Assembly (NCBI GenBank): GCA_003132445.1
Contig: PKXU01000101.1
Span: 1-59,988, forward strand
Reading direction: 5' to 3'
Origin: Acidobacteriaceae bacterium
GTDB taxonomy: Bacteria > Acidobacteriota > Terriglobia > Terriglobales > Acidobacteriaceae
DNA length: 59,988 nt
Position 1 is the stretch's first letter, and each line of letters opens with the position of its first letter. Under the pieces are notes generated by a model. The model searched no databases. It saw nothing but the letters and a program-made list of their open reading frames with translations, and was not told the origin of the DNA. Shown here piece by piece: positions 1 through 59,988 of this stretch. Both the position numbers and the translations under genes were made by a program.

Positions 1-101
1 AGTCGTTTGTAGGGCATCCTAGTGCAAAGTTTTTTCAGCCATTTTCTGATGAGTGAGTTTTTCAACAGCCACGCCTGTCATCAATAGTTGGCTGGCTAGA
101 A

Positions 102-118
102 GGCCCGTCACTCGGGCC
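102..118 (-). terminator. Possible stem-loop terminator after the outer-membrane protein gene
   Basis: A perfect 6-bp stem (GGCCCG / CGGGCC) with a 5-base loop lies a few bases past the stop codon of the minus-strand gene that ends at 131. No long T-run follows on the minus strand, so this could equally be a simple mRNA-stabilising hairpin. Confidence 0.35.
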
Positions 119-130
119 GCCCAGTCAAAT

Positions 131-955
131 CTAGAATGGAACCCGTACCGAGAAAATTGGGATATGGTTCGTAGGATGGAATGACGTCGCCGCGATCTGG
201 AATCCGCCGCCGACGGTGAAACCGACGCGATTCCACACGTGGAACCTGCCCAATACAATGCCCGGAGTGAGGTATACGGACGTGTTACCAGCGTGTGAGC
301 CCTGGTAGTAGTGGGTGAAATTTACTTCCGTCTCTGGCCAGAGTTTCTTGAGGACCCGGTACTGAAACGTGTTATTCCAACTCAGATTGCGTCCAATCGT
401 ATTCTCGTTTCCGGTGGGCATACTGATCCCCAATGTCCCTTGGACATCGAAATCCTTGAAGCCCTTTCCGTATGCCAGCGTGGGTGTGATGATATAACTC
501 GATGCTCCCTGTTTGTACTGCCCAGTCGGAAAACTCATCTGAAAGAAAGCCGTCAGGATGTAGTTTCCGTGCTCTTCGCTTCCAGCAGCGATTCGATATT
601 TCACTAGGAACTGCCAGTCCCCAAATCCGTCCTTGGAATCCGGGTTGTTCACGATATAGGGGGGCACCGCAAGAATGACCTCGAAGTTCTTTGCCGGGAT
701 GATTTCCAGCCCCTTACTCACGCCGTAGTTGTCGGTAGTCACGCCGCTATTATGGGTCTGCCATTGAAGATCATAGCGAAACTCCTGTTCCAGCCGCGGA
801 GTGGTCGTGGCGAGGGGAGTGATCCAGTGCGGCTGTTCGGCTTGCGTCGTGGATACCATGTTGAACCAATTGGCAGGAAATCCGTCCTGTGCCGCCGACA
901 ACCGTGACGAAAAGCAGAGGACAATCATGGCGAACAGCGGACGGATGCGACGCAT
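131..955 (-). CDS. Secreted outer-membrane beta-barrel protein of unknown function
   Basis: The protein has 274 residues. A signal peptide is visible at residues 1-22 (MRRIRPLFAMIVLCFSSRLSAA). The rest is rich in alternating aromatic and polar strands and closes with a strand ending in Phe (FSVRVPF), the usual C-terminal signature of outer-membrane barrels handled by the BAM machinery. The repeated short strands resemble the MetA-phenol-degradation/transporter-like barrel family, but I cannot name a substrate. I chose the ATG at 955 because a strong GGAGGTG ribosome-binding site lies just upstream; a TTG 12 bases earlier would overlap that site. It is transcribed alone, divergently from the HTH/TOBE gene. 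Confidence 0.7.
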   Translation of the reverse strand: MRRIRPLFAMIVLCFSSRLSAAQDGFPANWFNMVSTTQAEQPHWITPLATTTPRLEQEFRYDLQWQTHNSGVTTDNYGVSKGLEIIPAKNFEVILAVPPYIVNNPDSKDGFGDWQFLVKYRIAAGSEEHGNYILTAFFQMSFPTGQYKQGASSYIITPTLAYGKGFKDFDVQGTLGISMPTGNENTIGRNLSWNNTFQYRVLKKLWPETEVNFTHYYQGSHAGNTSVYLTPGIVLGRFHVWNRVGFTVGGGFQIAATSFHPTNHIPIFSVRVPF

Positions 956-1123
956 CCACACCTCCAACGTCGGAATTAAGCCAAGGAGCGTGCAGTGTAT
1001 ACGACATACAGTTCTGATGTCTAGTAATACACAGATACATGCTATTTAGCAGGCTCCCGACGGGCTGTGGCCTGGACTTGCCGGGTTGACCGTACCCCGC
1101 GCTAACTGTAGGATTTGATTCCG

Positions 1124-1558
1124 ATGCGCAGGAAATTACAGCCCCAACGCAATGACGAAGAAATGCTCATGCTTCGGGATGCCGCTCTACAGCTAGGAAT
1201 CAGCTTCCCCACCATCAAGCAGTGGATTTACAAGAAAAAGATTCGTAGCATCCAGACGGCGGGAGGACACCACCGCATCCCCCGGAGTGAAGTGGACAAG
1301 CTCCTTTTCAGAACACGGGGCGAGACCGAGAAGGAACGGCAACAGATCGTCCGCCGCGTCAGTGGACGCAATCAGCTTGTGGGACGCATCGACTCTGTTC
1401 GTATCAGCGGACTGATGGCCGAAGTAAAGATCTCGATTGGGGGCCAGCAAATCACGTCAATTATCACTGCGGCTTCGGCGCGAGAGATGCAGCTCAAGCG
1501 GGGACAGACTGCAGCCGCCCTGATCAAAGCTACCGAAGTGATGATTCTACGAGTATGA
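1124..1558 (+). CDS. HTH (MerR/excisionase-type) DNA-binding protein with C-terminal TOBE domain
   Basis: The protein has about 144 residues. Residues 13-65 form a MerR/excisionase-like helix-turn-helix: 'LRDAALQLGISFPTIKQWI' is followed by the wing motif GGHHRIPRSEVDKLL. Residues 80-144 match a mono-TOBE (Mop) fold: GRNQLVGRIDSVRISGLMAE, then SIITAASAREMQLKRG and a KATEVMIL ending, the molybdate/oxyanion-binding fold. HTH-TOBE proteins of this size are known as molybdate-responsive or ligand-responsive regulators, so a role as a small oxyanion-sensing regulator is inferred. No modABC transporter is adjacent. An in-frame TTG at 1115 is an alternative start; the ATG at 1124 is preferred. Confidence 0.8.
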   Translation: MRRKLQPQRNDEEMLMLRDAALQLGISFPTIKQWIYKKKIRSIQTAGGHHRIPRSEVDKLLFRTRGETEKERQQIVRRVSGRNQLVGRIDSVRISGLMAEVKISIGGQQITSIITAASAREMQLKRGQTAAALIKATEVMILRV

Positions 1559-1734
1559 CTTTGAAAAATAGGCTATCCCCTTCCGCTCGTTGCTCTGGGG
1601 GTTAAGCAATTCGTCTCAACTGTTGAAATATCCCCATAGCACTCAAAATCCCCGTCAGAATCGACGGAGCGGCGAACAGACGGCGCAAGCTTGTGTAATC
1701 GCCTGGTTACGCCAAGTAAGGCACGATTGGGCGT

Positions 1735-2240
1735 ATGATCTCTGGCATGATTCGCAGTTGCATGACTGCATCGTTGTTGACTGCCGCGATGTTGGCTCAA
1801 AGTTACTCCGGCGCCGAAGGTGAGGATCGTTTTCCCCGAAGGCGTTCACTCCGAGAAGGCGTCAATGACCTATGCACTGCACGGTCCGACTGGCGGGCAC
1901 GGATACGCAGGGGTGTCTGGGGCTTCCAGTGCTTCACCCTTCGAAATTCCGGCAATGTTGCAGGGCAAGGCGGTCGATCGTTTCAAAGCAGTGGTTTGGG
2001 CACCGGGATGCAAGATGAAGGAATTCGATGTTGCGGTCGGAACTTCGGACATCAATCTTCAGTTTGTGTGCGACCCTCTGAAGACCATCCCATTTTCTGG
2101 ACGAGTGAAGTCCGTCGATAACTTGGGGTCTGCCACGATCTCGGCGGATTACATGGGACTCGGGATATGCTTCTCGATGGCTGCCTGCAAGGATCGGTGT
2201 GCTGGCAGTTGCCTTGGGCCTCAGATTGTCGGAATAGCGA
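1735..2240 (+). pseudogene. Secreted hypothetical protein, frameshifted and truncated
   Basis: A signal-peptide-like start (MISGMIRSCMTASLLTAAML) is read in one frame to about 1800. The protein-like sequence then continues in the next frame from about 1799 (TPAPKVRIVFPEGVHSEK...), indicating a one-base shift near 1797-1803. The second frame has normal protein character to about 2240, with conserved-looking Gly/Cys segments (WAPGCKMKEFDV, MGLGICF, CKDRCAGSCLGPQIVGIAS). After that it degenerates exactly where the recombinase-like sequence begins. The gene therefore looks broken twice, by a frameshift and by 3' replacement with recombinase sequence. A GTG at about 1817 could in principle restart the second frame without a signal peptide. 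No family name is recognised. Confidence 0.55.
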
Positions 2241-3293
2241 GTGCTAAGGTTCGTTTGGCGCGCTCCCATCGGATACACAAATCCAAAAACCGGGGCAACA
2301 GGTTCCGTCATTAAAATCGACCCAGAGCGTGCTCCACTCGTCCGCAAAGGATTTGAGTTGATAGCATCAGGCAATCACCATGCGGATGAGGCGCTGCGAA
2401 CCATCACGGCTCTGGGACTACGGACGATGCGAGGCGCGGTGCTCCCGAGACAAACTTGGCACGCCGCACTTCGCAACCCACTTTTCGCAGGTTGGGTTAA
2501 ATCCGGCGATCTGCTAGTGCGTGGACAGCATTCGCCTATTGTGGCTCAGGAGCTGTTTGATGCCGTACAAGAAGTTTTAGAGGGACGTTCTAAAACAAAG
2601 CGAACGCGACAGGTACTGAATCCAGAGTTCCCACTGCGTCAATTTGTACGTTGCGCGAAATGTGATAAGGGTCTGACTGCAGGTTTGGCTAAGAAAAAAT
2701 TCGGCTACTACTGGTGCTATCAAAAGGACTGCCATGCTGTATCCGTGCCAGCCGCAAAGCTGGAGGAAGCATTTGTGATGTGGCTGGGCCAGTATGAGCC
2801 GACAGCCGAATATCTCTCCATGCTGCCGGAATTGGCCAAAGGGGTGTGGGCGGAGCGCCAGGAGCGCGCGAAGCAGGACTCACGTTCGCTGAATATCCGT
2901 CTAGAGGATCAGAAGCGTTTGAACTCTCAGGCGATCAAGGCAAAACTTCAGGGCGAACTATCGGAAGAGGATTTCGCCGCAGTGAAACAGAACATTACCG
3001 AGGAAATAGCGATGATCGAGAATGCTCTTAAAGCTTTAGAATCAGAGTGTTCCACAATGGAGGAACTGATCGCACAGACACAGCGCGAATTAATCGATCT
3101 GCCGGCCGCGTGGAAGCGGGCCGGACTGAGGGAACGACGTGAGCTATGCGAAATGCTGTTTCCGTCAGGTTTGGTGTGGGGTCACGAATGGGGCTTTTTG
3201 AACTCTAAGAATCTCTCTATCATGCAGGATTTATGTGACTTTTGGACTGAGAAGAATTCAGATGTCAGGTTTGGTGGGCCCACCAGGATTTGA
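2241..3293 (+). pseudogene. Large serine recombinase remnant (catalytic domain missing), ending inside a tRNA gene
   Basis: The 350 readable residues correspond to the C-terminal two thirds of a large serine recombinase. They begin at the Recombinase-domain motif RAPIGYTNPKTG and continue with the IRNPLF-type segment (HAALRNPLFAGWVKSG). A zinc beta-ribbon with Cys pairs follows (RCAKCDKG...YWCYQKDCH, about residues 138-170), then a long charged coiled coil (about 210-290). The N-terminal catalytic domain with its Ser nucleophile is absent, and a TAG stop sits immediately upstream of the first codon in this frame. The last codons (GGPTRI-stop) lie within the 3' end of the opposite-strand tRNA gene, which fits an old integration at the tRNA 3' end. 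It should not be catalytically active. Confidence 0.85.
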
Positions 3294-3347
3294 ACCTGGA
3301 ACCAACAGATTATGAGTCTGCTGCTCTAACCGTTGAGCTATAGGCCC
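3272..3347 (-). tRNA. tRNA with CAU anticodon, probably tRNA-Ile2 (lysidine type)
   Basis: A full cloverleaf reads on the minus strand. The acceptor stem is GGGCCTA/TGGGCCC with discriminator A and an encoded CCA. The D-arm (GCTCAACGGTTAGAGC), the anticodon loop CTCATAA with CAT at 3312-3314, and the T-arm (CCAGG TTCAAAT CCTGG) are all intact. The GACTCATAATC anticodon arm with a following TTGGT variable region resembles bacterial tRNA-Ile2 (a TilS substrate) more than elongator tRNA-Met, but both carry CAU, so the charge is not certain. Initiator tRNA is unlikely because position 1 pairs normally. The 3' end overlaps the recombinase remnant. Confidence 0.9.
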
Positions 3348-3405
3348 GCGAAACTCAATCTAGCATATTCGCGGACCTATAGCGCGCAGGCGGTTCTTGT
3401 GTGGC

Positions 3406-3615
3406 CTAGACGGACGCCGTAAGGTTGGCATTGCCCGCGCTTATGTTGGGGCTGGCCGCGGCTGCTGCCGGCGCGCCTGGGTTGGGGGTGGTCTCAGTGG
3501 ATGCTTTCGCGTTGGTGGCATCCTTGGCTCCAGCCAGAGCGGGCGCGACCGATACGATTAGGAATAAACAACAGCAAATCGATGGCTTCAACTTCAGCTG
3601 CTTGAATTTCAGCAT
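3406..3615 (-). CDS. Small secreted Ala-rich protein, unknown
   Basis: The protein has 69 residues. The ATG at 3615 is chosen because GGAGGAGAG lies about 7 bases upstream; the open frame extends further 5' without a ribosome-binding site. A positively charged n-region (MLKFKQLKLKPS), a Cys-rich hydrophobic core (ICCCLFLIVSVAP) and an ALA cleavage site give a clear Sec signal peptide of about 30 residues. The mature part is only about 40 residues, rich in Ala, Asn and Thr, and low in complexity. No family is recognised. An overlapping frame on the plus strand is less credible because it has no ribosome-binding site or secretion signal. Confidence 0.5.
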   Translation of the reverse strand: MLKFKQLKLKPSICCCLFLIVSVAPALAGAKDATNAKASTETTPNPGAPAAAAASPNISAGNANLTASV

Positions 3616-3988
3616 GATTGATCTCTCCTCCTTCGCGGGAGCAGTTTCGTTTACCGTGCAATCCAAGACATGCGGCGTTCTCTCGTCATGCAATCGTGTG
3701 CGGGTGCTAGGGGCAATCATCCCGGTTTGGGACGAGAGTGTTCATCCGAGCTTGTTATCTCAGACGTAAATGGGCGGCAACGAGGACGGATAACATCTGG
3801 GACAACGTGGGTCACACCCAGCGCTGGGGTTTATATCGGCGAGGGGTTGGAAGATCAGTAGTAGGTTGGTGATATTGAAGCTTGGGAAATCGTTATTGCG
3901 GCAATTTTTATTGTGCTCGGTACATGGTGACGCAAAAAATTTGGTCGCCTTCGCAGGGACGCCCTTCACTTACGCGAGTCTACATCCA
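3616..3988. other. Gene-free stretch upstream of the small secreted protein
   Basis: About 370 bases with no coding sequence I can defend. It must contain the promoter of the small secreted protein on the minus strand and the 3' end of the sugar-binding-protein transcript. I see no convincing -35/-10 pair, terminator or repeat. Confidence 0.4.
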
Positions 3989-4927
3989 TCAGATCCCGGC
4001 CGAATGCTGCTTTTTCACGATCGCACCCGGCGAGGCTTTCAAGTCTGCAAGAGCAGGCATGGACTCCGGCTTCGTCAGCTTGTGTTCGGGCAACGCACTT
4101 CCGTTCCTGATGGCGTCGACCAGCATCTCGATTGCGAGGTCCGCATTCGGACGGATAAAAATCGTCGCCGCCAGCGTTCCGTTGCGCACCCAGGTCTGTC
4201 CCGTCTTCGGCATTCCATCGCAGCCCGTAATAGGAATCTTCATCCAACGGGCCCGCTCGCTTTCCGCGATATCGCCAAACGCCTTTCTCGCTCCCATCGC
4301 CATGCTGTCGTCCTGCGCCCCTACCAGGTCCACATGGCTTTCCTGCGACGTCCGCAATCGTAACCAGGAACTCACGGTGCGATAGGAACTATCCTCCGTC
4401 CAGTTCGCGCGCATGGTCTTCACCTGAACATTCGCCGGCTTGGTTTTCAGCATCCCGGCCGTTCGTTCTTTCGCCGCCGAACTATTCGCCGGCCCTTCGA
4501 TATACAAAATCGATCCGCCGTTCGGCAGCAGCGCTGCAAATTGCTGACCTTGAATCTTCCCCACTTCTACATGATCGGAACTGATGGCAAACGCCGGAAC
4601 TTTAAAACTGCGCCGCAGGTCCAGGATGTAATCCACTTCATGATTCAGCACCACCCAACCAATTCCCGCCGCCGCGGCCGCGCGAGCCACCTGCGGAAAT
4701 GCTGTGCCACCCGCGGGTTCGAACAGAATTGCGTCCGGGCGCACCACTCCGGAATCCTGAACGTAATGCAGCAACTGCTGGCTTTGCGCCAGGGCATCGT
4801 TATCGGCATGAACAATCTTCACATCCACGCCGAGCTGTCGCGCAGCCTTCTCCGCCGCCGCAGCCTGCTCTTGTTGATAATCGTTATCGTTGTTCGTCAG
4901 AGATACCACAAAAGAGAGACGTTTCAT
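3989..4927 (-). CDS. Sugar-type periplasmic-binding-fold protein (RbsB/Peripla_BP_4-like) without signal peptide
   Basis: The protein has 312 residues and the two-lobed type I periplasmic-binding fold. The N-lobe begins directly with strand 1 (MKRLSFVVSLTNNDNDYQQEQAAAAEKAA), then GVDVKIVHADND, PDAILFEPAGGTAF and WVVLNHEVDYI. The hinge and C-lobe contain DLVGAQDDSMAMGARKA and ITGCDGMPKTG, typical of RbsB-like sugar-binding proteins. Family members normally carry a 20-30 residue export signal. None is present here and the first ATG already starts the fold, so the protein is either cytosolic (a sensor-like role) or its leader is lost. No permease or ATPase gene is adjacent. The ligand is unknown. 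Confidence 0.8.
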   Translation of the reverse strand: MKRLSFVVSLTNNDNDYQQEQAAAAEKAARQLGVDVKIVHADNDALAQSQQLLHYVQDSGVVRPDAILFEPAGGTAFPQVARAAAAAGIGWVVLNHEVDYILDLRRSFKVPAFAISSDHVEVGKIQGQQFAALLPNGGSILYIEGPANSSAAKERTAGMLKTKPANVQVKTMRANWTEDSSYRTVSSWLRLRTSQESHVDLVGAQDDSMAMGARKAFGDIAESERARWMKIPITGCDGMPKTGQTWVRNGTLAATIFIRPNADLAIEMLVDAIRNGSALPEHKLTKPESMPALADLKASPGAIVKKQHSAGI

Positions 4928-5071
4928 GAAGGGGCCCTGATGAGTATCATACGTCGGGCCATCGTTCTTACCAATGTAACCGGAGTAATGATGCGGAACG
5001 CGAGACGTTAAGAAGTATTTCGAATGCGAAAGAGGCGTGATGAAGAAGCTTGATAAAAGAAGCTTGTCAGG

Positions 5072-5098
5072 AAAAACTTAGGGAGTTTAGCTCTAAGA
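5072..5098 (-). terminator. Rho-independent terminator after the first PilZ gene
   Basis: Read on the minus strand just past the stop codon at 5102, CTTAG...CTAAG forms a short stem of 5 base pairs plus two weaker inner pairs, and is followed directly by TTTTT. It separates the PilZ gene from the sugar-binding-protein gene. Confidence 0.5.
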
Positions 5099-5101
5099 TT
5101 T

Positions 5102-5500
5102 TTAAGCCCCGGCGGAAGTTTTATTCGCCGCTACGCCCACAAAAGACCTGAGGTTCGTCTCCAGGATTTCCCGGTTAGCGTCGTTCAGATCCACGAAGCG
5201 AAAGGGTTGCATCCAACCCTGCGTCGCCCACATGGGAAACAGCATCTGGGCCTTGCCGCGAATCGTGGTTTCGCAGATGTGAAAAATTAGTTCGACTTCC
5301 AGTTTTTCGTCGAGCGGTTTTTCCAGATGAACAACTCCACCCGACGTCGAAAGTTGATGAAACGCCGCTCTCACCGACCGCCGATTGGGCAACCGCACCA
5401 AGGCCAGCACTGAACCGCGCAACTTCACGCGAAAAGGACGATCGACGAGTTTCTTTTCGCCGGCTGAAAGCGGAGTCTTCGACTTGACCTCATCGGCCAT
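5102..5500 (-). CDS. PilZ-domain protein (first of a pair)
   Basis: The 132-residue protein starts at MADEVKSKTPLSAGEK, chosen because the sequence upstream of this Met has no PilZ character. Residues 18-120 resemble a PilZ/PilZ-like beta barrel: RPFRVKLRGSVLALVRLPNRRSVRAAFHQLSTSGGVVHLEKPL contains the switch region and a (D/N)xSxxG-like turn (LSTSGG), and LEVELIFHICETTIRGKAQMLFPMW gives the following strands. PilZ domains bind cyclic di-GMP or are degenerate adaptors. The RxxxR loop is not clear, so c-di-GMP binding is uncertain. A second PilZ gene lies about 120 bases upstream on the same strand, suggesting co-regulation. Confidence 0.6.
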   Translation of the reverse strand: MADEVKSKTPLSAGEKKLVDRPFRVKLRGSVLALVRLPNRRSVRAAFHQLSTSGGVVHLEKPLDEKLEVELIFHICETTIRGKAQMLFPMWATQGWMQPFRFVDLNDANREILETNLRSFVGVAANKTSAGA

Positions 5501-5617
5501 ATGCCGAAGTATGGCAGCGGGAATGGCGTTGACGAAGTTACCAAAGAACAAGACCCGCCCCGGCACCGCTCGGAGAGGCCACTCGCACAATCTTTTTCGT
5601 GGAATCAGACACGCTTC

Positions 5618-6103
5618 CTACTTGCGGCCGCTATGATTTTCGACACCCTCGGTGAACAGATTGTAGGGCCAAACTTTCTTGTTCACCGTCAGCTTGCCAG
5701 GTCCTTCCGCACCATTCCCGGCGGGATTCACAGAACCCGCATTCGACGCATCGGCCTGCCAATCTTCTGGAGGATTCGCAATCCCCCAAACATTTCCATG
5801 ACTGTAGAGCGAGACTCCAACAAGAAAATACTTGCCGTCATTCCCCAACGGCAAACAACTCGCCACATGTCCCGTCACACTGCCGCCGCCGGGCAGATCG
5901 TTAATCATGATCGGAGTTTCCATGGGCAAGGCGCGGGAGCTGCGCAGTCCACATCCTTGCGCGCTTACGACCAGGACCATGCATTTCTCGGCAAAAGATC
6001 GCCGGCGGTCAAGACTGGTCACATTCACAGCAATTTCCACTCGAATTCGTGTACTGCGTCGAGTTCCTCTGGGTGTCAAAATTTCCATTGCATTTACATC
6101 CAA
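5618..6103 (-). CDS. PilZ-domain protein (second of a pair)
   Basis: The protein has 161 residues. RRSTRIRVEIAVNVTSLDRR (residues 15-34) fits the basic arm of a PilZ domain that contacts c-di-GMP phosphates, and VSAQGCGLRSS (about residues 46-56) matches the (D/N)xSxxG turn with substitutions. The segments MINDLPGGGSVTGHVASCLP and YFLVGVSLYSHGNVWGI complete the barrel. The C-terminal 50 residues are Gly/Asn-rich and have no match I recognise. Met6 is an alternative start. It is on the same strand as the downstream PilZ gene. A role in c-di-GMP-dependent surface or motility behaviour is inferred from the family only. Confidence 0.65.
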   Translation of the reverse strand: MDVNAMEILTPRGTRRSTRIRVEIAVNVTSLDRRRSFAEKCMVLVVSAQGCGLRSSRALPMETPIMINDLPGGGSVTGHVASCLPLGNDGKYFLVGVSLYSHGNVWGIANPPEDWQADASNAGSVNPAGNGAEGPGKLTVNKKVWPYNLFTEGVENHSGRK

Positions 6104-6269
6104 TCGGAAAGGCTTTCCCTAATCTAAGGTTTTATTGCTCCTCAATATTGTGGCAGAGTCGGCTGGTGGCGGATGGTGACTAAGGTAATAGGGTGCGCAC
6201 AAAGATTGTGCTCAGTTCCGAAATGGGAACGCCCCGCCCGCGTCCACCAAGTCAATGCGCGAAGATCCG

Positions 6270-7082
6270 TCACAGCCTCGCATTGCGCCGCGCGCGCTTG
6301 ATGCCGGCACGAATCCCTTTCTCCACAGCTCTTGGGTATCCGGCCGCATCCATGGCTGACATCGTTGCCGCCGCAATTCCTCCCGGAGTCGCCGCCTCGT
6401 GCAGCAAATCGTCCAGACTCACTCCACTCGCTCTCCAATAAGCAATCGACTCACCCAGCGCATGCGCCGCCGCAGTCATCGCCGTCGCACGATTGAGTCC
6501 CGCGCGTTCCGCAGCCTTCGCCAGCGTCGCCAGGGCGTGATATCCGTGGCTCGGCGAGTGCGTCGCAGTAATTGTGTCCATTTGGCGATCCGGAATTTCG
6601 AGCACCAGACCAACCTGCTCAAACAATCGCCGGACGCGGATTCTTTCCGCCCGGGTCACGCTTCGATCAAAGCTCACCGGCGTCAACCCACGCCCAATGC
6701 GGCATACCGGGCTCGGCATGGCCCGCGCCCAGTGAATCGAGCGGCCCAGTCTCGAGCGGGCCAGACTCGCCCGCAACTTGTGCAATGGAATCCCGGCCGC
6801 CAAGCTGATGCACAGCTCAGGCGGCGCAGCGCCACACGCCGCAACTTCGTCAAGCATCTCCCTCACCGACGCTGGACGCACCGCCACAATCAGCATCTCC
6901 GCCCGCGCCACCGCCGACTTCAAATCACGCGCCGTCTCCACCCGCGATTCCCGCCGCAACGTCCGCAGTTTTTCCGCATGCCGGTCGTAAACCACAATCT
7001 CCCGCTTATCTCCAGCGAGCCGCAATCCCGACAGCAGCGCGCTAGTGATCCGTCCTCCGCCAAGAAACACAATAGCTTTCAT
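6270..7082 (-). CDS. proC: Pyrroline-5-carboxylate reductase
   Basis: The 270-residue enzyme catalyses the last step of proline synthesis, NAD(P)H-dependent reduction of pyrroline-5-carboxylate, in the cytosol. The N-terminal Rossmann segment is MKAIVFLGGGRITSALLSGL, with GGGRIT replacing the usual GxGNM. AEMLIVAVRPASVREML matches the family's 'vilaVKPq' strand. The C-terminal dimerisation helices carry the diagnostic EAATPGGIAAATMSAMD (about residues 227-243). Length is normal for ProC. The substrate-loop region (HWARAMPSPVCRIGRGLTPVSFD) is a diverged form of the RxMPNTP motif, so this is a divergent ProC and specificity is slightly less certain. Confidence 0.85.
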   Translation of the reverse strand: MKAIVFLGGGRITSALLSGLRLAGDKREIVVYDRHAEKLRTLRRESRVETARDLKSAVARAEMLIVAVRPASVREMLDEVAACGAAPPELCISLAAGIPLHKLRASLARSRLGRSIHWARAMPSPVCRIGRGLTPVSFDRSVTRAERIRVRRLFEQVGLVLEIPDRQMDTITATHSPSHGYHALATLAKAAERAGLNRATAMTAAAHALGESIAYWRASGVSLDDLLHEAATPGGIAAATMSAMDAAGYPRAVEKGIRAGIKRARRNARL

Positions 7083-7204
7083 GAAAGTTCTATCGCGAAA
7101 GATTTTCGCTGGATTCTTGAAATCACCTGCTCAACGCGTCTTCGATCGCGATGATGCGCTCACTTGTCCTTTCTCGTCCAGGAGTTCAATTTGCGCCCCA
7201 CGCT

Positions 7205-7240
7205 TTTCAATCAGCAATCGGCAATCAGCAATCAACATTT
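7205..7240. repeat. Short degenerate tandem repeat (CAATCAGCAATC type)
   Basis: The bases between proC and the SDR gene contain back-to-back variants of a decamer, CAATCAGCAATCGGCAATCA and then GCAATCAAC. The same unit recurs in the purM-purN spacer at 36733-36852. Confidence 0.7.
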
Positions 7241-7294
7241 TTATTCCGCCGCCGTCAGAGGCGAACGCGTGATCTTCAAATCAGCGCAGGCCCG

Positions 7295-8062
7295 TCACCG
7301 GCTCGCCAACCCACCCGCGGTTTCTCCACCATCCATCGTGAACACTTGTCCGGTAACATATGCCGCGTCATCCGACGCCAGATACGCAAATAGCCCCGCA
7401 ATCTCCTCCGGCTTCGCATGCCGACGCAACGGAATCTTCTGGTTCACTTCCTCCAGCATCGCGTCCGAATATTCCGTGCGCTGCATTGGTGTCAGCACAT
7501 ATCCCGGAGCCACGGCGCACACCCGCACCTTCGGCGCCAGCTCCAGCGCCATCGACCGCGTCAGCTCAATCACTCCCGCCTTGGTCGCGTTGTAGTCGGC
7601 GTAATACGGATATCCCGTCATTCCATTGGTCGAGGCCGTTTGCAAAATCACTCCGCTTCCTTGTTTTATCGAAAAACGCTCCCACATATGCCGCGCCGCC
7701 GTCTGCGCCACATAAAACATTCCAGTCAGATTCACGGAGATGACTTTTTCCCACTCCTCCGGAGTGATGTCGAGAAATTTATGCCGAATGCTGATGCCCG
7801 CATTGTTGACGAGCACGTCGACTCCATCCATCAGCCGGATTGCCTCAGCAAATGCCGCCTCCACCTGCATCAGATCGGTAACGTCGACGATTATGGCTTC
7901 GCCGAGTCCTGGCAACTCGTGCCGAATATGCTCACAAGCCTTCTCATCGCGATCCAGCACGCACACCCGCGACCCCTCTTCCAGAAACCGCGCCGCCGTA
8001 GCCGCCCCAATCCCGCTAGCACCGCCAGTAATCAAAACGCGCTTGTCTTTAAGTCCACGCAT
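7295..8062 (-). CDS. Short-chain dehydrogenase/reductase (FabG-like)
   Basis: This is a 255-residue classical SDR. It has the NAD(P) motif TGGASGIG near the N-terminus, VLVNNAGIS at about residue 84, the catalytic Ser in LQTASTNG (about 144) and YxxxK as YNATK (about 157-161). The C-terminal PGYVLTPM and the FTMDGGETAG ending are typical of 3-oxoacyl-ACP/sugar-type reductases. An Asp at the end of beta-2 (CVLDRDEKA) suggests NAD preference. The chosen Met (MRGLKDKRVLITGG) follows an upstream in-frame Met by five codons. The substrate cannot be assigned from sequence or neighbours. Confidence 0.88.
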   Translation of the reverse strand: MRGLKDKRVLITGGASGIGAATAARFLEEGSRVCVLDRDEKACEHIRHELPGLGEAIIVDVTDLMQVEAAFAEAIRLMDGVDVLVNNAGISIRHKFLDITPEEWEKVISVNLTGMFYVAQTAARHMWERFSIKQGSGVILQTASTNGMTGYPYYADYNATKAGVIELTRSMALELAPKVRVCAVAPGYVLTPMQRTEYSDAMLEEVNQKIPLRRHAKPEEIAGLFAYLASDDAAYVTGQVFTMDGGETAGGLASR

Positions 8063-8130
8063 GGAATCTCCTCGCACCTAGACTCTATTCTGCGAAAAGA
8101 AATTTGTCATTCGGAGCCGCAATAAAGCTG

Positions 8131-8157
8131 TCATTCCGAGCGCAGCGAGGAACCTGG
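8131..8157 (+). repeat. Dispersed GTCATTCCGAGCG repeat unit
   Basis: GTCATTCCGAGCGCAGCGAG followed by GAACCTG is a variant of the motif found inverted at both ends of the 27429-27628 element and, degenerated, near 22653-22704. A partial copy (GTCATTCGGAGC) lies just upstream at about 8107. Confidence 0.6.
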
Positions 8158-8182
8158 GTTTTCGCCGACAGCTCTCACGCCC

Positions 8183-8233
8183 ATGTGGGGACAGCCGCCC
8201 CCGGCTGTCCGGCGGCCCAGACGTACCGGGCCG
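8183..8233. repeat. Bipartite REP-like palindrome, family 1
   Basis: ATGTGGGGACAGCC is followed by a C-rich loop and GGCTGTCC. A second hairpin (GCGGCCC...GGGCCGC) follows directly. This is the reverse orientation of the family seen at 13076-13127, 19270, 21975, 31591, 39441, 39586 and 42287. The ATG inside it opens a spurious frame (MWGQPPPAV) that runs into the TcmP-like remnant. Confidence 0.85.
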
Positions 8234-8239
8234 CAGGCA

Positions 8240-8665
8240 ACCTCAACCAATTGGCAATGGGAAACGGTCAAGAAACTAGCGGCGTATAAGAAACCGCCAA
8301 ACAAGAAGATCGAGACCCTGTACTTCCTCGGAGTGGGATGGCTGCATAGGTCACTTTCAGGTATACGACACACAGAGAAAATGGATAAGTGGTGGGGGCG
8401 AAAAGATTGGCAGAAGCTGAAAGAGATGAAACATATCAAGATCGCCAATCTGGTACGCGATAGATTCGAGAACGAGCTAGGGTATCGATTTGCCGCCGCC
8501 TATCCCATCTACGATAAAGAAAAGGGAAACAGGGTTATGTACTACATGATTCATGCTTCGGACCATGAGGAGGCTCCTACGCTGATGATCCGTGCGCATC
8601 ACAAGGCGGTTAGGTCCTTGCCAAGAGAAGTTCAACAACCTATTCAATTTCCGAACAGTGTGTAG
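8240..8665 (+). pseudogene. C-terminal remnant of a TcmP-like (three-Cys-motif partner) protein
   Basis: About 140 residues survive. MDKWWGRKDWQKLKEMKHIK, RDRFENELGYRFAAAYPIYD and RVMYYMIHASDHEEAPTLMI resemble the C-terminal part of three-Cys-motif partner proteins (TcmP), which normally have 250-400 residues and pair with a Gp37/Gp68-like three-Cys protein. The N-terminal part is missing: the frame begins within the adjacent REP palindrome. No partner gene is present. TcmP function is poorly known, and the family is often found in mobile or defence-rich islands. The family call is from memory of the motif and is moderate. Confidence 0.5.
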
Positions 8666-8787
8666 ATGCCGCGAATTGGGACAACGCGTACGGCCGCACT
8701 AAAGCCGACCGCCAGGGCATCCGAGAGCAGGACGTGGACAGCCTCGTCCACGAATTGCGCGCCTCCGAACGCACCGCCAAAAAGTGA
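8665..8787 (+). other. Possible C-terminal fragment of an unrecognised protein
   Basis: In the frame ending at 8787 the last 41 codons read DAANWDNAYGRTKADRQGI..., then a charged tail HELRASERTAKK. This has amphipathic, protein-like composition, but no start codon or ribosome-binding site opens the frame. It overlaps the end of the TcmP-like remnant and may be the tail of a lost small gene. Confidence 0.25.
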
Positions 8788-9165
8788 TCCGATTTCACCA
8801 AACCTTGCGGTCTCTCCCGGACGCGAATTTTCCACAGGCTTCCACAGTTCGCCCTGTGACGAACAACCTTTACTGAGAATTTCAAACGTGCCAAGGTGGG
8901 ACTATGCATCAGCAATTTTCCAGGAACTTCGGCAGCACTTTCGGATTCGCAGTCTCTGATCGCGCTAAGTCCCTTGTCCGCAATATTTTGCCCGCAAGTC
9001 CTTATTTCCCAAGATTTTACAGAGATGGAGTGATATCTCCGGCTCGTAACTCCAATGAAGCCAAGATCTTAGCCGACCAACGTCAAAAAAAAATTGTATC
9101 GGGATATGCCACTTCCAACGCCGGACGAGCGAGTCGCCCGTCCCCACATGGTCTGTGGAGGTTTG
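8788..9165. other. Decayed intergenic stretch with one REP-like palindrome
   Basis: No convincing gene. Near its end, 9121-9149 carries GGACGAGCGAGTCGCCCGTCC followed by CCACAT, a diverged member of REP family 1. An A9 tract at about 9087 and degraded codon structure elsewhere suggest non-functional DNA. Confidence 0.45.
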
Positions 9166-10335
9166 CTAGATCGGCTTTCCGCGGAAGAAGTAGACCAGTT
9201 CGATGATCAGGATGACGACCACCATCAGCTCCAGGACGAACGCGCGGCTTTGGTTGAACTGGTCGACCATGAAGCGGTAGAGGTCTTCGGCGGTCTGCAG
9301 TTTCTCTTTGACCAGGTCTTTATAGTCGGGCACGCCGACTTTCGACGCGGCCAGTTTGTAGAGGCGCGCAGAGAACATGTCGCTGAGGAACTTGATGGCG
9401 TTGTCGGCGCGCTCGGTCAGTTCGTTCACGTCCAGCAGGACGGTGTGCAGCTTCGATGCGGCCCGCGCCGTGCGCCAGCGCGACCAAAGTCCGGTGCCGC
9501 CGTCTTCGAGGAAGTCGTAGACGTTTTCCAGTTCCTTGGTCATCAGTTCGTCATAATGGCGGAACTCGAGCAACTGCGAGTTCGCGTACTGCAGAAGCTG
9601 GATCGCAGTCTCGGCGCCCTGCGCCGTGTCGTAGATGAAGGCCGCATTCCATCCAATGACCGCCAGATCGCTGGGATAGTAGGAGATGCGGGAGAGCAGA
9701 ATTTCCTGGCGCTCATCATCGGAAAGAGGAACGGTTTCTCCGCGCACGACCTGCGCGATCTCGGTATCATGCGCGTTGAGCAGCTCGTTGGCCGAGGGTG
9801 CGCCTTCCACTTCGCGCACGTGGAAGATGTAGTAATCCTCCTGCAACCACTCGGTGCTGTATGGCTTGACTAACGCCGGGGCCGCGCGCTCGAGCTTCTG
9901 CTTGACCACGCGCAGGGCGAGTTTCTCGAAGTTGGTATCCGAGGTCCAGCGCGAGGAGAGCTGGACGAGCGTCTCCCACTCGCCGGAGAAGGGCAGTTCG
10001 AAGACGAGACTGACGACTCCGTAGTCGTAATACTTGAGCTGGCCTTCGAGGCTCTCGCCAGATTCGAGCACCAGCGGCTCAAGCGTCTCTTCCACCGGAG
10101 TGCGCTGGTAGCGGACGTAGGCGGGCGCCTTCTTGAACTTGGCTTCGGCGCTGCGAGCAGAGAAGAGCTGGCGGAGCACATCGAGGCGGATCTCTTCGCA
10201 AACGTCGTATTGAATGAGGACCAGGACCGATCCGCGCAACGGGCCGACCGCCTGAGGCTGTTGGTCCTGCTGGACCGTGCTGGCCAACTCACGGAATACT
10301 TCGGTGCCGGCCATGGTTGTGACTTCGCGGTTCAT
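9166..10335 (-). CDS. RMD1/DUF155-like protein with C-terminal membrane anchor
   Basis: The protein has 389 residues. The start at MNREVTTMAG is chosen because the upstream in-frame sequence has no protein character. The middle third has LLSRISYYPSDLAVIGWNAAFIYDT, and the C-terminal half is long and helical with LLQYANSQLLEFRHYDELMT and ADNAIKFLSDMFSARLYKLA. The protein ends in one membrane segment, LELMVVVILIIELVYFF, followed by RGKPI. This order (alpha/beta domain, helical bundle, terminal transmembrane helix) is that of the DUF155/RMD1/RMND1 family, in which mitochondrial members support translation. Similarity is weak and bacterial function is unknown. It lies downstream of the FAD/Fe-S gene on the same strand. 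Confidence 0.55.
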   Translation of the reverse strand: MNREVTTMAGTEVFRELASTVQQDQQPQAVGPLRGSVLVLIQYDVCEEIRLDVLRQLFSARSAEAKFKKAPAYVRYQRTPVEETLEPLVLESGESLEGQLKYYDYGVVSLVFELPFSGEWETLVQLSSRWTSDTNFEKLALRVVKQKLERAAPALVKPYSTEWLQEDYYIFHVREVEGAPSANELLNAHDTEIAQVVRGETVPLSDDERQEILLSRISYYPSDLAVIGWNAAFIYDTAQGAETAIQLLQYANSQLLEFRHYDELMTKELENVYDFLEDGGTGLWSRWRTARAASKLHTVLLDVNELTERADNAIKFLSDMFSARLYKLAASKVGVPDYKDLVKEKLQTAEDLYRFMVDQFNQSRAFVLELMVVVILIIELVYFFRGKPI

Positions 10336-10462
10336 AAGAGCGTCCTTGCGGAGTCGCGGGGCGGTGAATGCGGGTTGATGCTTCCTTATTGTTGCAGAAA
10401 AGGGAGCAATGGGAAATGGGGAGACTGTTCCAGAGGTGCAGGAACAGCTAAGTCGTTGGACA

Positions 10463-13400
10463 TCAGCAGCTTCGGGCGAGACGCGCCAGGAGAAACGCTC
10501 CCGCGGCAACAGCTCCAAGGCCGACCGCCGAGCGTTTCATCGAGGAGCGGATTTCGGCTTCGCGCTGCCGGATGAGGGCGGATTCGGGATAGGGCATTGC
10601 CGATTCTGTTGGCTCGATCGCCATTTGCAGGACTTCGGCGAGATGAAGCGCGTGGCGTCCGGTGCCTTGCGCGATCTGTTCGCGGCAACTGAAGCCGTCG
10701 GCGATGATGAGCCATTCCGGCGGAGCTTTCCGCACCGCGGGCAGAAGTTCGAGTTCGCCAATTGCCATGGAAACGTCGTATTTGTCGTGCTCGAAGCCAA
10801 ACGAACCCGCCATGCCGCAACACCCGGGCGCGGGAGATTGAAAGTCGATGCCGATGCGGCGCAGGAGAGACTCTTCGGCGGTCATCTTCATGATTGACTT
10901 GTGATGGCAGTGCCCGTGCAGAAGCGCTTTGCGTTCGAAACGGGGCAAGGAAGAATTTCGTGAATTGTTTTCCAGAAACTCGCTCAACAGAAATGTCTGC
11001 CGCGCCAGCGCTTGCGCGCGTTGGTCGTTTGGGAAAAGGTTGAGCAGTTCGTCGCGAAAGACTGCGACGCAGCTGGGTTCGAGGCCAACCACAGGGATTC
11101 CCGCTTCGATTTCAGGCGACAGCGCGTCGAGGATTTCGAGCAGCAACTCTTGCGCGCGGTCGAGCATGCCAAAATCGTAGAGAGGGCGACCGCAGCAAAG
11201 ATTTGCGCGCGGAAGAACTACGTGATATCCAGCGGCTTCGAGAACATTGACCGCGGCTTTGGCGGTCGCGGGCAGGAAATAGTTGTTGAAGGTGTCGGGC
11301 CACAGGAGAACGGTGCGGCCGTCAGGGGCTGAAGCCCGGTTTCCTTCTTGCGCTTGACGCGGCGCTGAAGCGCCGCTCTTCCACGGCACGGCTGAAGCCG
11401 TGCTCTGATACGAGTCGGACGACGCTCGCTTCGCTTCGCGGGGCGGACGAATGCGTCCGCCCCTACGCGCGTTTGCGTTTCGCGTACGGTGGAACCACTG
11501 CCGGAAAGTTTCAGGAGCGAAGGCCGGGATGCTGCGCTGGTGTGGAATTCCTGCGACCATCTTTGCGACGTCGCGCAAGAACGGCAGTTGTGTCGTCAGA
11601 TTGACCAGGCCTGGCGCATTCGACGCCAGCCGCGCCCACACGTCAATGTTGCCGAAAGCATATGCGCTGCGCGGCCTGAGTCGGCCTTCGTAGTAATGCG
11701 AGAGAAATTCGGCTTTGTAAGTTGCGACGTCAACGCTTACTGGGCAATCGCTCTTGCACCCTTTGCATGCGAGGCAAAGATCAAGCGACTGCTTGACCTC
11801 TTCGCTGCGCCAGCCATTGCGAATGACCGCATCCTCTCGAGCTGGACCCTGCGTCATCTCCCAAAGCAGGTGAGCGCGGCCGCGCGTTGAGTGCTCTTCT
11901 TCGCGTGTCACGCGGTAACTGGGGCACATCACGCCGCCTTCTTCACGGCGGCATTTGCCTACACCGACGCAGCGTAACGCAGCGTGGGACAAGCTGCCAT
12001 GATCGGCGGGAAACTGGAAATGTGTCGTTGGGTCCCAGGGTTCGTAGTTAGGACCGAGGCGAAGATTTTCGTCGAGCTTATATGGCGGCTTTTCAGGCAA
12101 ACCAATGAGCTTGCCGGGATTCATCTTCCAATCCGGATCCCAGGCGGACTTGAACTTGCGAAAGGCCTGCATTAGTTCCGGGCCGAACATTTTGGGAAGC
12201 AGTTCCGCGCGGGCTTGCCCATCGCCATGTTCGCCGGAAAGCGAACCTCCGTAACTGATCACAAGATCCGCAGCTTCTTCCACGAACTTGCGGAATTTGA
12301 TGATTCCTTCTTTCGATTGCAGATCGAAGTTGAGTCGCGTATGCACGCAGGCGTGACCGAAGTGGCCGTAGAGTGAGCCCTTGTAGCCAAACGCCGCCAT
12401 CATTTTTCGAAGGTCGCGAAGGTAGCCGCCGAGTTTTTCGGGAGCGACGGCGGCATCCTCCCAACCTTCCCAGTTCAGCGGTTCGCCGGGGACGTGCGAG
12501 GTCGCGCCCAGACTGGCCTCACGGATTTCCCAGATGCGCTTGGCTTGTGGGCCGGAGAAAAGGCGGATGTTCGGCGGAGTGGTGCTGCGGTTGAGGGCTT
12601 CGATCAAACCGCGAGCTTGAGACTCGGCTTCCAGCGCGGTTTGGCCGCCGAACTCAACCATCAGCCAGCCTCCGCCTTCGGGGAGCAGGGCCAGTCCTTC
12701 AGAATTCATTTCTTTCGTGCGGTTGTAGTAGACCAGAAGATCGTCGAAGCCTTCTAGGCCGATCGGTTTGTGCTCAAGAATTTCCGGGATGTGATCGGCG
12801 CATTGATAGATGTCGGGATAGGCGACGACCAGCAGCACGCGCTCGGGAGGACTCTCGACTAGCCGGCAAGTCGCTTCGAGAACTGTGGCGCATGTGCCTT
12901 CGGAACCGACGAGGGCTCGGGCGAGATGAAAACCGTTTTCCGGCAGCAGGTAATTCAGGTTGTAGCCGGAGACGCGACGGGGGATGGCGGGGAATTTTTT
13001 GCGGATCAGATCTCCGTATTGATCTGCGATCTGCTTCAGCGCGTTGTGGATCTGATTGGCACGGTTCGAGGCGCTGCGGCCCGATACTTCTGGGCCGCTG
13101 GACAGCCGAGGGCGGCTGTCCCCACATGGTTCATCCAGGCTGGCTACGTGAATCAGGTTCTGGCCGACTTTCAGGCGCGCGCCGTTGTAGGTGACGATTT
13201 CTAGTTCTTCAATGTTGTCGTCGGTCTTGCCGGCCATCACGGAGTGGACGCCGCAGGAATTGTTTCCGATCATTCCGCCGATGGTGCAGCGGTCGTGACT
13301 GGCAGGATCGGGCGCGAACGTGAGGTGATGTTTTTCAGCGGCGTTACGCAGCTTGTCGAGAACCACGCCGGGTTGCACGCGGGCGATGCGGCGCACCGGA

Positions 13401-13753
13401 TCGATTTCGAGAATTCTCGCCATGTACTTGGAAAAATCGAGGATCACGGCGACGTTGCAGCACTGGCCGGCAAGCGAGGTGCCGCCGCCGCGACAGAGCA
13501 GAGGCGCTCCGAATTCGCGGCAGACGGAAATCGCGGCCAGAACATCATCGGCATCGTGGGGAAGAACAACTCCGATGGGAATCTGGCGGTAATTCGACCC
13601 GTCGGTCGCATAGAGGGCGCGGCTTCCGTCGTCGAAGCGAACGTCGTCGCGAGCTTTGCGAGGCAGTCGTGTTCGCAGAGCTTCGGCCAGCCCCGAAGCG
13701 TAAGTTCGTGTGGACTTCCGGACCGGCTGAGAACCTGCAGCAGCGTCTTGCAT
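10463..13753 (-). CDS. FAD- and Fe-S-binding oxidoreductase (YdiJ-like D-2-hydroxyacid dehydrogenase)
   Basis: This 1096-residue two-part enzyme is predicted to oxidise a D-2-hydroxyacid such as D-lactate or D-2-hydroxyglutarate. The FAD/PCMH domain (about 40-290) has LCRGGGTSLAGQCCN and CTIGGMIGNNSCG. The FAD-oxidase C-terminal domain follows, with YGHFGHACVHTRLNFD and SLSGEHGDGQAR. Fe-S ligands occur near residue 600 (GVGKCRREEGGVMCPSY) and near 660 (CLACKGCKSDCP). CCG-type modules follow (LEPSCVAVF, HGHCHHKSIMKM, PGCCGMAGSFG). Family members have roughly 1,000 residues, and the excess matches two repeat-derived insertions at about 209-226 and 760-811. The gene begins 12 bases after the zinc-ribbon gene, so the two are probably co-transcribed. 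Confidence 0.85.
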   Translation of the reverse strand: MQDAAAGSQPVRKSTRTYASGLAEALRTRLPRKARDDVRFDDGSRALYATDGSNYRQIPIGVVLPHDADDVLAAISVCREFGAPLLCRGGGTSLAGQCCNVAVILDFSKYMARILEIDPVRRIARVQPGVVLDKLRNAAEKHHLTFAPDPASHDRCTIGGMIGNNSCGVHSVMAGKTDDNIEELEIVTYNGARLKVGQNLIHVASLDEPCGDSRPRLSSGPEVSGRSASNRANQIHNALKQIADQYGDLIRKKFPAIPRRVSGYNLNYLLPENGFHLARALVGSEGTCATVLEATCRLVESPPERVLLVVAYPDIYQCADHIPEILEHKPIGLEGFDDLLVYYNRTKEMNSEGLALLPEGGGWLMVEFGGQTALEAESQARGLIEALNRSTTPPNIRLFSGPQAKRIWEIREASLGATSHVPGEPLNWEGWEDAAVAPEKLGGYLRDLRKMMAAFGYKGSLYGHFGHACVHTRLNFDLQSKEGIIKFRKFVEEAADLVISYGGSLSGEHGDGQARAELLPKMFGPELMQAFRKFKSAWDPDWKMNPGKLIGLPEKPPYKLDENLRLGPNYEPWDPTTHFQFPADHGSLSHAALRCVGVGKCRREEGGVMCPSYRVTREEEHSTRGRAHLLWEMTQGPAREDAVIRNGWRSEEVKQSLDLCLACKGCKSDCPVSVDVATYKAEFLSHYYEGRLRPRSAYAFGNIDVWARLASNAPGLVNLTTQLPFLRDVAKMVAGIPHQRSIPAFAPETFRQWFHRTRNANARRGGRIRPPREAKRASSDSYQSTASAVPWKSGASAPRQAQEGNRASAPDGRTVLLWPDTFNNYFLPATAKAAVNVLEAAGYHVVLPRANLCCGRPLYDFGMLDRAQELLLEILDALSPEIEAGIPVVGLEPSCVAVFRDELLNLFPNDQRAQALARQTFLLSEFLENNSRNSSLPRFERKALLHGHCHHKSIMKMTAEESLLRRIGIDFQSPAPGCCGMAGSFGFEHDKYDVSMAIGELELLPAVRKAPPEWLIIADGFSCREQIAQGTGRHALHLAEVLQMAIEPTESAMPYPESALIRQREAEIRSSMKRSAVGLGAVAAGAFLLARLARSC
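11325..11460. repeat. Cluster of palindromes inside a reading frame (REP family 2 plus a GGGCGGAC hairpin)
   Basis: Four palindromes lie in a row: GGGGCTGAAGCCC, GCGGCGCTGAAGCGCCGC, GCACGGCTGAAGCCGTGC followed by the tail CTCTGATACGA, and GGGCGGACGAATGCGTCCGCCC. The same GCTGAAGC core and CTGATACGA tail occur at 24150-24300 and 40606-40690. The frame of the FAD/Fe-S protein stays open across the cluster. Confidence 0.85.
13076..13127. repeat. Bipartite REP-like palindrome, family 1, inside a reading frame
   Basis: GCGGCCCGATACTTCTGGGCCGC is followed by GGACAGCC...GGCTGTCC and CCACAT. It is read through as about 18 residues (CGDSRPRLSSG and flanks) within the FAD domain of the FAD/Fe-S oxidoreductase, between the flavin-binding segment and the oxidase C-terminal domain. 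Confidence 0.85.
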
Positions 13754-13765
13754 GGGGCCGATTTC

Positions 13766-14428
13766 TTAGTCGGATGATTTCTTGCTCACGTTGGTGATCT
13801 GAAGCTTGGTATTGTCCCCGCTGGGGGTGACGTTGATGGTAATCATATTCTTCTGATTGTTGGAAACGATGGTGCAGCGGTTCTGGTCAGAAGTTGTCAC
13901 CATGGCGCCGGGAAACCTGGATTTGTAGAAGCTGCAAACTTTGTCAGGAGGGTCGCTGGATTCGAAAAGCGCGGTTGCGGTGCGGATATTTCCCATTGAA
14001 ACTGAAGATGCGCCGTTGCGCTGCACTTGCGCTCCAGGGTAAAGATCGACGCCCAAATCTTTCGCGGCCTGGTCAGGATCCTTGGAGGTTTCCACTTCTC
14101 CGAAGGGAGTTTCCACTTTCACGTGATCGCCGTTTTGCGTAATGTGCGCGCGCTTGGCGATGTGATATCCGATGATGCCGACGGTAGCGAGGCCAAGAAT
14201 TCCGAAGCCGATGATCACGGCCACAACGATCAGAATGATTTTGAGAGCACTGCTGCCGGTTGTGGGAGATGGAATCGGCGCAGCCGCAGCGGGAGGGACG
14301 CCAGGAGCGGACGATGCGGCAGCGGCAGTCACAGGAGCAGGTGTGCTGGCGGTAACCGCAGCGCCGCACTTGTTGCAGAACCTCGTGCCTGGGTTGAGCG
14401 TCGCTCCACAAGAATTGCAGAATGCCAT
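13766..14428 (-). CDS. Zinc-ribbon single-pass membrane protein
   Basis: The protein has 220 residues. Residues 2-25 form a zinc ribbon (FCNSCGATLNPGTRFCNKCG). A Pro/Ala/Thr-rich linker (about 27-60) leads to one transmembrane helix (ALKIILIVVAVIIGFGILGL, then ATVGIIGYHI). The extracytoplasmic part contains a domain with DLYPGAQVQRNG and CSFYKSRFPGAMVTTSDQN. Zinc-ribbon/linker/TM proteins of this kind are common in Acidobacteria and have unknown function. The start at 14428 is set by GAGGTG five bases upstream; a GTG two codons earlier would overlap that site. It is the first gene of an apparent unit with the FAD/Fe-S oxidoreductase. Confidence 0.75.
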   Translation of the reverse strand: MAFCNSCGATLNPGTRFCNKCGAAVTASTPAPVTAAAASSAPGVPPAAAAPIPSPTTGSSALKIILIVVAVIIGFGILGLATVGIIGYHIAKRAHITQNGDHVKVETPFGEVETSKDPDQAAKDLGVDLYPGAQVQRNGASSVSMGNIRTATALFESSDPPDKVCSFYKSRFPGAMVTTSDQNRCTIVSNNQKNMITINVTPSGDNTKLQITNVSKKSSD

Positions 14429-14604
14429 AATCACCTCGAGATCGCGTGCTGGGAAAAATCGACGGCGCGAGTATACCGCAGATCAGGGGCTAACGGAGCA
14501 GATCACATCTTCGCGAGATTGATTTCCCATGTCTCGCAAAGGCGGCGAGATATGGGGTACCCCTGCCGGGCTGCGGCCCGGCGGACGGCAAAGGGCGGCC
14601 GTCC

Positions 14605-14668
14605 GCACATAAAGTCACTTCCACATAAAACCATTTCTACACAAAGCCGTTTCTACATAAAGCTGATA
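14605..14668. repeat. Degenerate 15-16-bp tandem repeat downstream of ctaF
   Basis: Four variants of an ACATAAA-centred unit follow each other: CACATAAAGTCACTT, CCACATAAAACCATTT, CTACACAAAGCCGTTT and CTACATAAAGCTGATA. The array begins directly after a REP-like hairpin (GGACGGCAAAGGGCGGCCGTCC, 14581-14602) and lies just beyond the ctaF stop codon. Confidence 0.75.
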
Positions 14669-14676
14669 ATCCGGTT

Positions 14677-14970
14677 CTAGCTCCAGGAGCGCGTGCCATA
14701 GTCGGCCATGGAGAGAAACAGAAGGATGAAGAGAAAGAAAACTGTGGAGATGACGACCAGCTTGAGAAGTTTTTCGTGGGCGCCCTTGATGTGCATAAAA
14801 AATAGAGCCACCAGCAGCGCTTTGACGGTGGCGATGATGAGTGCGACCGCGGCATTGAAGCGGCCCAGTTCGATGTAGGCCGCTTTGTAAGTGATGAAGG
14901 TGCCGAGCAACAGCGCGGCCCACACGCTGAAGTACATTTTCAAGGGCGACGATTTTGAGTGATCAGACAT
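14677..14970 (-). CDS. ctaF: Cytochrome c oxidase subunit IV (small membrane subunit)
   Basis: The protein has 97 residues and three hydrophobic segments (VWAALLLGTFITYKAAYI, AVALIIATVKALLVALFFM and KLVVISTVFFLFILLFLSM). This is the size and pattern of the prokaryotic COX4/CtaF subunit. HIKGAHEKL in the second loop is characteristic of the family. It is the last gene of the oxidase group, 31 bases after ctaE. The subunit has no cofactor and probably stabilises the complex. The tandem repeat at 14605-14668 follows the stop codon. Confidence 0.85.
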   Translation of the reverse strand: MSDHSKSSPLKMYFSVWAALLLGTFITYKAAYIELGRFNAAVALIIATVKALLVALFFMHIKGAHEKLLKLVVISTVFFLFILLFLSMADYGTRSWS

Positions 14971-15001
14971 ATTGCCTCAGAAAACTTCAGAGCTACACGC
15001 C

Positions 15002-15712
15002 TTACGGATGCCGGTCGATTAAATAAAGCAACGGGAACAAATAGATCCACACAATGTCGACGAAGTGCCAGTAAAGCCCGCCGATTTCGATGGGCGTGTG
15101 ATATTCGGGAGTGAAGTGGCCTTTCCAGGCCATGAACAAGAGCCATGCGAACAGACCGAGCCCAATGATCATGTGAAGCGCGTGCAGGCCGGTCATGATG
15201 AAATAAAGAGCAAAGAAGATTTCCGCGTGGCGCGGATTAGCGTATTGATCGGGATGTCCTGGGATAGGAACGTGATCAAAGCTGAAGGATGCGCCGGGAA
15301 CGTGATGCTCTTCGAACTTATCCTTGTACTCATCGGCTTTGATGCCAAGGAAGACTAAACCGAGCAGCATGGTGATCACGAGGCTGATAAGCAGTAGAGA
15401 GCGGCGGGCGGTTTGCGCGGCCCAAACCGCAAGCACGACCGTCAAGCTGCTGCAGATGAGGACGGCGGTGTTGGTTGCGCCGAGCGTGGCGTTGATGGAC
15501 TTGCTGGCGGCACCGAAATCTCCGAAATATGCGCGGCGATAAATCAAATACGCACAGAACAATCCGCCGAAGAACATGACTTCGGTGCCCAAAAAGATCC
15601 ACATACCGAGGCTGGCCGCGTCGCGCTGCTGCTGCGCTTCGGCGAAGTGATGCAGCAGTTCCGGATGGTGCTCTTCCTGGTGGTGAAGGCCGATGAGCGT
15701 GCTATCCGACAA
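15002..15712 (-). CDS. ctaE: Cytochrome c oxidase subunit III
   Basis: This 236-residue membrane subunit III has five or more membrane helices: [20 protein letters not shown] at residues 36-55, then helices around [59 protein letters not shown] and the final [15 protein letters not shown]. The motif [12 protein letters not shown] and the HFVDIVW ending are classic for CtaE. It overlaps the end of ctaD by 11 bases, which implies translational coupling. It holds lipid and supports proton uptake in the haem-copper oxidase and has no redox centre. Confidence 0.95.
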
Positions 15713-17351
15713 CTTTGACCTCCTCTCGCCGTGGCTTGTCCAATTCGTCGTAGTTGTAAGCTTCCCAGGTCACGACGGGCTCGGTTTCAAAGTTGAAGGT
15801 TGTAGGCGGTGACGATGTCATCCATTCCAAACCGGCGGCATTCCAGGGATTATCGGGCGCTGGCTTGCCGTAGCGCATGGACCACAGGAAGTAGATCATG
15901 GGGAGCAGATAGCCGACACCGAGCACGGTTGCCCCGGCGGTAGAAAGAACATTCAGTACCTGAAACTCCTGCGGATAGTGGAAGTAGCGGCGCGGCATGC
16001 CAAGGTAGCCGAGAACGAATTGCGGGAAGAAAGTGAGATTGAAGCCGAGAAAAACTATGAGCGCGGCGAGGCGAGCCCAGCTTTCGGGATAGAGCCGGCC
16101 GGAGATTTTCGGCCACCAGAAATGGAGTCCGCCTAAATATCCCATGAGCGCGCCGCCGACCATGATGTAGTGGAAGTGCGCGATGACGAAATAAGTGTCG
16201 GTGACGTGAACGTCGATTCCCAGTGCGGCAAGAAATAGGCCGGTGAGGCCGCCCATGGTGAACAATCCGATGAAGCCGAAAGCGTAGAGCATGGGCGCGT
16301 CGTAGTGGATGGATCCTTTATAGAGAGTGGCCGTCCAGTTGAAAACTTTTACGGCGGAAGGAACGGCGACGGCATAGCTCAGCAAAGAAAAGATGAGCGC
16401 GGAGTAGAGAGAAATTCCGGCGACGAACATGTGGTGCGCCCATACGAGGAATCCGAAGACGGCAATGGCGATCGATGAAAATGCAACGAAACTGTAGCCG
16501 AAGATGCGCTTGCGCGCGAAGCAGGCAATGATCTCGGTGACCACGCCCATCGACGGCAGAATCATGATGTAGACGGCGGGATGAGAGTAGAACCAGAACA
16601 GATGTTGAAAGAGCAGCGGATCGCCACCAAGTTTAGGATCGAAGATGCCAAGATGCAGAGTGCGTTCGACCGCGACCAGCACGATGGTGATGGCGATGAC
16701 GGGAGTGCCGAGGATCTGAATGATGCTGGTGGCGTAATGCGCCCAGATAAACAGAGGCAGGCGCGACCAGGTCATGCCGGGGGCGCGCATGCGATGGATG
16801 GTGACCACGAAATTAAGGCCGGTAAGGATGGAAGAAAATCCGGCGACGAAGATGGAGAGTCCGGCTTCGACGATTTTTGTGTTGGTGAATGCCGTGCTGA
16901 AGGGGGTGTAAAAAGTCCAGCCGGTATCGACGCCGCCGGTCAGTACGCAGTGCATCATCATGACGCCGCCGATGATGTAGAGATACCAACTCAGCAGGTT
17001 GATGCGCGGGAAGGCGAGGTCTTTGGCGCCGATCATCATGGGCACAAGAAAATTGCCCAGCACGGCGGGAATCGATGGGATAAGAAAGAAGAAGACCATG
17101 ACCATGCCGTGCATGGTGAAAAGTTTGTTGTAAGTGTCGGCCTGCACCAGATCGCCGGCAGGAGTGAGCAGTTCCAGACGGATGAGCAGAGCGAAAAAGC
17201 CGCCGATGAAAAAGAAAAAAGTGATTGAGATGAGGTAAAGAAGAGCGATGCGCTTGTGGTCGGTAGTGAACAACCACGAGCCCACTCCGTACTCTTTGTT
17301 CAGATAATTTTCGCGCTCCACGGTTTGAATCGTTGCGGTAGCCATACTCAT
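15702..17351 (-). CDS. ctaD: Cytochrome c oxidase subunit I, A2-type haem-copper oxidase
   Basis: The 549-residue catalytic subunit carries both haems and CuB. The haem-ligand His is in helix 2 ([16 protein letters not shown]). The CuB/Tyr helix is [18 protein letters not shown] (about residue 254), with the covalently linked His-Tyr pair. Then come AHHMF and the haem ligands near [20 protein letters not shown]. The YSHPxV motif, lacking the Glu of XGHPEV enzymes, places it in the A2 subtype of haem-copper oxidases, as in the caa3 oxidase of Rhodothermus marinus. It overlaps ctaC by 4 bases. It acts in the inner membrane as the terminal oxidase fed by alternative complex III. Confidence 0.97.
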
Positions 17352-18346
17352 TGCACCTGACTTCCTGCGGCTTTCGGATTGTCCTGCTGCGTGGCGGCCG
17401 CCGTGCTGGTCGGGGTGGCCACGGGTTGCGACAGCGACTTCACATAAGCCACCAGCGCGTTCAATTGCTCTTCACTCACCAGTCCCTGGAACGTGGGCAT
17501 CACCGGCTTGAATCCGCTGACGATCTTCGCGCCGGGGTCGAGAATGGATTCGCGAATGTAATTTTCGTCGGCAGTCACGGTGCGTCCGTCTTCGAGCAGC
17601 ACCGGCTTGCCGAAAACTCCCTGCAAGTTCGGACCGCGACCTTGTGTGTCGGTACGATGGCAGGTTGCGCAGCCCAACTCGGCGAAGATTTTTTCTCCGG
17701 TGGCCGAGAGTGGGCCGGTCGAGCCGCCGCTCATCCAGGCCTCGTATTGCGCAGGCTCCATCACCACGATGGCACCGATCATGCCGGAGTGTTGCGTGCC
17801 GCAATATTCGGCGCAGAACAGATGATAGGTGCCGGCTTTGGTGGCATGGAACCAGGCCATAGTGTAGCGGCCGGGGAGCACATCCTGCTTCATGCGGAAC
17901 GCTGGAACATAGAAGCTGTGAATTACGTCCTGCGAAGTCATGATCAGCTTCACGTCTTGGCCTACTGGGACGTGGAGTTCGTTGATCTCGCGCTGACCCT
18001 CGGCGTGTTCCAGTTTCCACATCCATTGTTTCGCGACCACGTACACTTCGGTTGAATCACGCGGAGGGGTGCGGCTTTTGAAATACACTACTGCACCCCA
18101 CGCGAAGATGACCAGAAAGACTAAGAAAGGAATTGTGGTCCAGGTTAATTCGAGCGGGATGGAACCTTCGATTTGTTCGGCAGAAACGCCGCGGCGATAA
18201 CGATAGCGTGCAGCGAAGTAAACAAGGGCGGTGAAAATCAGCAGGGTCATCAGTCCCGACACGATCAGTAGGAAGATGAACAGGGCATCGACGTTGCCGG
18301 ATGCAGTCGAGGCCCGAGCCGGCCATAATGGAAAATTATCGAACAT
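17348..18346 (-). CDS. ctaC: Cytochrome c oxidase subunit II fused to cytochrome c (caa3 type)
   Basis: The protein has 332 residues. Two membrane helices (about 20-45 and 70-92) precede the cupredoxin domain. CuA ligands are visible: His in [11 protein letters not shown] and [12 protein letters not shown], giving two Cys, His and Met. A C-terminal cytochrome c domain follows (about 205-310), with CATCH as the haem site and a distal Met in [20 protein letters not shown]. The fused haem identifies a caa3 oxidase that receives electrons directly from a donor complex, here probably alternative complex III. Its first 11 bases overlap the end of the SCO gene. The C-terminal 25 residues are Ala/Thr/Gln-rich and disordered. 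Confidence 0.96.
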
Positions 18347-19415
18347 GTCGTGCTTGACCCTGTCGTGCTTGACCCGATTGTGCTTGGCTTAATTTTGATT
18401 GCTCCCAGCCGCTTCGCGGCGGAGCCAGTTTTTCCAGACGGAAGAGAATCAACAGGAATACTCCCACGATCAGAATGGTGAGGCCACCGCCGAGTCGTAA
18501 CATGTTGGTGACGACTGCGCCATATTTTCCTGTTGCCGGATCGTAGTGATAGCAGTAGAGCAGGACTTGATCGACAGCGTTGCCGATCTTGCCCTTCGAG
18601 GCTTCCACGAGTCCCATGCGCAAATCTTTCGGCGGATAATCGACGCCGTAAAAATATCGCGAGATGCGGCCCTGCGGCGTCAGCACCATGATGGCGGTGG
18701 CGTGCGCGTACTGATTGATCTTGGGATCGTACTGATACTGAAAGCCGACGGCCTTGGTCAAAGCATTGATCGAGTCCGCCGGTCCGGTCAAGAAATGCCA
18801 GCCTGCCGCCGCGCCTGTCCGTCCGTAGCGCTTGAGATAGTCCTGCTTTTTCGCAGCCGCGATGGCGGGAGTTTCCTGCGGATTGAAGCTCACGGTAATC
18901 ACGTCGAATTCATTGCCGACATCGAACTTCACCATCTTCATCGCGCCGGTGAGGCCGGCCAGGGCTTCTCCGCAAAGCATGGTGCAGTTGTAATAGACAA
19001 GGTTCAAAATTAGCGGCTTCTTGCCGAAGTAGTCGCCAAGTTTTACAGAGCGGCCGGCGTCGTCGACGAACGCGAGGTCGGAAGGAACCTGGCCATCCAG
19101 ATGTTGCTCGATGCCAACGTTTTGCAAATATGGCGGGCGGACGTTGGATGGCGGCGACATGATGCCTTTGGTCATGGCTTGTGATAAGGCCTGACTCGAA
19201 GCCAGGGCCATAAGGATTGCCAGCATCGAGAACATTCGGAGACGGCGATGCTTTTTTAGGGAGGGAGCTGTCGAGCTTCGCTCGACCGGACAGCCGAGGG
19301 CGGCTGTCCCCACATCAGCTGTTTCCCCATGAGCTTTCCCTGTATGAGCTGTCCCTGCATGAGCTCTTCCTACATGAGCAGTTACGGACATCGAATTTTG
19401 ACTATGACGGATCAC
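18336..19415 (-). CDS. SCO1/SenC-type copper chaperone for cytochrome oxidase
   Basis: The protein has 359 residues. The thioredoxin-like SCO domain (about 105-280) contains the copper-binding CxxxC in YYNCTMLCGE, and the third ligand His is probably in INQYAHATAIMVL. A signal sequence starts at Met61 (MFSMLAILMALASSQALS) and a membrane helix lies near the C-terminus (LTILIVGVFLLILFRL). The GTG at 19415 overlaps the stop codon of the preceding gene as GTGA and has GGGGAG upstream. Initiation there would add 60 repeat-derived residues before the signal peptide; initiation at the ATG at 19235 would avoid them. The C-terminal tail is also repeat-derived. It probably delivers copper to CuA of CtaC, encoded next. 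Confidence 0.9.
   Translation of the reverse strand: MIRHSQNSMSVTAHVGRAHAGTAHTGKAHGETADVGTAALGCPVERSSTAPSLKKHRRLRMFSMLAILMALASSQALSQAMTKGIMSPPSNVRPPYLQNVGIEQHLDGQVPSDLAFVDDAGRSVKLGDYFGKKPLILNLVYYNCTMLCGEALAGLTGAMKMVKFDVGNEFDVITVSFNPQETPAIAAAKKQDYLKRYGRTGAAAGWHFLTGPADSINALTKAVGFQYQYDPKINQYAHATAIMVLTPQGRISRYFYGVDYPPKDLRMGLVEASKGKIGNAVDQVLLYCYHYDPATGKYGAVVTNMLRLGGGLTILIVGVFLLILFRLEKLAPPRSGWEQSKLSQAQSGQARQGQARHVR
18345..18386. repeat. Degenerate tandem repeat encoding the SCO C-terminus
   Basis: TGTCGTGCTTGACCC occurs twice in succession, followed by a diverged third unit (GATTGTGCTTGGCTT). On the minus strand it encodes the low-complexity end of the SCO protein ([16 protein letters not shown]) and reaches the start codon of ctaC. 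Confidence 0.75.
19270..19315. repeat. Bipartite REP-like palindrome, family 1
   Basis: GTCGAGCTTCGCTCGAC (hairpin with a CTTCG loop) is followed by GGACAGCC...GGCTGTCC and CCACAT. It lies in frame within the possible N-terminal extension of the SCO protein. Confidence 0.85.
19316..19383. repeat. Degenerate ~15-bp tandem repeat (ATGAGCT...TCCCTG)
   Basis: About five variants of an ATGAGCTNTCCCTGC-like unit run consecutively, directly abutting the REP-like palindrome. On the minus strand they encode a His/Ala/Gly-rich stretch (AHVGRAHAGTAHTGKAHG) at the start of the SCO reading frame. Confidence 0.8.
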
Positions 19416-19924
19416 TTTTTGTTTCTCCCCGGTTTTTCCGGCTGCCGCTTAGAAGCCTGCGGTGAGGTTGCGGTGGCGGCAGCTCCAGGCGCGTACACGG
19501 GCAGCCCGCGCTGCGCGATCAAGTCCATGGCACGATCGATTGGAATGCGGACCGTCCCTGCTTTCTGGTCGATCCAATCGTAGGTGCTCAACGCTTCCGC
19601 TTCATCGATGCGAAGCTTGTCGAGTTGTCCGCGCTCATCGATTTCCAGTTGCGGGCTAGGGAAGTTGTGCTTCAGATAATCTTTGTAATCGGTCGGAAGC
19701 CGGCGAGTATCCGCCGGAGCGTTGGTCACCAGAGGATTCACCGGAGCTTGCTGCGTTTCGAAACGATTTTCCAGATAGTGATACAAACCATCGACTACGA
19801 AATAAACGATCATCAACGCCAGCGCGAGGCCGCCGAGGAAATACAAAACTCCAGCGACACCGATATCGCGGCGCTCATAGCCGCCGTTGCCGGTCGAAGG
19901 TACGGGATGGGTATCGTTGCTCAT
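19412..19924 (-). CDS. Small membrane protein of the complex III-oxidase cluster
   Basis: The protein has 170 residues. The start at MSNDTHPVPST is chosen because the longer frame runs back into actF. One membrane helix lies at about residues 26-48 (VAGVLYFLGGLALALMIVYF). The soluble part contains a conserved-looking stretch, STYDWIDQKAGTVRIPIDRA, followed by MDLIAQRGLPVY. Proteins ending in this 'IPIDRAMDLIAQRGLP' motif regularly sit between alternative complex III and SCO/oxidase genes in Acidobacteria and related phyla, so a structural or assembly role is inferred. The Lys/Arg/Pro-rich tail is disordered. Its stop overlaps the GTG of the SCO gene. Confidence 0.75.
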   Translation of the reverse strand: MSNDTHPVPSTGNGGYERRDIGVAGVLYFLGGLALALMIVYFVVDGLYHYLENRFETQQAPVNPLVTNAPADTRRLPTDYKDYLKHNFPSPQLEIDERGQLDKLRIDEAEALSTYDWIDQKAGTVRIPIDRAMDLIAQRGLPVYAPGAAATATSPQASKRQPEKPGRNKK

Positions 19925-19970
19925 GCTTCGTTGCTCGCGTTCGCTGCTCGTCTTAATGATGCGAAGTTGA

Positions 19971-21200
19971 TCATGCCTGCTCCGGCACTTCGGGGTGATG
20001 GGGTGGTTCCAGAACTTCTCCCGCCGACGGATCATAAGCGGGCAAGAGCGGCAATGAGCCCAGATTGTGGAAGAAGTAGGCCAGCCAAAAACCACCGATG
20101 GCAACGGGCACGATTAGATCGGCGACGGTGACGGTGAAAGTCTTGGAAAAATTCGGTTCGATAATCCAGAACAGATCCAGATAGCGCATGAAGAGGAGCC
20201 ACACTGCAAGCCAAACCAGTTTGCGGATGTTGCGCTTGAACGAGCGCGACAGCAAGATTCCAAAGGGAATGGCGAAGTGGAAGATGACGATGAAAAGACC
20301 AACATATTCCCAGCCGCCGTTCAGGCGCCGCAAATAGTATGTGATCTCTGCAGGCAGATTGCCTGCCCAAATGATGAGCCACTGCGAGTAGTTGAAATAA
20401 GCCCAGACCATGATGAATGTGAGCATCCATTTGCCGTGATCATGCACGAAGTCAGGTCTCAACATCTCAGACATGGGCTTGGAGTCAAACAGAATGCGCT
20501 CCACGACTACGGCGAAGCACATGGCCGACAGGACTTCACCAATAAGAATGACCAGGCCGAAGATGGTCGATATCCAGCTGGGATCGAGCGACATGACCCA
20601 GTCGATCGCAGCAAAGGAAATGGTGAAGCCGTAGAGAATGAGACCGGGGCCGGCGACTGCTTTGAAGCGCTCCGTGTTGTCGGGGGCTCCGGCTCGGTCG
20701 GTTTGCTTCGACCATTTCGACAACAGAAATGAGAGCAGATTCCAGATGGCGAAATAGATGACTGCTCGGATGATGAATCCGTTGGTGGTCAGATACGTCT
20801 TAGTGATGTCTTCCAAATGGTCGCGCAGATGTTTGTCGGAGATCTGATCGAGAGGCTGCGCCCAGATGTAGAGCTTGTGCACTCCAAGGATGACGGGAAT
20901 GAACAGTAGCGCCAGCAATGGTACAGTCCGCATGGCAGCGCCGAGGATGCGGCGGATGACCATGCCCCAGCCGCCGCCGGTCAAATGACGAATCATGAGG
21001 ATCGCCATGGAACCGAGGGCCACGCCTAGCCAGCACATAAAACCGAGCAAGTAAGCGCGGTAGAACTGCTCCGGTCGAAAGAAGGCGAGGATAATCGCGA
21101 CGATTCCGCAAACGACGCCGACAATCAACGACCGCTGCGCAATGGCCTTCACCACTGGCGGAGCCGTCAGATCTAGATGTTTCACCGGCGCCGTGCTCAT
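19971..21200 (-). CDS. actF: Alternative complex III subunit ActF (NrfD-like membrane subunit)
   Basis: The 409-residue polytopic membrane protein has about ten helices, including LIVGVVCGIVAIILAFF, AYLLGFMCWLGVALGSMAIL, TVPLLALLFIPVILGVHKLY and GLVILIGEVLSAMCFAVVVE. The length and the segments FVHDHGKWMLTFIMVWAYF and YSQWLIIWAGNLPAEITYYL are typical of ActF, the second NrfD/PsrC-like quinol-interacting membrane subunit of alternative complex III. Its ATG overlaps the stop codon of actE by 4 bases. It is followed by the small membrane protein and SCO genes. Confidence 0.92.
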   Translation of the reverse strand: MSTAPVKHLDLTAPPVVKAIAQRSLIVGVVCGIVAIILAFFRPEQFYRAYLLGFMCWLGVALGSMAILMIRHLTGGGWGMVIRRILGAAMRTVPLLALLFIPVILGVHKLYIWAQPLDQISDKHLRDHLEDITKTYLTTNGFIIRAVIYFAIWNLLSFLLSKWSKQTDRAGAPDNTERFKAVAGPGLILYGFTISFAAIDWVMSLDPSWISTIFGLVILIGEVLSAMCFAVVVERILFDSKPMSEMLRPDFVHDHGKWMLTFIMVWAYFNYSQWLIIWAGNLPAEITYYLRRLNGGWEYVGLFIVIFHFAIPFGILLSRSFKRNIRKLVWLAVWLLFMRYLDLFWIIEPNFSKTFTVTVADLIVPVAIGGFWLAYFFHNLGSLPLLPAYDPSAGEVLEPPHHPEVPEQA

Positions 21201-22042
21201 TTCTCTTCCTCTGGCTTAGAGCTCTCGGACTTAGAACTCTCGGACTTCGAATTGTTTTCAGGCAATACTGCTGGAAGACTTGCCCCCGTGCCTGGCTCGC
21301 CGAACTTCAACGGCGCGGAGGGAATATTTTGCCCCGAGGGCACATCGTTCATGGTTGCGTTCTGGCTCAACTGCAAGGCGCGAACGTAGGCGACGATGTC
21401 CCAACGATCCTGCGGCGGAATCTGCGACGCGTAGTCGGGCATGATTCCGAAACCTTCGGTGATGATGTCAAAGAAATACCCCAAGGGCGCCTTCTGCAAG
21501 CGAGCGATGTGAAATGAGGGCGGCATTTTTGAAAATCCGCGCGAGGGCACGAAGCCGTTGCCGTCTCCCAGACGCGAGTGACAGGGCGCACAGAAAATGT
21601 TGTAACGCTCCTGACCTCGCTGCAGCACTTCTTTGGTCGCAGGGAAGGGCATAGCGTCGCCAGGATTGTTGCCGATCTTGCCGGTATAGAAGTACGAATT
21701 TTCGTGCAACTGCCCGCGGGCCACCGTGCCGTCGACGATCGGCCGCTCCGAGCGCTGGTCGGAATAGAAGTCGCTGCGAGAGAGCGGATTCTGGCGCGGT
21801 TGGACTTGCATGTCGAGGCGGCAGGCGGAGAGAACGAGGGTTGTCAACACCGTTGCGAAAGTGAGCGCTCGTGCGACAGGAAGCCTCAAGACCCGTTGTG
21901 CTCGCCTTTGTGGAATCCCACCCTTGCGCACAGAACGCGCAAGAATGGGGCACCCGGGCGCGCTCGACAGTCTGTCGAGCTTCACTCGAGCGGACAGCCG
22001 GGGGCGGCTATCCCCACATTGAGATTTTCGGAGATGCAGCAT
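21197..22042 (-). CDS. actE: Alternative complex III subunit ActE (monohaem cytochrome c lipoprotein)
   Basis: The protein has 281 residues from this start. The functional part is a lipoprotein signal (ALTFATVLTTLVLSAC), a mature domain with RGQERYNIFCAPCHSRLGDG (one CxxCH haem site), and a Met-containing distal loop (GFGIMPDYASQI). The ATG at 22042 lies one base after the actD stop and has GGAGGTG 10 bases upstream. Starting there adds about 60 residues encoded by two palindromic repeats before the lipobox; a TTG near 21889 would start just before the signal. The C-terminus has a repeated SKSESSKSESSKPEEE tail. The haem passes electrons towards the caa3 oxidase. Confidence 0.9.
   Translation of the reverse strand: MLHLRKSQCGDSRPRLSARVKLDRLSSAPGCPILARSVRKGGIPQRRAQRVLRLPVARALTFATVLTTLVLSACRLDMQVQPRQNPLSRSDFYSDQRSERPIVDGTVARGQLHENSYFYTGKIGNNPGDAMPFPATKEVLQRGQERYNIFCAPCHSRLGDGNGFVPSRGFSKMPPSFHIARLQKAPLGYFFDIITEGFGIMPDYASQIPPQDRWDIVAYVRALQLSQNATMNDVPSGQNIPSAPLKFGEPGTGASLPAVLPENNSKSESSKSESSKPEEEK
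21213..21253. repeat. Short tandem repeat in the 3' end of actE
   Basis: A 15-bp unit, AGAACTCTCGGACTT and variants, occurs two to three times. It encodes the SSKSE repeats of the ActE C-terminal tail. Confidence 0.65.
21917..22019. repeat. Composite palindromic repeat: CCCTTGCGC hairpin plus REP family 1
   Basis: CCCACCCTTGCGC...GCGCAAGAATGGGG forms a long hairpin (21917-21958). It is followed by a CTCGA hairpin and GGACAGCC...GGCTATCC with CCACAT (21975-22019). The composite lies in frame between the probable actE start codon and its lipoprotein signal. Confidence 0.8.
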
Positions 22043-22043
22043 G

Positions 22044-22580
22044 TTAGCTGGGCACCTCCGAAATCGAGCGTGGGTCAAGGCCTTCCAGGAACTTTCGCGT
22101 GTCCGCGGGATCGTACTTCTTGTCGGAAGAAAATATGATCAGAAAGAAACGATCTTTGGTCGCGAGCGCGAAACGCGGCACGTTGAACACAGGATGGTAG
22201 GGCATGGGCAAACCATTCAAGGCCAGCATGCCCAACACGGCGGAGATTCCGCCGAAGAGAATCGTCATCTCGAAGGTGATTACGATGAATGCGGGCCAGG
22301 AGTGCGGAGGCTTGCCGCCGATGTTCAGTGGATAGGAAACCGCGGCCATCCAGTACTGCATCAGGTAGCCGGTCAGGCCGCCGACGATACCGCCAATCAG
22401 GACGACGAGCGGAACCGCGTTGCGATGGAACCCAATTTCATCCGCCAGCCCCTCGATGGGGAATGGACTGTAGGCATCGATCTTCTGATAGCCCGCGTGG
22501 TGAGTGGCACGCGCGGCCTCGACCAGGGCGGTGGCGGAATCGAACTCCGCCATCATGCCGTAGATGGGATCGCGCTTCAT
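22044..22580 (-). CDS. actD: Alternative complex III subunit ActD (DUF3341 membrane protein)
   Basis: The 178-residue protein starts at MKRDPIYGMMAEFDSATALV. The N-terminal soluble ferredoxin-like fold has the DUF3341 signature (AYSPFPIEGLADEIG), and two membrane helices follow (VVLIGGIVGGLTGYLMQYW and FIVITFEMTILFGGISAVLG). KDRFFLIIFSSDKKYDP near the end is also typical of the family. The ATG is preceded by GAGG within a 12-bp tandem repeat. ActD anchors in the membrane next to ActC; it has no cofactor. Its stop lies one base before the actE ATG, so translation of the two genes is probably coupled. Confidence 0.93.
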   Translation of the reverse strand: MKRDPIYGMMAEFDSATALVEAARATHHAGYQKIDAYSPFPIEGLADEIGFHRNAVPLVVLIGGIVGGLTGYLMQYWMAAVSYPLNIGGKPPHSWPAFIVITFEMTILFGGISAVLGMLALNGLPMPYHPVFNVPRFALATKDRFFLIIFSSDKKYDPADTRKFLEGLDPRSISEVPS

Positions 22581-22624
22581 CTTATGAACCTCGACACCGA
22601 CCTCGATACCGATTTCGACACCGG
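22579..22624. repeat. Degenerate 12-bp tandem repeat upstream of actD
   Basis: On the minus strand, GGTGTCGAAATC, GGTATCGAGGTC and GGTGTCGAGGTT follow each other and run up to the actD start codon. The last unit supplies the GAGG ribosome-binding site. The rest of the actC-actD spacer (22625-22761) contains a diverged CGCTCGAAATGACA repeat and no gene. Confidence 0.75.
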
Positions 22625-22761
22625 GCTCGCCACACAAGAAAGCAGGTTTCTCGACTCCGCAGAATCGCCCGCGAGCTGGCAATTCCGCTCCGCTCGAAAT
22701 GACAAACACTTAAAGAAAGCCGTAGTGTCCGTGAGCTTCTGCACGGCTCCAGGTCGTTGCA

Positions 22762-24135
22762 TCATTCCTTCACCTCGGCTTCGGGCAGAAGGGTGCGCAT
22801 CTCAAAGATCGAGATCGCCGGGAGCAGGCGCAGGAACAGGAACATGGCAGCCAGGAACATTCCGATGGTGCCGATGTAGGTCATCCAGTCCCAGCGAGTG
22901 GGGTAGTACATGCCCCACGAGGATGTCAGGAAATCGCGGCTGAGGCTGACGACAACGATGATGAAACGCTCCAGCCACATGCCGACGAGAATGACGAAAG
23001 AGATGAAGAACAGTGCGACGGGACTGGTGCGCAGCTTGCGAATCCAGAGCACCTGCGGAACGAAAATATTGCAGGTGAGCAGCGCAAAGTAACAAGGGGA
23101 ATATGGGCCATGCAGGCGATTCCACAGGGTGAACGCGTCGTAGCGATCGCCGCTATACCAGCCCATGAAGGCTTCGATCCCGTAGCCGTAGGCCACAATC
23201 AGGCCCGTGGCCAGCATGACCTTGGCGGAATTTTGCAGATGGCGCTCGGTGATGAAATCCTCAAGTCCGTAAATCTTGCGAATGGGGATAGCGAGCATCA
23301 GCACCATGGCGAAGCCGGAATAGATGGCGCCGGCGACGAAGTAGGGCGGGAAGATGGTGGTGTGCCATCCCGGAACGATGCCGATGGCGAAATCGAAGCT
23401 GACCACAGTGTGAACTGAGAGGACCAGAGGCGTGGCCAGCCCGGCGAGCAGAAGATACATAGTTTCGTAACGATGCCAGTGCCGCGCGGAGCCGCGCCAT
23501 CCCAAGGACAGCATGCCGTAGACAATTTTCAGCGCGCGATTGTCAGTGCGGTCGCGCAGCGTGGCCAGATCGGGGATGAGCCCGACGAACCAGAATAAAG
23601 CCGATATGGTGGCGTAGGTCGAAACGGCGAACACATCCCACATGAGGGGGCTGCGGAATTGCGGCCACACGCCCATGGTGCTGGGATATGGGAACAGCCA
23701 GTAAGCGAGCCAGGGACGGCCAACGTGAATCGCCGGAAAGATTCCAGCGGCGGCGACGGCGAAGAGAGTCATGGCCTCGGCGAAGCGGTTGATGGAATTG
23801 CGCCACGACTGGCGGAGCAATAGGAGGATGGCGGAAATTAAAGTTCCGGCGTGGCCAATACCGATCCACCAGACGAAGTTGACGATGGGGAATCCCCAGC
23901 CGATGGGAATGGTGGTACCCCATATGCCGATGCCCTTGAGGAAAAGGTATCCGATGGCGTAGAGCATCATCATCGTCAGCATGAAGGCAATGCCGAAACC
24001 CAGAAACCATCCGTTGGAGGCGGGACGGGTCAGCACGATGGCGCTGATTTTCTCCGTGACCGTGCCGAAGGTGTAGCCCGGCTCGATTACCGGAGCCCGG
24101 TCTGCATCGATCGCCGATTTGTATTGCTCGCTCAT
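22762..24135 (-). CDS. actC: Alternative complex III subunit ActC (NrfD/PsrC-like quinol-binding subunit)
   Basis: The 457-residue integral membrane protein has about ten helices. NrfD-family landmarks include FPIVNFVWWIGIGHAGTLIS, RPWLAYWLFPYPSTMGVWPQ, and SVHTVVSFDFAIGIVPGWH, followed by TTIFPPYFVAGAIYSG. In alternative complex III this subunit forms the quinol-oxidation site facing the Fe-S subunit ActB. The start at 24135 (MSEQYKSAIDADRAPVIEPG) gives normal length. It is separated from actB by 167 bases filled with REP-like palindromes, the largest gap but one in the cluster. Confidence 0.95.
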   Translation of the reverse strand: MSEQYKSAIDADRAPVIEPGYTFGTVTEKISAIVLTRPASNGWFLGFGIAFMLTMMMLYAIGYLFLKGIGIWGTTIPIGWGFPIVNFVWWIGIGHAGTLISAILLLLRQSWRNSINRFAEAMTLFAVAAAGIFPAIHVGRPWLAYWLFPYPSTMGVWPQFRSPLMWDVFAVSTYATISALFWFVGLIPDLATLRDRTDNRALKIVYGMLSLGWRGSARHWHRYETMYLLLAGLATPLVLSVHTVVSFDFAIGIVPGWHTTIFPPYFVAGAIYSGFAMVLMLAIPIRKIYGLEDFITERHLQNSAKVMLATGLIVAYGYGIEAFMGWYSGDRYDAFTLWNRLHGPYSPCYFALLTCNIFVPQVLWIRKLRTSPVALFFISFVILVGMWLERFIIVVVSLSRDFLTSSWGMYYPTRWDWMTYIGTIGMFLAAMFLFLRLLPAISIFEMRTLLPEAEVKE

Positions 24136-24149
24136 GCGGCTTGCGAAAT

Positions 24150-24300
24150 CCCTCAGGGGCTAAAGCCCTATTCAATTTCGACTCTTAACGGCGCGGCTTA
24201 AAGCCGCGCCCTGATACGAATCCTCTCCCGGTTCGTGTCAGGGCACCGCTTCAGCGGTGCCGTTGCAATACTCAGACATCTTGCGCCTTCAGGCGCTGCC
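24150..24300. repeat. REP family 2 cluster between actB and actC, with an inverted pair
   Basis: The cluster contains GGGGCTAAAGCCC, then GGCGCGGCTTAAAGCCGCGCC with the tail CTGATACGAATC. An inverted tail GGTTCGTGTCAG leads into GGCACCGCTTCAGCGGTGCC, and GCGCCTTCAGGCGC follows. The two middle units face each other tail to tail across CTCTCCC, a BIME-like arrangement. It fills most of the actB-actC spacer and could shape mRNA processing or termination. Confidence 0.85.
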
Positions 24301-24302
24301 CT

Positions 24303-27300
24303 TCACCGTTCCAACTCTGGATTCGGGTTACGAACTTCTGCCAGATACGTCGTCCGTGGGCGCGTGTTGAGTTCGCCGAGCAGACTGTAATTTCGCGCCT
24401 GCGACTTCAATTTTGAAACTTTGCTGTTCGGATCATTGATATTTCCGAAGATGATGGCCTCCGCCGGACAGGACTGCTGGCAGGCGGTCTGCAGTTCATT
24501 CGGGTGCGCAGCGTCGTTAATTTTGCGATCTTCACGCTCCGCGTCGATGCGGCGTTCGTTGATGCGCTGCACGCAGTAGGTGCACTTCTCCATCACGCCA
24601 CGGCTGCGCACGCTAACGTCGGGATTGCGCATCATCTTGTATTGCGGCGTCTCCCAATCCTGGAATAAGAAGAAGTTGAAGCGCCGCACTTTGTAAGGGC
24701 AGTTATTCGAGCAATAGCGCGTGCCCACGCAGCGGTTATAGGTCATGTCGTTCAGGCCTTCGCTGCTGTGAACGGTGGCGCCGACCGGGCATACCACTTC
24801 GCAGGGAGCATTCTCGCACTGCTGGCATGGCACGGGCTGGAAGTACGCTTTCGGATTGTCGCGGTCGCGCGCTGCCTCGTCCGGATAGTGATAGTAGGTG
24901 TCGATGCGAATCCAGTGCATGTGCCGGCCGATGGCGCACTGCTCTTTGCCGACGACCGCAATGTTATTTTCCGACTGGCAGGCGAGCATGCAGTTGTTGC
25001 AGCCCACACAGGAGTTCAAGTCAATCGCCATGCCCCACGCGTAATCCTCCTCTTTATAAGGATAGGGCTTGTAGAGCGTGAGGCCAGGCGCCGGATCCTC
25101 GCCCTGCTCTTTCGCAAAGTTGGGATCTTTGCGGTATTCCTCGAGCGTACCTTCGCGGGCCAAGGGCCGATGATTGCCGTCGGGCGTGTCCATCCATTGA
25201 TAACCCTGCGTGGAAGCGAGAACGTATTTGTCGCCGGTCTTGCGGATTTGCACGCCGGTCGCGATCCACGGATTAGCGCTGGTGCGCAGAGGATAAGCGT
25301 CGAAACCCTGGCCGGTGCCGACTCGGCCAGCGCGCTTGCGGCCGTAGCCTAATGATACGGTGACGGAATTGTCGGGATGCCCGACCTGCACCCAGACCGG
25401 ACCCGTGACTTTTTTGCCGTAGAGTTCGAGTTCGACCACGTCGATGGTCTTTACGCCCAGGCGGTCGGCCATCTTGGGACCCATGAGCACGGCGTTGTCC
25501 CAGGTGAGCTTGTTCATCGGCTTGGGCAATTCCTGCAGCCAGCCGTTGTTGGAAAATTGTCCGTCGTAGATGGTGGGATCGCGACGGATGTTGAGCTCGA
25601 TGGCGTTGGAGTCGGCGGCTGACGGAATCGGGATGCCTTGGGCTTTCGCGGTGACCGTTTTCGGCTGGTACGTCGTGCCTTCAATCCATCCGTCATGCAG
25701 CGACTTGCGCCAGAACTGTTCGAAGTCTGCGCCTCTGTGCTGCTTCTGCCAAAAGGCGCGCACTATATCGTAACCATTGACCTCAGTTTGGCCGGAGAGC
25801 AGCGCGACAAATTCAATTGCGCTCTTGCCGTTGTAAAGCGGCGCAATCAGCGGCTGGATGATGCTCGCCGTGCCGTCGTAGGCGCGAGCGTCACCCCAGG
25901 ATTCGAGTTCGTGCGTCGCGTTGACGTGCCACTGGCAAAGCTCGGCGGTTTCGTTTTGATAGAGTCCGTAATGAACGCGAAGAGGAACTTTGCTGCTCGT
26001 CATCGCGTCGGCAAAGTTAAGATCGGAGGGCGCGTCGTAGACCGGATTGCCGCCGAGAATGATCAGCAAATCGACTTTGCCGCCGCGCATGTCGGCGACG
26101 AGATCTTTGATGGATTCGGTCTGATTGACCGGGTTGGCATCGATTGGGTCGGTGTAGAAAACGGTCTTGCCGACGTTGCCGAGCTTAGTGTTTAGCAAAT
26201 GTGCGAGGGCATGAACGGACGCAGGTTGATGATCGCCGACGATGACGGCCGAGGAACCCTGGTGCGTCATCAAGTCTTTGGCGAGATGGGCGTAGAAGTC
26301 CCCGGATTCGCCAACCATATCTGGCTGAGCGTTCTGGCCAAAAACACCGACTCCAGAACCAAGGAAACGACCGAAGGCGTCGACGGCGGCCGCCTTCACT
26401 GGTAGCCGATGATCCGCCTTCGCGCCCGTCGAAGTCGGCGCGCTCTCGATCACGTATAGGCGGTTCATGTTGCCGTCAGGATTGCGGCGCTTGGCGAAGT
26501 CGCGGATGTATTTCACGTTGCCGGGGAATCCGGCGTAGAGGAAGTCGGCGTCGAGCGAAACGATCACGTCCGCTTTTGAAAAATCGTAGCGCGTCTCGAC
26601 GGGCTGGCCGAAGGCCAGTTTCGCGCCTTCGAGCACGTTGTCGCGATTCACCGGCTCGTAGACATGCCACTTGCCTTGCGGATAAATCTTCAGGAAGTTG
26701 CGCAGTTGGTCGGCGAGCGTGGGCGAAGAAATGGTCGGCGTGAGAATGCGGATGCCCGCGCCCTGCAGCGCTTTCTGCGCGCTGAGCGGGCCGCGGATGG
26801 CCGTGAGAAATCCCTGCCACGATCGCAGGTCGCCCATGGAGATCACGCTCTGCGAACGATCGGGATCGTAGAGGCCGAGAAGAGAAGCCTGGGCAAAAAT
26901 ATCGGTGCCGCCGAGAGAGGCCGGATGCTGATCGTTGCCTTCGATCTTTGTCGGACGACCGAGATGGCTTTCCACGAGTAGCGGGTTGGCGTATCCGCCC
27001 AGTGTCATCGCCGTGGCGTAAAACATGGGGCGGCCGGGAATGACCTCTTCCGGCTGGCGAACGTAGGGAACGATCGGTTCGAGTGGAAGCTTTACGCAGC
27101 CGGTCATGCCGGCCAAGCCGAGCGATGCGCCCATCACTTTGAGGAAGCCGCGGCGCGAAACGGAGTCGAGCCACTCGGACGCGCCTTTGGGAAATTCGCG
27201 GTGCAGAGCTTCCTGAAAATCGTCGCTGCGGGCAAACTCTTCGAGGCTGCGCCAGTATTCCGGGCCGGTCTTTTCGGCCTCGTCGTGCGCGGTGGCCTGA

Positions 27301-27398
27301 TCGATTCGCGCGCGGACGGAGTTCAGGTCCAGTTTGCCTTTTTGGCTGGGGCAAACATCTTCGCGCTTGGCGCGACCGTCTTGTTCTTCTATCTTCAT
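24303..27398 (-). CDS. actB: Alternative complex III subunit ActB (molybdopterin-fold plus Fe-S subunit)
   Basis: The 1031-residue protein has an N-terminal extension of about 80 residues before the twin-arginine signal SRRGFLKVMGASLGLAGMTG. The first two thirds follow the molybdopterin-oxidoreductase fold, as in ActB proteins, which lack the Mo cofactor. The C-terminal third has four Fe-S clusters: CVGCNNCMLACQSE, CQQCENAPCEVVC, CVGTRYCSNNC and CTYC...CQQSCPAEAI. The family is known to carry three [4Fe-4S] and one [3Fe-4S] cluster. ActB carries electrons from the quinol site in ActC/ActF towards the cytochromes ActA and ActE on the periplasmic side. It follows actA after a 260-bp spacer with an inverted repeat. 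Confidence 0.95.
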   Translation of the reverse strand: MKIEEQDGRAKREDVCPSQKGKLDLNSVRARIDQATAHDEAEKTGPEYWRSLEEFARSDDFQEALHREFPKGASEWLDSVSRRGFLKVMGASLGLAGMTGCVKLPLEPIVPYVRQPEEVIPGRPMFYATAMTLGGYANPLLVESHLGRPTKIEGNDQHPASLGGTDIFAQASLLGLYDPDRSQSVISMGDLRSWQGFLTAIRGPLSAQKALQGAGIRILTPTISSPTLADQLRNFLKIYPQGKWHVYEPVNRDNVLEGAKLAFGQPVETRYDFSKADVIVSLDADFLYAGFPGNVKYIRDFAKRRNPDGNMNRLYVIESAPTSTGAKADHRLPVKAAAVDAFGRFLGSGVGVFGQNAQPDMVGESGDFYAHLAKDLMTHQGSSAVIVGDHQPASVHALAHLLNTKLGNVGKTVFYTDPIDANPVNQTESIKDLVADMRGGKVDLLIILGGNPVYDAPSDLNFADAMTSSKVPLRVHYGLYQNETAELCQWHVNATHELESWGDARAYDGTASIIQPLIAPLYNGKSAIEFVALLSGQTEVNGYDIVRAFWQKQHRGADFEQFWRKSLHDGWIEGTTYQPKTVTAKAQGIPIPSAADSNAIELNIRRDPTIYDGQFSNNGWLQELPKPMNKLTWDNAVLMGPKMADRLGVKTIDVVELELYGKKVTGPVWVQVGHPDNSVTVSLGYGRKRAGRVGTGQGFDAYPLRTSANPWIATGVQIRKTGDKYVLASTQGYQWMDTPDGNHRPLAREGTLEEYRKDPNFAKEQGEDPAPGLTLYKPYPYKEEDYAWGMAIDLNSCVGCNNCMLACQSENNIAVVGKEQCAIGRHMHWIRIDTYYHYPDEAARDRDNPKAYFQPVPCQQCENAPCEVVCPVGATVHSSEGLNDMTYNRCVGTRYCSNNCPYKVRRFNFFLFQDWETPQYKMMRNPDVSVRSRGVMEKCTYCVQRINERRIDAEREDRKINDAAHPNELQTACQQSCPAEAIIFGNINDPNSKVSKLKSQARNYSLLGELNTRPRTTYLAEVRNPNPELER

Positions 27399-27428
27399 GA
27401 CTGGTTACACATCACAAAATTAGAAACT

Positions 27429-27628
27429 GTCATCCTGAGCGAACTCTCGCGCAGTCGAAGGAACCCTATGACCATGAATCCGACGCATGCAAGTCAAGGT
27501 ATTCTCCCTGTGATCTCGACAGCACCGTGAGAACGCCTTGCATCCGCTGAGACGAAAGACGCCAGTAGGGGTCCTTCGATTCCAAAATGCTTGGCTCCGC
27601 CAAACAATTTCTCCGCTCAGGATGACAA
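27429..27628. repeat. ~200-bp element with imperfect terminal inverted repeats between actA and actB
   Basis: The left end reads TGTCATCCTGAGCGAA...TCGAAGGAACCC. The right end is its inverse (GGGGTCCTTCGA...CGCTCAGGATGACA). The GTCATCCTGAGCG motif is a widespread dispersed bacterial repeat that also occurs once at 8131. No coding sequence is present inside. It lies within the respiratory operon and could fold into a long hairpin in the mRNA. Confidence 0.75.
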
Positions 27629-27658
27629 GTCTTCATGGTCCTTCTCAATAAGTCCTTC

Positions 27659-28357
27659 TCAGCGATGACAGGTGCTGCAATTGGTAATGTCTTTCACGCT
27701 GCGAACGTTGTATTTCTTAATGAGTGCGAGTCCTAATTCTTCTTGATCGGTGTAACTGTGTCCGTCGACCACCACTGGCGTCGCGCCGCTGGGCGGCTGG
27801 TATCGCATGTTGAACACCTGATCGCGGGGACGAAGATTTTTCTGCGCCGCGCGATGGCAACCGAGGCACCACTCCATTTGCAACGATTCCTGCTGGTACA
27901 TGTAGGGCATTAGATCGACGGGACCGTGGCAGGTGTTGCAGCCGACTCCTTTATTAATGTGAATGCTGTGATTGAAATAAACGAAGTCAGGAAGCTGGTT
28001 GACGCGCGTCCACTGCAGTGATTCGCCCGTTTTATAGCTCGTGCGCACCGGCTCCAGCAACTGCGCGTTGGTCCAAATCTGCGAATGGCAGTTCATGCAG
28101 GTCTTGGTCGGAGGAATACCGGCGAAGCTTGAGGTTTCAACCGAGGTATGGCAATAGCGGCAGTCGATGCCGAGACCGGTCACGTGGTGCTGGTGGCTGA
28201 ACGGGACGGGCTGCGGCTTGCGTACTCCGGCGTAGGTGATGTAGGGCGAACGCTGAACTTCCATCGCTACCCAGCCCAGGGCTGCGACTACAAAGACCGC
28301 GCCAAAGATGGTGGCGCGAGATAATGTATTCGTACTGCGATGAAAGATCTGCGACAT
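27659..28357 (-). CDS. actA: Alternative complex III subunit ActA (pentahaem cytochrome c)
   Basis: The protein has 232 residues. An N-terminal membrane anchor (TIFGAVFVVAALGWVAMEV) precedes five haem-binding motifs: CRYCH, CMNCH, CNTCH, CLGCH and CSTCH. Several nearby His residues (FSHQHHVTGLG, FNHSIHINKG) are candidate axial ligands. Five haems and this length match ActA of alternative complex III. It is the first gene of the minus-strand respiratory cluster that runs down to ctaF and lies on the periplasmic face. A candidate promoter lies about 120 bases upstream. Confidence 0.95.
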   Translation of the reverse strand: MSQIFHRSTNTLSRATIFGAVFVVAALGWVAMEVQRSPYITYAGVRKPQPVPFSHQHHVTGLGIDCRYCHTSVETSSFAGIPPTKTCMNCHSQIWTNAQLLEPVRTSYKTGESLQWTRVNQLPDFVYFNHSIHINKGVGCNTCHGPVDLMPYMYQQESLQMEWCLGCHRAAQKNLRPRDQVFNMRYQPPSGATPVVVDGHSYTDQEELGLALIKKYNVRSVKDITNCSTCHR

Positions 28358-28476
28358 TCCCTTGTGAGATCTGGCTTTAAGAGACCCGCGGATCGTCCGC
28401 GATTCGGTTGATTATTTAGTACGGCGAAAAAAGAAAACCACCCACTGGTTTTCTGAAGTCGTTTGCGAAACCAGAG

Positions 28477-28505
28477 ATTATAAATATTTCAGCGGAGTTT
28501 GTCGC
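28477..28505 (-). promoter_or_regulatory. Candidate promoter of the act-cta cluster
   Basis: On the minus strand GCGACA (28500-28505) and a perfect TATAAT (28477-28482) are separated by 17 bases. The region is AT-rich relative to its surroundings. It lies upstream of actA and would give a leader of about 110 bases. The -35 box matches the consensus at four of six positions. Confidence 0.45.
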
Positions 28506-28631
28506 GAAGAATTGAAGTTATGCGAAAGAAAAAAACCTAATCGGAACGTTGCCTACAAATTGTTCGGTTTTTCAACGGCGTAAATTTACGTTATGGAGCA
28601 TTCCGGCATTAAATCAGATTTTTTCGCTTCT

Positions 28632-30077
28632 CTACCGCAAATTCATCACCATGAGCTTGGGCTCGGTCATTTCTTCGATTGCGTAGCGGAGACCTTCGCG
28701 GCCCAGGCCCGAATCCTTCACGCCGCCATAGGGCATTTGATCGATGCGGAAGGATGGGACGTCGCCGGCGATGACTGCACCGACTTCCAGTTCTTCGTAG
28801 GCCTGGAAAAGCAACTTCGCGTCCCGCGTAAAGACGCCGGTTTGCAGGCCGTAGATGGAATGGTTGACCTGGCGCAAGGCTTGATCAAAATCTTTATAGG
28901 GTTCGACGGTCACGACCGGACCGAAAACTTCCTGGCAGTTGACTTTCATTTCAGGCTTGGTGCCGGTGAGTACGGCAGGTTCAACGATGAGTCCTTTGCG
29001 GCCGCCGCCGCAGAGCAGGCGCGCTCCAGCACGTACTGCCTCATCGATCCAGGCAGTGGTGCGGATGGCATCGCTTTCGCGGATGAGCGGGCCAACGTCG
29101 ATGGATGGATCGAGCGGATCGCCCGTTTTCAGCTTCTTGACTCCCGCGACAAAAAAGTCGGTGAATTTTCCGTATACCGAGTGCTCCACCAAAATGCGCT
29201 GGACGGAAATACAAGTCTGGCCGGCATAGCCGAATCCGCCGGCCACGCATCGATCGGCGGCGTATTCCAGATCCGCGTCGCTATGCACAATCACGGCGGC
29301 GTTACCGCCCAGTTCGAGCACGACTTTTTTCTTCCCCGCGCGCTTTTTGATGTCCCAGCCAACCGGCGCGCTTCCGGTAAAAGAAATGAGCTTGAGGCGA
29401 TCGTCGGTTACGAGCAGGCCAGCATCTTCATTCGATAATGGGAGCACGTTCAGTCCGCCATCGGGCCAGCCCGCCTGCTGCACGCACTCGGCGAGAAGCA
29501 GCGAACAAAGCGGCGTTTGCGGCGCGGGCTTCAGGACCATGGAACAACCGGCGGCAATTGCCGGCGCAACTTTGTGGGCGACCAGATTGATGGGAAAATT
29601 AAATGGAGTGATGCCGGCGATGGGGCCCAGTGGAAAGCGGCGCACGATGCCCCAGCGGCCGGCGGTAAATTCCTGCCAGTCGAGAGGAAGAAATTCGCCG
29701 TAGATGCGAGTGCTTTCCTCGGCGGCCACGTTGAAGGTGAAGATAGCGCGGTCGACTTCGGTGCGGGAGGCCTTAATTGGCTTTCCGGCTTCTTGCGAAA
29801 GAGTGCGGGCAAATTCTTCTTTGCGTTCCAGCATGGAGGCGGAAATTCGGCGGAGAACGCGCTGGCGTTCGAAGGCGGGCAGACGGCGGGTAGTGCCGAA
29901 AGCCTTGACGGCGGCTGCAATGGCCGCTTCCGCATGTTCATGACGGCCCCGCACGACGCGGGCAACGATGCTGCCATCGTAGGGGGCGCGAATTTCTATG
30001 ACGTCCCCGTCTTCGTGCCAGCGGCCATCTACGAAAAAACCGTGCGTCGCAACGGGCGCGATCGTCATCTCTGCCAT
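28632..30077 (-). CDS. NAD(P)-dependent aldehyde dehydrogenase
   Basis: The 481-residue protein belongs to the aldehyde dehydrogenase superfamily. It has the cofactor motif FTGSAPVGWDIKKRAGKKKV, the catalytic Glu in VLELGGNAAVIV (about 253) and the catalytic Cys in GYAGQTCISVQRILV (about 287). EVFGPVVTV and the closing PYGGVKDSGLGREGLRYAIE motif are also present. It resembles lactaldehyde/GAPN-like dehydrogenases (class ALDH9/ALDH11), but the substrate is not fixed by sequence. It stands alone, divergent from the amidase gene and 274 bases upstream of the respiratory cluster on the same strand. Confidence 0.92.
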   Translation of the reverse strand: MAEMTIAPVATHGFFVDGRWHEDGDVIEIRAPYDGSIVARVVRGRHEHAEAAIAAAVKAFGTTRRLPAFERQRVLRRISASMLERKEEFARTLSQEAGKPIKASRTEVDRAIFTFNVAAEESTRIYGEFLPLDWQEFTAGRWGIVRRFPLGPIAGITPFNFPINLVAHKVAPAIAAGCSMVLKPAPQTPLCSLLLAECVQQAGWPDGGLNVLPLSNEDAGLLVTDDRLKLISFTGSAPVGWDIKKRAGKKKVVLELGGNAAVIVHSDADLEYAADRCVAGGFGYAGQTCISVQRILVEHSVYGKFTDFFVAGVKKLKTGDPLDPSIDVGPLIRESDAIRTTAWIDEAVRAGARLLCGGGRKGLIVEPAVLTGTKPEMKVNCQEVFGPVVTVEPYKDFDQALRQVNHSIYGLQTGVFTRDAKLLFQAYEELEVGAVIAGDVPSFRIDQMPYGGVKDSGLGREGLRYAIEEMTEPKLMVMNLR

Positions 30078-30184
30078 GATTATTCCGCCCCCCAGACTCT
30101 TTCACGATTATAGGACTTTTGGATGACAGGAACACAGAGGAACACTGAGGAGCGAGCGCGCCGCCTTTACAATGGGTCGGTTCG

Positions 30185-31567
30185 ATGACGACTGTTCCTA
30201 CAACTATTTTCGAACTCGCGCAGCGGCTACGACGGAAAGAAGTTTCGCCAGTTGAGATTACGCAGGAGTGTCTGCGGCGCATTGAGAAGCAGAACCCGAT
30301 TCTCAACGCGTTCATTACGGTTTCGGGTGAGTCGGCACTGGCTGAGGCGCGAATTGCGGAGGCTGAGATTCTGCGCGGGGAGTGGCGCGGGCCGCTGCAT
30401 GGCGTACCGGTAGCGCTGAAGGATCTCATCGACACAGCCGGTATTCGTACTACTGCAGCGAGTGCGCTTTACAAGGATCGCGTTCCAACCCAGGATGCGG
30501 AGGTGGTTCGCCGGTTGCGACAGGCGGGCGCAATCATCGTCGGGAAAAATAATCTGCACGAGTTCGCTTACGGCGGCAGTTCGTTGATCAGCTACTTTGG
30601 CGACGTTCACAATCCGTGGGACACGGGCCGAATTGCCGGTGGATCGTCGGGAGGATCGGCGGCGGCGGTGGTTGCTGGTCTCGCTTACACGGCGATTGGC
30701 ACTGATACGGCGGGTTCGATTCGCGAACCGGCTGCTCTCTGCGGCTGCGTGGGCCTGAAACCGACTTATGGGCGAGTGTCGAGCCGGGGAGTGATTCCGC
30801 TGGCATGGTCGCTCGATCACGTGGGGCCTTTAGCGGCCACTGTGGCGGATGCGGCGATCGTGCTACAGGCGATTGCGGGATACGATGCGGCCGACATCCC
30901 TACAGCAAATGTGCCCGTTGCGGATTATGTTTCGGCGCTGCGCGACGACTGCAACGCGCTGCGCGTGGGAGTGCCTCGCGAATATTTTTTCGACAATCTT
31001 GATCCGGAAGTGGCTTCGGCAATGGAGCACGCGTTGCGCGGGATCGTGACTCTTGTCGCGGAGATAAAAGAAGTGCGACTTGTCGTGCCCACGGATCGCA
31101 CTTCGCAGGCTGCGGAGTCGTATGCCTATCACGCCGAGAACGTTGCCAAGACTCCAGAGTTGTACCAGCCGGATACTTTGAGACGAATCCGGTGGGGGGA
31201 GAATATCTCGGCGGCCGAGTACATTCTGCGGCGACGTGAGTTGGACGAGGCGCGTCGCGCGATCGGCCAGATCTTTGCCGAGGTAGATGTCCTGGTGACT
31301 CCGACCATGCCGATGTCCGCGCCCGCGATTGCGGATTTGAAGTCCGATCCCGATGCGTTGCGGCCAGCGGAGCTCAGGCTGCTGCGCAACACGCGTCCGT
31401 TCAACGTTTGGGGATTGCCGGCGATTTCAGTGCCTTGCGGATTTACGCAGAGTGGGCTGCCGATCGGCCTGCAGATCGCAGGGCCGCACTGGCGCGAGGA
31501 TTTGGTGTTGCGGTTGGCGCATGCCTATGAGCAGGCGACGGCGTGGCATAAGCGGCGTCTTGCGTGA
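30185..31567 (+). CDS. Amidase-signature family amidase (GatA-like)
   Basis: The protein has 460 residues with a complete amidase signature. The catalytic Lys is in VALKDLIDTAG (about 79), and the Gly/Ser-rich GGSSGGSAAAVVAGL (about 154) and GTDTAGSIREPAALCG (about 178) supply the cis-Ser and Ser nucleophile. The C-terminal QIAGPHWREDLVLRLAHAYE is also typical. No gatB or gatC lies nearby, so it is more likely a stand-alone amidase than the tRNA amidotransferase subunit, though GatA cannot be excluded. A TACAAT hexamer ends 11 bases before the ATG and no ribosome-binding site is obvious, so the leader may be very short. Confidence 0.87.
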   Translation: MTTVPTTIFELAQRLRRKEVSPVEITQECLRRIEKQNPILNAFITVSGESALAEARIAEAEILRGEWRGPLHGVPVALKDLIDTAGIRTTAASALYKDRVPTQDAEVVRRLRQAGAIIVGKNNLHEFAYGGSSLISYFGDVHNPWDTGRIAGGSSGGSAAAVVAGLAYTAIGTDTAGSIREPAALCGCVGLKPTYGRVSSRGVIPLAWSLDHVGPLAATVADAAIVLQAIAGYDAADIPTANVPVADYVSALRDDCNALRVGVPREYFFDNLDPEVASAMEHALRGIVTLVAEIKEVRLVVPTDRTSQAAESYAYHAENVAKTPELYQPDTLRRIRWGENISAAEYILRRRELDEARRAIGQIFAEVDVLVTPTMPMSAPAIADLKSDPDALRPAELRLLRNTRPFNVWGLPAISVPCGFTQSGLPIGLQIAGPHWREDLVLRLAHAYEQATAWHKRRLA

Positions 31568-31590
31568 TCACAACGAGAAGAGTATGGCGC

Positions 31591-31637
31591 GCCGGGCTTC
31601 GCCCTGGCGAGACAGCCGAAGGCGGCTGTCCCCACAT
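31591..31637. repeat. Bipartite REP-like palindrome, family 1
   Basis: GCCGGGCTTCGCCCTGGC-like hairpin (CTTCG loop) followed by GACAGCC...GGCTGTCC and CCACAT, between the convergent amidase and DUF3857 genes. Confidence 0.85.
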
Positions 31638-31678
31638 TGGTCGTGGCTGTCTCCACGTCGTGCTCCGGCAAGAGTTTT

Positions 31679-34600
31679 TCAGTCCACTGTTCTCACTTCT
31701 TCGGGCAGCATGAGCACGAACGAGCAGTTGCGCGTGGTCATGGAGCAGGAGAGGGTTCCGCGGCGGAAAACTTTTACCGGCGTATCATCGGGAAAGGTTA
31801 GATGGTAGTCCGCGGTGCGAAGTGCCTCGGTATAAGACTTCAGTTTCTCGTCTCCGCTTACAAATTTCACCGTGTCGACTTTCGCATCTGACCCTCCGCC
31901 GCCGCTCACAAGGATAAAGAAATCGGCGTTGCCGGTTTGCGAAGCCTTGCCCAAATCGATGGTGCTCAGGTGCTGCAGTTCCTCTTTATAACGCGCGACG
32001 GTGGCGTCGGCCTTGGCGTCGCCACCCACCAGCGAAGCTAACCGTCCGCGGGTCTCGGGAGCGGGGCGCACTCCATTCATCGACAGTGCATAGGTCCGCA
32101 GAGCGCGATCTTTTTCGCCTCGCTTCTCATAGATTTGTCCGAGATGGTCTCCCACTTCGGCGTGATGGCCAAGGTCCCATGCCGCGCCCACGTATTTCTC
32201 CGCTTTGTTGAAATCGCCCTCGGCAAAGTGCACCCAGCCCAGCGTGTCCCAATAGGCGATCAGCGAAGGCACCAGGCCCAAGTCGTTGCGTGAAAGGCGA
32301 TCGAGCGAAACGTTGCGCAACGCGGCTGCGGTTGCAGAAACGGCCGATTCGGCATACTGCTGCGCGCGGTCGAGATGAGAGTCTTTCAGAGAAAGCTGGT
32401 AGGCAATGTTGTTCCACACCATTGGCGTGGCGGCCAGTTCCACGGCTTGATCGAAAGCGGCCAACGCTTTCGTGTCCTGCCCAAGATTCAAATATGCATT
32501 GCCCAGATTTACCTGCAGTTCAGGATCTTCCGGAGTGAGCGACGCTGCCTTCTCCAGTTCGGCCACAGCTAAGTCGTATTTATGCCATTCCTCGTACATC
32601 GCGCCCAGGTTGGCATGAGCAAATTTGTCGAGCGGATTGTTCTCCAGTTGCTTGTTGAAGGCCTTCACCGCATCGTCGTATTTGCGCTCGGTCCAATAGA
32701 CTCGTCCCAAGTTGTTGTAGGCATACTCGTCGTAGGGATTGACGTCGAGTTGTTTTTGAAAATTGACGATTGCCTGGTCATCCTGATGCATGGCTAAATA
32801 CACCAGGCCGAGATTGTTCCAGGCGAATTTGTTCTTGGGATCAACTTCCGTTGCACGCTTGAGAAGTGCAATCGCCACCGGCAGGTTGCCATTATCCATG
32901 GCGGCGCGGGCGCTATCGACCAGATCGTCGGCCTTCATATCCGCCGGAGGAACGGGAACGCCGGCGACTGCGCTTTCTATCGACAATTTCTGAGCGAGGT
33001 CGGCGCTGACGGCTCGACGGAAAGATTCATAATCGGCCGAGCGCGCGACCGGCAATTCATCCTGCCGGAGAATCAGTTTGCGGCCTGCTGCGAATATTTC
33101 TCCGTCTACTTTGTAGGTGGCTTCGTATTCCGCGTAGTCGCGCTTCAGCGAGAAAGCCAGGGGCAGGTGGGCGCTGTATTTGGCGGGCAATTGCAGTTTG
33201 ATCTGGTAGGAATACTCCGCCTTGGGACCTAGTTTTAAAGGTTCGGAGTCCGCGTCGTTGTCGTCCCCGCCACCAACTTCCGGCAGATTGAACTGCACCA
33301 GCGGCAAAGCGATTTCAGTTTTCTTCTTGGACCAGTCCAGAAAATTGACCTTGGAAACGTCATAGGACATGGTGAAAGGTTCGCGGGTCGCCGCGGGATC
33401 ACTGATTTTGAGATTCGTTACGTCCCCACCGAGACCGGCATTTACGTTTTCCACCACACGCTGCCAATTCGCCTGGGGCACGCGGCGAAACACCGAGCGC
33501 AGCAGGAGTTCTTCATCGCCGCGAAACTCGTAGTGCACGTGAGCCTCGAGTTTGCCGATGTCATTGATCTTGCCATCGATGTTGGAGAACTCGGTGTCGG
33601 GCATGGGAGTGTCGGCGGGCGTCTGTTCGAGATGCGGCGGGATGGACGACGGCGGTTCGGCGGGAGGAATCACCAGCGCCTGCTTGTTGCGCAAGGAGTA
33701 AGCCAGCAGGCGGAAGGGAGCGACCTCGGCGGTCGTATCCATCCAAACTTCCTGCTTGTCTTTATCCTTGTCATTGCCCAGGGGAAGCATGGTGATGACG
33801 TGGTCGAACTGCGAGGGCGAAGGAACGTCGGGATCAAGTTTACGGGTGGAATTAATCAGTACCGAAGAGGCGTGCAAGCCCTCGGCTTCCAGCAGCGACG
33901 CGAGCAGAGTGTGTTTATCTTTGCAGTCACCGTACTGGTCGTGAAGCACATCCGACGCAGCATGCGGCTGATAACGGCCGACACCTAGTGAGAGGCTTAC
34001 GTAGCGGAAGTTCTTGGACACGAAGTCGTAGAGAGCTTCGGTCTTCTCCAGATCGGTGTTCAGGCCTTGCGTTAACTCCTGTGCCTTGGCGCGAACTTCG
34101 GGCGTGGGCGCGCGGCGGTCTTTTTCTAGGTTCGCGTACCAGCGGCCAACTTGTTCCCAGCTTGCGAAGGTAGTTAATTGGATATCGGGACGGTCATCGT
34201 CGGGACGGTGTTTCTTTTTCTGCTTTGCCTTGTCGGAGTCATCTTCTCTCTGCAGGTGAGAACTGGACCAATGATAGATGCGGCGGCCATTGTCTTCCGT
34301 GACCTTCGGATCCATCCCCGGTTTGCACTTTAGCTTAAGCGCGCGGCCGGTGGGGACATCCACATCGACTGTTTCGTCGAGCGAGATGTTGCTTTTGTCG
34401 AAATCGTAATCAGCCCAGAACTGGTTCGCGGCCAGCGGCGTATGAATCACTGTCACCATGTCATATTCCAGAACTTCGCCGGGACGCAGGCCTGGGACGG
34501 TGATGTGTTTCTGCCGGTAGTCGGTGTAAACGGGCGCCTCACGCTCGACCGGAGCGGTCAGGTCCTGCACGGCGTCGTCGCCTGCCTTGACTATGGTGCC

Positions 34601-35011
34601 ATCCTCTTTTAAGACGCGGACGTAAGGGATTTCGACGCGCTCATTGGCAGAGTTGTAACCTTCTTGCAGTTGTCCCCACTGCTGCACGCCCGCTTCGCTT
34701 TGCACGCGAATGCGAGCTTTTGTCTCTTTGCGTCCCGTGCCGTCGGCCTCAAAGCGGTAATACGAATGCATCTGCTCGATGACGAAGGATTCTTCCGGAT
34801 ATTTGGAAGCCTTCGCCGGATTCAGAGCGTCCGCGGCTTTTTCTGCGGCGGTCCCGGATGGGGCTACGTCGGCCTTTTTCGATTGGGCGGGCGCCTTGGA
34901 ATTCTCCGTCGGCGGCGTGGAACCCGGCGGCGTGGCTGACTGTTGAGAATCGGCGGCAACGACGAACAGGCAAGCGCAAGAAATAAGAACAGCGAGGCAA
35001 CGATTACGCAT
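31679..35011 (-). CDS. DUF3857/transglutaminase-like protein with TPR repeats
   Basis: The 1110-residue secreted protein has a Sec signal (MRNRCLAVLISCACLFVVAA). A DUF3857 beta domain (about 70-280) and a transglutaminase-like domain follow, with the Cys in QYGDCKDKHTLLASLLEAEG (about 361). A DUF3858-like beta region lies at about 460-660. TPR repeats span about 695-860, including KFAWNNLGLVYLAMHQDDQA, EYAYNNLGRVYWTERKYDDA and KFAHANLGAMYEEWHKYDLA. A C-terminal region has more helical repeats. Proteins of this architecture are common in Acidobacteria and Bacteroidetes and are predicted to act in the periplasm; the substrate is unknown. It is monocistronic and convergent with the amidase gene. 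Confidence 0.88.
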   Translation of the reverse strand: MRNRCLAVLISCACLFVVAADSQQSATPPGSTPPTENSKAPAQSKKADVAPSGTAAEKAADALNPAKASKYPEESFVIEQMHSYYRFEADGTGRKETKARIRVQSEAGVQQWGQLQEGYNSANERVEIPYVRVLKEDGTIVKAGDDAVQDLTAPVEREAPVYTDYRQKHITVPGLRPGEVLEYDMVTVIHTPLAANQFWADYDFDKSNISLDETVDVDVPTGRALKLKCKPGMDPKVTEDNGRRIYHWSSSHLQREDDSDKAKQKKKHRPDDDRPDIQLTTFASWEQVGRWYANLEKDRRAPTPEVRAKAQELTQGLNTDLEKTEALYDFVSKNFRYVSLSLGVGRYQPHAASDVLHDQYGDCKDKHTLLASLLEAEGLHASSVLINSTRKLDPDVPSPSQFDHVITMLPLGNDKDKDKQEVWMDTTAEVAPFRLLAYSLRNKQALVIPPAEPPSSIPPHLEQTPADTPMPDTEFSNIDGKINDIGKLEAHVHYEFRGDEELLLRSVFRRVPQANWQRVVENVNAGLGGDVTNLKISDPAATREPFTMSYDVSKVNFLDWSKKKTEIALPLVQFNLPEVGGGDDNDADSEPLKLGPKAEYSYQIKLQLPAKYSAHLPLAFSLKRDYAEYEATYKVDGEIFAAGRKLILRQDELPVARSADYESFRRAVSADLAQKLSIESAVAGVPVPPADMKADDLVDSARAAMDNGNLPVAIALLKRATEVDPKNKFAWNNLGLVYLAMHQDDQAIVNFQKQLDVNPYDEYAYNNLGRVYWTERKYDDAVKAFNKQLENNPLDKFAHANLGAMYEEWHKYDLAVAELEKAASLTPEDPELQVNLGNAYLNLGQDTKALAAFDQAVELAATPMVWNNIAYQLSLKDSHLDRAQQYAESAVSATAAALRNVSLDRLSRNDLGLVPSLIAYWDTLGWVHFAEGDFNKAEKYVGAAWDLGHHAEVGDHLGQIYEKRGEKDRALRTYALSMNGVRPAPETRGRLASLVGGDAKADATVARYKEELQHLSTIDLGKASQTGNADFFILVSGGGGSDAKVDTVKFVSGDEKLKSYTEALRTADYHLTFPDDTPVKVFRRGTLSCSMTTRNCSFVLMLPEEVRTVD

Positions 35012-35287
35012 AATTTAAATTGGGAGGAGTGACTGAATCATTATCCCACGTTGCGGTAAGTCTGGGAGCCGCGGTGCAGTGCCAAAGGTTCGATAGTTTA
35101 CCATCCTCAGTTATCCTCCGGAGAAAATTTATTTGCATAAAAATACTGTGATTCGGGTCACATTTTTTCTTTCAGAACCGCCAATCCGGAGTAAAATCCG
35201 GCTCAGATAGTCTTGCTTCGCCATGATGCGAGGCAGGCGTGACGCATAAAGTAATTGCGCCACGATCTTTCCGTCGGAGGTTCTTGC

Positions 35288-35464
35288 ATGGAAGATCGGG
35301 CCCCTGTCGTTTCCGCTACTGACTCGGAACAATCCTCTCCTTCTAACTCTGCCCTTCGTCGACACGAGGGCCGGGGAGCGTGGGTTCTTACAGCCTACGG
35401 CATCTCCGGTCTGGCTCTGTTCGGGGTTCTGGCCTACTTTTTTTCGGACTTCATCGCGCATTAG
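35288..35464 (+). CDS. Small single-pass membrane protein, unknown
   Basis: The protein has 58 residues. The ATG at 35288 is chosen because GGAGG lies 7 bases upstream; a TTG 33 bases earlier has none. The N-terminal half is polar and Ser-rich (EDRAPVVSATDSEQSSPSN). The C-terminal half is one membrane helix (AWVLTAYGISGLALFGVLAY) followed by FFSDFIAH. No family is recognised. It is encoded between the DUF3857 gene (divergent) and purM (same strand). Confidence 0.6.
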   Translation: MEDRAPVVSATDSEQSSPSNSALRRHEGRGAWVLTAYGISGLALFGVLAYFFSDFIAH

Positions 35465-35595
35465 TCCGGGCCCGCAGTAGCGAACGGGCGTGCGCGCTCG
35501 CGGAAGCGGTGAATAGTGTGTCTGCTGCGAGCAACCGATCGTTTTGAACTGCGAATCCCTCCCCGCCGATTGCTTCGACTCCGCATGGAACGTGC

Positions 35596-35601
35596 TACAA
35601 T
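35596..35601 (+). promoter_or_regulatory. Candidate -10 element for purM
   Basis: TACAAT lies 73 bases before the purM start codon. A convincing -35 box at 16-18 bases is not evident (TTCGAC at 16 bases is a poor match), so this is tentative. Confidence 0.3.
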
Positions 35602-35674
35602 GAACGGCCCTTGGTTGTTGCTTCGGCACCGGCACTGAACCCCACGCGACTACGAAACGCACGGAAGAAAATCT

Positions 35675-36730
35675 GTGGCTAAAACTCCCACCCCCAGCCC
35701 GACGCCGATCACCTACGCCGATGCCGGAGTTGACATCAGCCGCGCGAACCGCACCAAGCAGCGCATCAAATATCTCGCGCACAAAACGTTTACCCGGGGC
35801 GTGCTCAGCGAGATTGGCGGCTTTGGCGGGCTCTTCGCCATTGACAAGACGAAATATACCGACCCCGTGCTGGTGTCGAGCGTGGATGGGGTGGGCACGA
35901 AGTTAAAGATCGCGTTTGAGATGGATTTGCACTCGACCGTCGGGGCCGACCTGGTGAATCACTGCGTCAACGATGTTGCGGTGCAGGGCGCAGCACCGCT
36001 TTTTTTCATGGATTACCTGGCGGCCGGTACGCTCGATCCTTCGATTGCGGAAAAGGTTGTGGAGGGCATTGCCGATGCCTGCAAACACAACGGCTGCGCG
36101 CTAATTGGCGGCGAAACGGCGGAGATGCCGGGCTTTTATCCGGATGGAGAGTATGACCTGGCGGGCTTCATTGTGGGGGTGGTGGAGCGGGAGAAAATCA
36201 TTACGGGGAAAGATGTGCAGATCGGCGACATCATCCTGGGGATGCCCTCGAATGGCCTGCACACCAACGGCTACTCGCTGGCGCGCAAACTGTTGTTCGA
36301 GGTTGCGCACTACTCGGCGGACACTTATGTGAATGAGGTCAAGAACAAAGTTGGCAACGAATTGATGCGCACCCACAAGAGTTACTGGCCGGCACTGAGA
36401 AAGCTAATCGATGGCCAATGTGTTTCGGCACTGGCGCATGTGACGGGCGGCGGCATCACGGAAAATTTGCCGCGCGTGCTGCCCCGCGGAACGGCCGCGG
36501 TGATTGAGATGGGGACTTGGCCGGTGCTTCCAATTTTTGAACACTTGCAGCAACTCGGCAACGTGCCTCAGGATGAGATGCTGCGCACCTTCAACATGGG
36601 ACTGGGCATGCTGCTGGTGGTGCCATCGGCGAAATTCAAGAAGGCGCAGTCGGTGCTGGAGCGCGTCGGCGAAAAGGCCTATACCATTGGCCGCATTGTT
36701 AAAGGCGAGCGCAAGGTCACGTACAGCTGA
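35675..36730 (+). CDS. purM: Phosphoribosylformylglycinamidine cyclo-ligase (AIR synthetase)
   Basis: The 351-residue enzyme converts FGAM to AIR with ATP in purine synthesis. It contains TYADAGVDISRANRTKQRIK at the N-terminus, the motif VSSVDGVGTKLKIAFEM, HCVNDVAVQGAAPLFFMDYL, and GGETAEMPGFYPDGEYDLAG. The C-terminal half has HVTGGGITENLPRVLPRG and TFNMGLGMLLVV. The start is a GTG with GGAAGAAA about 7 bases upstream. purN follows after a 122-bp repeat-filled spacer, so the two consecutive purine genes are probably co-regulated. Confidence 0.97.
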   Translation: MAKTPTPSPTPITYADAGVDISRANRTKQRIKYLAHKTFTRGVLSEIGGFGGLFAIDKTKYTDPVLVSSVDGVGTKLKIAFEMDLHSTVGADLVNHCVNDVAVQGAAPLFFMDYLAAGTLDPSIAEKVVEGIADACKHNGCALIGGETAEMPGFYPDGEYDLAGFIVGVVEREKIITGKDVQIGDIILGMPSNGLHTNGYSLARKLLFEVAHYSADTYVNEVKNKVGNELMRTHKSYWPALRKLIDGQCVSALAHVTGGGITENLPRVLPRGTAAVIEMGTWPVLPIFEHLQQLGNVPQDEMLRTFNMGLGMLLVVPSAKFKKAQSVLERVGEKAYTIGRIVKGERKVTYS

Positions 36731-36732
36731 CA

Positions 36733-36852
36733 TATTGCTGATTTTTGATTGCTGGTTGCTGATTGCTGATTGGCAGATTTAAGAGCGGGTTTTTCGATCA
36801 GCAATCAACAATCAACACTCAACACTCAGCACTCAATACTCGGCAATCAGCA
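36733..36852. repeat. Degenerate tandem repeat filling the purM-purN spacer, able to form a hairpin
   Basis: The left arm contains TTGATTGCTGGTTGCTGATT-like units. The right arm contains the complement-like series ATCAGCAATCAACAATCAAC followed by ACTCAACACTCAGCACTC. The two arms are inverted relative to each other across GGCAGATTTAAGAGCGGG. The array runs directly into the purN start codon and contains no purine-rich ribosome-binding site. Confidence 0.8.
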
Positions 36853-37467
36853 ATGCCTCATTCCCTTGGCATACTTCTTTCCGGGCGTGGCTCGAACTTC
36901 ATTGCTATTGCTGATAGCATTGACGCCGGCCGCATTCCTGATGCCCGGATCTCGGCAGTGATAACCAACAAAGCCGACGCGCCGGGGATCGCAACTGCTC
37001 GTCAGCGTGGGTTGAATGCGCTAGCCATTCCTTCTAAGGGCAAGTCGCGCGAGGAGCATGACCGCGAAGTCGTCTCCGCTTTAAAAAAGAATGATGTCGA
37101 TCTGGTCTGCCTGGCCGGATATATGCGGTTGCTATCGCCTTGGTTCGTGCAACAATTTCCGCGCCGCATTCTTAATATCCATCCCTCGCTATTGCCCGCA
37201 TTTCCCGGCCTTGAAGCGCAGGAGCAGGCCTTTGCCTACGGAGTAAAAGTCTCCGGCTGCACTGTGCATTTTGTGGACGAGGAACTCGACCATGGCCCGA
37301 TCATTGTGCAAAAAACTGTCGCCGTGCTCGACAGCGACGACGAACACAAGCTGGCGACGCGCATTCTGGAGCAGGAGCACCTTGCCTACACGGAAGCGAT
37401 CAACGTCGTGTTGGCCGGAAAATTCAGGATCGTCGGGCGCCGGCTCATCGTTGATGAGAAATCATGA
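36853..37467 (+). CDS. purN: Phosphoribosylglycinamide formyltransferase
   Basis: The 204-residue protein transfers a formyl group from 10-formyl-THF to GAR. Family motifs are LGILLSGRGSNFIAIADSI at the N-terminus and the catalytic core RRILNIHPSLLPAFPGLEAQ (Asn, His and the following loop). SGCTVHFVDEELDHGPIIVQ contains the catalytic Asp. The ATG at 36853 begins the conserved fold directly. Unusually, the bases before it belong to a degenerate repeat array and show no Shine-Dalgarno sequence. It follows purM on the same strand. Confidence 0.95.
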   Translation: MPHSLGILLSGRGSNFIAIADSIDAGRIPDARISAVITNKADAPGIATARQRGLNALAIPSKGKSREEHDREVVSALKKNDVDLVCLAGYMRLLSPWFVQQFPRRILNIHPSLLPAFPGLEAQEQAFAYGVKVSGCTVHFVDEELDHGPIIVQKTVAVLDSDDEHKLATRILEQEHLAYTEAINVVLAGKFRIVGRRLIVDEKS

Positions 37468-37507
37468 ATGAGGGGTCCTGAATGTTGGACGAAAAATGAA
37501 GTCAACT

Positions 37508-38071
37508 TTACTTCGTGCCTTTTGTCATTCTGACGATCGGCAAGAGTTCGCCATTTTCCAGTGAAACTGCCTGGTTCTCGACGGCCACGTATCCTTTCGC
37601 TCGGTAGAATGCGACGCCACTTAATGTCGCTCCCATTTCCAGTCGAGTAAAGCCGGCGGCCGTTGCCGCGTCCTCACACTGTTTCAGGATCATCCCTCCA
37701 ATGCCGCGCCGCGCATAGTTTGGGTGTACGAAGAAGGCTCGAATTTTTGCGGCATCGCGCGCCGGATCGAGTAGCGAATCTTCGCGTCCTGAATACTGAT
37801 CGCCACCATACAACGTTTTGCGCTTGCTCCAACCACCACAGCCGACGAAGAGGCGGCCTTTTCGCGAGGAGTCTTCTACAACGAAATAGCTCCCGTCGGC
37901 AATCAACTGGCTATCGACGCCGTAGACAGTTTTGAGCGCAGCTTCGATCTGGGATAAAGAATAATCTCCCACTTGCAGTCCACGCACCGACGCCTCAATC
38001 AGCGGGCGCAGTCGCGGGATGTCGTCTACGTTTGCTTTGCGCACGAGGAACGTCACGGTATTCATAGGCAT
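37508..38071 (-). CDS. GNAT-family N-acetyltransferase
   Basis: The protein has about 187 residues. The N-terminal strand VRKANVDDIPRLRPLIEASV, the acetyl-CoA loop FFVHPNYARRGIGGMILKQC (about 112-131), and GFTRLEMGATLSGVAFYRAK followed by GY are standard GNAT motifs. The substrate is unknown. Three start codons (TTG, ATG, ATG) lie within ten bases and no strong ribosome-binding site is visible, so the exact start is uncertain by three codons. It is convergent with purN. Confidence 0.85.
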   Translation of the reverse strand: MPMNTVTFLVRKANVDDIPRLRPLIEASVRGLQVGDYSLSQIEAALKTVYGVDSQLIADGSYFVVEDSSRKGRLFVGCGGWSKRKTLYGGDQYSGREDSLLDPARDAAKIRAFFVHPNYARRGIGGMILKQCEDAATAAGFTRLEMGATLSGVAFYRAKGYVAVENQAVSLENGELLPIVRMTKGTK

Positions 38072-38107
38072 CAACTTAGGCTGACAACGACCATCAATTT
38101 TACTGTT

Positions 38108-38160
38108 TCTTCTTCATTCTGATTTACTTCCGCATTCTGACTTCTGAACTTCGACATTCC
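38108..38160. repeat. Degenerate tandem repeat upstream of tyrS
   Basis: CATTCTGATTTACTTC, CGCATTCTGACTTCTG and AACTTCGACATTCC are successive variants of a roughly 16-bp unit in the GNAT-tyrS spacer. They end immediately before the TATAAT that overlaps the first possible tyrS start codon. Confidence 0.55.
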
Positions 38161-38177
38161 TTATAATGTCTTTTCTC

Positions 38178-39428
38178 ATGTCAACCTTTGCACCTGTCGA
38201 CGAACAGCTTAACTATCTCAAGAAGGGCTCGGCGGAGATCATTCGCGAGTCCGAACTACGCGCCAAGCTGGAGAAGTCGCGTGCCTCGGGAAAACCGCTG
38301 CGGGTGAAACTGGGTATGGACCCGACCGCTCCCGATCTGCACCTGGGGCACACGGTTGTGTTGCGCAAGCTGAAACATTTTCAGGATCTCGGGCACACCG
38401 TGATTTTTTTGATTGGCGATTTCACGGGGATGATCGGCGACCCTACGGGACGTTCCGCGACCCGGCCGCCGCTCACTCGCGAACAGGTTGAGCAGAACGC
38501 GGAGACCTATAAGGCACAGGTTTTCAAGATTCTCGATCCACAAAAGACCGTCATCGATTTTAACCGCCGCTGGTTCGCGCAGTTCACCGCCGACGATTTC
38601 GTGCGGCTCATGGCGAAATACACGGTTTCGCAGATACTGGAGCGAGAGGACTTCCACAAGCGCTTCCAGGCGGAAAAGCCAATTGCTATGCACGAATTGC
38701 TTTATCCGCTGGTGCAAGGCTACGACTCGGTCGCACTCGAAGCCGACGTGGAACTTGGCGGTACTGACCAGAAGTTTAATTTGCTGGTGGGCCGCGAACT
38801 GCAGCGCGCCTACGGGCAGGAGTCGCAGGTGGTGCTGACCACACCGATTCTCGAAGGCCTCGACGGCGTGCAGAAAATGTCGAAATCGCTGGGCAATGCA
38901 ATCGGCATTCATGAACCGCCGCTGGAGATGTACGGAAAAATCATGAGCATCTCCGACGAGATGATGTGGCGGTATTACGAATTGCTGACGGACGTGCAGG
39001 TTGCGGAAATCGACGAGATGAAGCGAGAGATTCACCCGATGGCGGCGAAAAAAGAATTAGCGCGGAGAATAGTGACGGATTTCCATTCGGCGGAGGCAGC
39101 GGCAAAGGCGGCGGAGGATTGGGCAAAGCAGTTTCAGAAGCACGAAGTTCCGGCCGATGTGGACGAGGTGTTGATCGGCCTTTCTGAGATCGGAGGCTAT
39201 GTGCTTACTGATGGCAGCGGCACGGCAACAGCGAGAGCAGATCGGCTTTTGGTTAGGTGCGGTCTAGCGACCTCCACAACAGACGCGGGCAGAAAGCTGA
39301 AGCAAGGCTCGGTGAGAGTCGACGATCATGTGCTAAAGGAGCCGTACTTGTCGCAGACTGCGCCGCCCCCGATGAGGTTGCTCTTAAGGGTTGGCAAACA
39401 GATGAAAATCGCAATAGTCAACTGGTGA
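38178..39428 (+). CDS. tyrS: Tyrosyl-tRNA synthetase
   Basis: The 416-residue class I synthetase has the HIGH motif as [14 protein letters not shown] (about residue 55), the Tyr-binding core [20 protein letters not shown], and an intact KMSKS ([14 protein letters not shown], about 233). A C-terminal S4 domain binds tRNA ([20 protein letters not shown], then QGSVRVDD). The architecture is of the TyrZ-like group with [12 protein letters not shown]. An ATG four codons earlier overlaps a TATAAT at 38162-38167. If that hexamer is the -10 box, transcription starts near 38174 and the ATG at 38178 would be almost leaderless. Confidence 0.95.
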
Positions 39429-39440
39429 GCGCCGCTGCTC

Positions 39441-39631
39441 ATGTGGGGACAGCCACTCTCGGCTGTCCGGGCGCGCGAAGCTCGCCTTTCTTTTCTGTCC
39501 AGCAAGTGATTCCCAAGTCGGAACAAATTCTGTCCAGCTCCAGCTATGGGAGCGACGGAAGTAAAATCAAAACCTAAAGTCAGAAGCGCGGAGCTTCGCT
39601 CCGCGGACAGCCGGGGGCGGCTGTCCCCACA
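39441..39631. repeat. Two inverted copies of REP family 1 (BIME-like) upstream of the lipid kinase gene
   Basis: 39441-39470 has ATGTGGGGACAGCC...GGCTGTCC. 39586-39631 has GCGGAGCTTCGCTCCGC, then GGACAGCC...GGCTGTCC and CCACA in the opposite orientation. They face away from each other across about 115 bases without a gene. Confidence 0.85.
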
Positions 39632-39662
39632 GAAACCTTTTCTGCTACGCTCTCCCCCGCAC

Positions 39663-40577
39663 ATGCGGGCGGCTGCCATTTTCGGGCTGGGATGTTCTCC
39701 GAAGGATCTCAAGCCTTTTCAGTCTGACCCCGGCGTCGAATGGCGCATGGGCACGCCCTCTTCCGCCGATCAGGCTGATGTCATTTTGCTCTTTGGCGGC
39801 GACGGGACCATTCATCGTCATCTTGGTCAATTGGTCAGACTCGGATTGCCAGTGCTGCTCGTGCCTGCGGGCAGTGGGAATGATTTTGCCCGGGCGCTGG
39901 GATTGCGGCGCGTGCGCGATTCTCTGGTGGCCTGGAGGAAGTTTTGCGCGGGGGCAGGCAACCTACGCAGCATTGACCTGGGAGTCATTTCTGCCATGGA
40001 AAACGCGGGCGGGGGGCCCGCGCCACATGACCGCTATTTCTGTTCGGTGGCGGGAGTTGGGCTCGACGCCGACGTTGCGCGGCGCGCCAATCGGCTACCA
40101 CGCTGGTTGCGCGGGCACGGGGGATACTTACTTAGTCTGGCTCCAGCGATTTTCTCATTTGCTCCAGTGGCGATGAAAATTCTGACGGTCGAAAATCGGA
40201 ACGAAACTCCACTGGTTTCCCGCGATCAAAATTCAGACTGGAGCACCCGCAGCCATCAGCCTGCCCTGCTGGCGGCCTTCGCCAATACTCCTCTATATGG
40301 CGGCGGAATGCAGATTGCACCTTTGGCTCAGATTGACGACGGCTTGCTCGATGTATGCGTCGTAGGCGCGGTCGCGCCCTTCCGGCTTTTGCGTCTGTTT
40401 CCTAGCGTCTATAGCGGCAAACATCTGAAGATTCGCGAAGTCTCCTACTTCCAGGCGACATGGGTGCGGGTCGAAACCGAACATCTCGTCGATGTTTATG
40501 CGGATGGAGAATATGTGTGCCGCACCCCGATTGAGGTAAGTGTGCATCGCGCCGCGCTGAAAGTGGTCACTCTTTAG
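39663..40577 (+). CDS. Diacylglycerol/sphingosine-kinase-fold lipid kinase
   Basis: The protein has 304 residues. The start MRAAAIFGLGCSPKDLKPFQ is chosen because the longer frame runs back through a REP palindrome. The DAGK catalytic domain has the nucleotide loop LLFGGDGTIHRHL (about 44-56) and VPAGSGNDFARALGLRR. The C-terminal double-psi-like region contains IAPLAQIDDGLLDVCVV, the usual divalent-metal Asp motif, and DGEYVCRTPIEVSV. YegS/BmrU-like enzymes phosphorylate diacylglycerol or related lipids at the membrane. A GGGCGGGGGGCCCGCGCCAC palindrome occurs inside the gene near 40006-40026 and is read through (NAGGGPAPHD). Confidence 0.88.
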   Translation: MRAAAIFGLGCSPKDLKPFQSDPGVEWRMGTPSSADQADVILLFGGDGTIHRHLGQLVRLGLPVLLVPAGSGNDFARALGLRRVRDSLVAWRKFCAGAGNLRSIDLGVISAMENAGGGPAPHDRYFCSVAGVGLDADVARRANRLPRWLRGHGGYLLSLAPAIFSFAPVAMKILTVENRNETPLVSRDQNSDWSTRSHQPALLAAFANTPLYGGGMQIAPLAQIDDGLLDVCVVGAVAPFRLLRLFPSVYSGKHLKIREVSYFQATWVRVETEHLVDVYADGEYVCRTPIEVSVHRAALKVVTL

Positions 40578-40605
40578 CAGTTCTTGCGAAAATTGTTTTT
40601 GCGGC

Positions 40606-40690
40606 TGCGGTACTGCAGCGGCTGAAGCCGACATTTCTTTGTGTAGCATTTTCGGTACCGCTGAAGCGATGCCCTGATACGAATCGAAGG
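40606..40690. repeat. REP family 2 copies upstream of sppA
   Basis: AGCGGCTGAAGCCG and GGTACCGCTGAAGCGATGCC, the latter followed by CTGATACGAATCG. They share the GCTGAAGC core and the CTGATACGA tail with 11325-11460 and 24150-24300. Confidence 0.75.
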
Positions 40691-40778
40691 CTTAAGCTAA
40701 CTACCTGATGGGGCGCCCGCTGCGCGTCGGCGTGCCCTTTGGCCATTGCCCAATCCCGGTAAGTGCTAAACTTTCTCC

Positions 40779-41693
40779 ATGGCTGAAGGACGCTCGCGCA
40801 CTCTACTGTGGGTTTTGATTGGCGGAGGAGCTTTTTTTCTCTTCGTGCTGGCTGTATTCACGCTCGTCTACCTCACGCTGCATGCGGGTGGAACCGAAGC
40901 CAGCAGCATCACCTCGTTTGGTGACCGCATCGGCGTGGTCGATCTGGATGGAGTCATTCTCTCTCCGCAACCGGTGGTCAGCGAGCTGAAGAAGTTCGGC
41001 GAAGACTCTTCGATCAAGGCCATTATTCTGCACGTGAATTCTCCTGGCGGTGGCGTGGCGGCTTCTGAGGAGATTTATCGCGAGGTCAAGCGCATTCGCA
41101 GTGAAAAGAAGAAGCGCGTGGTGGTTTCTATTGAGACGGTTGGAGCCAGCGGCGCGTACTATGTGGCGTCGGCGTCGGACAAGATTTACGCCGACTCAGG
41201 CAGCATCGTGGGTTCCATTGGCGTGATTGCGCAGTGGGTGAATTACGGCGATCTGCTCAAGTGGGCCAAGCTTAAAGACGTCGTACTCAAGACCGGCGAA
41301 TTCAAAGATACCGGGAACCCGGCCCGCGATCTTACTCCGGCTGAGCAGGCCTACATGCAATCGCTGATCGATAACATGTTTGGGCAATTCGTAAAGGCGG
41401 TGAGCGACGGCCGCGGATTGAAGTACGACGATGTGAAGTCAATCGCCAACGGCAAGGTTTGGACCGGCGAGCAGGCTATGTCGATGAAATTAATCGACGG
41501 CGTCGGAGATTTCGAGACTGCGGTGGCGGATACGGCGAAGTCGGTGGGCATCCGCGGCGAGCCCACGCTGGTCCATCCAGAAAAAGATCGCAAGACGCTG
41601 ATGGATCTTCTTCTCGGAGACGTCTCTCAGTTCCTGCCCGGCCGCGAGAAGATGCTGGAGCAGCAGGTGGGATTCTACTATTTGTGGAAGTAA
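40779..41693 (+). CDS. sppA: Signal peptide peptidase SppA (S49 family, short form)
   Basis: The 304-residue membrane-anchored serine protease has one N-terminal membrane helix (LLWVLIGGGAFFLFVLAVFT). The S49 domain has ILHVNSPGGGVAASEEIYRE, the catalytic Ser in VETVGASGAYYVASASDKIY (about 124), SGSIVGSIGVI, and the general-base Lys in VLKTGEFKDTGNPARDLTP (about 176). This is the short bacterial SppA form (67K-type duplication absent). It degrades cleaved signal peptides in the membrane. A TAAACT hexamer lies six bases before the start codon, so a short leader is possible. Confidence 0.93.
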   Translation: MAEGRSRTLLWVLIGGGAFFLFVLAVFTLVYLTLHAGGTEASSITSFGDRIGVVDLDGVILSPQPVVSELKKFGEDSSIKAIILHVNSPGGGVAASEEIYREVKRIRSEKKKRVVVSIETVGASGAYYVASASDKIYADSGSIVGSIGVIAQWVNYGDLLKWAKLKDVVLKTGEFKDTGNPARDLTPAEQAYMQSLIDNMFGQFVKAVSDGRGLKYDDVKSIANGKVWTGEQAMSMKLIDGVGDFETAVADTAKSVGIRGEPTLVHPEKDRKTLMDLLLGDVSQFLPGREKMLEQQVGFYYLWK

Positions 41694-41845
41694 GGCCAGC
41701 CGCATGGTGTCAGCCTGTGCAAGAGCGTATACGTGCCGTAACTTGCATTAACCCCCTGAAATTTGAGAAGGTTATGGATCGTGGGCTGGCGGGACTCGGT
41801 CCGCCACGAAGCCGGCCGTCAGGAACCAGGAACGAGAGGGGCATT

Positions 41846-42178
41846 ATGACCAAAGCCGATCTGATCGATGAAGTCTCGCGTCTAGCGGAACTTACGCGCA
41901 AGGACAGCGAAGTGATTGTGGAGACGATCTTCGACAGCGTGGTGCGCTCGTTGCGCGCCGGAGACAAGATCGAAATCCGCGGCTTTGGGAGCTTCCGGAC
42001 GCGTCAGCGCAAACCGCGCGTCGGCCGGAATCCCAAAACTGGCGAGCGCGTGGAAGTTCCGGCGAAGAAAATTCCATTCTTTAAGCCAAGTAAAGAGCTG
42101 AAAGATTTGGTGAATGAAGCCGCGGCCGCGCCGCCGGCTCCTGCCCCGCCAGCGACGACAGTGCCTCCCACAGCGTAG
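41846..42178 (+). CDS. HU/IHF-family nucleoid DNA-binding protein
   Basis: The protein has 110 residues. The HU fold begins at MTKADLIDEVSRLAELTRKD, chosen because GAGAGGGG lies just upstream; the open frame extends well 5' within sppA. The beta-arm and DNA-binding motif are GFGSFRTRQRKPRVGRNPKT followed by GERVEVPAKKIPFFKPSK. The normal HU length is about 90 residues; here a 20-residue Ala/Pro tail (AAAAPPAPAPPATTVPPTA) follows. It is followed by a clear intrinsic terminator. HU proteins bend and package DNA. Confidence 0.93.
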   Translation: MTKADLIDEVSRLAELTRKDSEVIVETIFDSVVRSLRAGDKIEIRGFGSFRTRQRKPRVGRNPKTGERVEVPAKKIPFFKPSKELKDLVNEAAAAPPAPAPPATTVPPTA

Positions 42179-42204
42179 GCTTGCGAAGTTCAAACTGTTG
42201 TAGA

Positions 42205-42233
42205 GGCGTTGCTGGCAACGTCTTTTTTCTTTT
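42205..42233 (+). terminator. Rho-independent terminator of the HU gene
   Basis: GGCGTTGC TG GCAACGTC forms a strong stem-loop and is followed by TTTTTTCTTTT. It lies 27 bases after the stop codon of the HU gene. Confidence 0.85.
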
Positions 42234-42286
42234 GCGCGAAACTTTTTTGGACCCTTTCGAACGGACGCTGCTACGCTGCGCGCGGC

Positions 42287-42314
42287 GGACAGCCGAGGGC
42301 GGCTGTCCCCACAT
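42287..42314. repeat. REP-like palindrome, family 1
   Basis: GGACAGCC...GGCTGTCC followed by CCACAT lies between the HU terminator and the convergent beta-lactamase-like gene. Its reverse strand opens a spurious MWGQPPSAV frame. Confidence 0.85.
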
Positions 42315-42321
42315 AAAGTTT

Positions 42322-43467
42322 TTACTGCATCGTTCCCAGGTATAAGTCGGCGACTTTCAGAGCGAGAGCCTCGGGATCTACATCGACCCGGTTCGCCAGG
42401 ACGATGACCGTTAATTGATCGTCGGGGAAGCGCTGAATCGTGGTCCGGAAGCCGATCGTGCTGCCATCGTGGAACATGCGATGGTGTCCCTTGTAGGGAT
42501 CGAGAAACCAGCCAAAGCCATAGCTAACAACGGGGCGGTCGGCGAACTTCGAGGGTCCGCCGGTGGGTTGCACGGGAGTGAGAGCTGGACGCATCTCTTC
42601 TGCGCTCAGCAGCGTGTGCTCACGCAAAGCGCGATCCCATTTCGCCAGGTCATCCAGCGAGGAATAAATCCCACCATCGCCCAATACGGCTGAGGTAGGG
42701 CTCTGATCGGTTTCCTGCCAATCGTCTTTATTGTTTTCATTGTTCCTGCTGTAGCCGTAGGCGCGGTGCGGTACTTTGTTTTTTCCGTTCTCGTAAGCCA
42801 GGGTGTTCTTCATTTTCAGAGGAGTGAAGATTCTTTCGTGCAGAAAATCGCCAAAGCTCGTGCCCGAAACTTTCTCCACGATCATGGCCAGAACGGCGTA
42901 GCCTGAGTTGCTGTATTCCCATTGCGATCCCGCGGCAAACATTCCGCTGATCTGCTGCTCCAGCAGTTGCAAAACGCCAGAATCGTGAATTTGCGGAACC
43001 TTTTCGGGAGGATTATCAGGATACTGCTTCATCAGCAGTTCCTCGTAATCGCGCAGGCCCGAAGTGTGGTTGAGCAGATTGCGGACGGTGATGGATTTTC
43101 CGTAGGCCGGAAATTCAGGAAAGAATTCCGTGAGATGGTCGTCATAGCGCAACTTGCCATCGCGTGCTAACAGCATGATGGCTGCTGCGGTGAACTGCTT
43201 GGTGAAGGATGCGAGACGGAAATTCGTGTGCTCATCGATAGGACGCAGAGTGCGCAGATCGGTGACGCCGTATCCGCGGCGAAAGACGGGCCTGCCGTTG
43301 TGCATGACAAGAACTGCGGCACCGGGGGGGGTGTTCGATTTCAGCGCGGCAAAGATGGCGTCGATTTGAGCGCTCGACACGTGGGCACTCGACACCTGGG
43401 ATGGTGCGGTAACTCCGAAAGAAACTACTGCCAGTGCGAGCAGAGACGCCGCCAATTTTGGTTTCAA
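42322..43467 (-). CDS. Secreted serine hydrolase of the class C beta-lactamase/DD-peptidase fold
   Basis: The 381-residue protein has a signal peptide (MKPKLAASLLALAVVSFGVT). The SxxK motif is in NFRLASFTKQFTAAAIMLLA (about 88-91), the YxN motif is YSNSGYAVLAMIVEKV (about 184), and HTSGLRDYEE is also diagnostic. The C-terminal HDGSTIGFRTTIQRFP corresponds to the KTG-like region. Enzymes of this fold in Acidobacteria are often esterases or peptidases rather than true beta-lactamases, so antibiotic hydrolysis is not claimed. Near the mature N-terminus, a VSSAHVSSAQ duplication is encoded by a short tandem repeat. Confidence 0.88.
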   Translation of the reverse strand: MKPKLAASLLALAVVSFGVTAPSQVSSAHVSSAQIDAIFAALKSNTPPGAAVLVMHNGRPVFRRGYGVTDLRTLRPIDEHTNFRLASFTKQFTAAAIMLLARDGKLRYDDHLTEFFPEFPAYGKSITVRNLLNHTSGLRDYEELLMKQYPDNPPEKVPQIHDSGVLQLLEQQISGMFAAGSQWEYSNSGYAVLAMIVEKVSGTSFGDFLHERIFTPLKMKNTLAYENGKNKVPHRAYGYSRNNENNKDDWQETDQSPTSAVLGDGGIYSSLDDLAKWDRALREHTLLSAEEMRPALTPVQPTGGPSKFADRPVVSYGFGWFLDPYKGHHRMFHDGSTIGFRTTIQRFPDDQLTVIVLANRVDVDPEALALKVADLYLGTMQ

Positions 43468-43539
43468 ACGGAAAGTCCTCGACGCTGAAGCGCCCGCTTC
43501 AGCGACAAGATAACGCGAGGAGTTCGCAGAGGCCTGAGT

Positions 43540-44022
43540 TCACTCATCGCGCATGGGCAAAGGTTTCACGGAGCCGCAATCTGCGCCCTTATAGATTCCC
43601 GAGGACGTGCTCGTCCATTCCACCGGCTTGCTGTTCGGACCAACCTGCATTGATCCTGCGAAGTGGACCTTGCCGGTGGCGTGTTCGCCGTCGCTCGAAG
43701 AAGACTCCATGGTTATCTTTCCGTTCATCGTTCCGGTGCACATCATCTCTCCGCTCATGCCGTTGGTTTTCTTGACGAGACTGGTGACGCGACAGCCGGG
43801 GATCGGCGGAAGGATGGCACTGTACTTGTCAAAATATTGCTGCGTAACGCAGAACTGAGATGTGTGCGCCGCACTGGGGGCGGCATTGCCCGCAGGAGAC
43901 TGTTGCCACGTTGTCGTGGTCGTCAACTCCCAGAGACCGGCTTTTCTTGTCTGCGCCAGAGCAAACACGGTTAAGGCCAAAAGACAACAGAACAATCCGA
44001 TCCAACCATGAAACCGTTTCAT
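43540..44022 (-). CDS. DUF3617 secreted protein
   Basis: The 160-residue protein starts at MKRFHGWIGLFCCLLALTVF with a clear signal peptide ending at LALAQ. The DUF3617 signature follows: RKAGLWELTTTTTWQQ, then SQFCVTQQYFDKYS with the conserved Cys, then CRVTSLVKKTNGMSGEMMCT, and the closing STSSGIYKGADCGSVKP. The function of DUF3617 is unknown; members are small periplasmic proteins common in Acidobacteria. It is 72 bases upstream of the serine hydrolase gene on the same strand and possibly expressed with it. Confidence 0.8.
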   Translation of the reverse strand: MKRFHGWIGLFCCLLALTVFALAQTRKAGLWELTTTTTWQQSPAGNAAPSAAHTSQFCVTQQYFDKYSAILPPIPGCRVTSLVKKTNGMSGEMMCTGTMNGKITMESSSSDGEHATGKVHFAGSMQVGPNSKPVEWTSTSSGIYKGADCGSVKPLPMRDE

Positions 44023-44166
44023 AAATTTTTCCTCTTGAGGCGCAAAATCCCTTCCGCGCACATTCACTCTACTTGACCGGACGATCAGAGAAAAAGGAGA
44101 TTCCCGTAATGCGGGGGGCCTAGTATCAAACCGCCGCACCAATGTTGGGCCGGCCCCACCCTCTTG

Positions 44167-45066
44167 TTACTCCCGAATTCCGGTCACGCCCATCATCCGT
44201 CCCGTTCTGCCTTTTTCTGCGCGGTAGGAAAAGAGCAGGTCCGTTCGGCAATGAGTGCAGTGCGGAGACGCTTCGATGCTGTTCGCCGGCACGCCCGCGG
44301 CCAGGAGTTGCTGGCGGTTGGCTTCCACCAGATCTAGAAAAATCTTTTTCGGCAGATCGCTGTGGCCGGGAGCACGAGCGCTGAGAAATAGAAGGGGATA
44401 TTTGTCCCGGATCGGGTCGCTCTCTTTGACCTCCCGGAACAGTTTCGCGGCGTAGGGAAATTGCGATTCAAACTTAAGCCGCACTTCTTCTCCGACCTCA
44501 TAGCAGCAGTCTTGAATGCCGGGGCCGATTGCGGCTTTGAGGTCGCGAGGGCGCGTGCCAAAGCAGCGATGCATTTCGCCGACGCCTTTCTCAATGATGC
44601 GCTGCACAGTTCCGCGCCAGCCGGCGTGAAAGATTCCAACGGCGTGACGCTTAGTGTCGACAAGAATGACGGGAAGACAATCGGCGGTTTGAATTCCCAG
44701 GAGCAAGCCGGGAGTGGCGGTGATCAGACCGTCGCCGGAGAGCTGATCTTGTGGCATCGCGTCTACGTGGCGAATGATGTCGGAGTGAATTTGGCGAAGC
44801 GTGATCAGCCGGCCGGTTACGAGTTTGCGCGATGCGCGCCGAGTCGAAATTTCTGCTCTCAGTTCCCGCAGAAAAGCGGCGCGGTTTCGCTCGACTGCGG
44901 CGCGGGAATCCTCACTCGTGAAGCCGAGATTGAGATCTTGGCTGCCGTACTGGCGGGGAAAGCCCCCGAGTCGGGTGGAGAAGCCGTGGACGAGCCAGGG
45001 CAGCCGGCTCAGCTGGTCAGCGCGAAGGATGGTGAGTTTGGTTTTGTTCGGGGCCCGGGTTGGCAC
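44167..45066 (-). CDS. pgeF: YfiH/PgeF family (purine nucleoside phosphorylase/laccase-domain) protein
   Basis: The 299-residue DUF152 protein has LRQIHSDIIRHVD, GIQTADCLPVILVDTKRHAV and IFHAGWRGTVQRIIEKGV, which carry the copper/zinc-site His-Cys-His residues. GIQDCCYEVGEEVRLKFESQ is also present. Family members are assigned polyphenol-oxidase, purine-nucleoside-phosphorylase (FAMIN-like) or peptidoglycan-editing activities; sequence alone does not choose among them. Length is normal. The start is a GTG at 45066. The gene ends with a duplicated Thr/Gly/Arg tail (RTGRMMGVTGIRE) and is followed by a clean spacer. Confidence 0.9.
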   Translation of the reverse strand: MPTRAPNKTKLTILRADQLSRLPWLVHGFSTRLGGFPRQYGSQDLNLGFTSEDSRAAVERNRAAFLRELRAEISTRRASRKLVTGRLITLRQIHSDIIRHVDAMPQDQLSGDGLITATPGLLLGIQTADCLPVILVDTKRHAVGIFHAGWRGTVQRIIEKGVGEMHRCFGTRPRDLKAAIGPGIQDCCYEVGEEVRLKFESQFPYAAKLFREVKESDPIRDKYPLLFLSARAPGHSDLPKKIFLDLVEANRQQLLAAGVPANSIEASPHCTHCRTDLLFSYRAEKGRTGRMMGVTGIRE

Positions 45067-45082
45067 ATATTTATGTTACAGC

Positions 45083-45128
45083 AGACTCTGATGGACCTCA
45101 GACTCCAGACCTCAGACTTCGGACGTCA
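45083..45128. repeat. Degenerate tandem repeat near the pgeF start
   Basis: CTCTGATGGACCTCAGACTC, CAGACCTCAGACTTCGGACG and further CAGAC(T/C)TC variants follow one another between the divergent pgeF and 45232 genes. The reverse-oriented CCGACGTCCGAAGTCCGAC at about 45163 could pair with them. Confidence 0.6.
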
Positions 45129-45195
45129 GCGACATCAAACCTCACCAATGGCGTCGCGGGCCGACGTCCGAAGTCCGACGCCGCCCTTGAGACGT

Positions 45196-45224
45196 TTGCC
45201 GGTTCCATCCCACTCCGTTATAGT
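45196..45224 (+). promoter_or_regulatory. Candidate promoter that would give a leaderless transcript
   Basis: TTGCCG (45196-45201), a 17-base spacer and TATAGT (45219-45224) precede the gene at 45232. A start site seven bases past the -10 box falls at 45231-45232, directly on the ATG, and there is no ribosome-binding site in between. Confidence 0.45.
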
Positions 45225-45231
45225 TTTGGGC

Positions 45232-45585
45232 ATGTACCGAGACTTTCACGCTACCGATCGCTGGACGAAGAAGCAGGTGCACTGCCTGTATCAGGCGATC
45301 ATTGTTGCCATTGCCACGCGCCACGCCGATGCCGTCGATATTAAATTTCTGGTGGATGGACGAACCGTGTGGGTCGCCCTGCCGCATCCGGCGTGGGTGG
45401 AATATAAAAAGCGGACCGGGAAGGCCATAACGGATTCGCTGGCGGTGGAAATTGCCGGGCATTATTTGAAGAGCGCGCTCCAGGCGGGGGAAGGCCTGGG
45501 GCGCGAGATGTATTCGCTGACGGTGGAAGAGACGCTGGCACATCTGGACGGCGTTGTCGCTGACATGCAGGCGCAACCGGCGTAA
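45232..45585 (+). CDS. Conserved-looking small cytosolic protein, unknown
   Basis: The protein has 117 residues. It starts MYRDFHATDRWTKKQVHCLY and continues with QAIIVAIATRHADAVDIKFL, WVALPHPAWVEYKKRTGKAI, HYLKSALQAGEGLGREMYSL and a C-terminal LTVEETLAHLDGVVADMQAQ. The composition is mixed alpha/beta, with no signal peptide or membrane helix. I do not recognise a family. The gene is bounded by a candidate promoter upstream and a GCGGGCG/CGCCCGC hairpin downstream and is convergent with the mutase gene. Absence of any Shine-Dalgarno sequence fits leaderless translation. Confidence 0.6.
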   Translation: MYRDFHATDRWTKKQVHCLYQAIIVAIATRHADAVDIKFLVDGRTVWVALPHPAWVEYKKRTGKAITDSLAVEIAGHYLKSALQAGEGLGREMYSLTVEETLAHLDGVVADMQAQPA

Positions 45586-45593
45586 AGTTTCGC

Positions 45594-45613
45594 GGGCGGG
45601 GCGCCCGCGCCAC
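45594..45613. repeat. GC-rich palindrome between convergent genes
   Basis: GCGGGCG GGG CGCCCGC, followed by GCCAC, is a perfect 7-bp stem with a G loop. It matches the palindrome inside the lipid kinase gene at 40006-40026. It could act as a bidirectional transcription barrier, but no T-tract follows. Confidence 0.6.
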
Positions 45614-45644
45614 GCTCTGTGTCAACAGCCTGGTTGCAGATCCT

Positions 45645-47252
45645 CTAAATCACCACTGCTTCTTTGTACTCTCCGAAAACGCGCCGCATGGCGTCGGAAA
45701 TTTCGCCGACCGTCGCGCAGGCCTCGACTGCGGTCAGGATGCGCGGCATGAGGTTGGCACCGGAGCGCGCCGCATCCTCCACACCTGCCAGCGCAGACTT
45801 CCACGGACCGGCGTCCCGCTTGGCGCGCAGGGCACGCACGCGTTTTACTTGCTTCGGTTCGAGCGCGGGATCGATGCGCTGAGTGGGGATGGGTTTTTCT
45901 TCTTCGACTTCGAAGCGGTTGACTCCTACAACGATGGCGCGCTGGTCATCGACCGCCTGCTGGTATTCGTAGGCTGCGTTTTGAATTTCCTGTTGCACGA
46001 AGCCGCGCTCGATGGCTTTCAACATTCCGCCGAGGACTTCGATCTTGCCGAGATACTCAGCTGCGCGCTTCTCGATTTCGTTGGTGAGTGATTCCACGTA
46101 ATACGAGCCCGCGAGCGGATCGATGGTCTGGGGCGCGCCCGATTCGTAAGCGATGACCTGTTGGGTGCGCAGCGCGATGCGGGCTGCCCGCTCGGTGGGC
46201 AGGGCGAGAGCCTCATCGTAAGAATTGGTGTGCAGGGACTGCGTTCCGCCGAGGACGGCCGCCAGGGCCTGAATTGCAGTGCGGACGATATTGTTTTCCG
46301 GTTGCTGTGCAGTCAGAGTGGAGCCGGCGGTCTGGGTATGGAAGCGGAGCATCCAGGAGCGCGGATTTTTTGCTTTGAAGTGTTCACGCATGATGCGGGC
46401 CCACATGCGGCGCGCGGCGCGGAACTTCGCCACTTCTTCGAGAAAATTGTTGTGGGCATTGAAGAAGAACGAAAGCCGCGGGGCGAACTGATCGACATCC
46501 AGTCCGGCGTTGATCGCGGCCTGCACGTAAGCCATACCGTTGCCCAGCGTGAATGCGACTTCCTGCACCGCGGTAGAGCCGGCCTCGCGCATGTGGTAAC
46601 CGGAAATCGAAATCGTATTCCAGTCGGGCACGTTGTCGTTGGCCCAGGCGAACATGTCGGTTACGACGCGCATCGCCTGTTGCGGCGGATAAATGTAAGT
46701 TCCGCGCGCGATGTATTCCTTGAGCACATCATTCTGCACCGTGCCCGAAAGTTTGCGAAGGTCGGCACCCTGGCGGCGCGCGACGGCCACGTAGAGAGCG
46801 AGCAGGATCGATCCCGTGGCATTGATGGTCATGGATGTAGAGATCTTGGTCAGGTCGATGCCATCGAAGAGGCGCTGCATGTCTTCGATGGAGTCGATCG
46901 CGACCCCGACTTTGCCGACTTCTCCGCTGGCGAGCCGATGATCGGAGTCGAGGCCGATCTGCGTGGGTAAATCGAAGGCTACAGAAAGTCCCGTGGTTCC
47001 ATTCGCCAGCAAATATTTGTAACGCTTGTTGGATTCCTCGGCGTCGCCCATGCCGGCATACTGCCGCATGGTCCAAAGGCGGCCGCGGTACATCGTGGCT
47101 TGGACGCCGCGGGTGAAGGGATATTCGCCGGGATAGCCAACTTCGGTTTCGTAATCAGACCCTTTGAGATCGGTGGGGGTGTACAGCGGGTTAACGGCAA
47201 TGTGGGAGGAAGTTTCGATGTCTGCGGCGCGGGATTTCAACTTTTCCGACAT
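45645..47252 (-). CDS. Methylmalonyl-CoA-mutase-type acyl-CoA mutase, large (catalytic) subunit
   Basis: The 535-residue protein has the TIM-barrel acyl-CoA-binding domain. It begins [20 protein letters not shown] and [20 protein letters not shown], then [52 protein letters not shown] and [20 protein letters not shown]. It ends after the barrel without the DxHxxG cobalamin-binding domain, as in the separate-subunit mutases of archaea and many Acidobacteria. The small B12-binding subunit and the MeaB chaperone are not in this window. It probably isomerises (R)-methylmalonyl-CoA to succinyl-CoA, but isobutyryl- or ethylmalonyl-type specificity cannot be excluded. Confidence 0.9.
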
Positions 47253-47307
47253 AGGCTGTCCGCTTATGCTTTTGCGCCCGAAGGTTCAAGGCAAAGCATC
47301 CAGAGAG

Positions 47308-47649
47308 TCATGGGCGCTGACTCTTTCTTCGTACCTTCCAAAACGAACTCATGCCGAACCATGCGAAGGCTAGAGTGAAGCAGACCGTAATGGCAACCCG
47401 GCCGGCCGTCGTGTGTCCGGTAGAGTACTTCATATATTCGCGGACTCCGGCAGCGGCGCCGAAGAATGCCATAGCGAGGAATATCGTTCCGGTCACTTCC
47501 AGCCACAACTGATGCGCGGCGCGGCCAAAAGAGCGGCCAGTGGTGCGGGCGCCGGTCATCAGTGCACTGAAGGTACGGCTGCGTCCGGCCTGCTGACTGG
47601 CGACGCGGGCGACTGCACCGAGCTTTCGTAAGGTAGAAACCTTGTTCAC
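47308..47649 (-). CDS. Small membrane protein, unknown
   Basis: The protein has 113 residues. The start is the GTG at 47649 (VNKVSTLRKLGAVARVASQQ), with GAGG five bases upstream; the longer frame runs back across the start of the divergent gene at 47773. Two membrane helices (LEVTGTIFLAMAFFGAAAGV and GRVAITVCFTLAFAWFGMSS) follow a basic N-terminus rich in Arg and Ser. It ends with a cluster of basic residues. No family is recognised. It lies 55 bases upstream of the mutase gene on the same strand, possibly in one transcript. Confidence 0.65.
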   Translation of the reverse strand: MNKVSTLRKLGAVARVASQQAGRSRTFSALMTGARTTGRSFGRAAHQLWLEVTGTIFLAMAFFGAAAGVREYMKYSTGHTTAGRVAITVCFTLAFAWFGMSSFWKVRRKSQRP

Positions 47650-47772
47650 GGCCTCGATTTTAACAGCCTGCGGGGATACAATGGCGCAACGCCGACGACG
47701 AACCGTTGGGCGGAATATGGCATCTAAGTTTACAGGCTGGCGATTTAGTCCAGATTTCGTGCGGGGGACAAC

Positions 47773-48093
47773 GTGGATCCACAACTCAAGCAACTGATGA
47801 AAGAGCTCGGCGACGCGATCAACGAATCTCTGTCTGATTCCGAGCAGATCTCTGAAGTTGTCTCCCGCATCAAGGAAGGTGGCTACGACATTTTTCTAGT
47901 GCTCGAAGCTACCATTGGGGTGAGCAAGCAGGGCGAAAAATCGTCGGATAAAACTTCGCTGGTGACTACTCTTTCCACGAATCCTGAGTTCAAAATCAAC
48001 GACCAGGACCTGAAATTCCTGAAGTCGCTTCGCATCAAGATTGACGAAGAGAAGCACGACACCGGCAAGTCCGATAAAGACAAGAATAAGTAG
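47773..48093 (+). CDS. Small charged cytosolic protein, unknown
   Basis: The 106-residue protein starts with GTG (MDPQLKQLMKELGDAINESL) after a GGGGG stretch. It is mostly helical and charged. A central strand-like segment (GGYDIFLVLEATIGVSKQG) separates the N-terminal helix from a Lys/Asp-rich tail (KSDKDKNK). There is no signal peptide or membrane helix. The family is not recognised. It is convergent with the SpdH-like oxidase gene. Confidence 0.6.
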   Translation: MDPQLKQLMKELGDAINESLSDSEQISEVVSRIKEGGYDIFLVLEATIGVSKQGEKSSDKTSLVTTLSTNPEFKINDQDLKFLKSLRIKIDEEKHDTGKSDKDKNK

Positions 48094-48124
48094 GCTGTCG
48101 AGATTAGTTTCCGCAAAATAACAG

Positions 48125-50059
48125 TTACGTCGCCAAGACCTGATCGAGCAACTGCCCCACGGCGCGATCTGCCTCAATAATGGATGAGCGGTGGTCGGCC
48201 ACTCCGGATAAATCTGTGTTCGCGAATGCGATTCTGCCGAAAGGCGCCGCCCGCAGTACTTCGCCGGGAGCGGGATTGCCGTCTTTGCCGAAAAAGAATC
48301 CAGGAGCGGGGCTGAGATAGGCGTGTCCCCAGCGGTTGAGAATGATTCCGGCAATGTCGCGGGCGGAGTCGAAGCCGGAAGGCGCGAACATCTCGGTAAA
48401 TTGCTGACGAATCTGCCGTTCATAATCGCGGAACGGAGTGGAGAGCAATTCCGCGCGTCCCATGTTGCCTTGTCGTTCGGTGGGCTGGCCAGGATATGGA
48501 TATAAAACTTTGATGGAGAGTACAGTCGGTGAGTCGGGACCGATGGTGGGCGCGTCGGCGCCGCAGAGCGCCAACTTGCGCACCTGCATGTAACTTCCCA
48601 GTCCCTCGAACCATTGGCAGCCGGAGATTCCTAGTTTGTAGAGGAAGCGCCAGTTGCGCACGGCGACGTTGGCCATCATGCACGGAGCGCGATAGAACTG
48701 GCTGTAAGCCGCGACCCGGTCGGCCGGGAGATCGCGCACGATCTGGCGAGTTGTCCAGCTGCCGCCCGCCATTACCAGCGAGCGCGCTCGAAGGCGATAC
48801 GTCTTTCCACCGCGCGTGTAGGCGACGGTGACGAACTCAGATTTTGCGGGATCGCCGTCCTGCTTCACATCGCCATGCTTCACCCAGACGGCAGTCGACT
48901 CGAGACGAACACGCGCCGCCGCGCCGGCGCGATCAAGCGCGGCAAAGCTTACGGCATTGCGGCATACGTCTTGTAACGATGCGTCGCCCGCGATCGATTC
49001 CGGAATCAGCGTCTTCGTAATCAAACGCGCGATGCCACCGTTGCCGTCGGGAAACATTTGCGTGCCGGTCTCGTCGCTGATGTCGAGCGGATGCAGCATG
49101 TCGGCCGCGTACGCGGTGTAGGCTGAGAGCGCGTCGGGGCCGAGTCCATAGCCTCCACCTTCGCCGGGTGACAAGAATGTGCGGATGGTTTCGCGGCTGA
49201 TTCCATGGCGCTCGATCATGTAGTCTTCGAGCGTGATGGTGTCGAGGCGCCGTGAAATGGCGTCGCCGGAATACTCTGGGGCGTGGGCGCCGGAGTCGCC
49301 AGCGGACTGATATTTCATCAACTCTTCGCGTGCCTTCGCGGAAACCGGCGCCTGGCCGGACTGGCTGCCCCATGGGTCCGTGAGCCACAACCCGCGCGGC
49401 TGGCCGAATTTGGCTCCGAAGTAGGTTGCGCTCGGCGCCGAGCCTAGATAAGGCGTGCGGCTGAGCCGCATCTCCGGCGCGGAGCTGCCCCATTTCTGGT
49501 ATTCGAGGCGCGGGGTTTTCAGTCCGATGGATTCGTAGAACCGCGCGATGAAGCTGTGCGGATAGGGAACAGGAAAGAACGCCGAGCCCTGATGCGCCGT
49601 CAAGCGGTGACCGTCTACGAGAAATTCGTTGCGCTTGGCTTCGCCACCGAAAATCGGATGGTTGTCGAGCACCAGGCAGGTCTTATGCTGACCCGTCTGC
49701 CGCTGAAAAATCAGCGCGGCCGCCAGTCCGCTGATGCCGCCGCCGACCACCACGCAATCGTAGGTTTCGCCGGTATCGATGACGCTGGCAGGAAGGCTCT
49801 CGAACACGGCATCGCGAATCTGGTGTCCCGCTTCCGTCACCTGGAGCGTGTTGCCGTTGGAGTTGGCGTAGTCGCCAAGGCCTCCGTAGCCGGTCCAGTC
49901 GTCTTCATTTAAGCGCGCACTGCCGGGGCTTGCGCTGGTTGGACGTGCGCCGGCGCGCGTTGCCAGCAGATCCGCTGGCGACGCGGCATTGAGCAGCAGA
50001 GTTCCGGAGGCCAGCAAGGTGGCATTCAGAAAATCCCGGCGAGTTATGGGTTGTTCCAT
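48125..50059 (-). CDS. Tat-exported FAD-dependent oxidoreductase, spermidine dehydrogenase-like
   Basis: The 644-residue flavoprotein starts at MEQPITRRDFLNATLLASGT, with a twin-arginine motif (TRRDFLN). The FAD dinucleotide-binding motif is TYDCVVVGGGISGLAAALIF (about 97-116), followed by LVLDNHPIFGGEAKRNEF. The C-terminal FAD-binding segment is GRIAFANTDLSGVADHRSSI. The DNH.xFGGxAKRNEF pattern resembles SpdH-type spermidine dehydrogenase and related amine oxidases. Substrate specificity is not proven. It is divergent from glgC, and a perfect inverted repeat lies in the shared 255-bp spacer. Confidence 0.82.
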   Translation of the reverse strand: MEQPITRRDFLNATLLASGTLLLNAASPADLLATRAGARPTSASPGSARLNEDDWTGYGGLGDYANSNGNTLQVTEAGHQIRDAVFESLPASVIDTGETYDCVVVGGGISGLAAALIFQRQTGQHKTCLVLDNHPIFGGEAKRNEFLVDGHRLTAHQGSAFFPVPYPHSFIARFYESIGLKTPRLEYQKWGSSAPEMRLSRTPYLGSAPSATYFGAKFGQPRGLWLTDPWGSQSGQAPVSAKAREELMKYQSAGDSGAHAPEYSGDAISRRLDTITLEDYMIERHGISRETIRTFLSPGEGGGYGLGPDALSAYTAYAADMLHPLDISDETGTQMFPDGNGGIARLITKTLIPESIAGDASLQDVCRNAVSFAALDRAGAAARVRLESTAVWVKHGDVKQDGDPAKSEFVTVAYTRGGKTYRLRARSLVMAGGSWTTRQIVRDLPADRVAAYSQFYRAPCMMANVAVRNWRFLYKLGISGCQWFEGLGSYMQVRKLALCGADAPTIGPDSPTVLSIKVLYPYPGQPTERQGNMGRAELLSTPFRDYERQIRQQFTEMFAPSGFDSARDIAGIILNRWGHAYLSPAPGFFFGKDGNPAPGEVLRAAPFGRIAFANTDLSGVADHRSSIIEADRAVGQLLDQVLAT

Positions 50060-50194
50060 CCCCAGGAGTTTGTCGGGCCGGGGATTTTCCGAGCTCGCAA
50101 ACGACGGCCCCGGCCGTTTCAACCCGAAGATCGAGTTTCCTGGCATTCGCGTGCACTGGTCCCGCAAATGCAGCATTATACGGACTGGGGGCTC

Positions 50195-50210
50195 TAACGG
50201 AACCGTTAGC
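50195..50210. promoter_or_regulatory. Inverted repeat (CTAACGG-AA-CCGTTAG) in the divergent glgC promoter region
   Basis: A perfect 7-2-7 inverted repeat lies in the 255-bp spacer between the divergent SpdH-like gene and glgC. Towards glgC, TTAGCA (50208-50213) and TACCAT (50229-50234) with a 15-base spacer form a possible promoter. The repeat would sit over its -35 region, so it is a candidate operator. Confidence 0.4.
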
Positions 50211-50314
50211 AACCCTGCGGTGCTGTGCTACCATCTACTGTTTTCTTTTCGTATCTGCCGAGCAGAAAGCAAGATTCCGGCGGGTGAGCGCCGGAACGGA
50301 ATCTGAGGGATGGA

Positions 50315-51565
50315 ATGAAAGATACTCTCGGGGTTCTTTTGGCAGGCGGCGCCGGAGAACGACTCTATCCTCTGACTCGGGACCGAGCCAAGCCCGCGGT
50401 TACCTTCGGCGGCATCTATCGCATCATCGACGTTACGCTTTCCAATTGCCTGAATTCCGATTTGCGCCGCGTTTACATTCTCACTCAGTACAAGGCGCTA
50501 TCGCTCAACCGCCACATCCGCGAGGGCTGGAATATTCTGGGGCGCGAGGTGGGTGAGTTCGTAGAAGTTCTACCGCCCATGAAGCGGGTGAGCGACCAGT
50601 GGTACCAGGGCACGGCCGACGCGGTTTACCAGAATATTTATTCCATCGGCTCGGAGCAGCCGAAGCACGTGCTGATTCTTTCCGGCGATCACATCTACAA
50701 GATGGACTACGGCAAGATGATGAAGCAGCATCAGGATTCGGCAGCTGATATTACTCTGGCGACCATACAGATCGATCCCGAAGAGACTTTCCGCTTCGGC
50801 GTAGTGGATGTGGACAAAGATGGCTGCATCAGAGGCTTCGAGGAGAAGCCCAAAGAGACTGCGCTGCGCTCACCCATTAATCCGGTAAAGGTTGCGGGGT
50901 CGATGGGCATTTATCTCTTTAATGCTGACGTGCTCATTCCGGTGCTGCTCAAAGACGCGGAGAATCCGCAGTCGAGCCACGATTTCGGAAAAGATATTCT
51001 GCCCAAGATGGTCGACGATTACCGCGTCTACGCCTACGATTTCGTCGATGAAAATAAAAAGGAAGCGCTCTACTGGCGGGATGTGGGCACGCTTGAGGCC
51101 TACTACGAAGCCAACATGGACATCGTTTCGGTGTCGCCTATTTTTAATTTGTACGACGAGCAGTGGCCGATTCGCACCCACCAGCGGCAATATCCGCCGG
51201 CGAAATTTGTTTTTGCGGAATCCGGGCGCACGGGTACGGCGCTCGACTCGATCGTCTCCAACGGATGCATCGTTTCTGGTGGGGTGGTGAAAAACTCAAT
51301 TCTTTCGCCGGATGTGCGTGTGAATTCTTATACGGAAGTGGACGATTCGATTTTGTTCTCGCACGTGAGCGTGGGGCGGCGTTGCCGCATCCGCAAAGCC
51401 ATTCTCGACCGCGATGTGCATATTCCCGAAGGCACGACGATTGGCTATGATGCCGAGGCCGACCGCCAGCGTTATTTCGTGACTGAGAGCGGCATAACCG
51501 TAGTGACACGCGACTATTCGCTGTTTGAGAATCCCGTCACCGTGGATTACTTCACCAGCGAATAA
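50315..51565 (+). CDS. glgC: Glucose-1-phosphate adenylyltransferase
   Basis: The 416-residue ADP-glucose synthase opens glycogen synthesis. The N-terminal loop GGAGERLYPLTRDRAKPAVT is intact. RIIDVTLSNCLNSDLRRVYI, RFGVVDVDKDGCIRGFEEKP and YWRDVGTLEAYYEANMDIVS are standard motifs. The C-terminal left-handed beta-helix (KNSILSPDVRVNSYTEVDDS) provides the allosteric domain. The ATG is preceded by GAGGGATGG. No glgA, glgB or glgP is adjacent. It is divergent from the SpdH-like gene. Confidence 0.96.
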   Translation: MKDTLGVLLAGGAGERLYPLTRDRAKPAVTFGGIYRIIDVTLSNCLNSDLRRVYILTQYKALSLNRHIREGWNILGREVGEFVEVLPPMKRVSDQWYQGTADAVYQNIYSIGSEQPKHVLILSGDHIYKMDYGKMMKQHQDSAADITLATIQIDPEETFRFGVVDVDKDGCIRGFEEKPKETALRSPINPVKVAGSMGIYLFNADVLIPVLLKDAENPQSSHDFGKDILPKMVDDYRVYAYDFVDENKKEALYWRDVGTLEAYYEANMDIVSVSPIFNLYDEQWPIRTHQRQYPPAKFVFAESGRTGTALDSIVSNGCIVSGGVVKNSILSPDVRVNSYTEVDDSILFSHVSVGRRCRIRKAILDRDVHIPEGTTIGYDAEADRQRYFVTESGITVVTRDYSLFENPVTVDYFTSE

Positions 51566-51699
51566 TCGCGATTGCAGGCCGCTCCGAAACAAGACTTCGG
51601 GCGTGTATCAACGAGAAAGTTCCTTTGGCGACGACTCGAGTCCAGTGGTTTCCTTGGCTCCGGCGCTGATATGCTTTCCCTTCGTTCGGAGGAAAGCTT

Positions 51700-53622
51700 A
51701 TGTCCCGGAAGGCATTTTCCGCGATTTTTCTGTTGCTCACTTCGCTTGCGGCCCAAACTCAAAACCCACGCCACTCATTCAACTTTGACGATGCCGCGTC
51801 ACTCCATAGCGCAACAGCCGTTGCAGTTTCGCCCGACGGCAAAAGTGTTCTCTACCGCGTAAGGTTTGGCGGCGCGAAGGGGCCCGACAACACAGAGTGG
51901 CGCTTGATTTCGACTGCTGGCGGCGAATCCCGCAACCTGAATCTTCCCGACAAATTCCATCCGGTGGGATTCACGCGAGAAGGTAACGCGCTGTATGGCG
52001 TGTATGAAGCGAACAAGACGCCGCAGCTTGCCACCATGGCGCTTGCGCCCGCCAACACTCCAGCCGCGGCGGCAGCCACGCCGGTTCCACTTACAGCACT
52101 GCCCAGGGGTATTCATTCTCCGGTGATTTCTCCGGACGGCACGCATTACGCGGTCCTGGCCGATCCGCGGCTGCCGGATCCGCTGGCCGAAGTGCACACC
52201 GTTATCGAAGATCCGCCCACGAGCCTTTATGTCATCAACGTGGACGGTTCTGGCGGGACTTGGTGGTGTTCGACATTAAAAGATATTGCGGAGGTTGCCT
52301 GGTCGCACGACGGCACCTCGATCGCGGTTTTGTCGCAAACCCGAAAGATAGGATTTCATTATGTGCGCTCGTTCATCGACGTATGCAGCGCGACGGGTTC
52401 GCGGCATGTGGCTACTCTCGACGACGCAACCAGCGGGATCGGCTGGATCAATGGGGACAAGGAACTGGCATTCCTGAGCACAACCTCACCGGTGTTGACG
52501 CCGGACCATGTCTGGACTGTCCCGGCCGCTGGTGGAACTCCGACCGATCGCACGCCGAAACTCGAGGGCAGCGCGCAGCAGTTCTCCGTAGATGCGAAAG
52601 GAAATGCTTGGACGATCGTGGCACGCGGCGTCAGGTCTGAAGTCGACGCTTTTCAGAATGATTCGTTGGTTCCCATATATCAGTGGCCCGATGGGACAAT
52701 CAGTAATGGTCCGGTCTCGCCGCAGATCGCTTCCGGGCCTGAAGTGCAAGCCTTTACGGTTGCCGATCCACAACACGCCTCCAATGTGGCCATCGCGCAG
52801 GATAAAACCCTGCAGCGGATTACCAAAGAAGGCGACGATCAGCTGGCGAAGGTTGCATTGGGCGATGTGCGCCCAGTTCACTGGACCAGCAAGGAAGGCA
52901 TTGCGCTGGAAGGCATCGTTACGTTTCCAGCGGATTACCAGGCTGGCCGGAGTTACCCATTTATGGTGCTACCTCACGGAGGGCCGGAAGCGAACGACTC
53001 GCTGCGGCTCGATATATTCTCCAGAACATTTGCCGGCATGGGATATATCGTTTTGCAGCCGGAATATCGCGGCTCAACCGGTTACGGGACGGACTTCCTG
53101 AATGCGATTTACCAGCACTTTGGAGATCGCGCTTATCGCGACGTGGATAGCGCGACCGACTATGCGATTGCGCAAGGCTGGGCTGATCCCAATCGGCTGA
53201 CCATATTCGGTTGGAGCGCTGGCGGCTTCATGACCTCCTGGACAGTGACTCAGACGCATCGCTACAAAGCCGCCATTGAGGGCGCGGGCATTACCGACTG
53301 GCTCAGCTTCATGTGGACCAGCGATCTTCAGCAGATCGACTACGACGCTCGCTGGCCCGACAAAGATCCGGAAGCGTTTCTGATATTTTCCGCCGTCATG
53401 CATTCGGAGAGCGTGACCACACCGCTGCTCATCCTGCATGGCGCAGCCGACGAGCGCGTCCCCACGTATCAGGGGCGAGAACTGTTTGAAGTGCTGGCGG
53501 CGCGCGGCAAGACTACCCGCATGGTCACCTATCCCGGTTCGCCGCACTTCCCTACGCTATGGGAGCAGCGGCAGGACGTATTTCGCGAAATTGCCGCCTG
53601 GCTGGCACACTACAATCCGTGA
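51700..53622 (+). CDS. Secreted S9-family prolyl oligopeptidase-like serine peptidase
   Basis: The 640-residue protein has a signal peptide (MSRKAFSAIFLLLTSLAAQT) and a beta-propeller of about 40-380 containing TolB/WD40-like blades (VAVSPDGKSVLYRVRFGG, SPVISPDGTHYAVLADPR). The C-terminal alpha/beta-hydrolase domain has the oxyanion loop MVLPHGGPEANDS. The nucleophile elbow is FGWSAGGFMTSW (Ser about 505), the Asp is in HGAADERVPTYQ (about 584) and the His is in PGSPHFPTLW (about 615). It belongs to the acylaminoacyl-peptidase/DPP-like branch of family S9. GGAGGAAA precedes the ATG. It stands 134 bases after glgC on the same strand. Confidence 0.9.
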   Translation: MSRKAFSAIFLLLTSLAAQTQNPRHSFNFDDAASLHSATAVAVSPDGKSVLYRVRFGGAKGPDNTEWRLISTAGGESRNLNLPDKFHPVGFTREGNALYGVYEANKTPQLATMALAPANTPAAAAATPVPLTALPRGIHSPVISPDGTHYAVLADPRLPDPLAEVHTVIEDPPTSLYVINVDGSGGTWWCSTLKDIAEVAWSHDGTSIAVLSQTRKIGFHYVRSFIDVCSATGSRHVATLDDATSGIGWINGDKELAFLSTTSPVLTPDHVWTVPAAGGTPTDRTPKLEGSAQQFSVDAKGNAWTIVARGVRSEVDAFQNDSLVPIYQWPDGTISNGPVSPQIASGPEVQAFTVADPQHASNVAIAQDKTLQRITKEGDDQLAKVALGDVRPVHWTSKEGIALEGIVTFPADYQAGRSYPFMVLPHGGPEANDSLRLDIFSRTFAGMGYIVLQPEYRGSTGYGTDFLNAIYQHFGDRAYRDVDSATDYAIAQGWADPNRLTIFGWSAGGFMTSWTVTQTHRYKAAIEGAGITDWLSFMWTSDLQQIDYDARWPDKDPEAFLIFSAVMHSESVTTPLLILHGAADERVPTYQGRELFEVLAARGKTTRMVTYPGSPHFPTLWEQRQDVFREIAAWLAHYNP

Positions 53623-53694
53623 TTGCGTAGCGCCGTTCGAGCTTGGGAACGGCGAAGGCTCTATCTGTCTTCCATTTCTTCCATTCTCCAGCGA

Positions 53695-54165
53695 CTACGT
53701 CTTTGCCAGGTATTTTCCCACCGTATCTGCACAGGCTTCGATGAAGTCCCGCTCCGATTTATCGAATGCCCGAGAAAAATAGCTTTCGATGTCGAGCTCG
53801 CCCGCGAGTTTGTTTTTAACGATGATAGGGACGACAATTTCGCTTTTCACCAGCGGTGATCCGGCAAGATAGCGCGGATCTTTGGAGACATCGTCGACAA
53901 CTACGGTCTGTCCCGTGCTGGCCGCGGCGCCGCAAAGTCCAGTGTTGAGAGGGATGCGAGCGTTGGGTGTAAAGCTGCCGACGTAAGGTCCGACCAGCAA
54001 AACGCCGGAATCGGTGGGATCGACGAGATAAAAACCGACCCAGTTGTAACGCGCCATTTTCTCGTGAAGACGCTGAGCGATATGTTCCATCACGGAGTTT
54101 GCGGTGGCGGCGGTGGAAGCAAAATCGTGAAATTCCGTGAGCAGTTCTTCCTGGATCGGCATCAT
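53695..54165 (-). CDS. GAF-domain protein related to free methionine-(R)-sulfoxide reductase
   Basis: The 156-residue GAF domain contains RYNWVGFYLVDPTDSGVLLV, GPYVGSFTPNARIPLNTGLC and GAAASTGQTVVVDDVSKDPR, followed by VKSEIVVPIIVKNKLAGELD and DIESYFSRAFDKSERDF. The layout is that of fRMsr (MsrC). However, of the Cys residues used by that enzyme only the one in GLCGAA is retained: the HIACD-like segment is replaced by RYLAGSPL. Reductase activity is therefore doubtful, and a ligand-binding GAF role is equally possible. The start at MMPIQEELL is preferred over an upstream Met. Confidence 0.75.
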   Translation of the reverse strand: MMPIQEELLTEFHDFASTAATANSVMEHIAQRLHEKMARYNWVGFYLVDPTDSGVLLVGPYVGSFTPNARIPLNTGLCGAAASTGQTVVVDDVSKDPRYLAGSPLVKSEIVVPIIVKNKLAGELDIESYFSRAFDKSERDFIEACADTVGKYLAKT

Positions 54166-54343
54166 AAGTTTGGCCCTTGGACTCGTATTGACCCCTCGTA
54201 CTGACATTGCCACTTACACTCGTTTGATGTCGGATCGTTTTGTATGCGCGCACCCGGCTTGTGAGAGTTTCTAAAACTCGATTTCGTTCTGATCCTCGTG
54301 AACGTACGCGGAGTCAGGCGTTTGCACTGAAATGAGGACAGTT

Positions 54344-54418
54344 CCATGCCTAATCAGAACAGTGTGGCTGGGAGCGACGCACACGGCGGCGTGATTGCAA
54401 TCACAGCGCCGGGCGTAC
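54344..54418 (+). repeat. 75-bp direct repeat, copy 1 (upstream of the TonB-dependent receptor)
   Basis: 75 bases matching 58189-58263 with only two differences (T/A at the eighth codon and A/G at the 24th codon of the enclosed frame). It contains a perfect 14-bp palindrome, GTGATTGCAATCAC (54391-54404), resembling a CRP/FNR half-site pair (GTGA N6 TCAC). Confidence 0.95.
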
Positions 54419-54435
54419 CTCTGCCGGGATTATGA
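54346..54435 (+). CDS. Candidate 29-residue peptide gene within the 75-bp repeat, copy 1
   Basis: An ATG follows GAGGACAGTTCC, giving a plausible ribosome-binding site 9 bases away. The frame reads MPNQNSVAGSDAHGGV..., then PLPGL and a stop. The first 24 codons are shared with the second copy at 58191, and both nucleotide differences between the copies are synonymous third-position changes (Ala GCT/GCA, Val GTA/GTG). This supports translation but rests on only two substitutions. The peptide has no membrane helix or recognised family. The alternative is that the repeat is purely regulatory. Confidence 0.35.
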   Translation: MPNQNSVAGSDAHGGVIAITAPGVPLPGL

Positions 54436-54456
54436 AAATGAAATTCAATTTCATTT
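54436..54456 (+). promoter_or_regulatory. Perfect 7-1-7 inverted repeat upstream of the receptor gene (Fur-family-like)
   Basis: TGAAATT C AATTTCA, extended by AAA/TTT on its flanks to 21 bases of perfect symmetry, lies 61 bases before the receptor ATG. The 7-1-7 layout and most bases match the Fur consensus TGATAAT N ATTATCA. TTAGAC (54455-54460) and TATACG (54480-54485) downstream are a weak promoter candidate. Confidence 0.5.
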
Positions 54457-54517
54457 AGACCGGTGATGAGATTGCGAACTATACGAAAGCAGTCCCCTGG
54501 GAAAGGCAAGCGCTAAT

Positions 54518-57500
54518 ATGCGGGGCATCAAGACTGTCATGTCCACCCTGTTGCTGAGAGTTGGGGCATGTCTAATGCTGGCGGTGTGGCCAATCGCGGT
54601 TTGGGCGGCAGCCAACGGCAGCATCGTGGGAACGTTGACCGATCCGACCGGTGCGGTGGTTTCTGGCGCGACGATTACGCTGGTGAATACCGCTCTGCGA
54701 TCGGAATATAAGACGATTTCGAATGGACAAGGCTTTTATTCGTTCCCCAATCTTCCGGTTGGACACTACGGCCTGACCATTGCCGCACCTGGGTTCAGGA
54801 CTCAGATGAAAGCCGACGTGGCAGTCGATACCGACGCGGCGCTCCGAGTCGACGGCGTGCTCGAACTGGAACGGCGATCGGAGAGCGTAACCGTGGAAGC
54901 CGGCGGAACGGCGACCGAGGCGCAAGTGGAAACGGCGGCGACGCACTTGGGTGAACTTGTGACTGCGACGCAGATGACGGCGCTTCCTCTAAACGGCCGA
55001 AGTTATACCGACCTCCTGCCGATCCAGCCCGGAGTCGCTCCAGTGTCTACGCTGTTACCCAATTCCGTGATTATGGCGGGAGTGACCGGAACGATTTCGC
55101 CGTCAGGCGATTTGAATCCAGGGAATCTATCGATTGCGGGGCAGCGAGAATCGTCGAACGGGTTTCTGGTGGACGGCATTGATGTGCAGGAACATATGAA
55201 TGGCGGCACGTCGATTATCGCGAACCTCGATTCGATTGAAGAGTTTCGCGTGCTCACCAGTAATTTCGATCCGGAGTATGGGAATTATAACGGCGGCATG
55301 GTCACCGTGATCACCAAGTCGGGAAGCGATTCCTTCCACGGCAACGCATTTGAATTTTTGCGCAATACGAATCTGGATGCCCGCGGTTACTTTGACCCTA
55401 CCCGGCCTGCGTTTCGACAAAATCAATTCGGCGGCACGCTGGGTGGTCCGCTCAAACATCAGAAAGTTTATTTCTTTACAGATTATCAGGGGACAGCGAC
55501 CGACCAGGGACTGGAAACGGGATTGATTTCAGTTCCATCCCAACCAGAACGCACGGGCAACCTTACCGACCTGGCGAGTTCATTAACGGGGCGAGTGAGC
55601 GGAACCTCGCTGGCGGAGTTGCTTTCTCAGAAACTGGGTTACGGAGTGTCGGCCGGAGAAGCTTATTACACGCCCGGATGTGCAGCCAGTTCGTCCTGTG
55701 TATTTCCGAACGCGATGATTCCGCGGAGCGCATGGTCGTCGCCGGCCGTGGATCTGCTGCCATACATTCCTTCACCCAACAACGGCGCCGATCAATTCTC
55801 GACTTCGGCCTACGCACAGACCGTGCGGGATGATAAGACTGCCGGCAGGATCGATGCTAATAGCCGCTGGGGGCAAACGACCGCATATTATTTCTTCGAT
55901 CATTACCGACTTGATAATCCATATCCGCAACAACAAGGAGGCGCCAGCATACCTGGCTTCGACGCGCTGACTTACGGATCGGCGCAACTGGTGAGCATCG
56001 GCGATACCAAAGCTTTCGGTACCGGGACCGTCAACGAATTTCATGTGGGCTATCTGCGCAACGCGAATGTAATTGGACAGCCTCGTGGAGGCTTGGGGAT
56101 CAGCTTGGCAGCGCAAGGCTTCGTGAGCAGTTCGGGGACGCCGGGATTCACGGTTCAAGCGCCGCAATTTGAAGGCGTGGAGAATATTGTTTTCCCGTCG
56201 TTCGTCATGGGAGTTCCGATTACCAACGAAACTCAAATCAATAACACCGGATATTTGAGCGACACGGTCGCAAAGGTATTGGGAACGCACACTCTAAAGT
56301 TGGGCACCCAATTTCATGCCGATCAGGTGAACGAGCATCCGAACGCTACCTTTAACGGCACCTTCAACATTGATGGAACCGAAACTGGCTCTGCCTTCGC
56401 CGATTTCCTGATCGGCGTGCCCAGCAATTTCACGCAATCGTCAGGACAGCCTTTTTATCTGCGCAGTCGATATGAAGGCTTGTTTGCGCAGGACAGTTGG
56501 CGGGCGCGAAGGGATTTGACCATCAACGCCGGACTGCGCTGGGACTACATCATGCCTTTCTGGGAGAAGTACAACCAGATCCAGACCATCATTCCCGGAA
56601 GGCAATCGGTGCTCTATCCGGGAGCGCCGCCGGGGCTGGTGGTACCCGGCGATCCTGGAATTCCGAGCACGATTTCGCCCGCGAAGGGTAGAAATTTTGC
56701 CCCGCGCATGGGAGTCGCGTACTCCCCGGAGTTTGATCGCGGAGTTCTGAGAGCGCTTTTCGGAGACGGTGGGAAGAGCAGCGTACGGGCCAGTTATGGA
56801 ATTTTCTATACGGCGTTTCCAGGGCTTTCAACTGGGGTTATGTATGCCGTGCCACCATTCGGTTACACCTACCTCAGTCCCCAGTTGCCTTTATTGGCGA
56901 CGCCCTTCGTCAATGCAGGTGACGGAGGGCAAAATGCGAATCCGTTTCCCTTTGCCTTTCCACCTCACAACGTTTCAGTGAAGAATCCCGATACGGCATT
57001 CGATTGGGCGAACGTACCCCGCATTGCCGGCGACCCTTACTTTTATTACCGCAATACCGTTCCCTACACGGAAAATTACATGCTGTCGTTCGAACGGCAG
57101 ATCGCGACGAACACGCTGCTGACCGTGAGCTACGCGGGGAATGAGGGCCATCACCTGCTCGGGGTGGTGTCGAGTAATCCTGCGGATCAGGCGCTTTGCC
57201 TCAGCCTGAGCCAGCCCAGTGAGGTGGCGCCCGGCAGCCCAACCTGCGGACCTTTCGCCGAAGATGCCGTCATCACCAGCAGAGCCGGGCAGGTCTATCG
57301 CGGAACGCGAGTTGGGTTGGGGCCAAGTTATGGAGAAGTGACCGCTCAAAAGACAATTGCGAATTCGAGTTATAACGCTCTGGAAACAAATCTGCGCTAC
57401 GTGGGGAAGCGGTCGGATTTCTTGCTGGGCTATACCTACGGCAAATCGCTTGACCTAGGTTCGAATATAGGCGAACAGCTGAATCCCCTGAACCTGGCGG

Positions 57501-58090
57501 CAACCCGCGCGATTTCGGCCTGGGATATGAGACACAACTTTGTTGCGAGCTATAACCTCGGATTGCCGTTTGATTTGCTTTTGAAGCGTTCGGACCGCTG
57601 GACCAGCGGTTGGAGCATTGCGGGCACCACTCGTTTCAGCACCGGTTTTCCCGTGACCCTGTATGACGACTCCGACAATTCGCTGCTGGGAACGTTGGGC
57701 AACGGCATCAACAACTCACTCCTCGATACACCGGCCTATCACGCGGCGCCCCTCGATATCAATACCAATCCCAGGAATGGTCGACCGGAGTTTAACAATT
57801 CACCGGCCGCATTTACGACCGAGACGCTCGGCGAGTTGGGAAATGTGCCGCGCCGATTTTTCTATGGTCCGGGAATCGAGAACTTTGACATGACCCTCAC
57901 CAAGCTGGTGAAAGTCACCGAATCGAAAGCGCTTGAATTCCGTCTGGAAGCATTCAACGTGTTCAATCACGCCCAGTTTTATGGGCCCGGGTCCGTGGAC
58001 GGCGAAGTCAATAACGATCCACATTTTGGACAGGTCATCGGCGCGGCCTCCCCGCGCCTGATCCAGCTTGCAGCGAAATTCAACTTCTAA
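54518..58090 (+). CDS. Oar-like TonB-dependent receptor with N-terminal carboxypeptidase-regulatory domain
   Basis: The 1190-residue outer-membrane protein has a signal peptide (TLLLRVGACLMLAVWPIAVW). A carboxypeptidase-regulatory-like beta-sandwich follows (about 33-115), with SIVGTLTDPTGAVVSGATIT, NGQGFYSFPNLPVGHYGLTI and APGFRTQ. The plug region is about 130-290 (LNGRSYTDLLPIQPGVAPVS, FLVDGIDVQEHM, FRVLTSNFDPEYGNYNGGMV). The barrel continues to a terminal RLIQLAAKFNF. This is the expanded TonB-receptor group of Acidobacteria, thought to import plant or microbial polymers' oligomers or metal complexes; substrate unknown. It is flanked by the two 75-bp repeat copies and has a perfect inverted repeat upstream. 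Confidence 0.92.
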   Translation: MRGIKTVMSTLLLRVGACLMLAVWPIAVWAAANGSIVGTLTDPTGAVVSGATITLVNTALRSEYKTISNGQGFYSFPNLPVGHYGLTIAAPGFRTQMKADVAVDTDAALRVDGVLELERRSESVTVEAGGTATEAQVETAATHLGELVTATQMTALPLNGRSYTDLLPIQPGVAPVSTLLPNSVIMAGVTGTISPSGDLNPGNLSIAGQRESSNGFLVDGIDVQEHMNGGTSIIANLDSIEEFRVLTSNFDPEYGNYNGGMVTVITKSGSDSFHGNAFEFLRNTNLDARGYFDPTRPAFRQNQFGGTLGGPLKHQKVYFFTDYQGTATDQGLETGLISVPSQPERTGNLTDLASSLTGRVSGTSLAELLSQKLGYGVSAGEAYYTPGCAASSSCVFPNAMIPRSAWSSPAVDLLPYIPSPNNGADQFSTSAYAQTVRDDKTAGRIDANSRWGQTTAYYFFDHYRLDNPYPQQQGGASIPGFDALTYGSAQLVSIGDTKAFGTGTVNEFHVGYLRNANVIGQPRGGLGISLAAQGFVSSSGTPGFTVQAPQFEGVENIVFPSFVMGVPITNETQINNTGYLSDTVAKVLGTHTLKLGTQFHADQVNEHPNATFNGTFNIDGTETGSAFADFLIGVPSNFTQSSGQPFYLRSRYEGLFAQDSWRARRDLTINAGLRWDYIMPFWEKYNQIQTIIPGRQSVLYPGAPPGLVVPGDPGIPSTISPAKGRNFAPRMGVAYSPEFDRGVLRALFGDGGKSSVRASYGIFYTAFPGLSTGVMYAVPPFGYTYLSPQLPLLATPFVNAGDGGQNANPFPFAFPPHNVSVKNPDTAFDWANVPRIAGDPYFYYRNTVPYTENYMLSFERQIATNTLLTVSYAGNEGHHLLGVVSSNPADQALCLSLSQPSEVAPGSPTCGPFAEDAVITSRAGQVYRGTRVGLGPSYGEVTAQKTIANSSYNALETNLRYVGKRSDFLLGYTYGKSLDLGSNIGEQLNPLNLAATRAISAWDMRHNFVASYNLGLPFDLLLKRSDRWTSGWSIAGTTRFSTGFPVTLYDDSDNSLLGTLGNGINNSLLDTPAYHAAPLDINTNPRNGRPEFNNSPAAFTTETLGELGNVPRRFFYGPGIENFDMTLTKLVKVTESKALEFRLEAFNVFNHAQFYGPGSVDGEVNNDPHFGQVIGAASPRLIQLAAKFNF

Positions 58091-58188
58091 GTCTTCCTGG
58101 GCCGGGTTTTCTCCCGGGTCTGGAGCCGGTATCTGTCTCTGGTGGGAACGCTGGTCGAAGTGAAGAAGTCGCGTACCACATTCCCATC
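58091..58188. other. Spacer with weak hairpin after the receptor gene
   Basis: CCGGGTTTTCTCCCGG forms a 5-bp stem 16 bases after the stop codon but has no T-tract. No gene is visible before the second 75-bp repeat. Confidence 0.35.
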
Positions 58189-58263
58189 CCATGCCTAATC
58201 AGAACAGTGTGGCAGGGAGCGACGCACACGGCGGCGTGATTGCAATCACAGCGCCGGGCGTGC
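58189..58263 (+). repeat. 75-bp direct repeat, copy 2 (between the receptor and the decaheme cytochrome)
   Basis: Same sequence as 54344-54418 with two differences. It includes the palindrome GTGATTGCAATCAC at 58236-58249, 240 bases before the cytochrome start codon. The bases on either side of the two copies are unrelated, so the similarity ends sharply. Confidence 0.95.
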
Positions 58264-58286
58264 GTATGATCAATATTGAGCAGTGA
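58191..58286 (+). CDS. Candidate 31-residue peptide gene within the 75-bp repeat, copy 2
   Basis: The frame shares its first 24 codons with copy 1 (MPNQNSVAGSDAHGGV...) and ends RMINIEQ-stop. Upstream GAAGTGAAGAAG is purine-rich but further away than in copy 1, so translation is less well supported. The differing last residues of the two peptides (PLPGL versus RMINIEQ) arise exactly where the nucleotide similarity stops. Confidence 0.3.
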   Translation: MPNQNSVAGSDAHGGVIAITAPGVRMINIEQ

Positions 58287-58356
58287 AGCTTTTCCATTTC
58301 GGGCAAACTGGGTCCTTAAATCAGTATTGAACAATGAATCCCATTTCGAGCAGACT
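58270..58356 (+). repeat. Tandem duplicate containing TCAATATTGA palindromes upstream of the cytochrome
   Basis: A unit beginning with TCAATATTGA (58270-58279) recurs as TCAGTATTGA (58321-58330). In each, similar sequence follows: GA(G/A)CA(G/A)TGAA, CCATTTCG and (G/A)GCA(A/G)ACT. The spacing is 51 bases. The first palindrome is perfect and the second has one change. Confidence 0.65.
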
Positions 58357-58489
58357 CTGTCCTTTAGTGCATCGCTTCCATGAGGCGAGCATTGATTTCG
58401 GAAAACAGGTAGCCGACCATCACTTTGGTGTTATTCGAATTTGCTTTGCCAGAGCACTGCCGCTCGGCGGCGATTCAGGGAGCGCAGTA

Positions 58490-59437
58490 ATGCCAGCTAA
58501 ATCTCGAATGCGATTTTTTTCATTCTCTGTCTTATTTGTTTTCGCCGCGCTGGCTCTCGCTCCAGCACAGGCTGCTCAGCCGGCGGCCGACAAAAATCCC
58601 CAATCGACGATGACCTCCGCTCCTGCAGCGGCTTCGGCCGATGCCTCCCAGTACGTGGGAGTGGAGACCTGCAAGACCTGTCATGAAGAGATTTACAACG
58701 CCTGGGAGAAGACGCCGCACTGGAAAACCACGCTGAACACAAAGGGCGGTCCGGCGCTCCAGGGTTGCGAGGGCTGTCACGGCCCGGGTGCGGAGCACGT
58801 GGCCGGCGGCGGCGACACGAGCAAGATATTCAATCCCGCGAAGCACTCGGCCAAAGAGGTTGACGCCAAGTGCCTGACCTGTCACGCGGGAGCGCACCCG
58901 AACTTTGACCGCTCGCCCCACGCCAAGGCGAAGGTCAGCTGTATCAGCTGCCACAGCGTTCATCAGAGCAAGGAAGAAAACCTGCTGAAGGCTGCGCAGC
59001 CTACGCTCTGCTTCCAGTGCCACTCCGACACTAAGCCGGCGTTCAATATGCCGTTCCACCACAAGGTGAACGAAGGCTTGATCAAGTGCAGCGATTGCCA
59101 CGACGTGCACGGCACCTTCCTAGCCAACAACGTGAAGTCCACGGCCGACCAGAACGCGATCTGCACCAAGTGCCACACCGAGACGCGCGGGCCGTTCGTC
59201 TATGAACACGTCGCGGTCAAGGCCGAGGGGTGTCTGGGATGCCACACTCCGCACGGTTCCCAGAACGCCCGCCTGCTGAACATGCCGGCCATCAACCCGC
59301 TCTGCAACCAGTGCCACAGCGGCGTAGCTGCCAACACGGTTCACGGAATGGGCGCGGGGTCGTCGGAAATCATAACTTGTACGAACTGCCATACCTATAT
59401 TCATGGCTCGAACATGAATGCGGCGTTCCTCAGGTAG
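58490..59437 (+). CDS. Decaheme c-type cytochrome of the DmsE/MtrA family
   Basis: The 315-residue periplasmic cytochrome starts at MPAKSRMRFF, with GGAG eight bases upstream and a signal peptide (FFSFSVLFVFAALALAPAQA). Ten CxxCH sites are present: CKTCH, CEGCH, CLTCH, CISCH, CFQCH, CSDCH, CTKCH, CLGCH, CNQCH and CTNCH. The segments GCHGPGAEHVAGGGD, MPFHHKVNEGLIKCSDCHDV and EGCLGCHTPHGSQN are typical of DmsE/MtrA. Such proteins sit inside an outer-membrane porin and conduct electrons across the outer membrane. The next gene begins 112 bases later with the traits of its porin partner. This suggests extracellular electron transfer, with direction and partner unknown. Confidence 0.94.
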   Translation: MPAKSRMRFFSFSVLFVFAALALAPAQAAQPAADKNPQSTMTSAPAAASADASQYVGVETCKTCHEEIYNAWEKTPHWKTTLNTKGGPALQGCEGCHGPGAEHVAGGGDTSKIFNPAKHSAKEVDAKCLTCHAGAHPNFDRSPHAKAKVSCISCHSVHQSKEENLLKAAQPTLCFQCHSDTKPAFNMPFHHKVNEGLIKCSDCHDVHGTFLANNVKSTADQNAICTKCHTETRGPFVYEHVAVKAEGCLGCHTPHGSQNARLLNMPAINPLCNQCHSGVAANTVHGMGAGSSEIITCTNCHTYIHGSNMNAAFLR

Positions 59438-59548
59438 GAGTCATGGATTGCAACGCGCCTGGAGAATTGCGGAGACGCGGCCGTGTTTCGATTGCGCGCA
59501 GGGATTCAAGGTCTCGAGGAGCAATGTTTTTCAAGTGAGGCTTTCAAT

Positions 59549-59988
59549 ATGATGAACCCAGGATGGATTTCCCGGCTGTTGAGTGAAAAGCATTCTCTTG
59601 CGGCGGCCCGATGCATTGTCGGGGGCATGGCCGCAGCCATTCTGGGCTTGACGGCGGGCACTGCCGTCGCGCAGATTCCAATATTTGTGTCTCACCAGAC
59701 CGCTCCGGACGGCTACACGCTTCATGAGTCTATCGATCTGGGCGGACATGTGGCCAATATCGACGGCAGCGGTGCCATGTACGACACTCTGGTCAACCAG
59801 CAGTCCGGTCCGCGCATATTGGGCGAGACCTTTGAGCTGCGCGCGCTGCCGCACACGAAGAACACCCTCGTCGATTACTTGAAAGCCTTTACCAGCGGGC
59901 TCGGCGGCGATCCGTACAACGTTGCCAAGCTGGACTTTTCCAAGGGCAAGCTCTACGACTTCTCCGGCTTGTTCCGCCGCGACCGCCA
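59549..59988 (+). CDS. MtrB/PioB-like outer-membrane protein, N-terminal part (cut by window end)
   Basis: Only the first 146 residues or so are present. GTGAGG lies eight bases before the ATG at 59549. After a long signal sequence (AARCIVGGMAAAILGLTAGTAVAQ), the mature part has the barrel-like ESIDLGGHVANIDGSGAMYD, QQSGPRILGETFELRALPHT, and LDFSKGKLYDFSGLFRRDR, resembling the first strands of decaheme-associated MtrB/PioB porins. Its position directly after a DmsE/MtrA-type cytochrome strongly supports the call. The N-terminal CxxC of Shewanella MtrB is not present in the visible part. The remainder of the barrel lies outside the window. Confidence 0.7.
   Translation, partial: MMNPGWISRLLSEKHSLAAARCIVGGMAAAILGLTAGTAVAQIPIFVSHQTAPDGYTLHESIDLGGHVANIDGSGAMYDTLVNQQSGPRILGETFELRALPHTKNTLVDYLKAFTSGLGGDPYNVAKLDFSKGKLYDFSGLFRRDR

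Follow-up and report, generated by a model that had tools for sequence, protein, structure and literature searches.

The 75-bp repeat described here is probably a duplicated promoter segment through which a single predicted activator of the Crp/Fnr type would control two neighboring genes, one for a TonB-dependent receptor and one for a decaheme cytochrome. It was found in an uncultured soil Acidobacteriaceae bacterium (GTDB lineage Bacteria; Acidobacteriota; Terriglobia; Terriglobales; Acidobacteriaceae), in assembly GCA_003132445.1 (5.12 Mb, 87% complete), on the forward strand of contig PKXU01000101.1. The window, meaning the whole stretch of DNA analyzed, is 59,988 nt long, and its relevant features are collected in Table 1. 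We suggest that a dimer of a Crp/Fnr paralogue with a RETVSR-type helix would bind the palindrome within the repeat, about 41.5 bp before the transcription start, and recruit RNA polymerase, that Fur would repress the receptor gene when iron is plentiful, and that the cytochrome gene may have gained its copy via short segmental copying from the receptor promoter.

Table 1. Positions of the repeat copies, genes, and predicted regulatory elements in the window.
Feature	Position	Strand	Remark
Repeat copy 1	54344..54418	+	5' of the TonB-dependent receptor gene
Open frame in copy 1, 29 codons	54346..54435	+	unsupported as a gene
Crp-type palindrome GTGATTGCAATCAC, predicted operator, copy 1	54391..54404		same site class in 5 receptor homologues
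Predicted -10 hexamer GATTAT	54428..54433	+	23 bp after copy 1 palindrome; predicted start ~54440
Fur-box-like palindrome TGAAAATGAAATTCAATTTCA, receptor promoter	54433..54453		over the predicted start
TonB-dependent (Oar-like) receptor gene, 1190 aa	54518..58090	+	PF13620 and PF25183
Repeat copy 2	58189..58263	+	5' of the decaheme cytochrome gene
Open frame in copy 2, 31 codons	58191..58286	+	unsupported as a gene
Crp-type palindrome GTGATTGCAATCAC, predicted operator, copy 2	58236..58249		254 bp before the cytochrome start
Second palindrome TGATCAATATTGAGCA	58267..58282		overlaps the predicted copy 2 -10; may be read by another regulator
Predicted -10 hexamer AATATT	58272..58277	+	22 bp after copy 2 palindrome; predicted start ~58284
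DmsE-family decaheme c-type cytochrome gene, 315 aa	58490..59437	+	TIGR03508 above cut-off, 10 CXXCH

A preliminary description of this DNA had reported a near-identical 75-bp element on both sides of the receptor gene, set in unrelated DNA, with each copy opening a frame of 29 or 31 codons and holding the palindrome GTGATTGCAATCAC. All of this was borne out: the copies are identical at 73 of 75 bases (95% over 80 bases), their flanks are unrelated, the palindrome is present in both, and the open reading frame listing contains both frames. The identity begins 2 bases 5' of an ATG, and the copies differ at repeat position 26 (T/A) and position 74 (A/G). As positions 74, 76, and 78 all differ, the end of the repeat is frayed, leaving position 26 as the sole internal substitution. 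BLAST of copy 1 against its own assembly returned two places only at E <= 0.001 (4.4e-33 and 1.1e-30). When 200 genomes were searched with the DNA, this one counted, 168 produced a match at E up to 1, every one short or of poor quality, and the best-scoring match among the 199 relatives covered 27 of the 75 bases. Several of the matches in relatives (L009, L012, L018, L020) were centered on the palindrome.

A mobile repeat (a MITE, REP, or attachment site) would likewise leave near-identical sequence in two places with unrelated flanks, but the assembly holds two copies rather than a dispersed set, the best-scoring match in 199 relatives is the 27-base one, and a search of 72,556 plasmid records found no match, so that this origin is barely credible; the plasmid search also led us to reject a plasmid origin of the repeat. 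Two further candidates were set aside. An RNA element was rejected on an Rfam search of the window, which gave one tRNA only, and a longer shared motif 5' of the palindrome, CACGGCGG, was dropped, being present in 3 of 199 relatives against about 1–2 by chance on a rough, uncomputed estimate.

The preliminary description had also offered a duplicated small-peptide gene linked to the receptor and an electron-transfer operon, and had noted that both substitutions are synonymous. This holds for the single internal change and fails for the second, which lies at the ragged repeat end. Moreover, because roughly 25% of the single-base changes possible within the frame's first 72 bases would be synonymous, one synonymous change carries no weight as evidence for a peptide. 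A 29-codon frame is ordinary in the window: 925 of its 1811 ATGs open at least 29 codons (real genes included), as do 49 of the 109 ATGs outside stop-to-stop frames of at least 150 codons. A peptide search in 100 relatives yielded four weak partial matches only, in three genomes at 46–59% identity, and read in frame these have no peptide in common; a degenerate pattern covering the peptide's first half had 0 matches in genome_contigs (where the source genome is possibly absent), so neither the 100 relatives nor that scan gave any sign of peptide conservation. A Pfam search of the open frame gave no match, and the 29-codon sequence is absent upstream of receptor homologues L121–L124, L127, and L129, so that receptor homologues retain the Crp-type site but lack this peptide. 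Relative to the predicted transcription starts, each frame terminates either upstream or no more than 2 bases away. The position of the ATG just inside the repeat, the synonymous internal change, and a Shine-Dalgarno-like GAGGA before the ATG of copy 1 are what a peptide gene could claim, but copy 2 has no such ribosome-binding sequence, and given the lack of homologues in the 100 relatives and in that scan, the commonness of such frames, and where these two end, we consider a peptide gene highly improbable.

The palindrome itself has the form GTGA-N6-TCAC and is perfect in both copies; the Crp consensus is TGTGA-N6-TCACA. Allowing up to 2 mismatches, GTGATTGCAATCAC has 2 matches in the window, both of them the copies, with 0.32 expected. 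Across the source genome GTGATN4ATCAC occurs 29 times, against 2 for the reversed pattern, with 10 of the 29 falling within an ORF that ranks among the five longest of its stretch and 19 not.

The product of the cytochrome gene scores 255.9 bits against TIGR03508 (cut-off 192.2), and 80 related DmsE-family loci were fetched for comparison, of which 79 entered the site count, L228 being left out as it has no upstream DNA. Within 400 bp upstream, 46 of the 79 carry GTGA-N6-TCAC, with 67 sites in all, and 33 do not; these loci share ancestry, so the counts among them are not independent. Fifty dinucleotide shuffles of the same upstream DNA gave a mean of 0.54 sites and a maximum of 2, 11 other half-site arrangements gave 0–1 each, and spacers of 2–11 other than 6 gave 0–4 each. 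GTGAT or GTGAC halves dominate over GTGAA among the listed sites, and in many of the related genes the palindrome lies at -226 to -254 relative to the cytochrome start, a range that includes the distance seen here. The earlier suggestion of a shared regulatory cassette is supported, although not for the 75 bases as such, what recurs elsewhere being the palindrome and its distance to a -10-like hexamer. Similarly, the proposed link to DmsE-type cytochromes holds for the site and not for the 75-bp element, which was seen here only.

Class II activators bind at sites centered near -41.5. TANNNT is found 22–23 bp downstream of 36 of the 67 cytochrome-locus sites (16 at spacing 22 and 20 at spacing 23) and at every other spacing from 8 to 33 in 0–2 of the 67, which in these relatives is the predicted layout of a class II activator. 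The -10 elements of the two copies in Table 1 were placed by this spacing rule, taken from the relatives; they fit NANNNT only and are weaker than the relatives' TANNNT, and NANNNT is a loose criterion that is also raised at spacing 18 (14/67) and spacing 17 (9/67). Among the 58 site directions of the source genome as a whole, TANNNT occurs at 22 bp in 3 and at 23 bp in none.

The receptor promoter was compared across 27 usable loci of 30 (L125 and L141, with upstream DNA too short, and L145 were left out). Six of the 27, namely the promoter studied here and those of L122, L123, L124, L126, and L130, have a Crp-type site within 400 bp, and the same six match the Fur consensus at 14–15 of 19 positions; among the other 21, none has a Crp-type site and the Fur-consensus score never exceeds 12. 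The box in the window matches at 14 of 19 positions, a score reached by 3 of the 149 400-bp blocks of the window. It shares a stretch of 30 identical bases with L122, and in the source genome, L122, L123, and L124 the stretch ATTATGAAAATG begins 23–24 bp after the Crp-type site. The source genome contains three exact occurrences of the Fur-like pattern: in the receptor promoter, at an FTR1 gene, and at a fur-family gene. The second lies upstream of the FTR1 iron permease gene, where a GTGATTCAAATCAC site is also found (L231, G000:C96:8151-8242), and the third is beside the fur-family gene (L232, G000:C102:41764).

A cNMP-binding domain is encoded at 17 places in the source genome, 16 of them over cut-off. 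Three of these paralogues combine NCxxC...FC near the start with a RETVSR or RETVTR helix, and RETV is common to the helix of the candidates and to the best-matching Crp/Fnr structures; the corresponding helix of E. coli CRP is RETVGR. The paralogue genes on C97 (L235, G000:C97:79703-80416) and C141 have the site, on C141 within the upstream part of the open frame, while the third, on C87, has none in its stretch. In a set of 29 homologues of the regulator, from 30 loci with this genome counted and the partial L256 left out, GTGA-N6-TCAC lies within 400 bp of the gene's own start in 26 (shuffles: mean 0.2, largest 1), and because so many have the site before their own gene, the family appears to control itself and to pair with this site. 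All NCBIfam matches of the family fall far below cut-off. All 29 homologues have cysteines at positions 13, 16, 25, and 64, and it is a reasonable idea that the candidate may be an iron-sulfur sensor. The likely regulators of the site are thus those Crp/Fnr paralogues that combine a RETVSR-type helix with the four invariant cysteines.

The palindrome might instead be read by another regulator, such as Rex, whose operators also contain GTGA-N6-TCAC, or by a different Crp/Fnr paralogue, perhaps as a repressor. The 17 cNMP-binding-domain places leave room for this, as does the second palindrome, which overlaps the -10 of copy 2. We find it improbable nonetheless, as the listed sites mostly have GTGAT or GTGAC halves and not GTGAA, TANNNT stands at a fixed spacing that suits activation, and the enrichment of sites before the regulators' own genes points to the RETVSR family.

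The second palindrome has relatives of its own. TGATCAATATTGAGCA-like sequences precede the cytochrome gene in L150, L151 (twice), L153, and L154, against a background of 0.015 per 600 bp, and in the source genome a single-mismatch copy of TGATCAATATTGAGCA immediately precedes the gene of another Crp/Fnr paralogue, whose helix is TTRSRV (G000:C191:76620). The palindrome TGNTCANTATTGANCA is present at 58267-58282 and about 58320-58333 in the window, upstream of the closest cytochrome relatives (L150, L151, L153, L154), which have no Crp-type site within 400 bp, and also directly before that TTRSRV-helix paralogue. It is possibly the operator of a second Crp/Fnr subfamily, and, as a lead, relatives without the Crp-type site may use the TTRSRV-helix paralogue instead. 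By eye, two similar stretches of ~50 bp stand in tandem in the cytochrome leader (58270-58319 and 58320-58366).

With an activator reading both copies as the preferred account, the order in which the two genes acquired the segment can be considered. In a tree of 72 cytochromes (71 related proteins and the one encoded here; pieces L215, L219, L220, L222, L224, L227, and L228, and two more by length filters, were left out), 11 changes of site label are needed. The cytochrome groups beside L150–L154 and L156, with L155 and L157 near by; the root is arbitrary and the fork nearest this protein is weakly resolved (support 89/95). None of these eight closest relatives has the site within 400 bp, the upstream DNA available for L156 being 312 bp long, and L152 has GTGA-N6-TCAC at 569 bp upstream. 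A short BLAST of the cytochrome leader against the upstream DNA of nine close relatives returned only the repeat in the window. Since the closest cytochrome relatives are without the site and the receptor site is common to homologues, the segment before the cytochrome gene appears to have been grafted there recently from the receptor promoter, and the simplest history would be an older receptor promoter segment followed by placement of a copy before the cytochrome. Copying in the reverse direction or repeated loss of the site in relatives are possible histories as well, loss because of the arbitrary root, the weak fork, and the distant site in L152.

A different account would make copy 2 the scar of a rearrangement that brought the receptor next to the cytochrome, with only the receptor copy working as a promoter. 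The two copies sit exactly on either side of the receptor gene, and in the 80 related loci, which cover up to 6 kb upstream and in some cases less, no close homologue of the receptor lies beside the cytochrome, L159 alone having a receptor-like sequence there (25–32% identity, other strand). In addition, 47 bp 5' of the palindrome are common to both copies, and the operator by itself does not account for them; the -10 candidate at copy 2 is also weak. Set against these points, the palindrome of copy 2 stands near the position that it has in many related cytochrome genes and is followed at the class II distance by a NANNNT hexamer, and we regard the scar as an unlikely explanation.

Two observations concern the related loci and the end of the window. 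Contigs labeled Betaproteobacteria (L201) and Spartobacteria (L219) encode cytochromes of the same acidobacterial DmsE-type family, that of L219 with 85% identity over 162 residues, and misbinning or transfer are both possible. An outer-membrane protein gene follows the cytochrome, and two N bases at L088:1990-1991, 1–2 bases beyond the end of the window, break it into two frames; the split is likely an assembly gap, because the counterpart in L152 is a single frame of 886 codons.

Acidobacteriota are abundant in peat and soil and have been proposed to be iron reducers there from their decaheme cytochromes, which were noted in Arctic peat (PMC3669403). A search of the literature by title, with most subscription journals outside its coverage, returned nothing on the control of such cytochrome genes in the phylum, which appears to be little described. 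The repeat is most likely a duplicated Crp-type promoter segment, an element of a familiar kind in a phylum from which little about such elements has been described. Starting from it, one reaches a predicted operator, a promoter layout, and a candidate regulator, all testable in cultivated strains, and named strains carrying the site include Granulicella sp. L46 (L190) and Occallatibacter savannae AB23 (L214). The locus may, in addition, be a recent instance in which segmental copying supplied a gene with its operator. More speculatively, and as a tentative proposal, the outer-membrane electron conduit and part of the iron uptake of Acidobacteriota might be run by an undescribed type of regulator, an FNR-like iron-sulfur sensor that has four cysteines and recognizes CRP-type operators, with genes joining the regulon by copied-in promoter segments and this window holding one fresh graft.

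Among known systems, the class II Crp promoters of the E. coli type are the closest in form, sharing GTGA-N6-TCAC and, in the relatives, a TANNNT 22–23 bp on that puts the center near -41.5, whereas the predicted -10 hexamers in the window are weak. The candidate regulator differs from CRP in that four cysteines, placed close to the N terminus and within the first half of the chain, are invariant, a feature known from FNR and not known from CRP. It resembles the FNR/FnrL oxygen sensors in these conserved cysteines and in a Crp/Fnr fold predicted by sequence, but has a RETVSR helix and a GTGA-N6-TCAC site, the FNR site being TTGAT-N4-ATCAA. Fur-repressed promoters of TonB-dependent receptors resemble the receptor promoter in the AT-rich palindrome over the predicted start, with its agreement to the Fur consensus; here, unlike there, a Crp-type site lies 23–24 bp before the predicted Fur box. 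In Shewanella oneidensis, one study describes an upstream CRP site for omcA and a sequence related to it for mtrC, centered at -61.5 and -60.5 (class I) (PMC4417206). In that system, and by prediction in the present one, a Crp-type regulator controls genes of an electron conduit across the outer membrane with a decaheme cytochrome of the MtrA/DmsE type among its parts (PMC4417206); compared with that system, the spacing predicted here is class II, the phylum is another, and the operator segment is duplicated next door.
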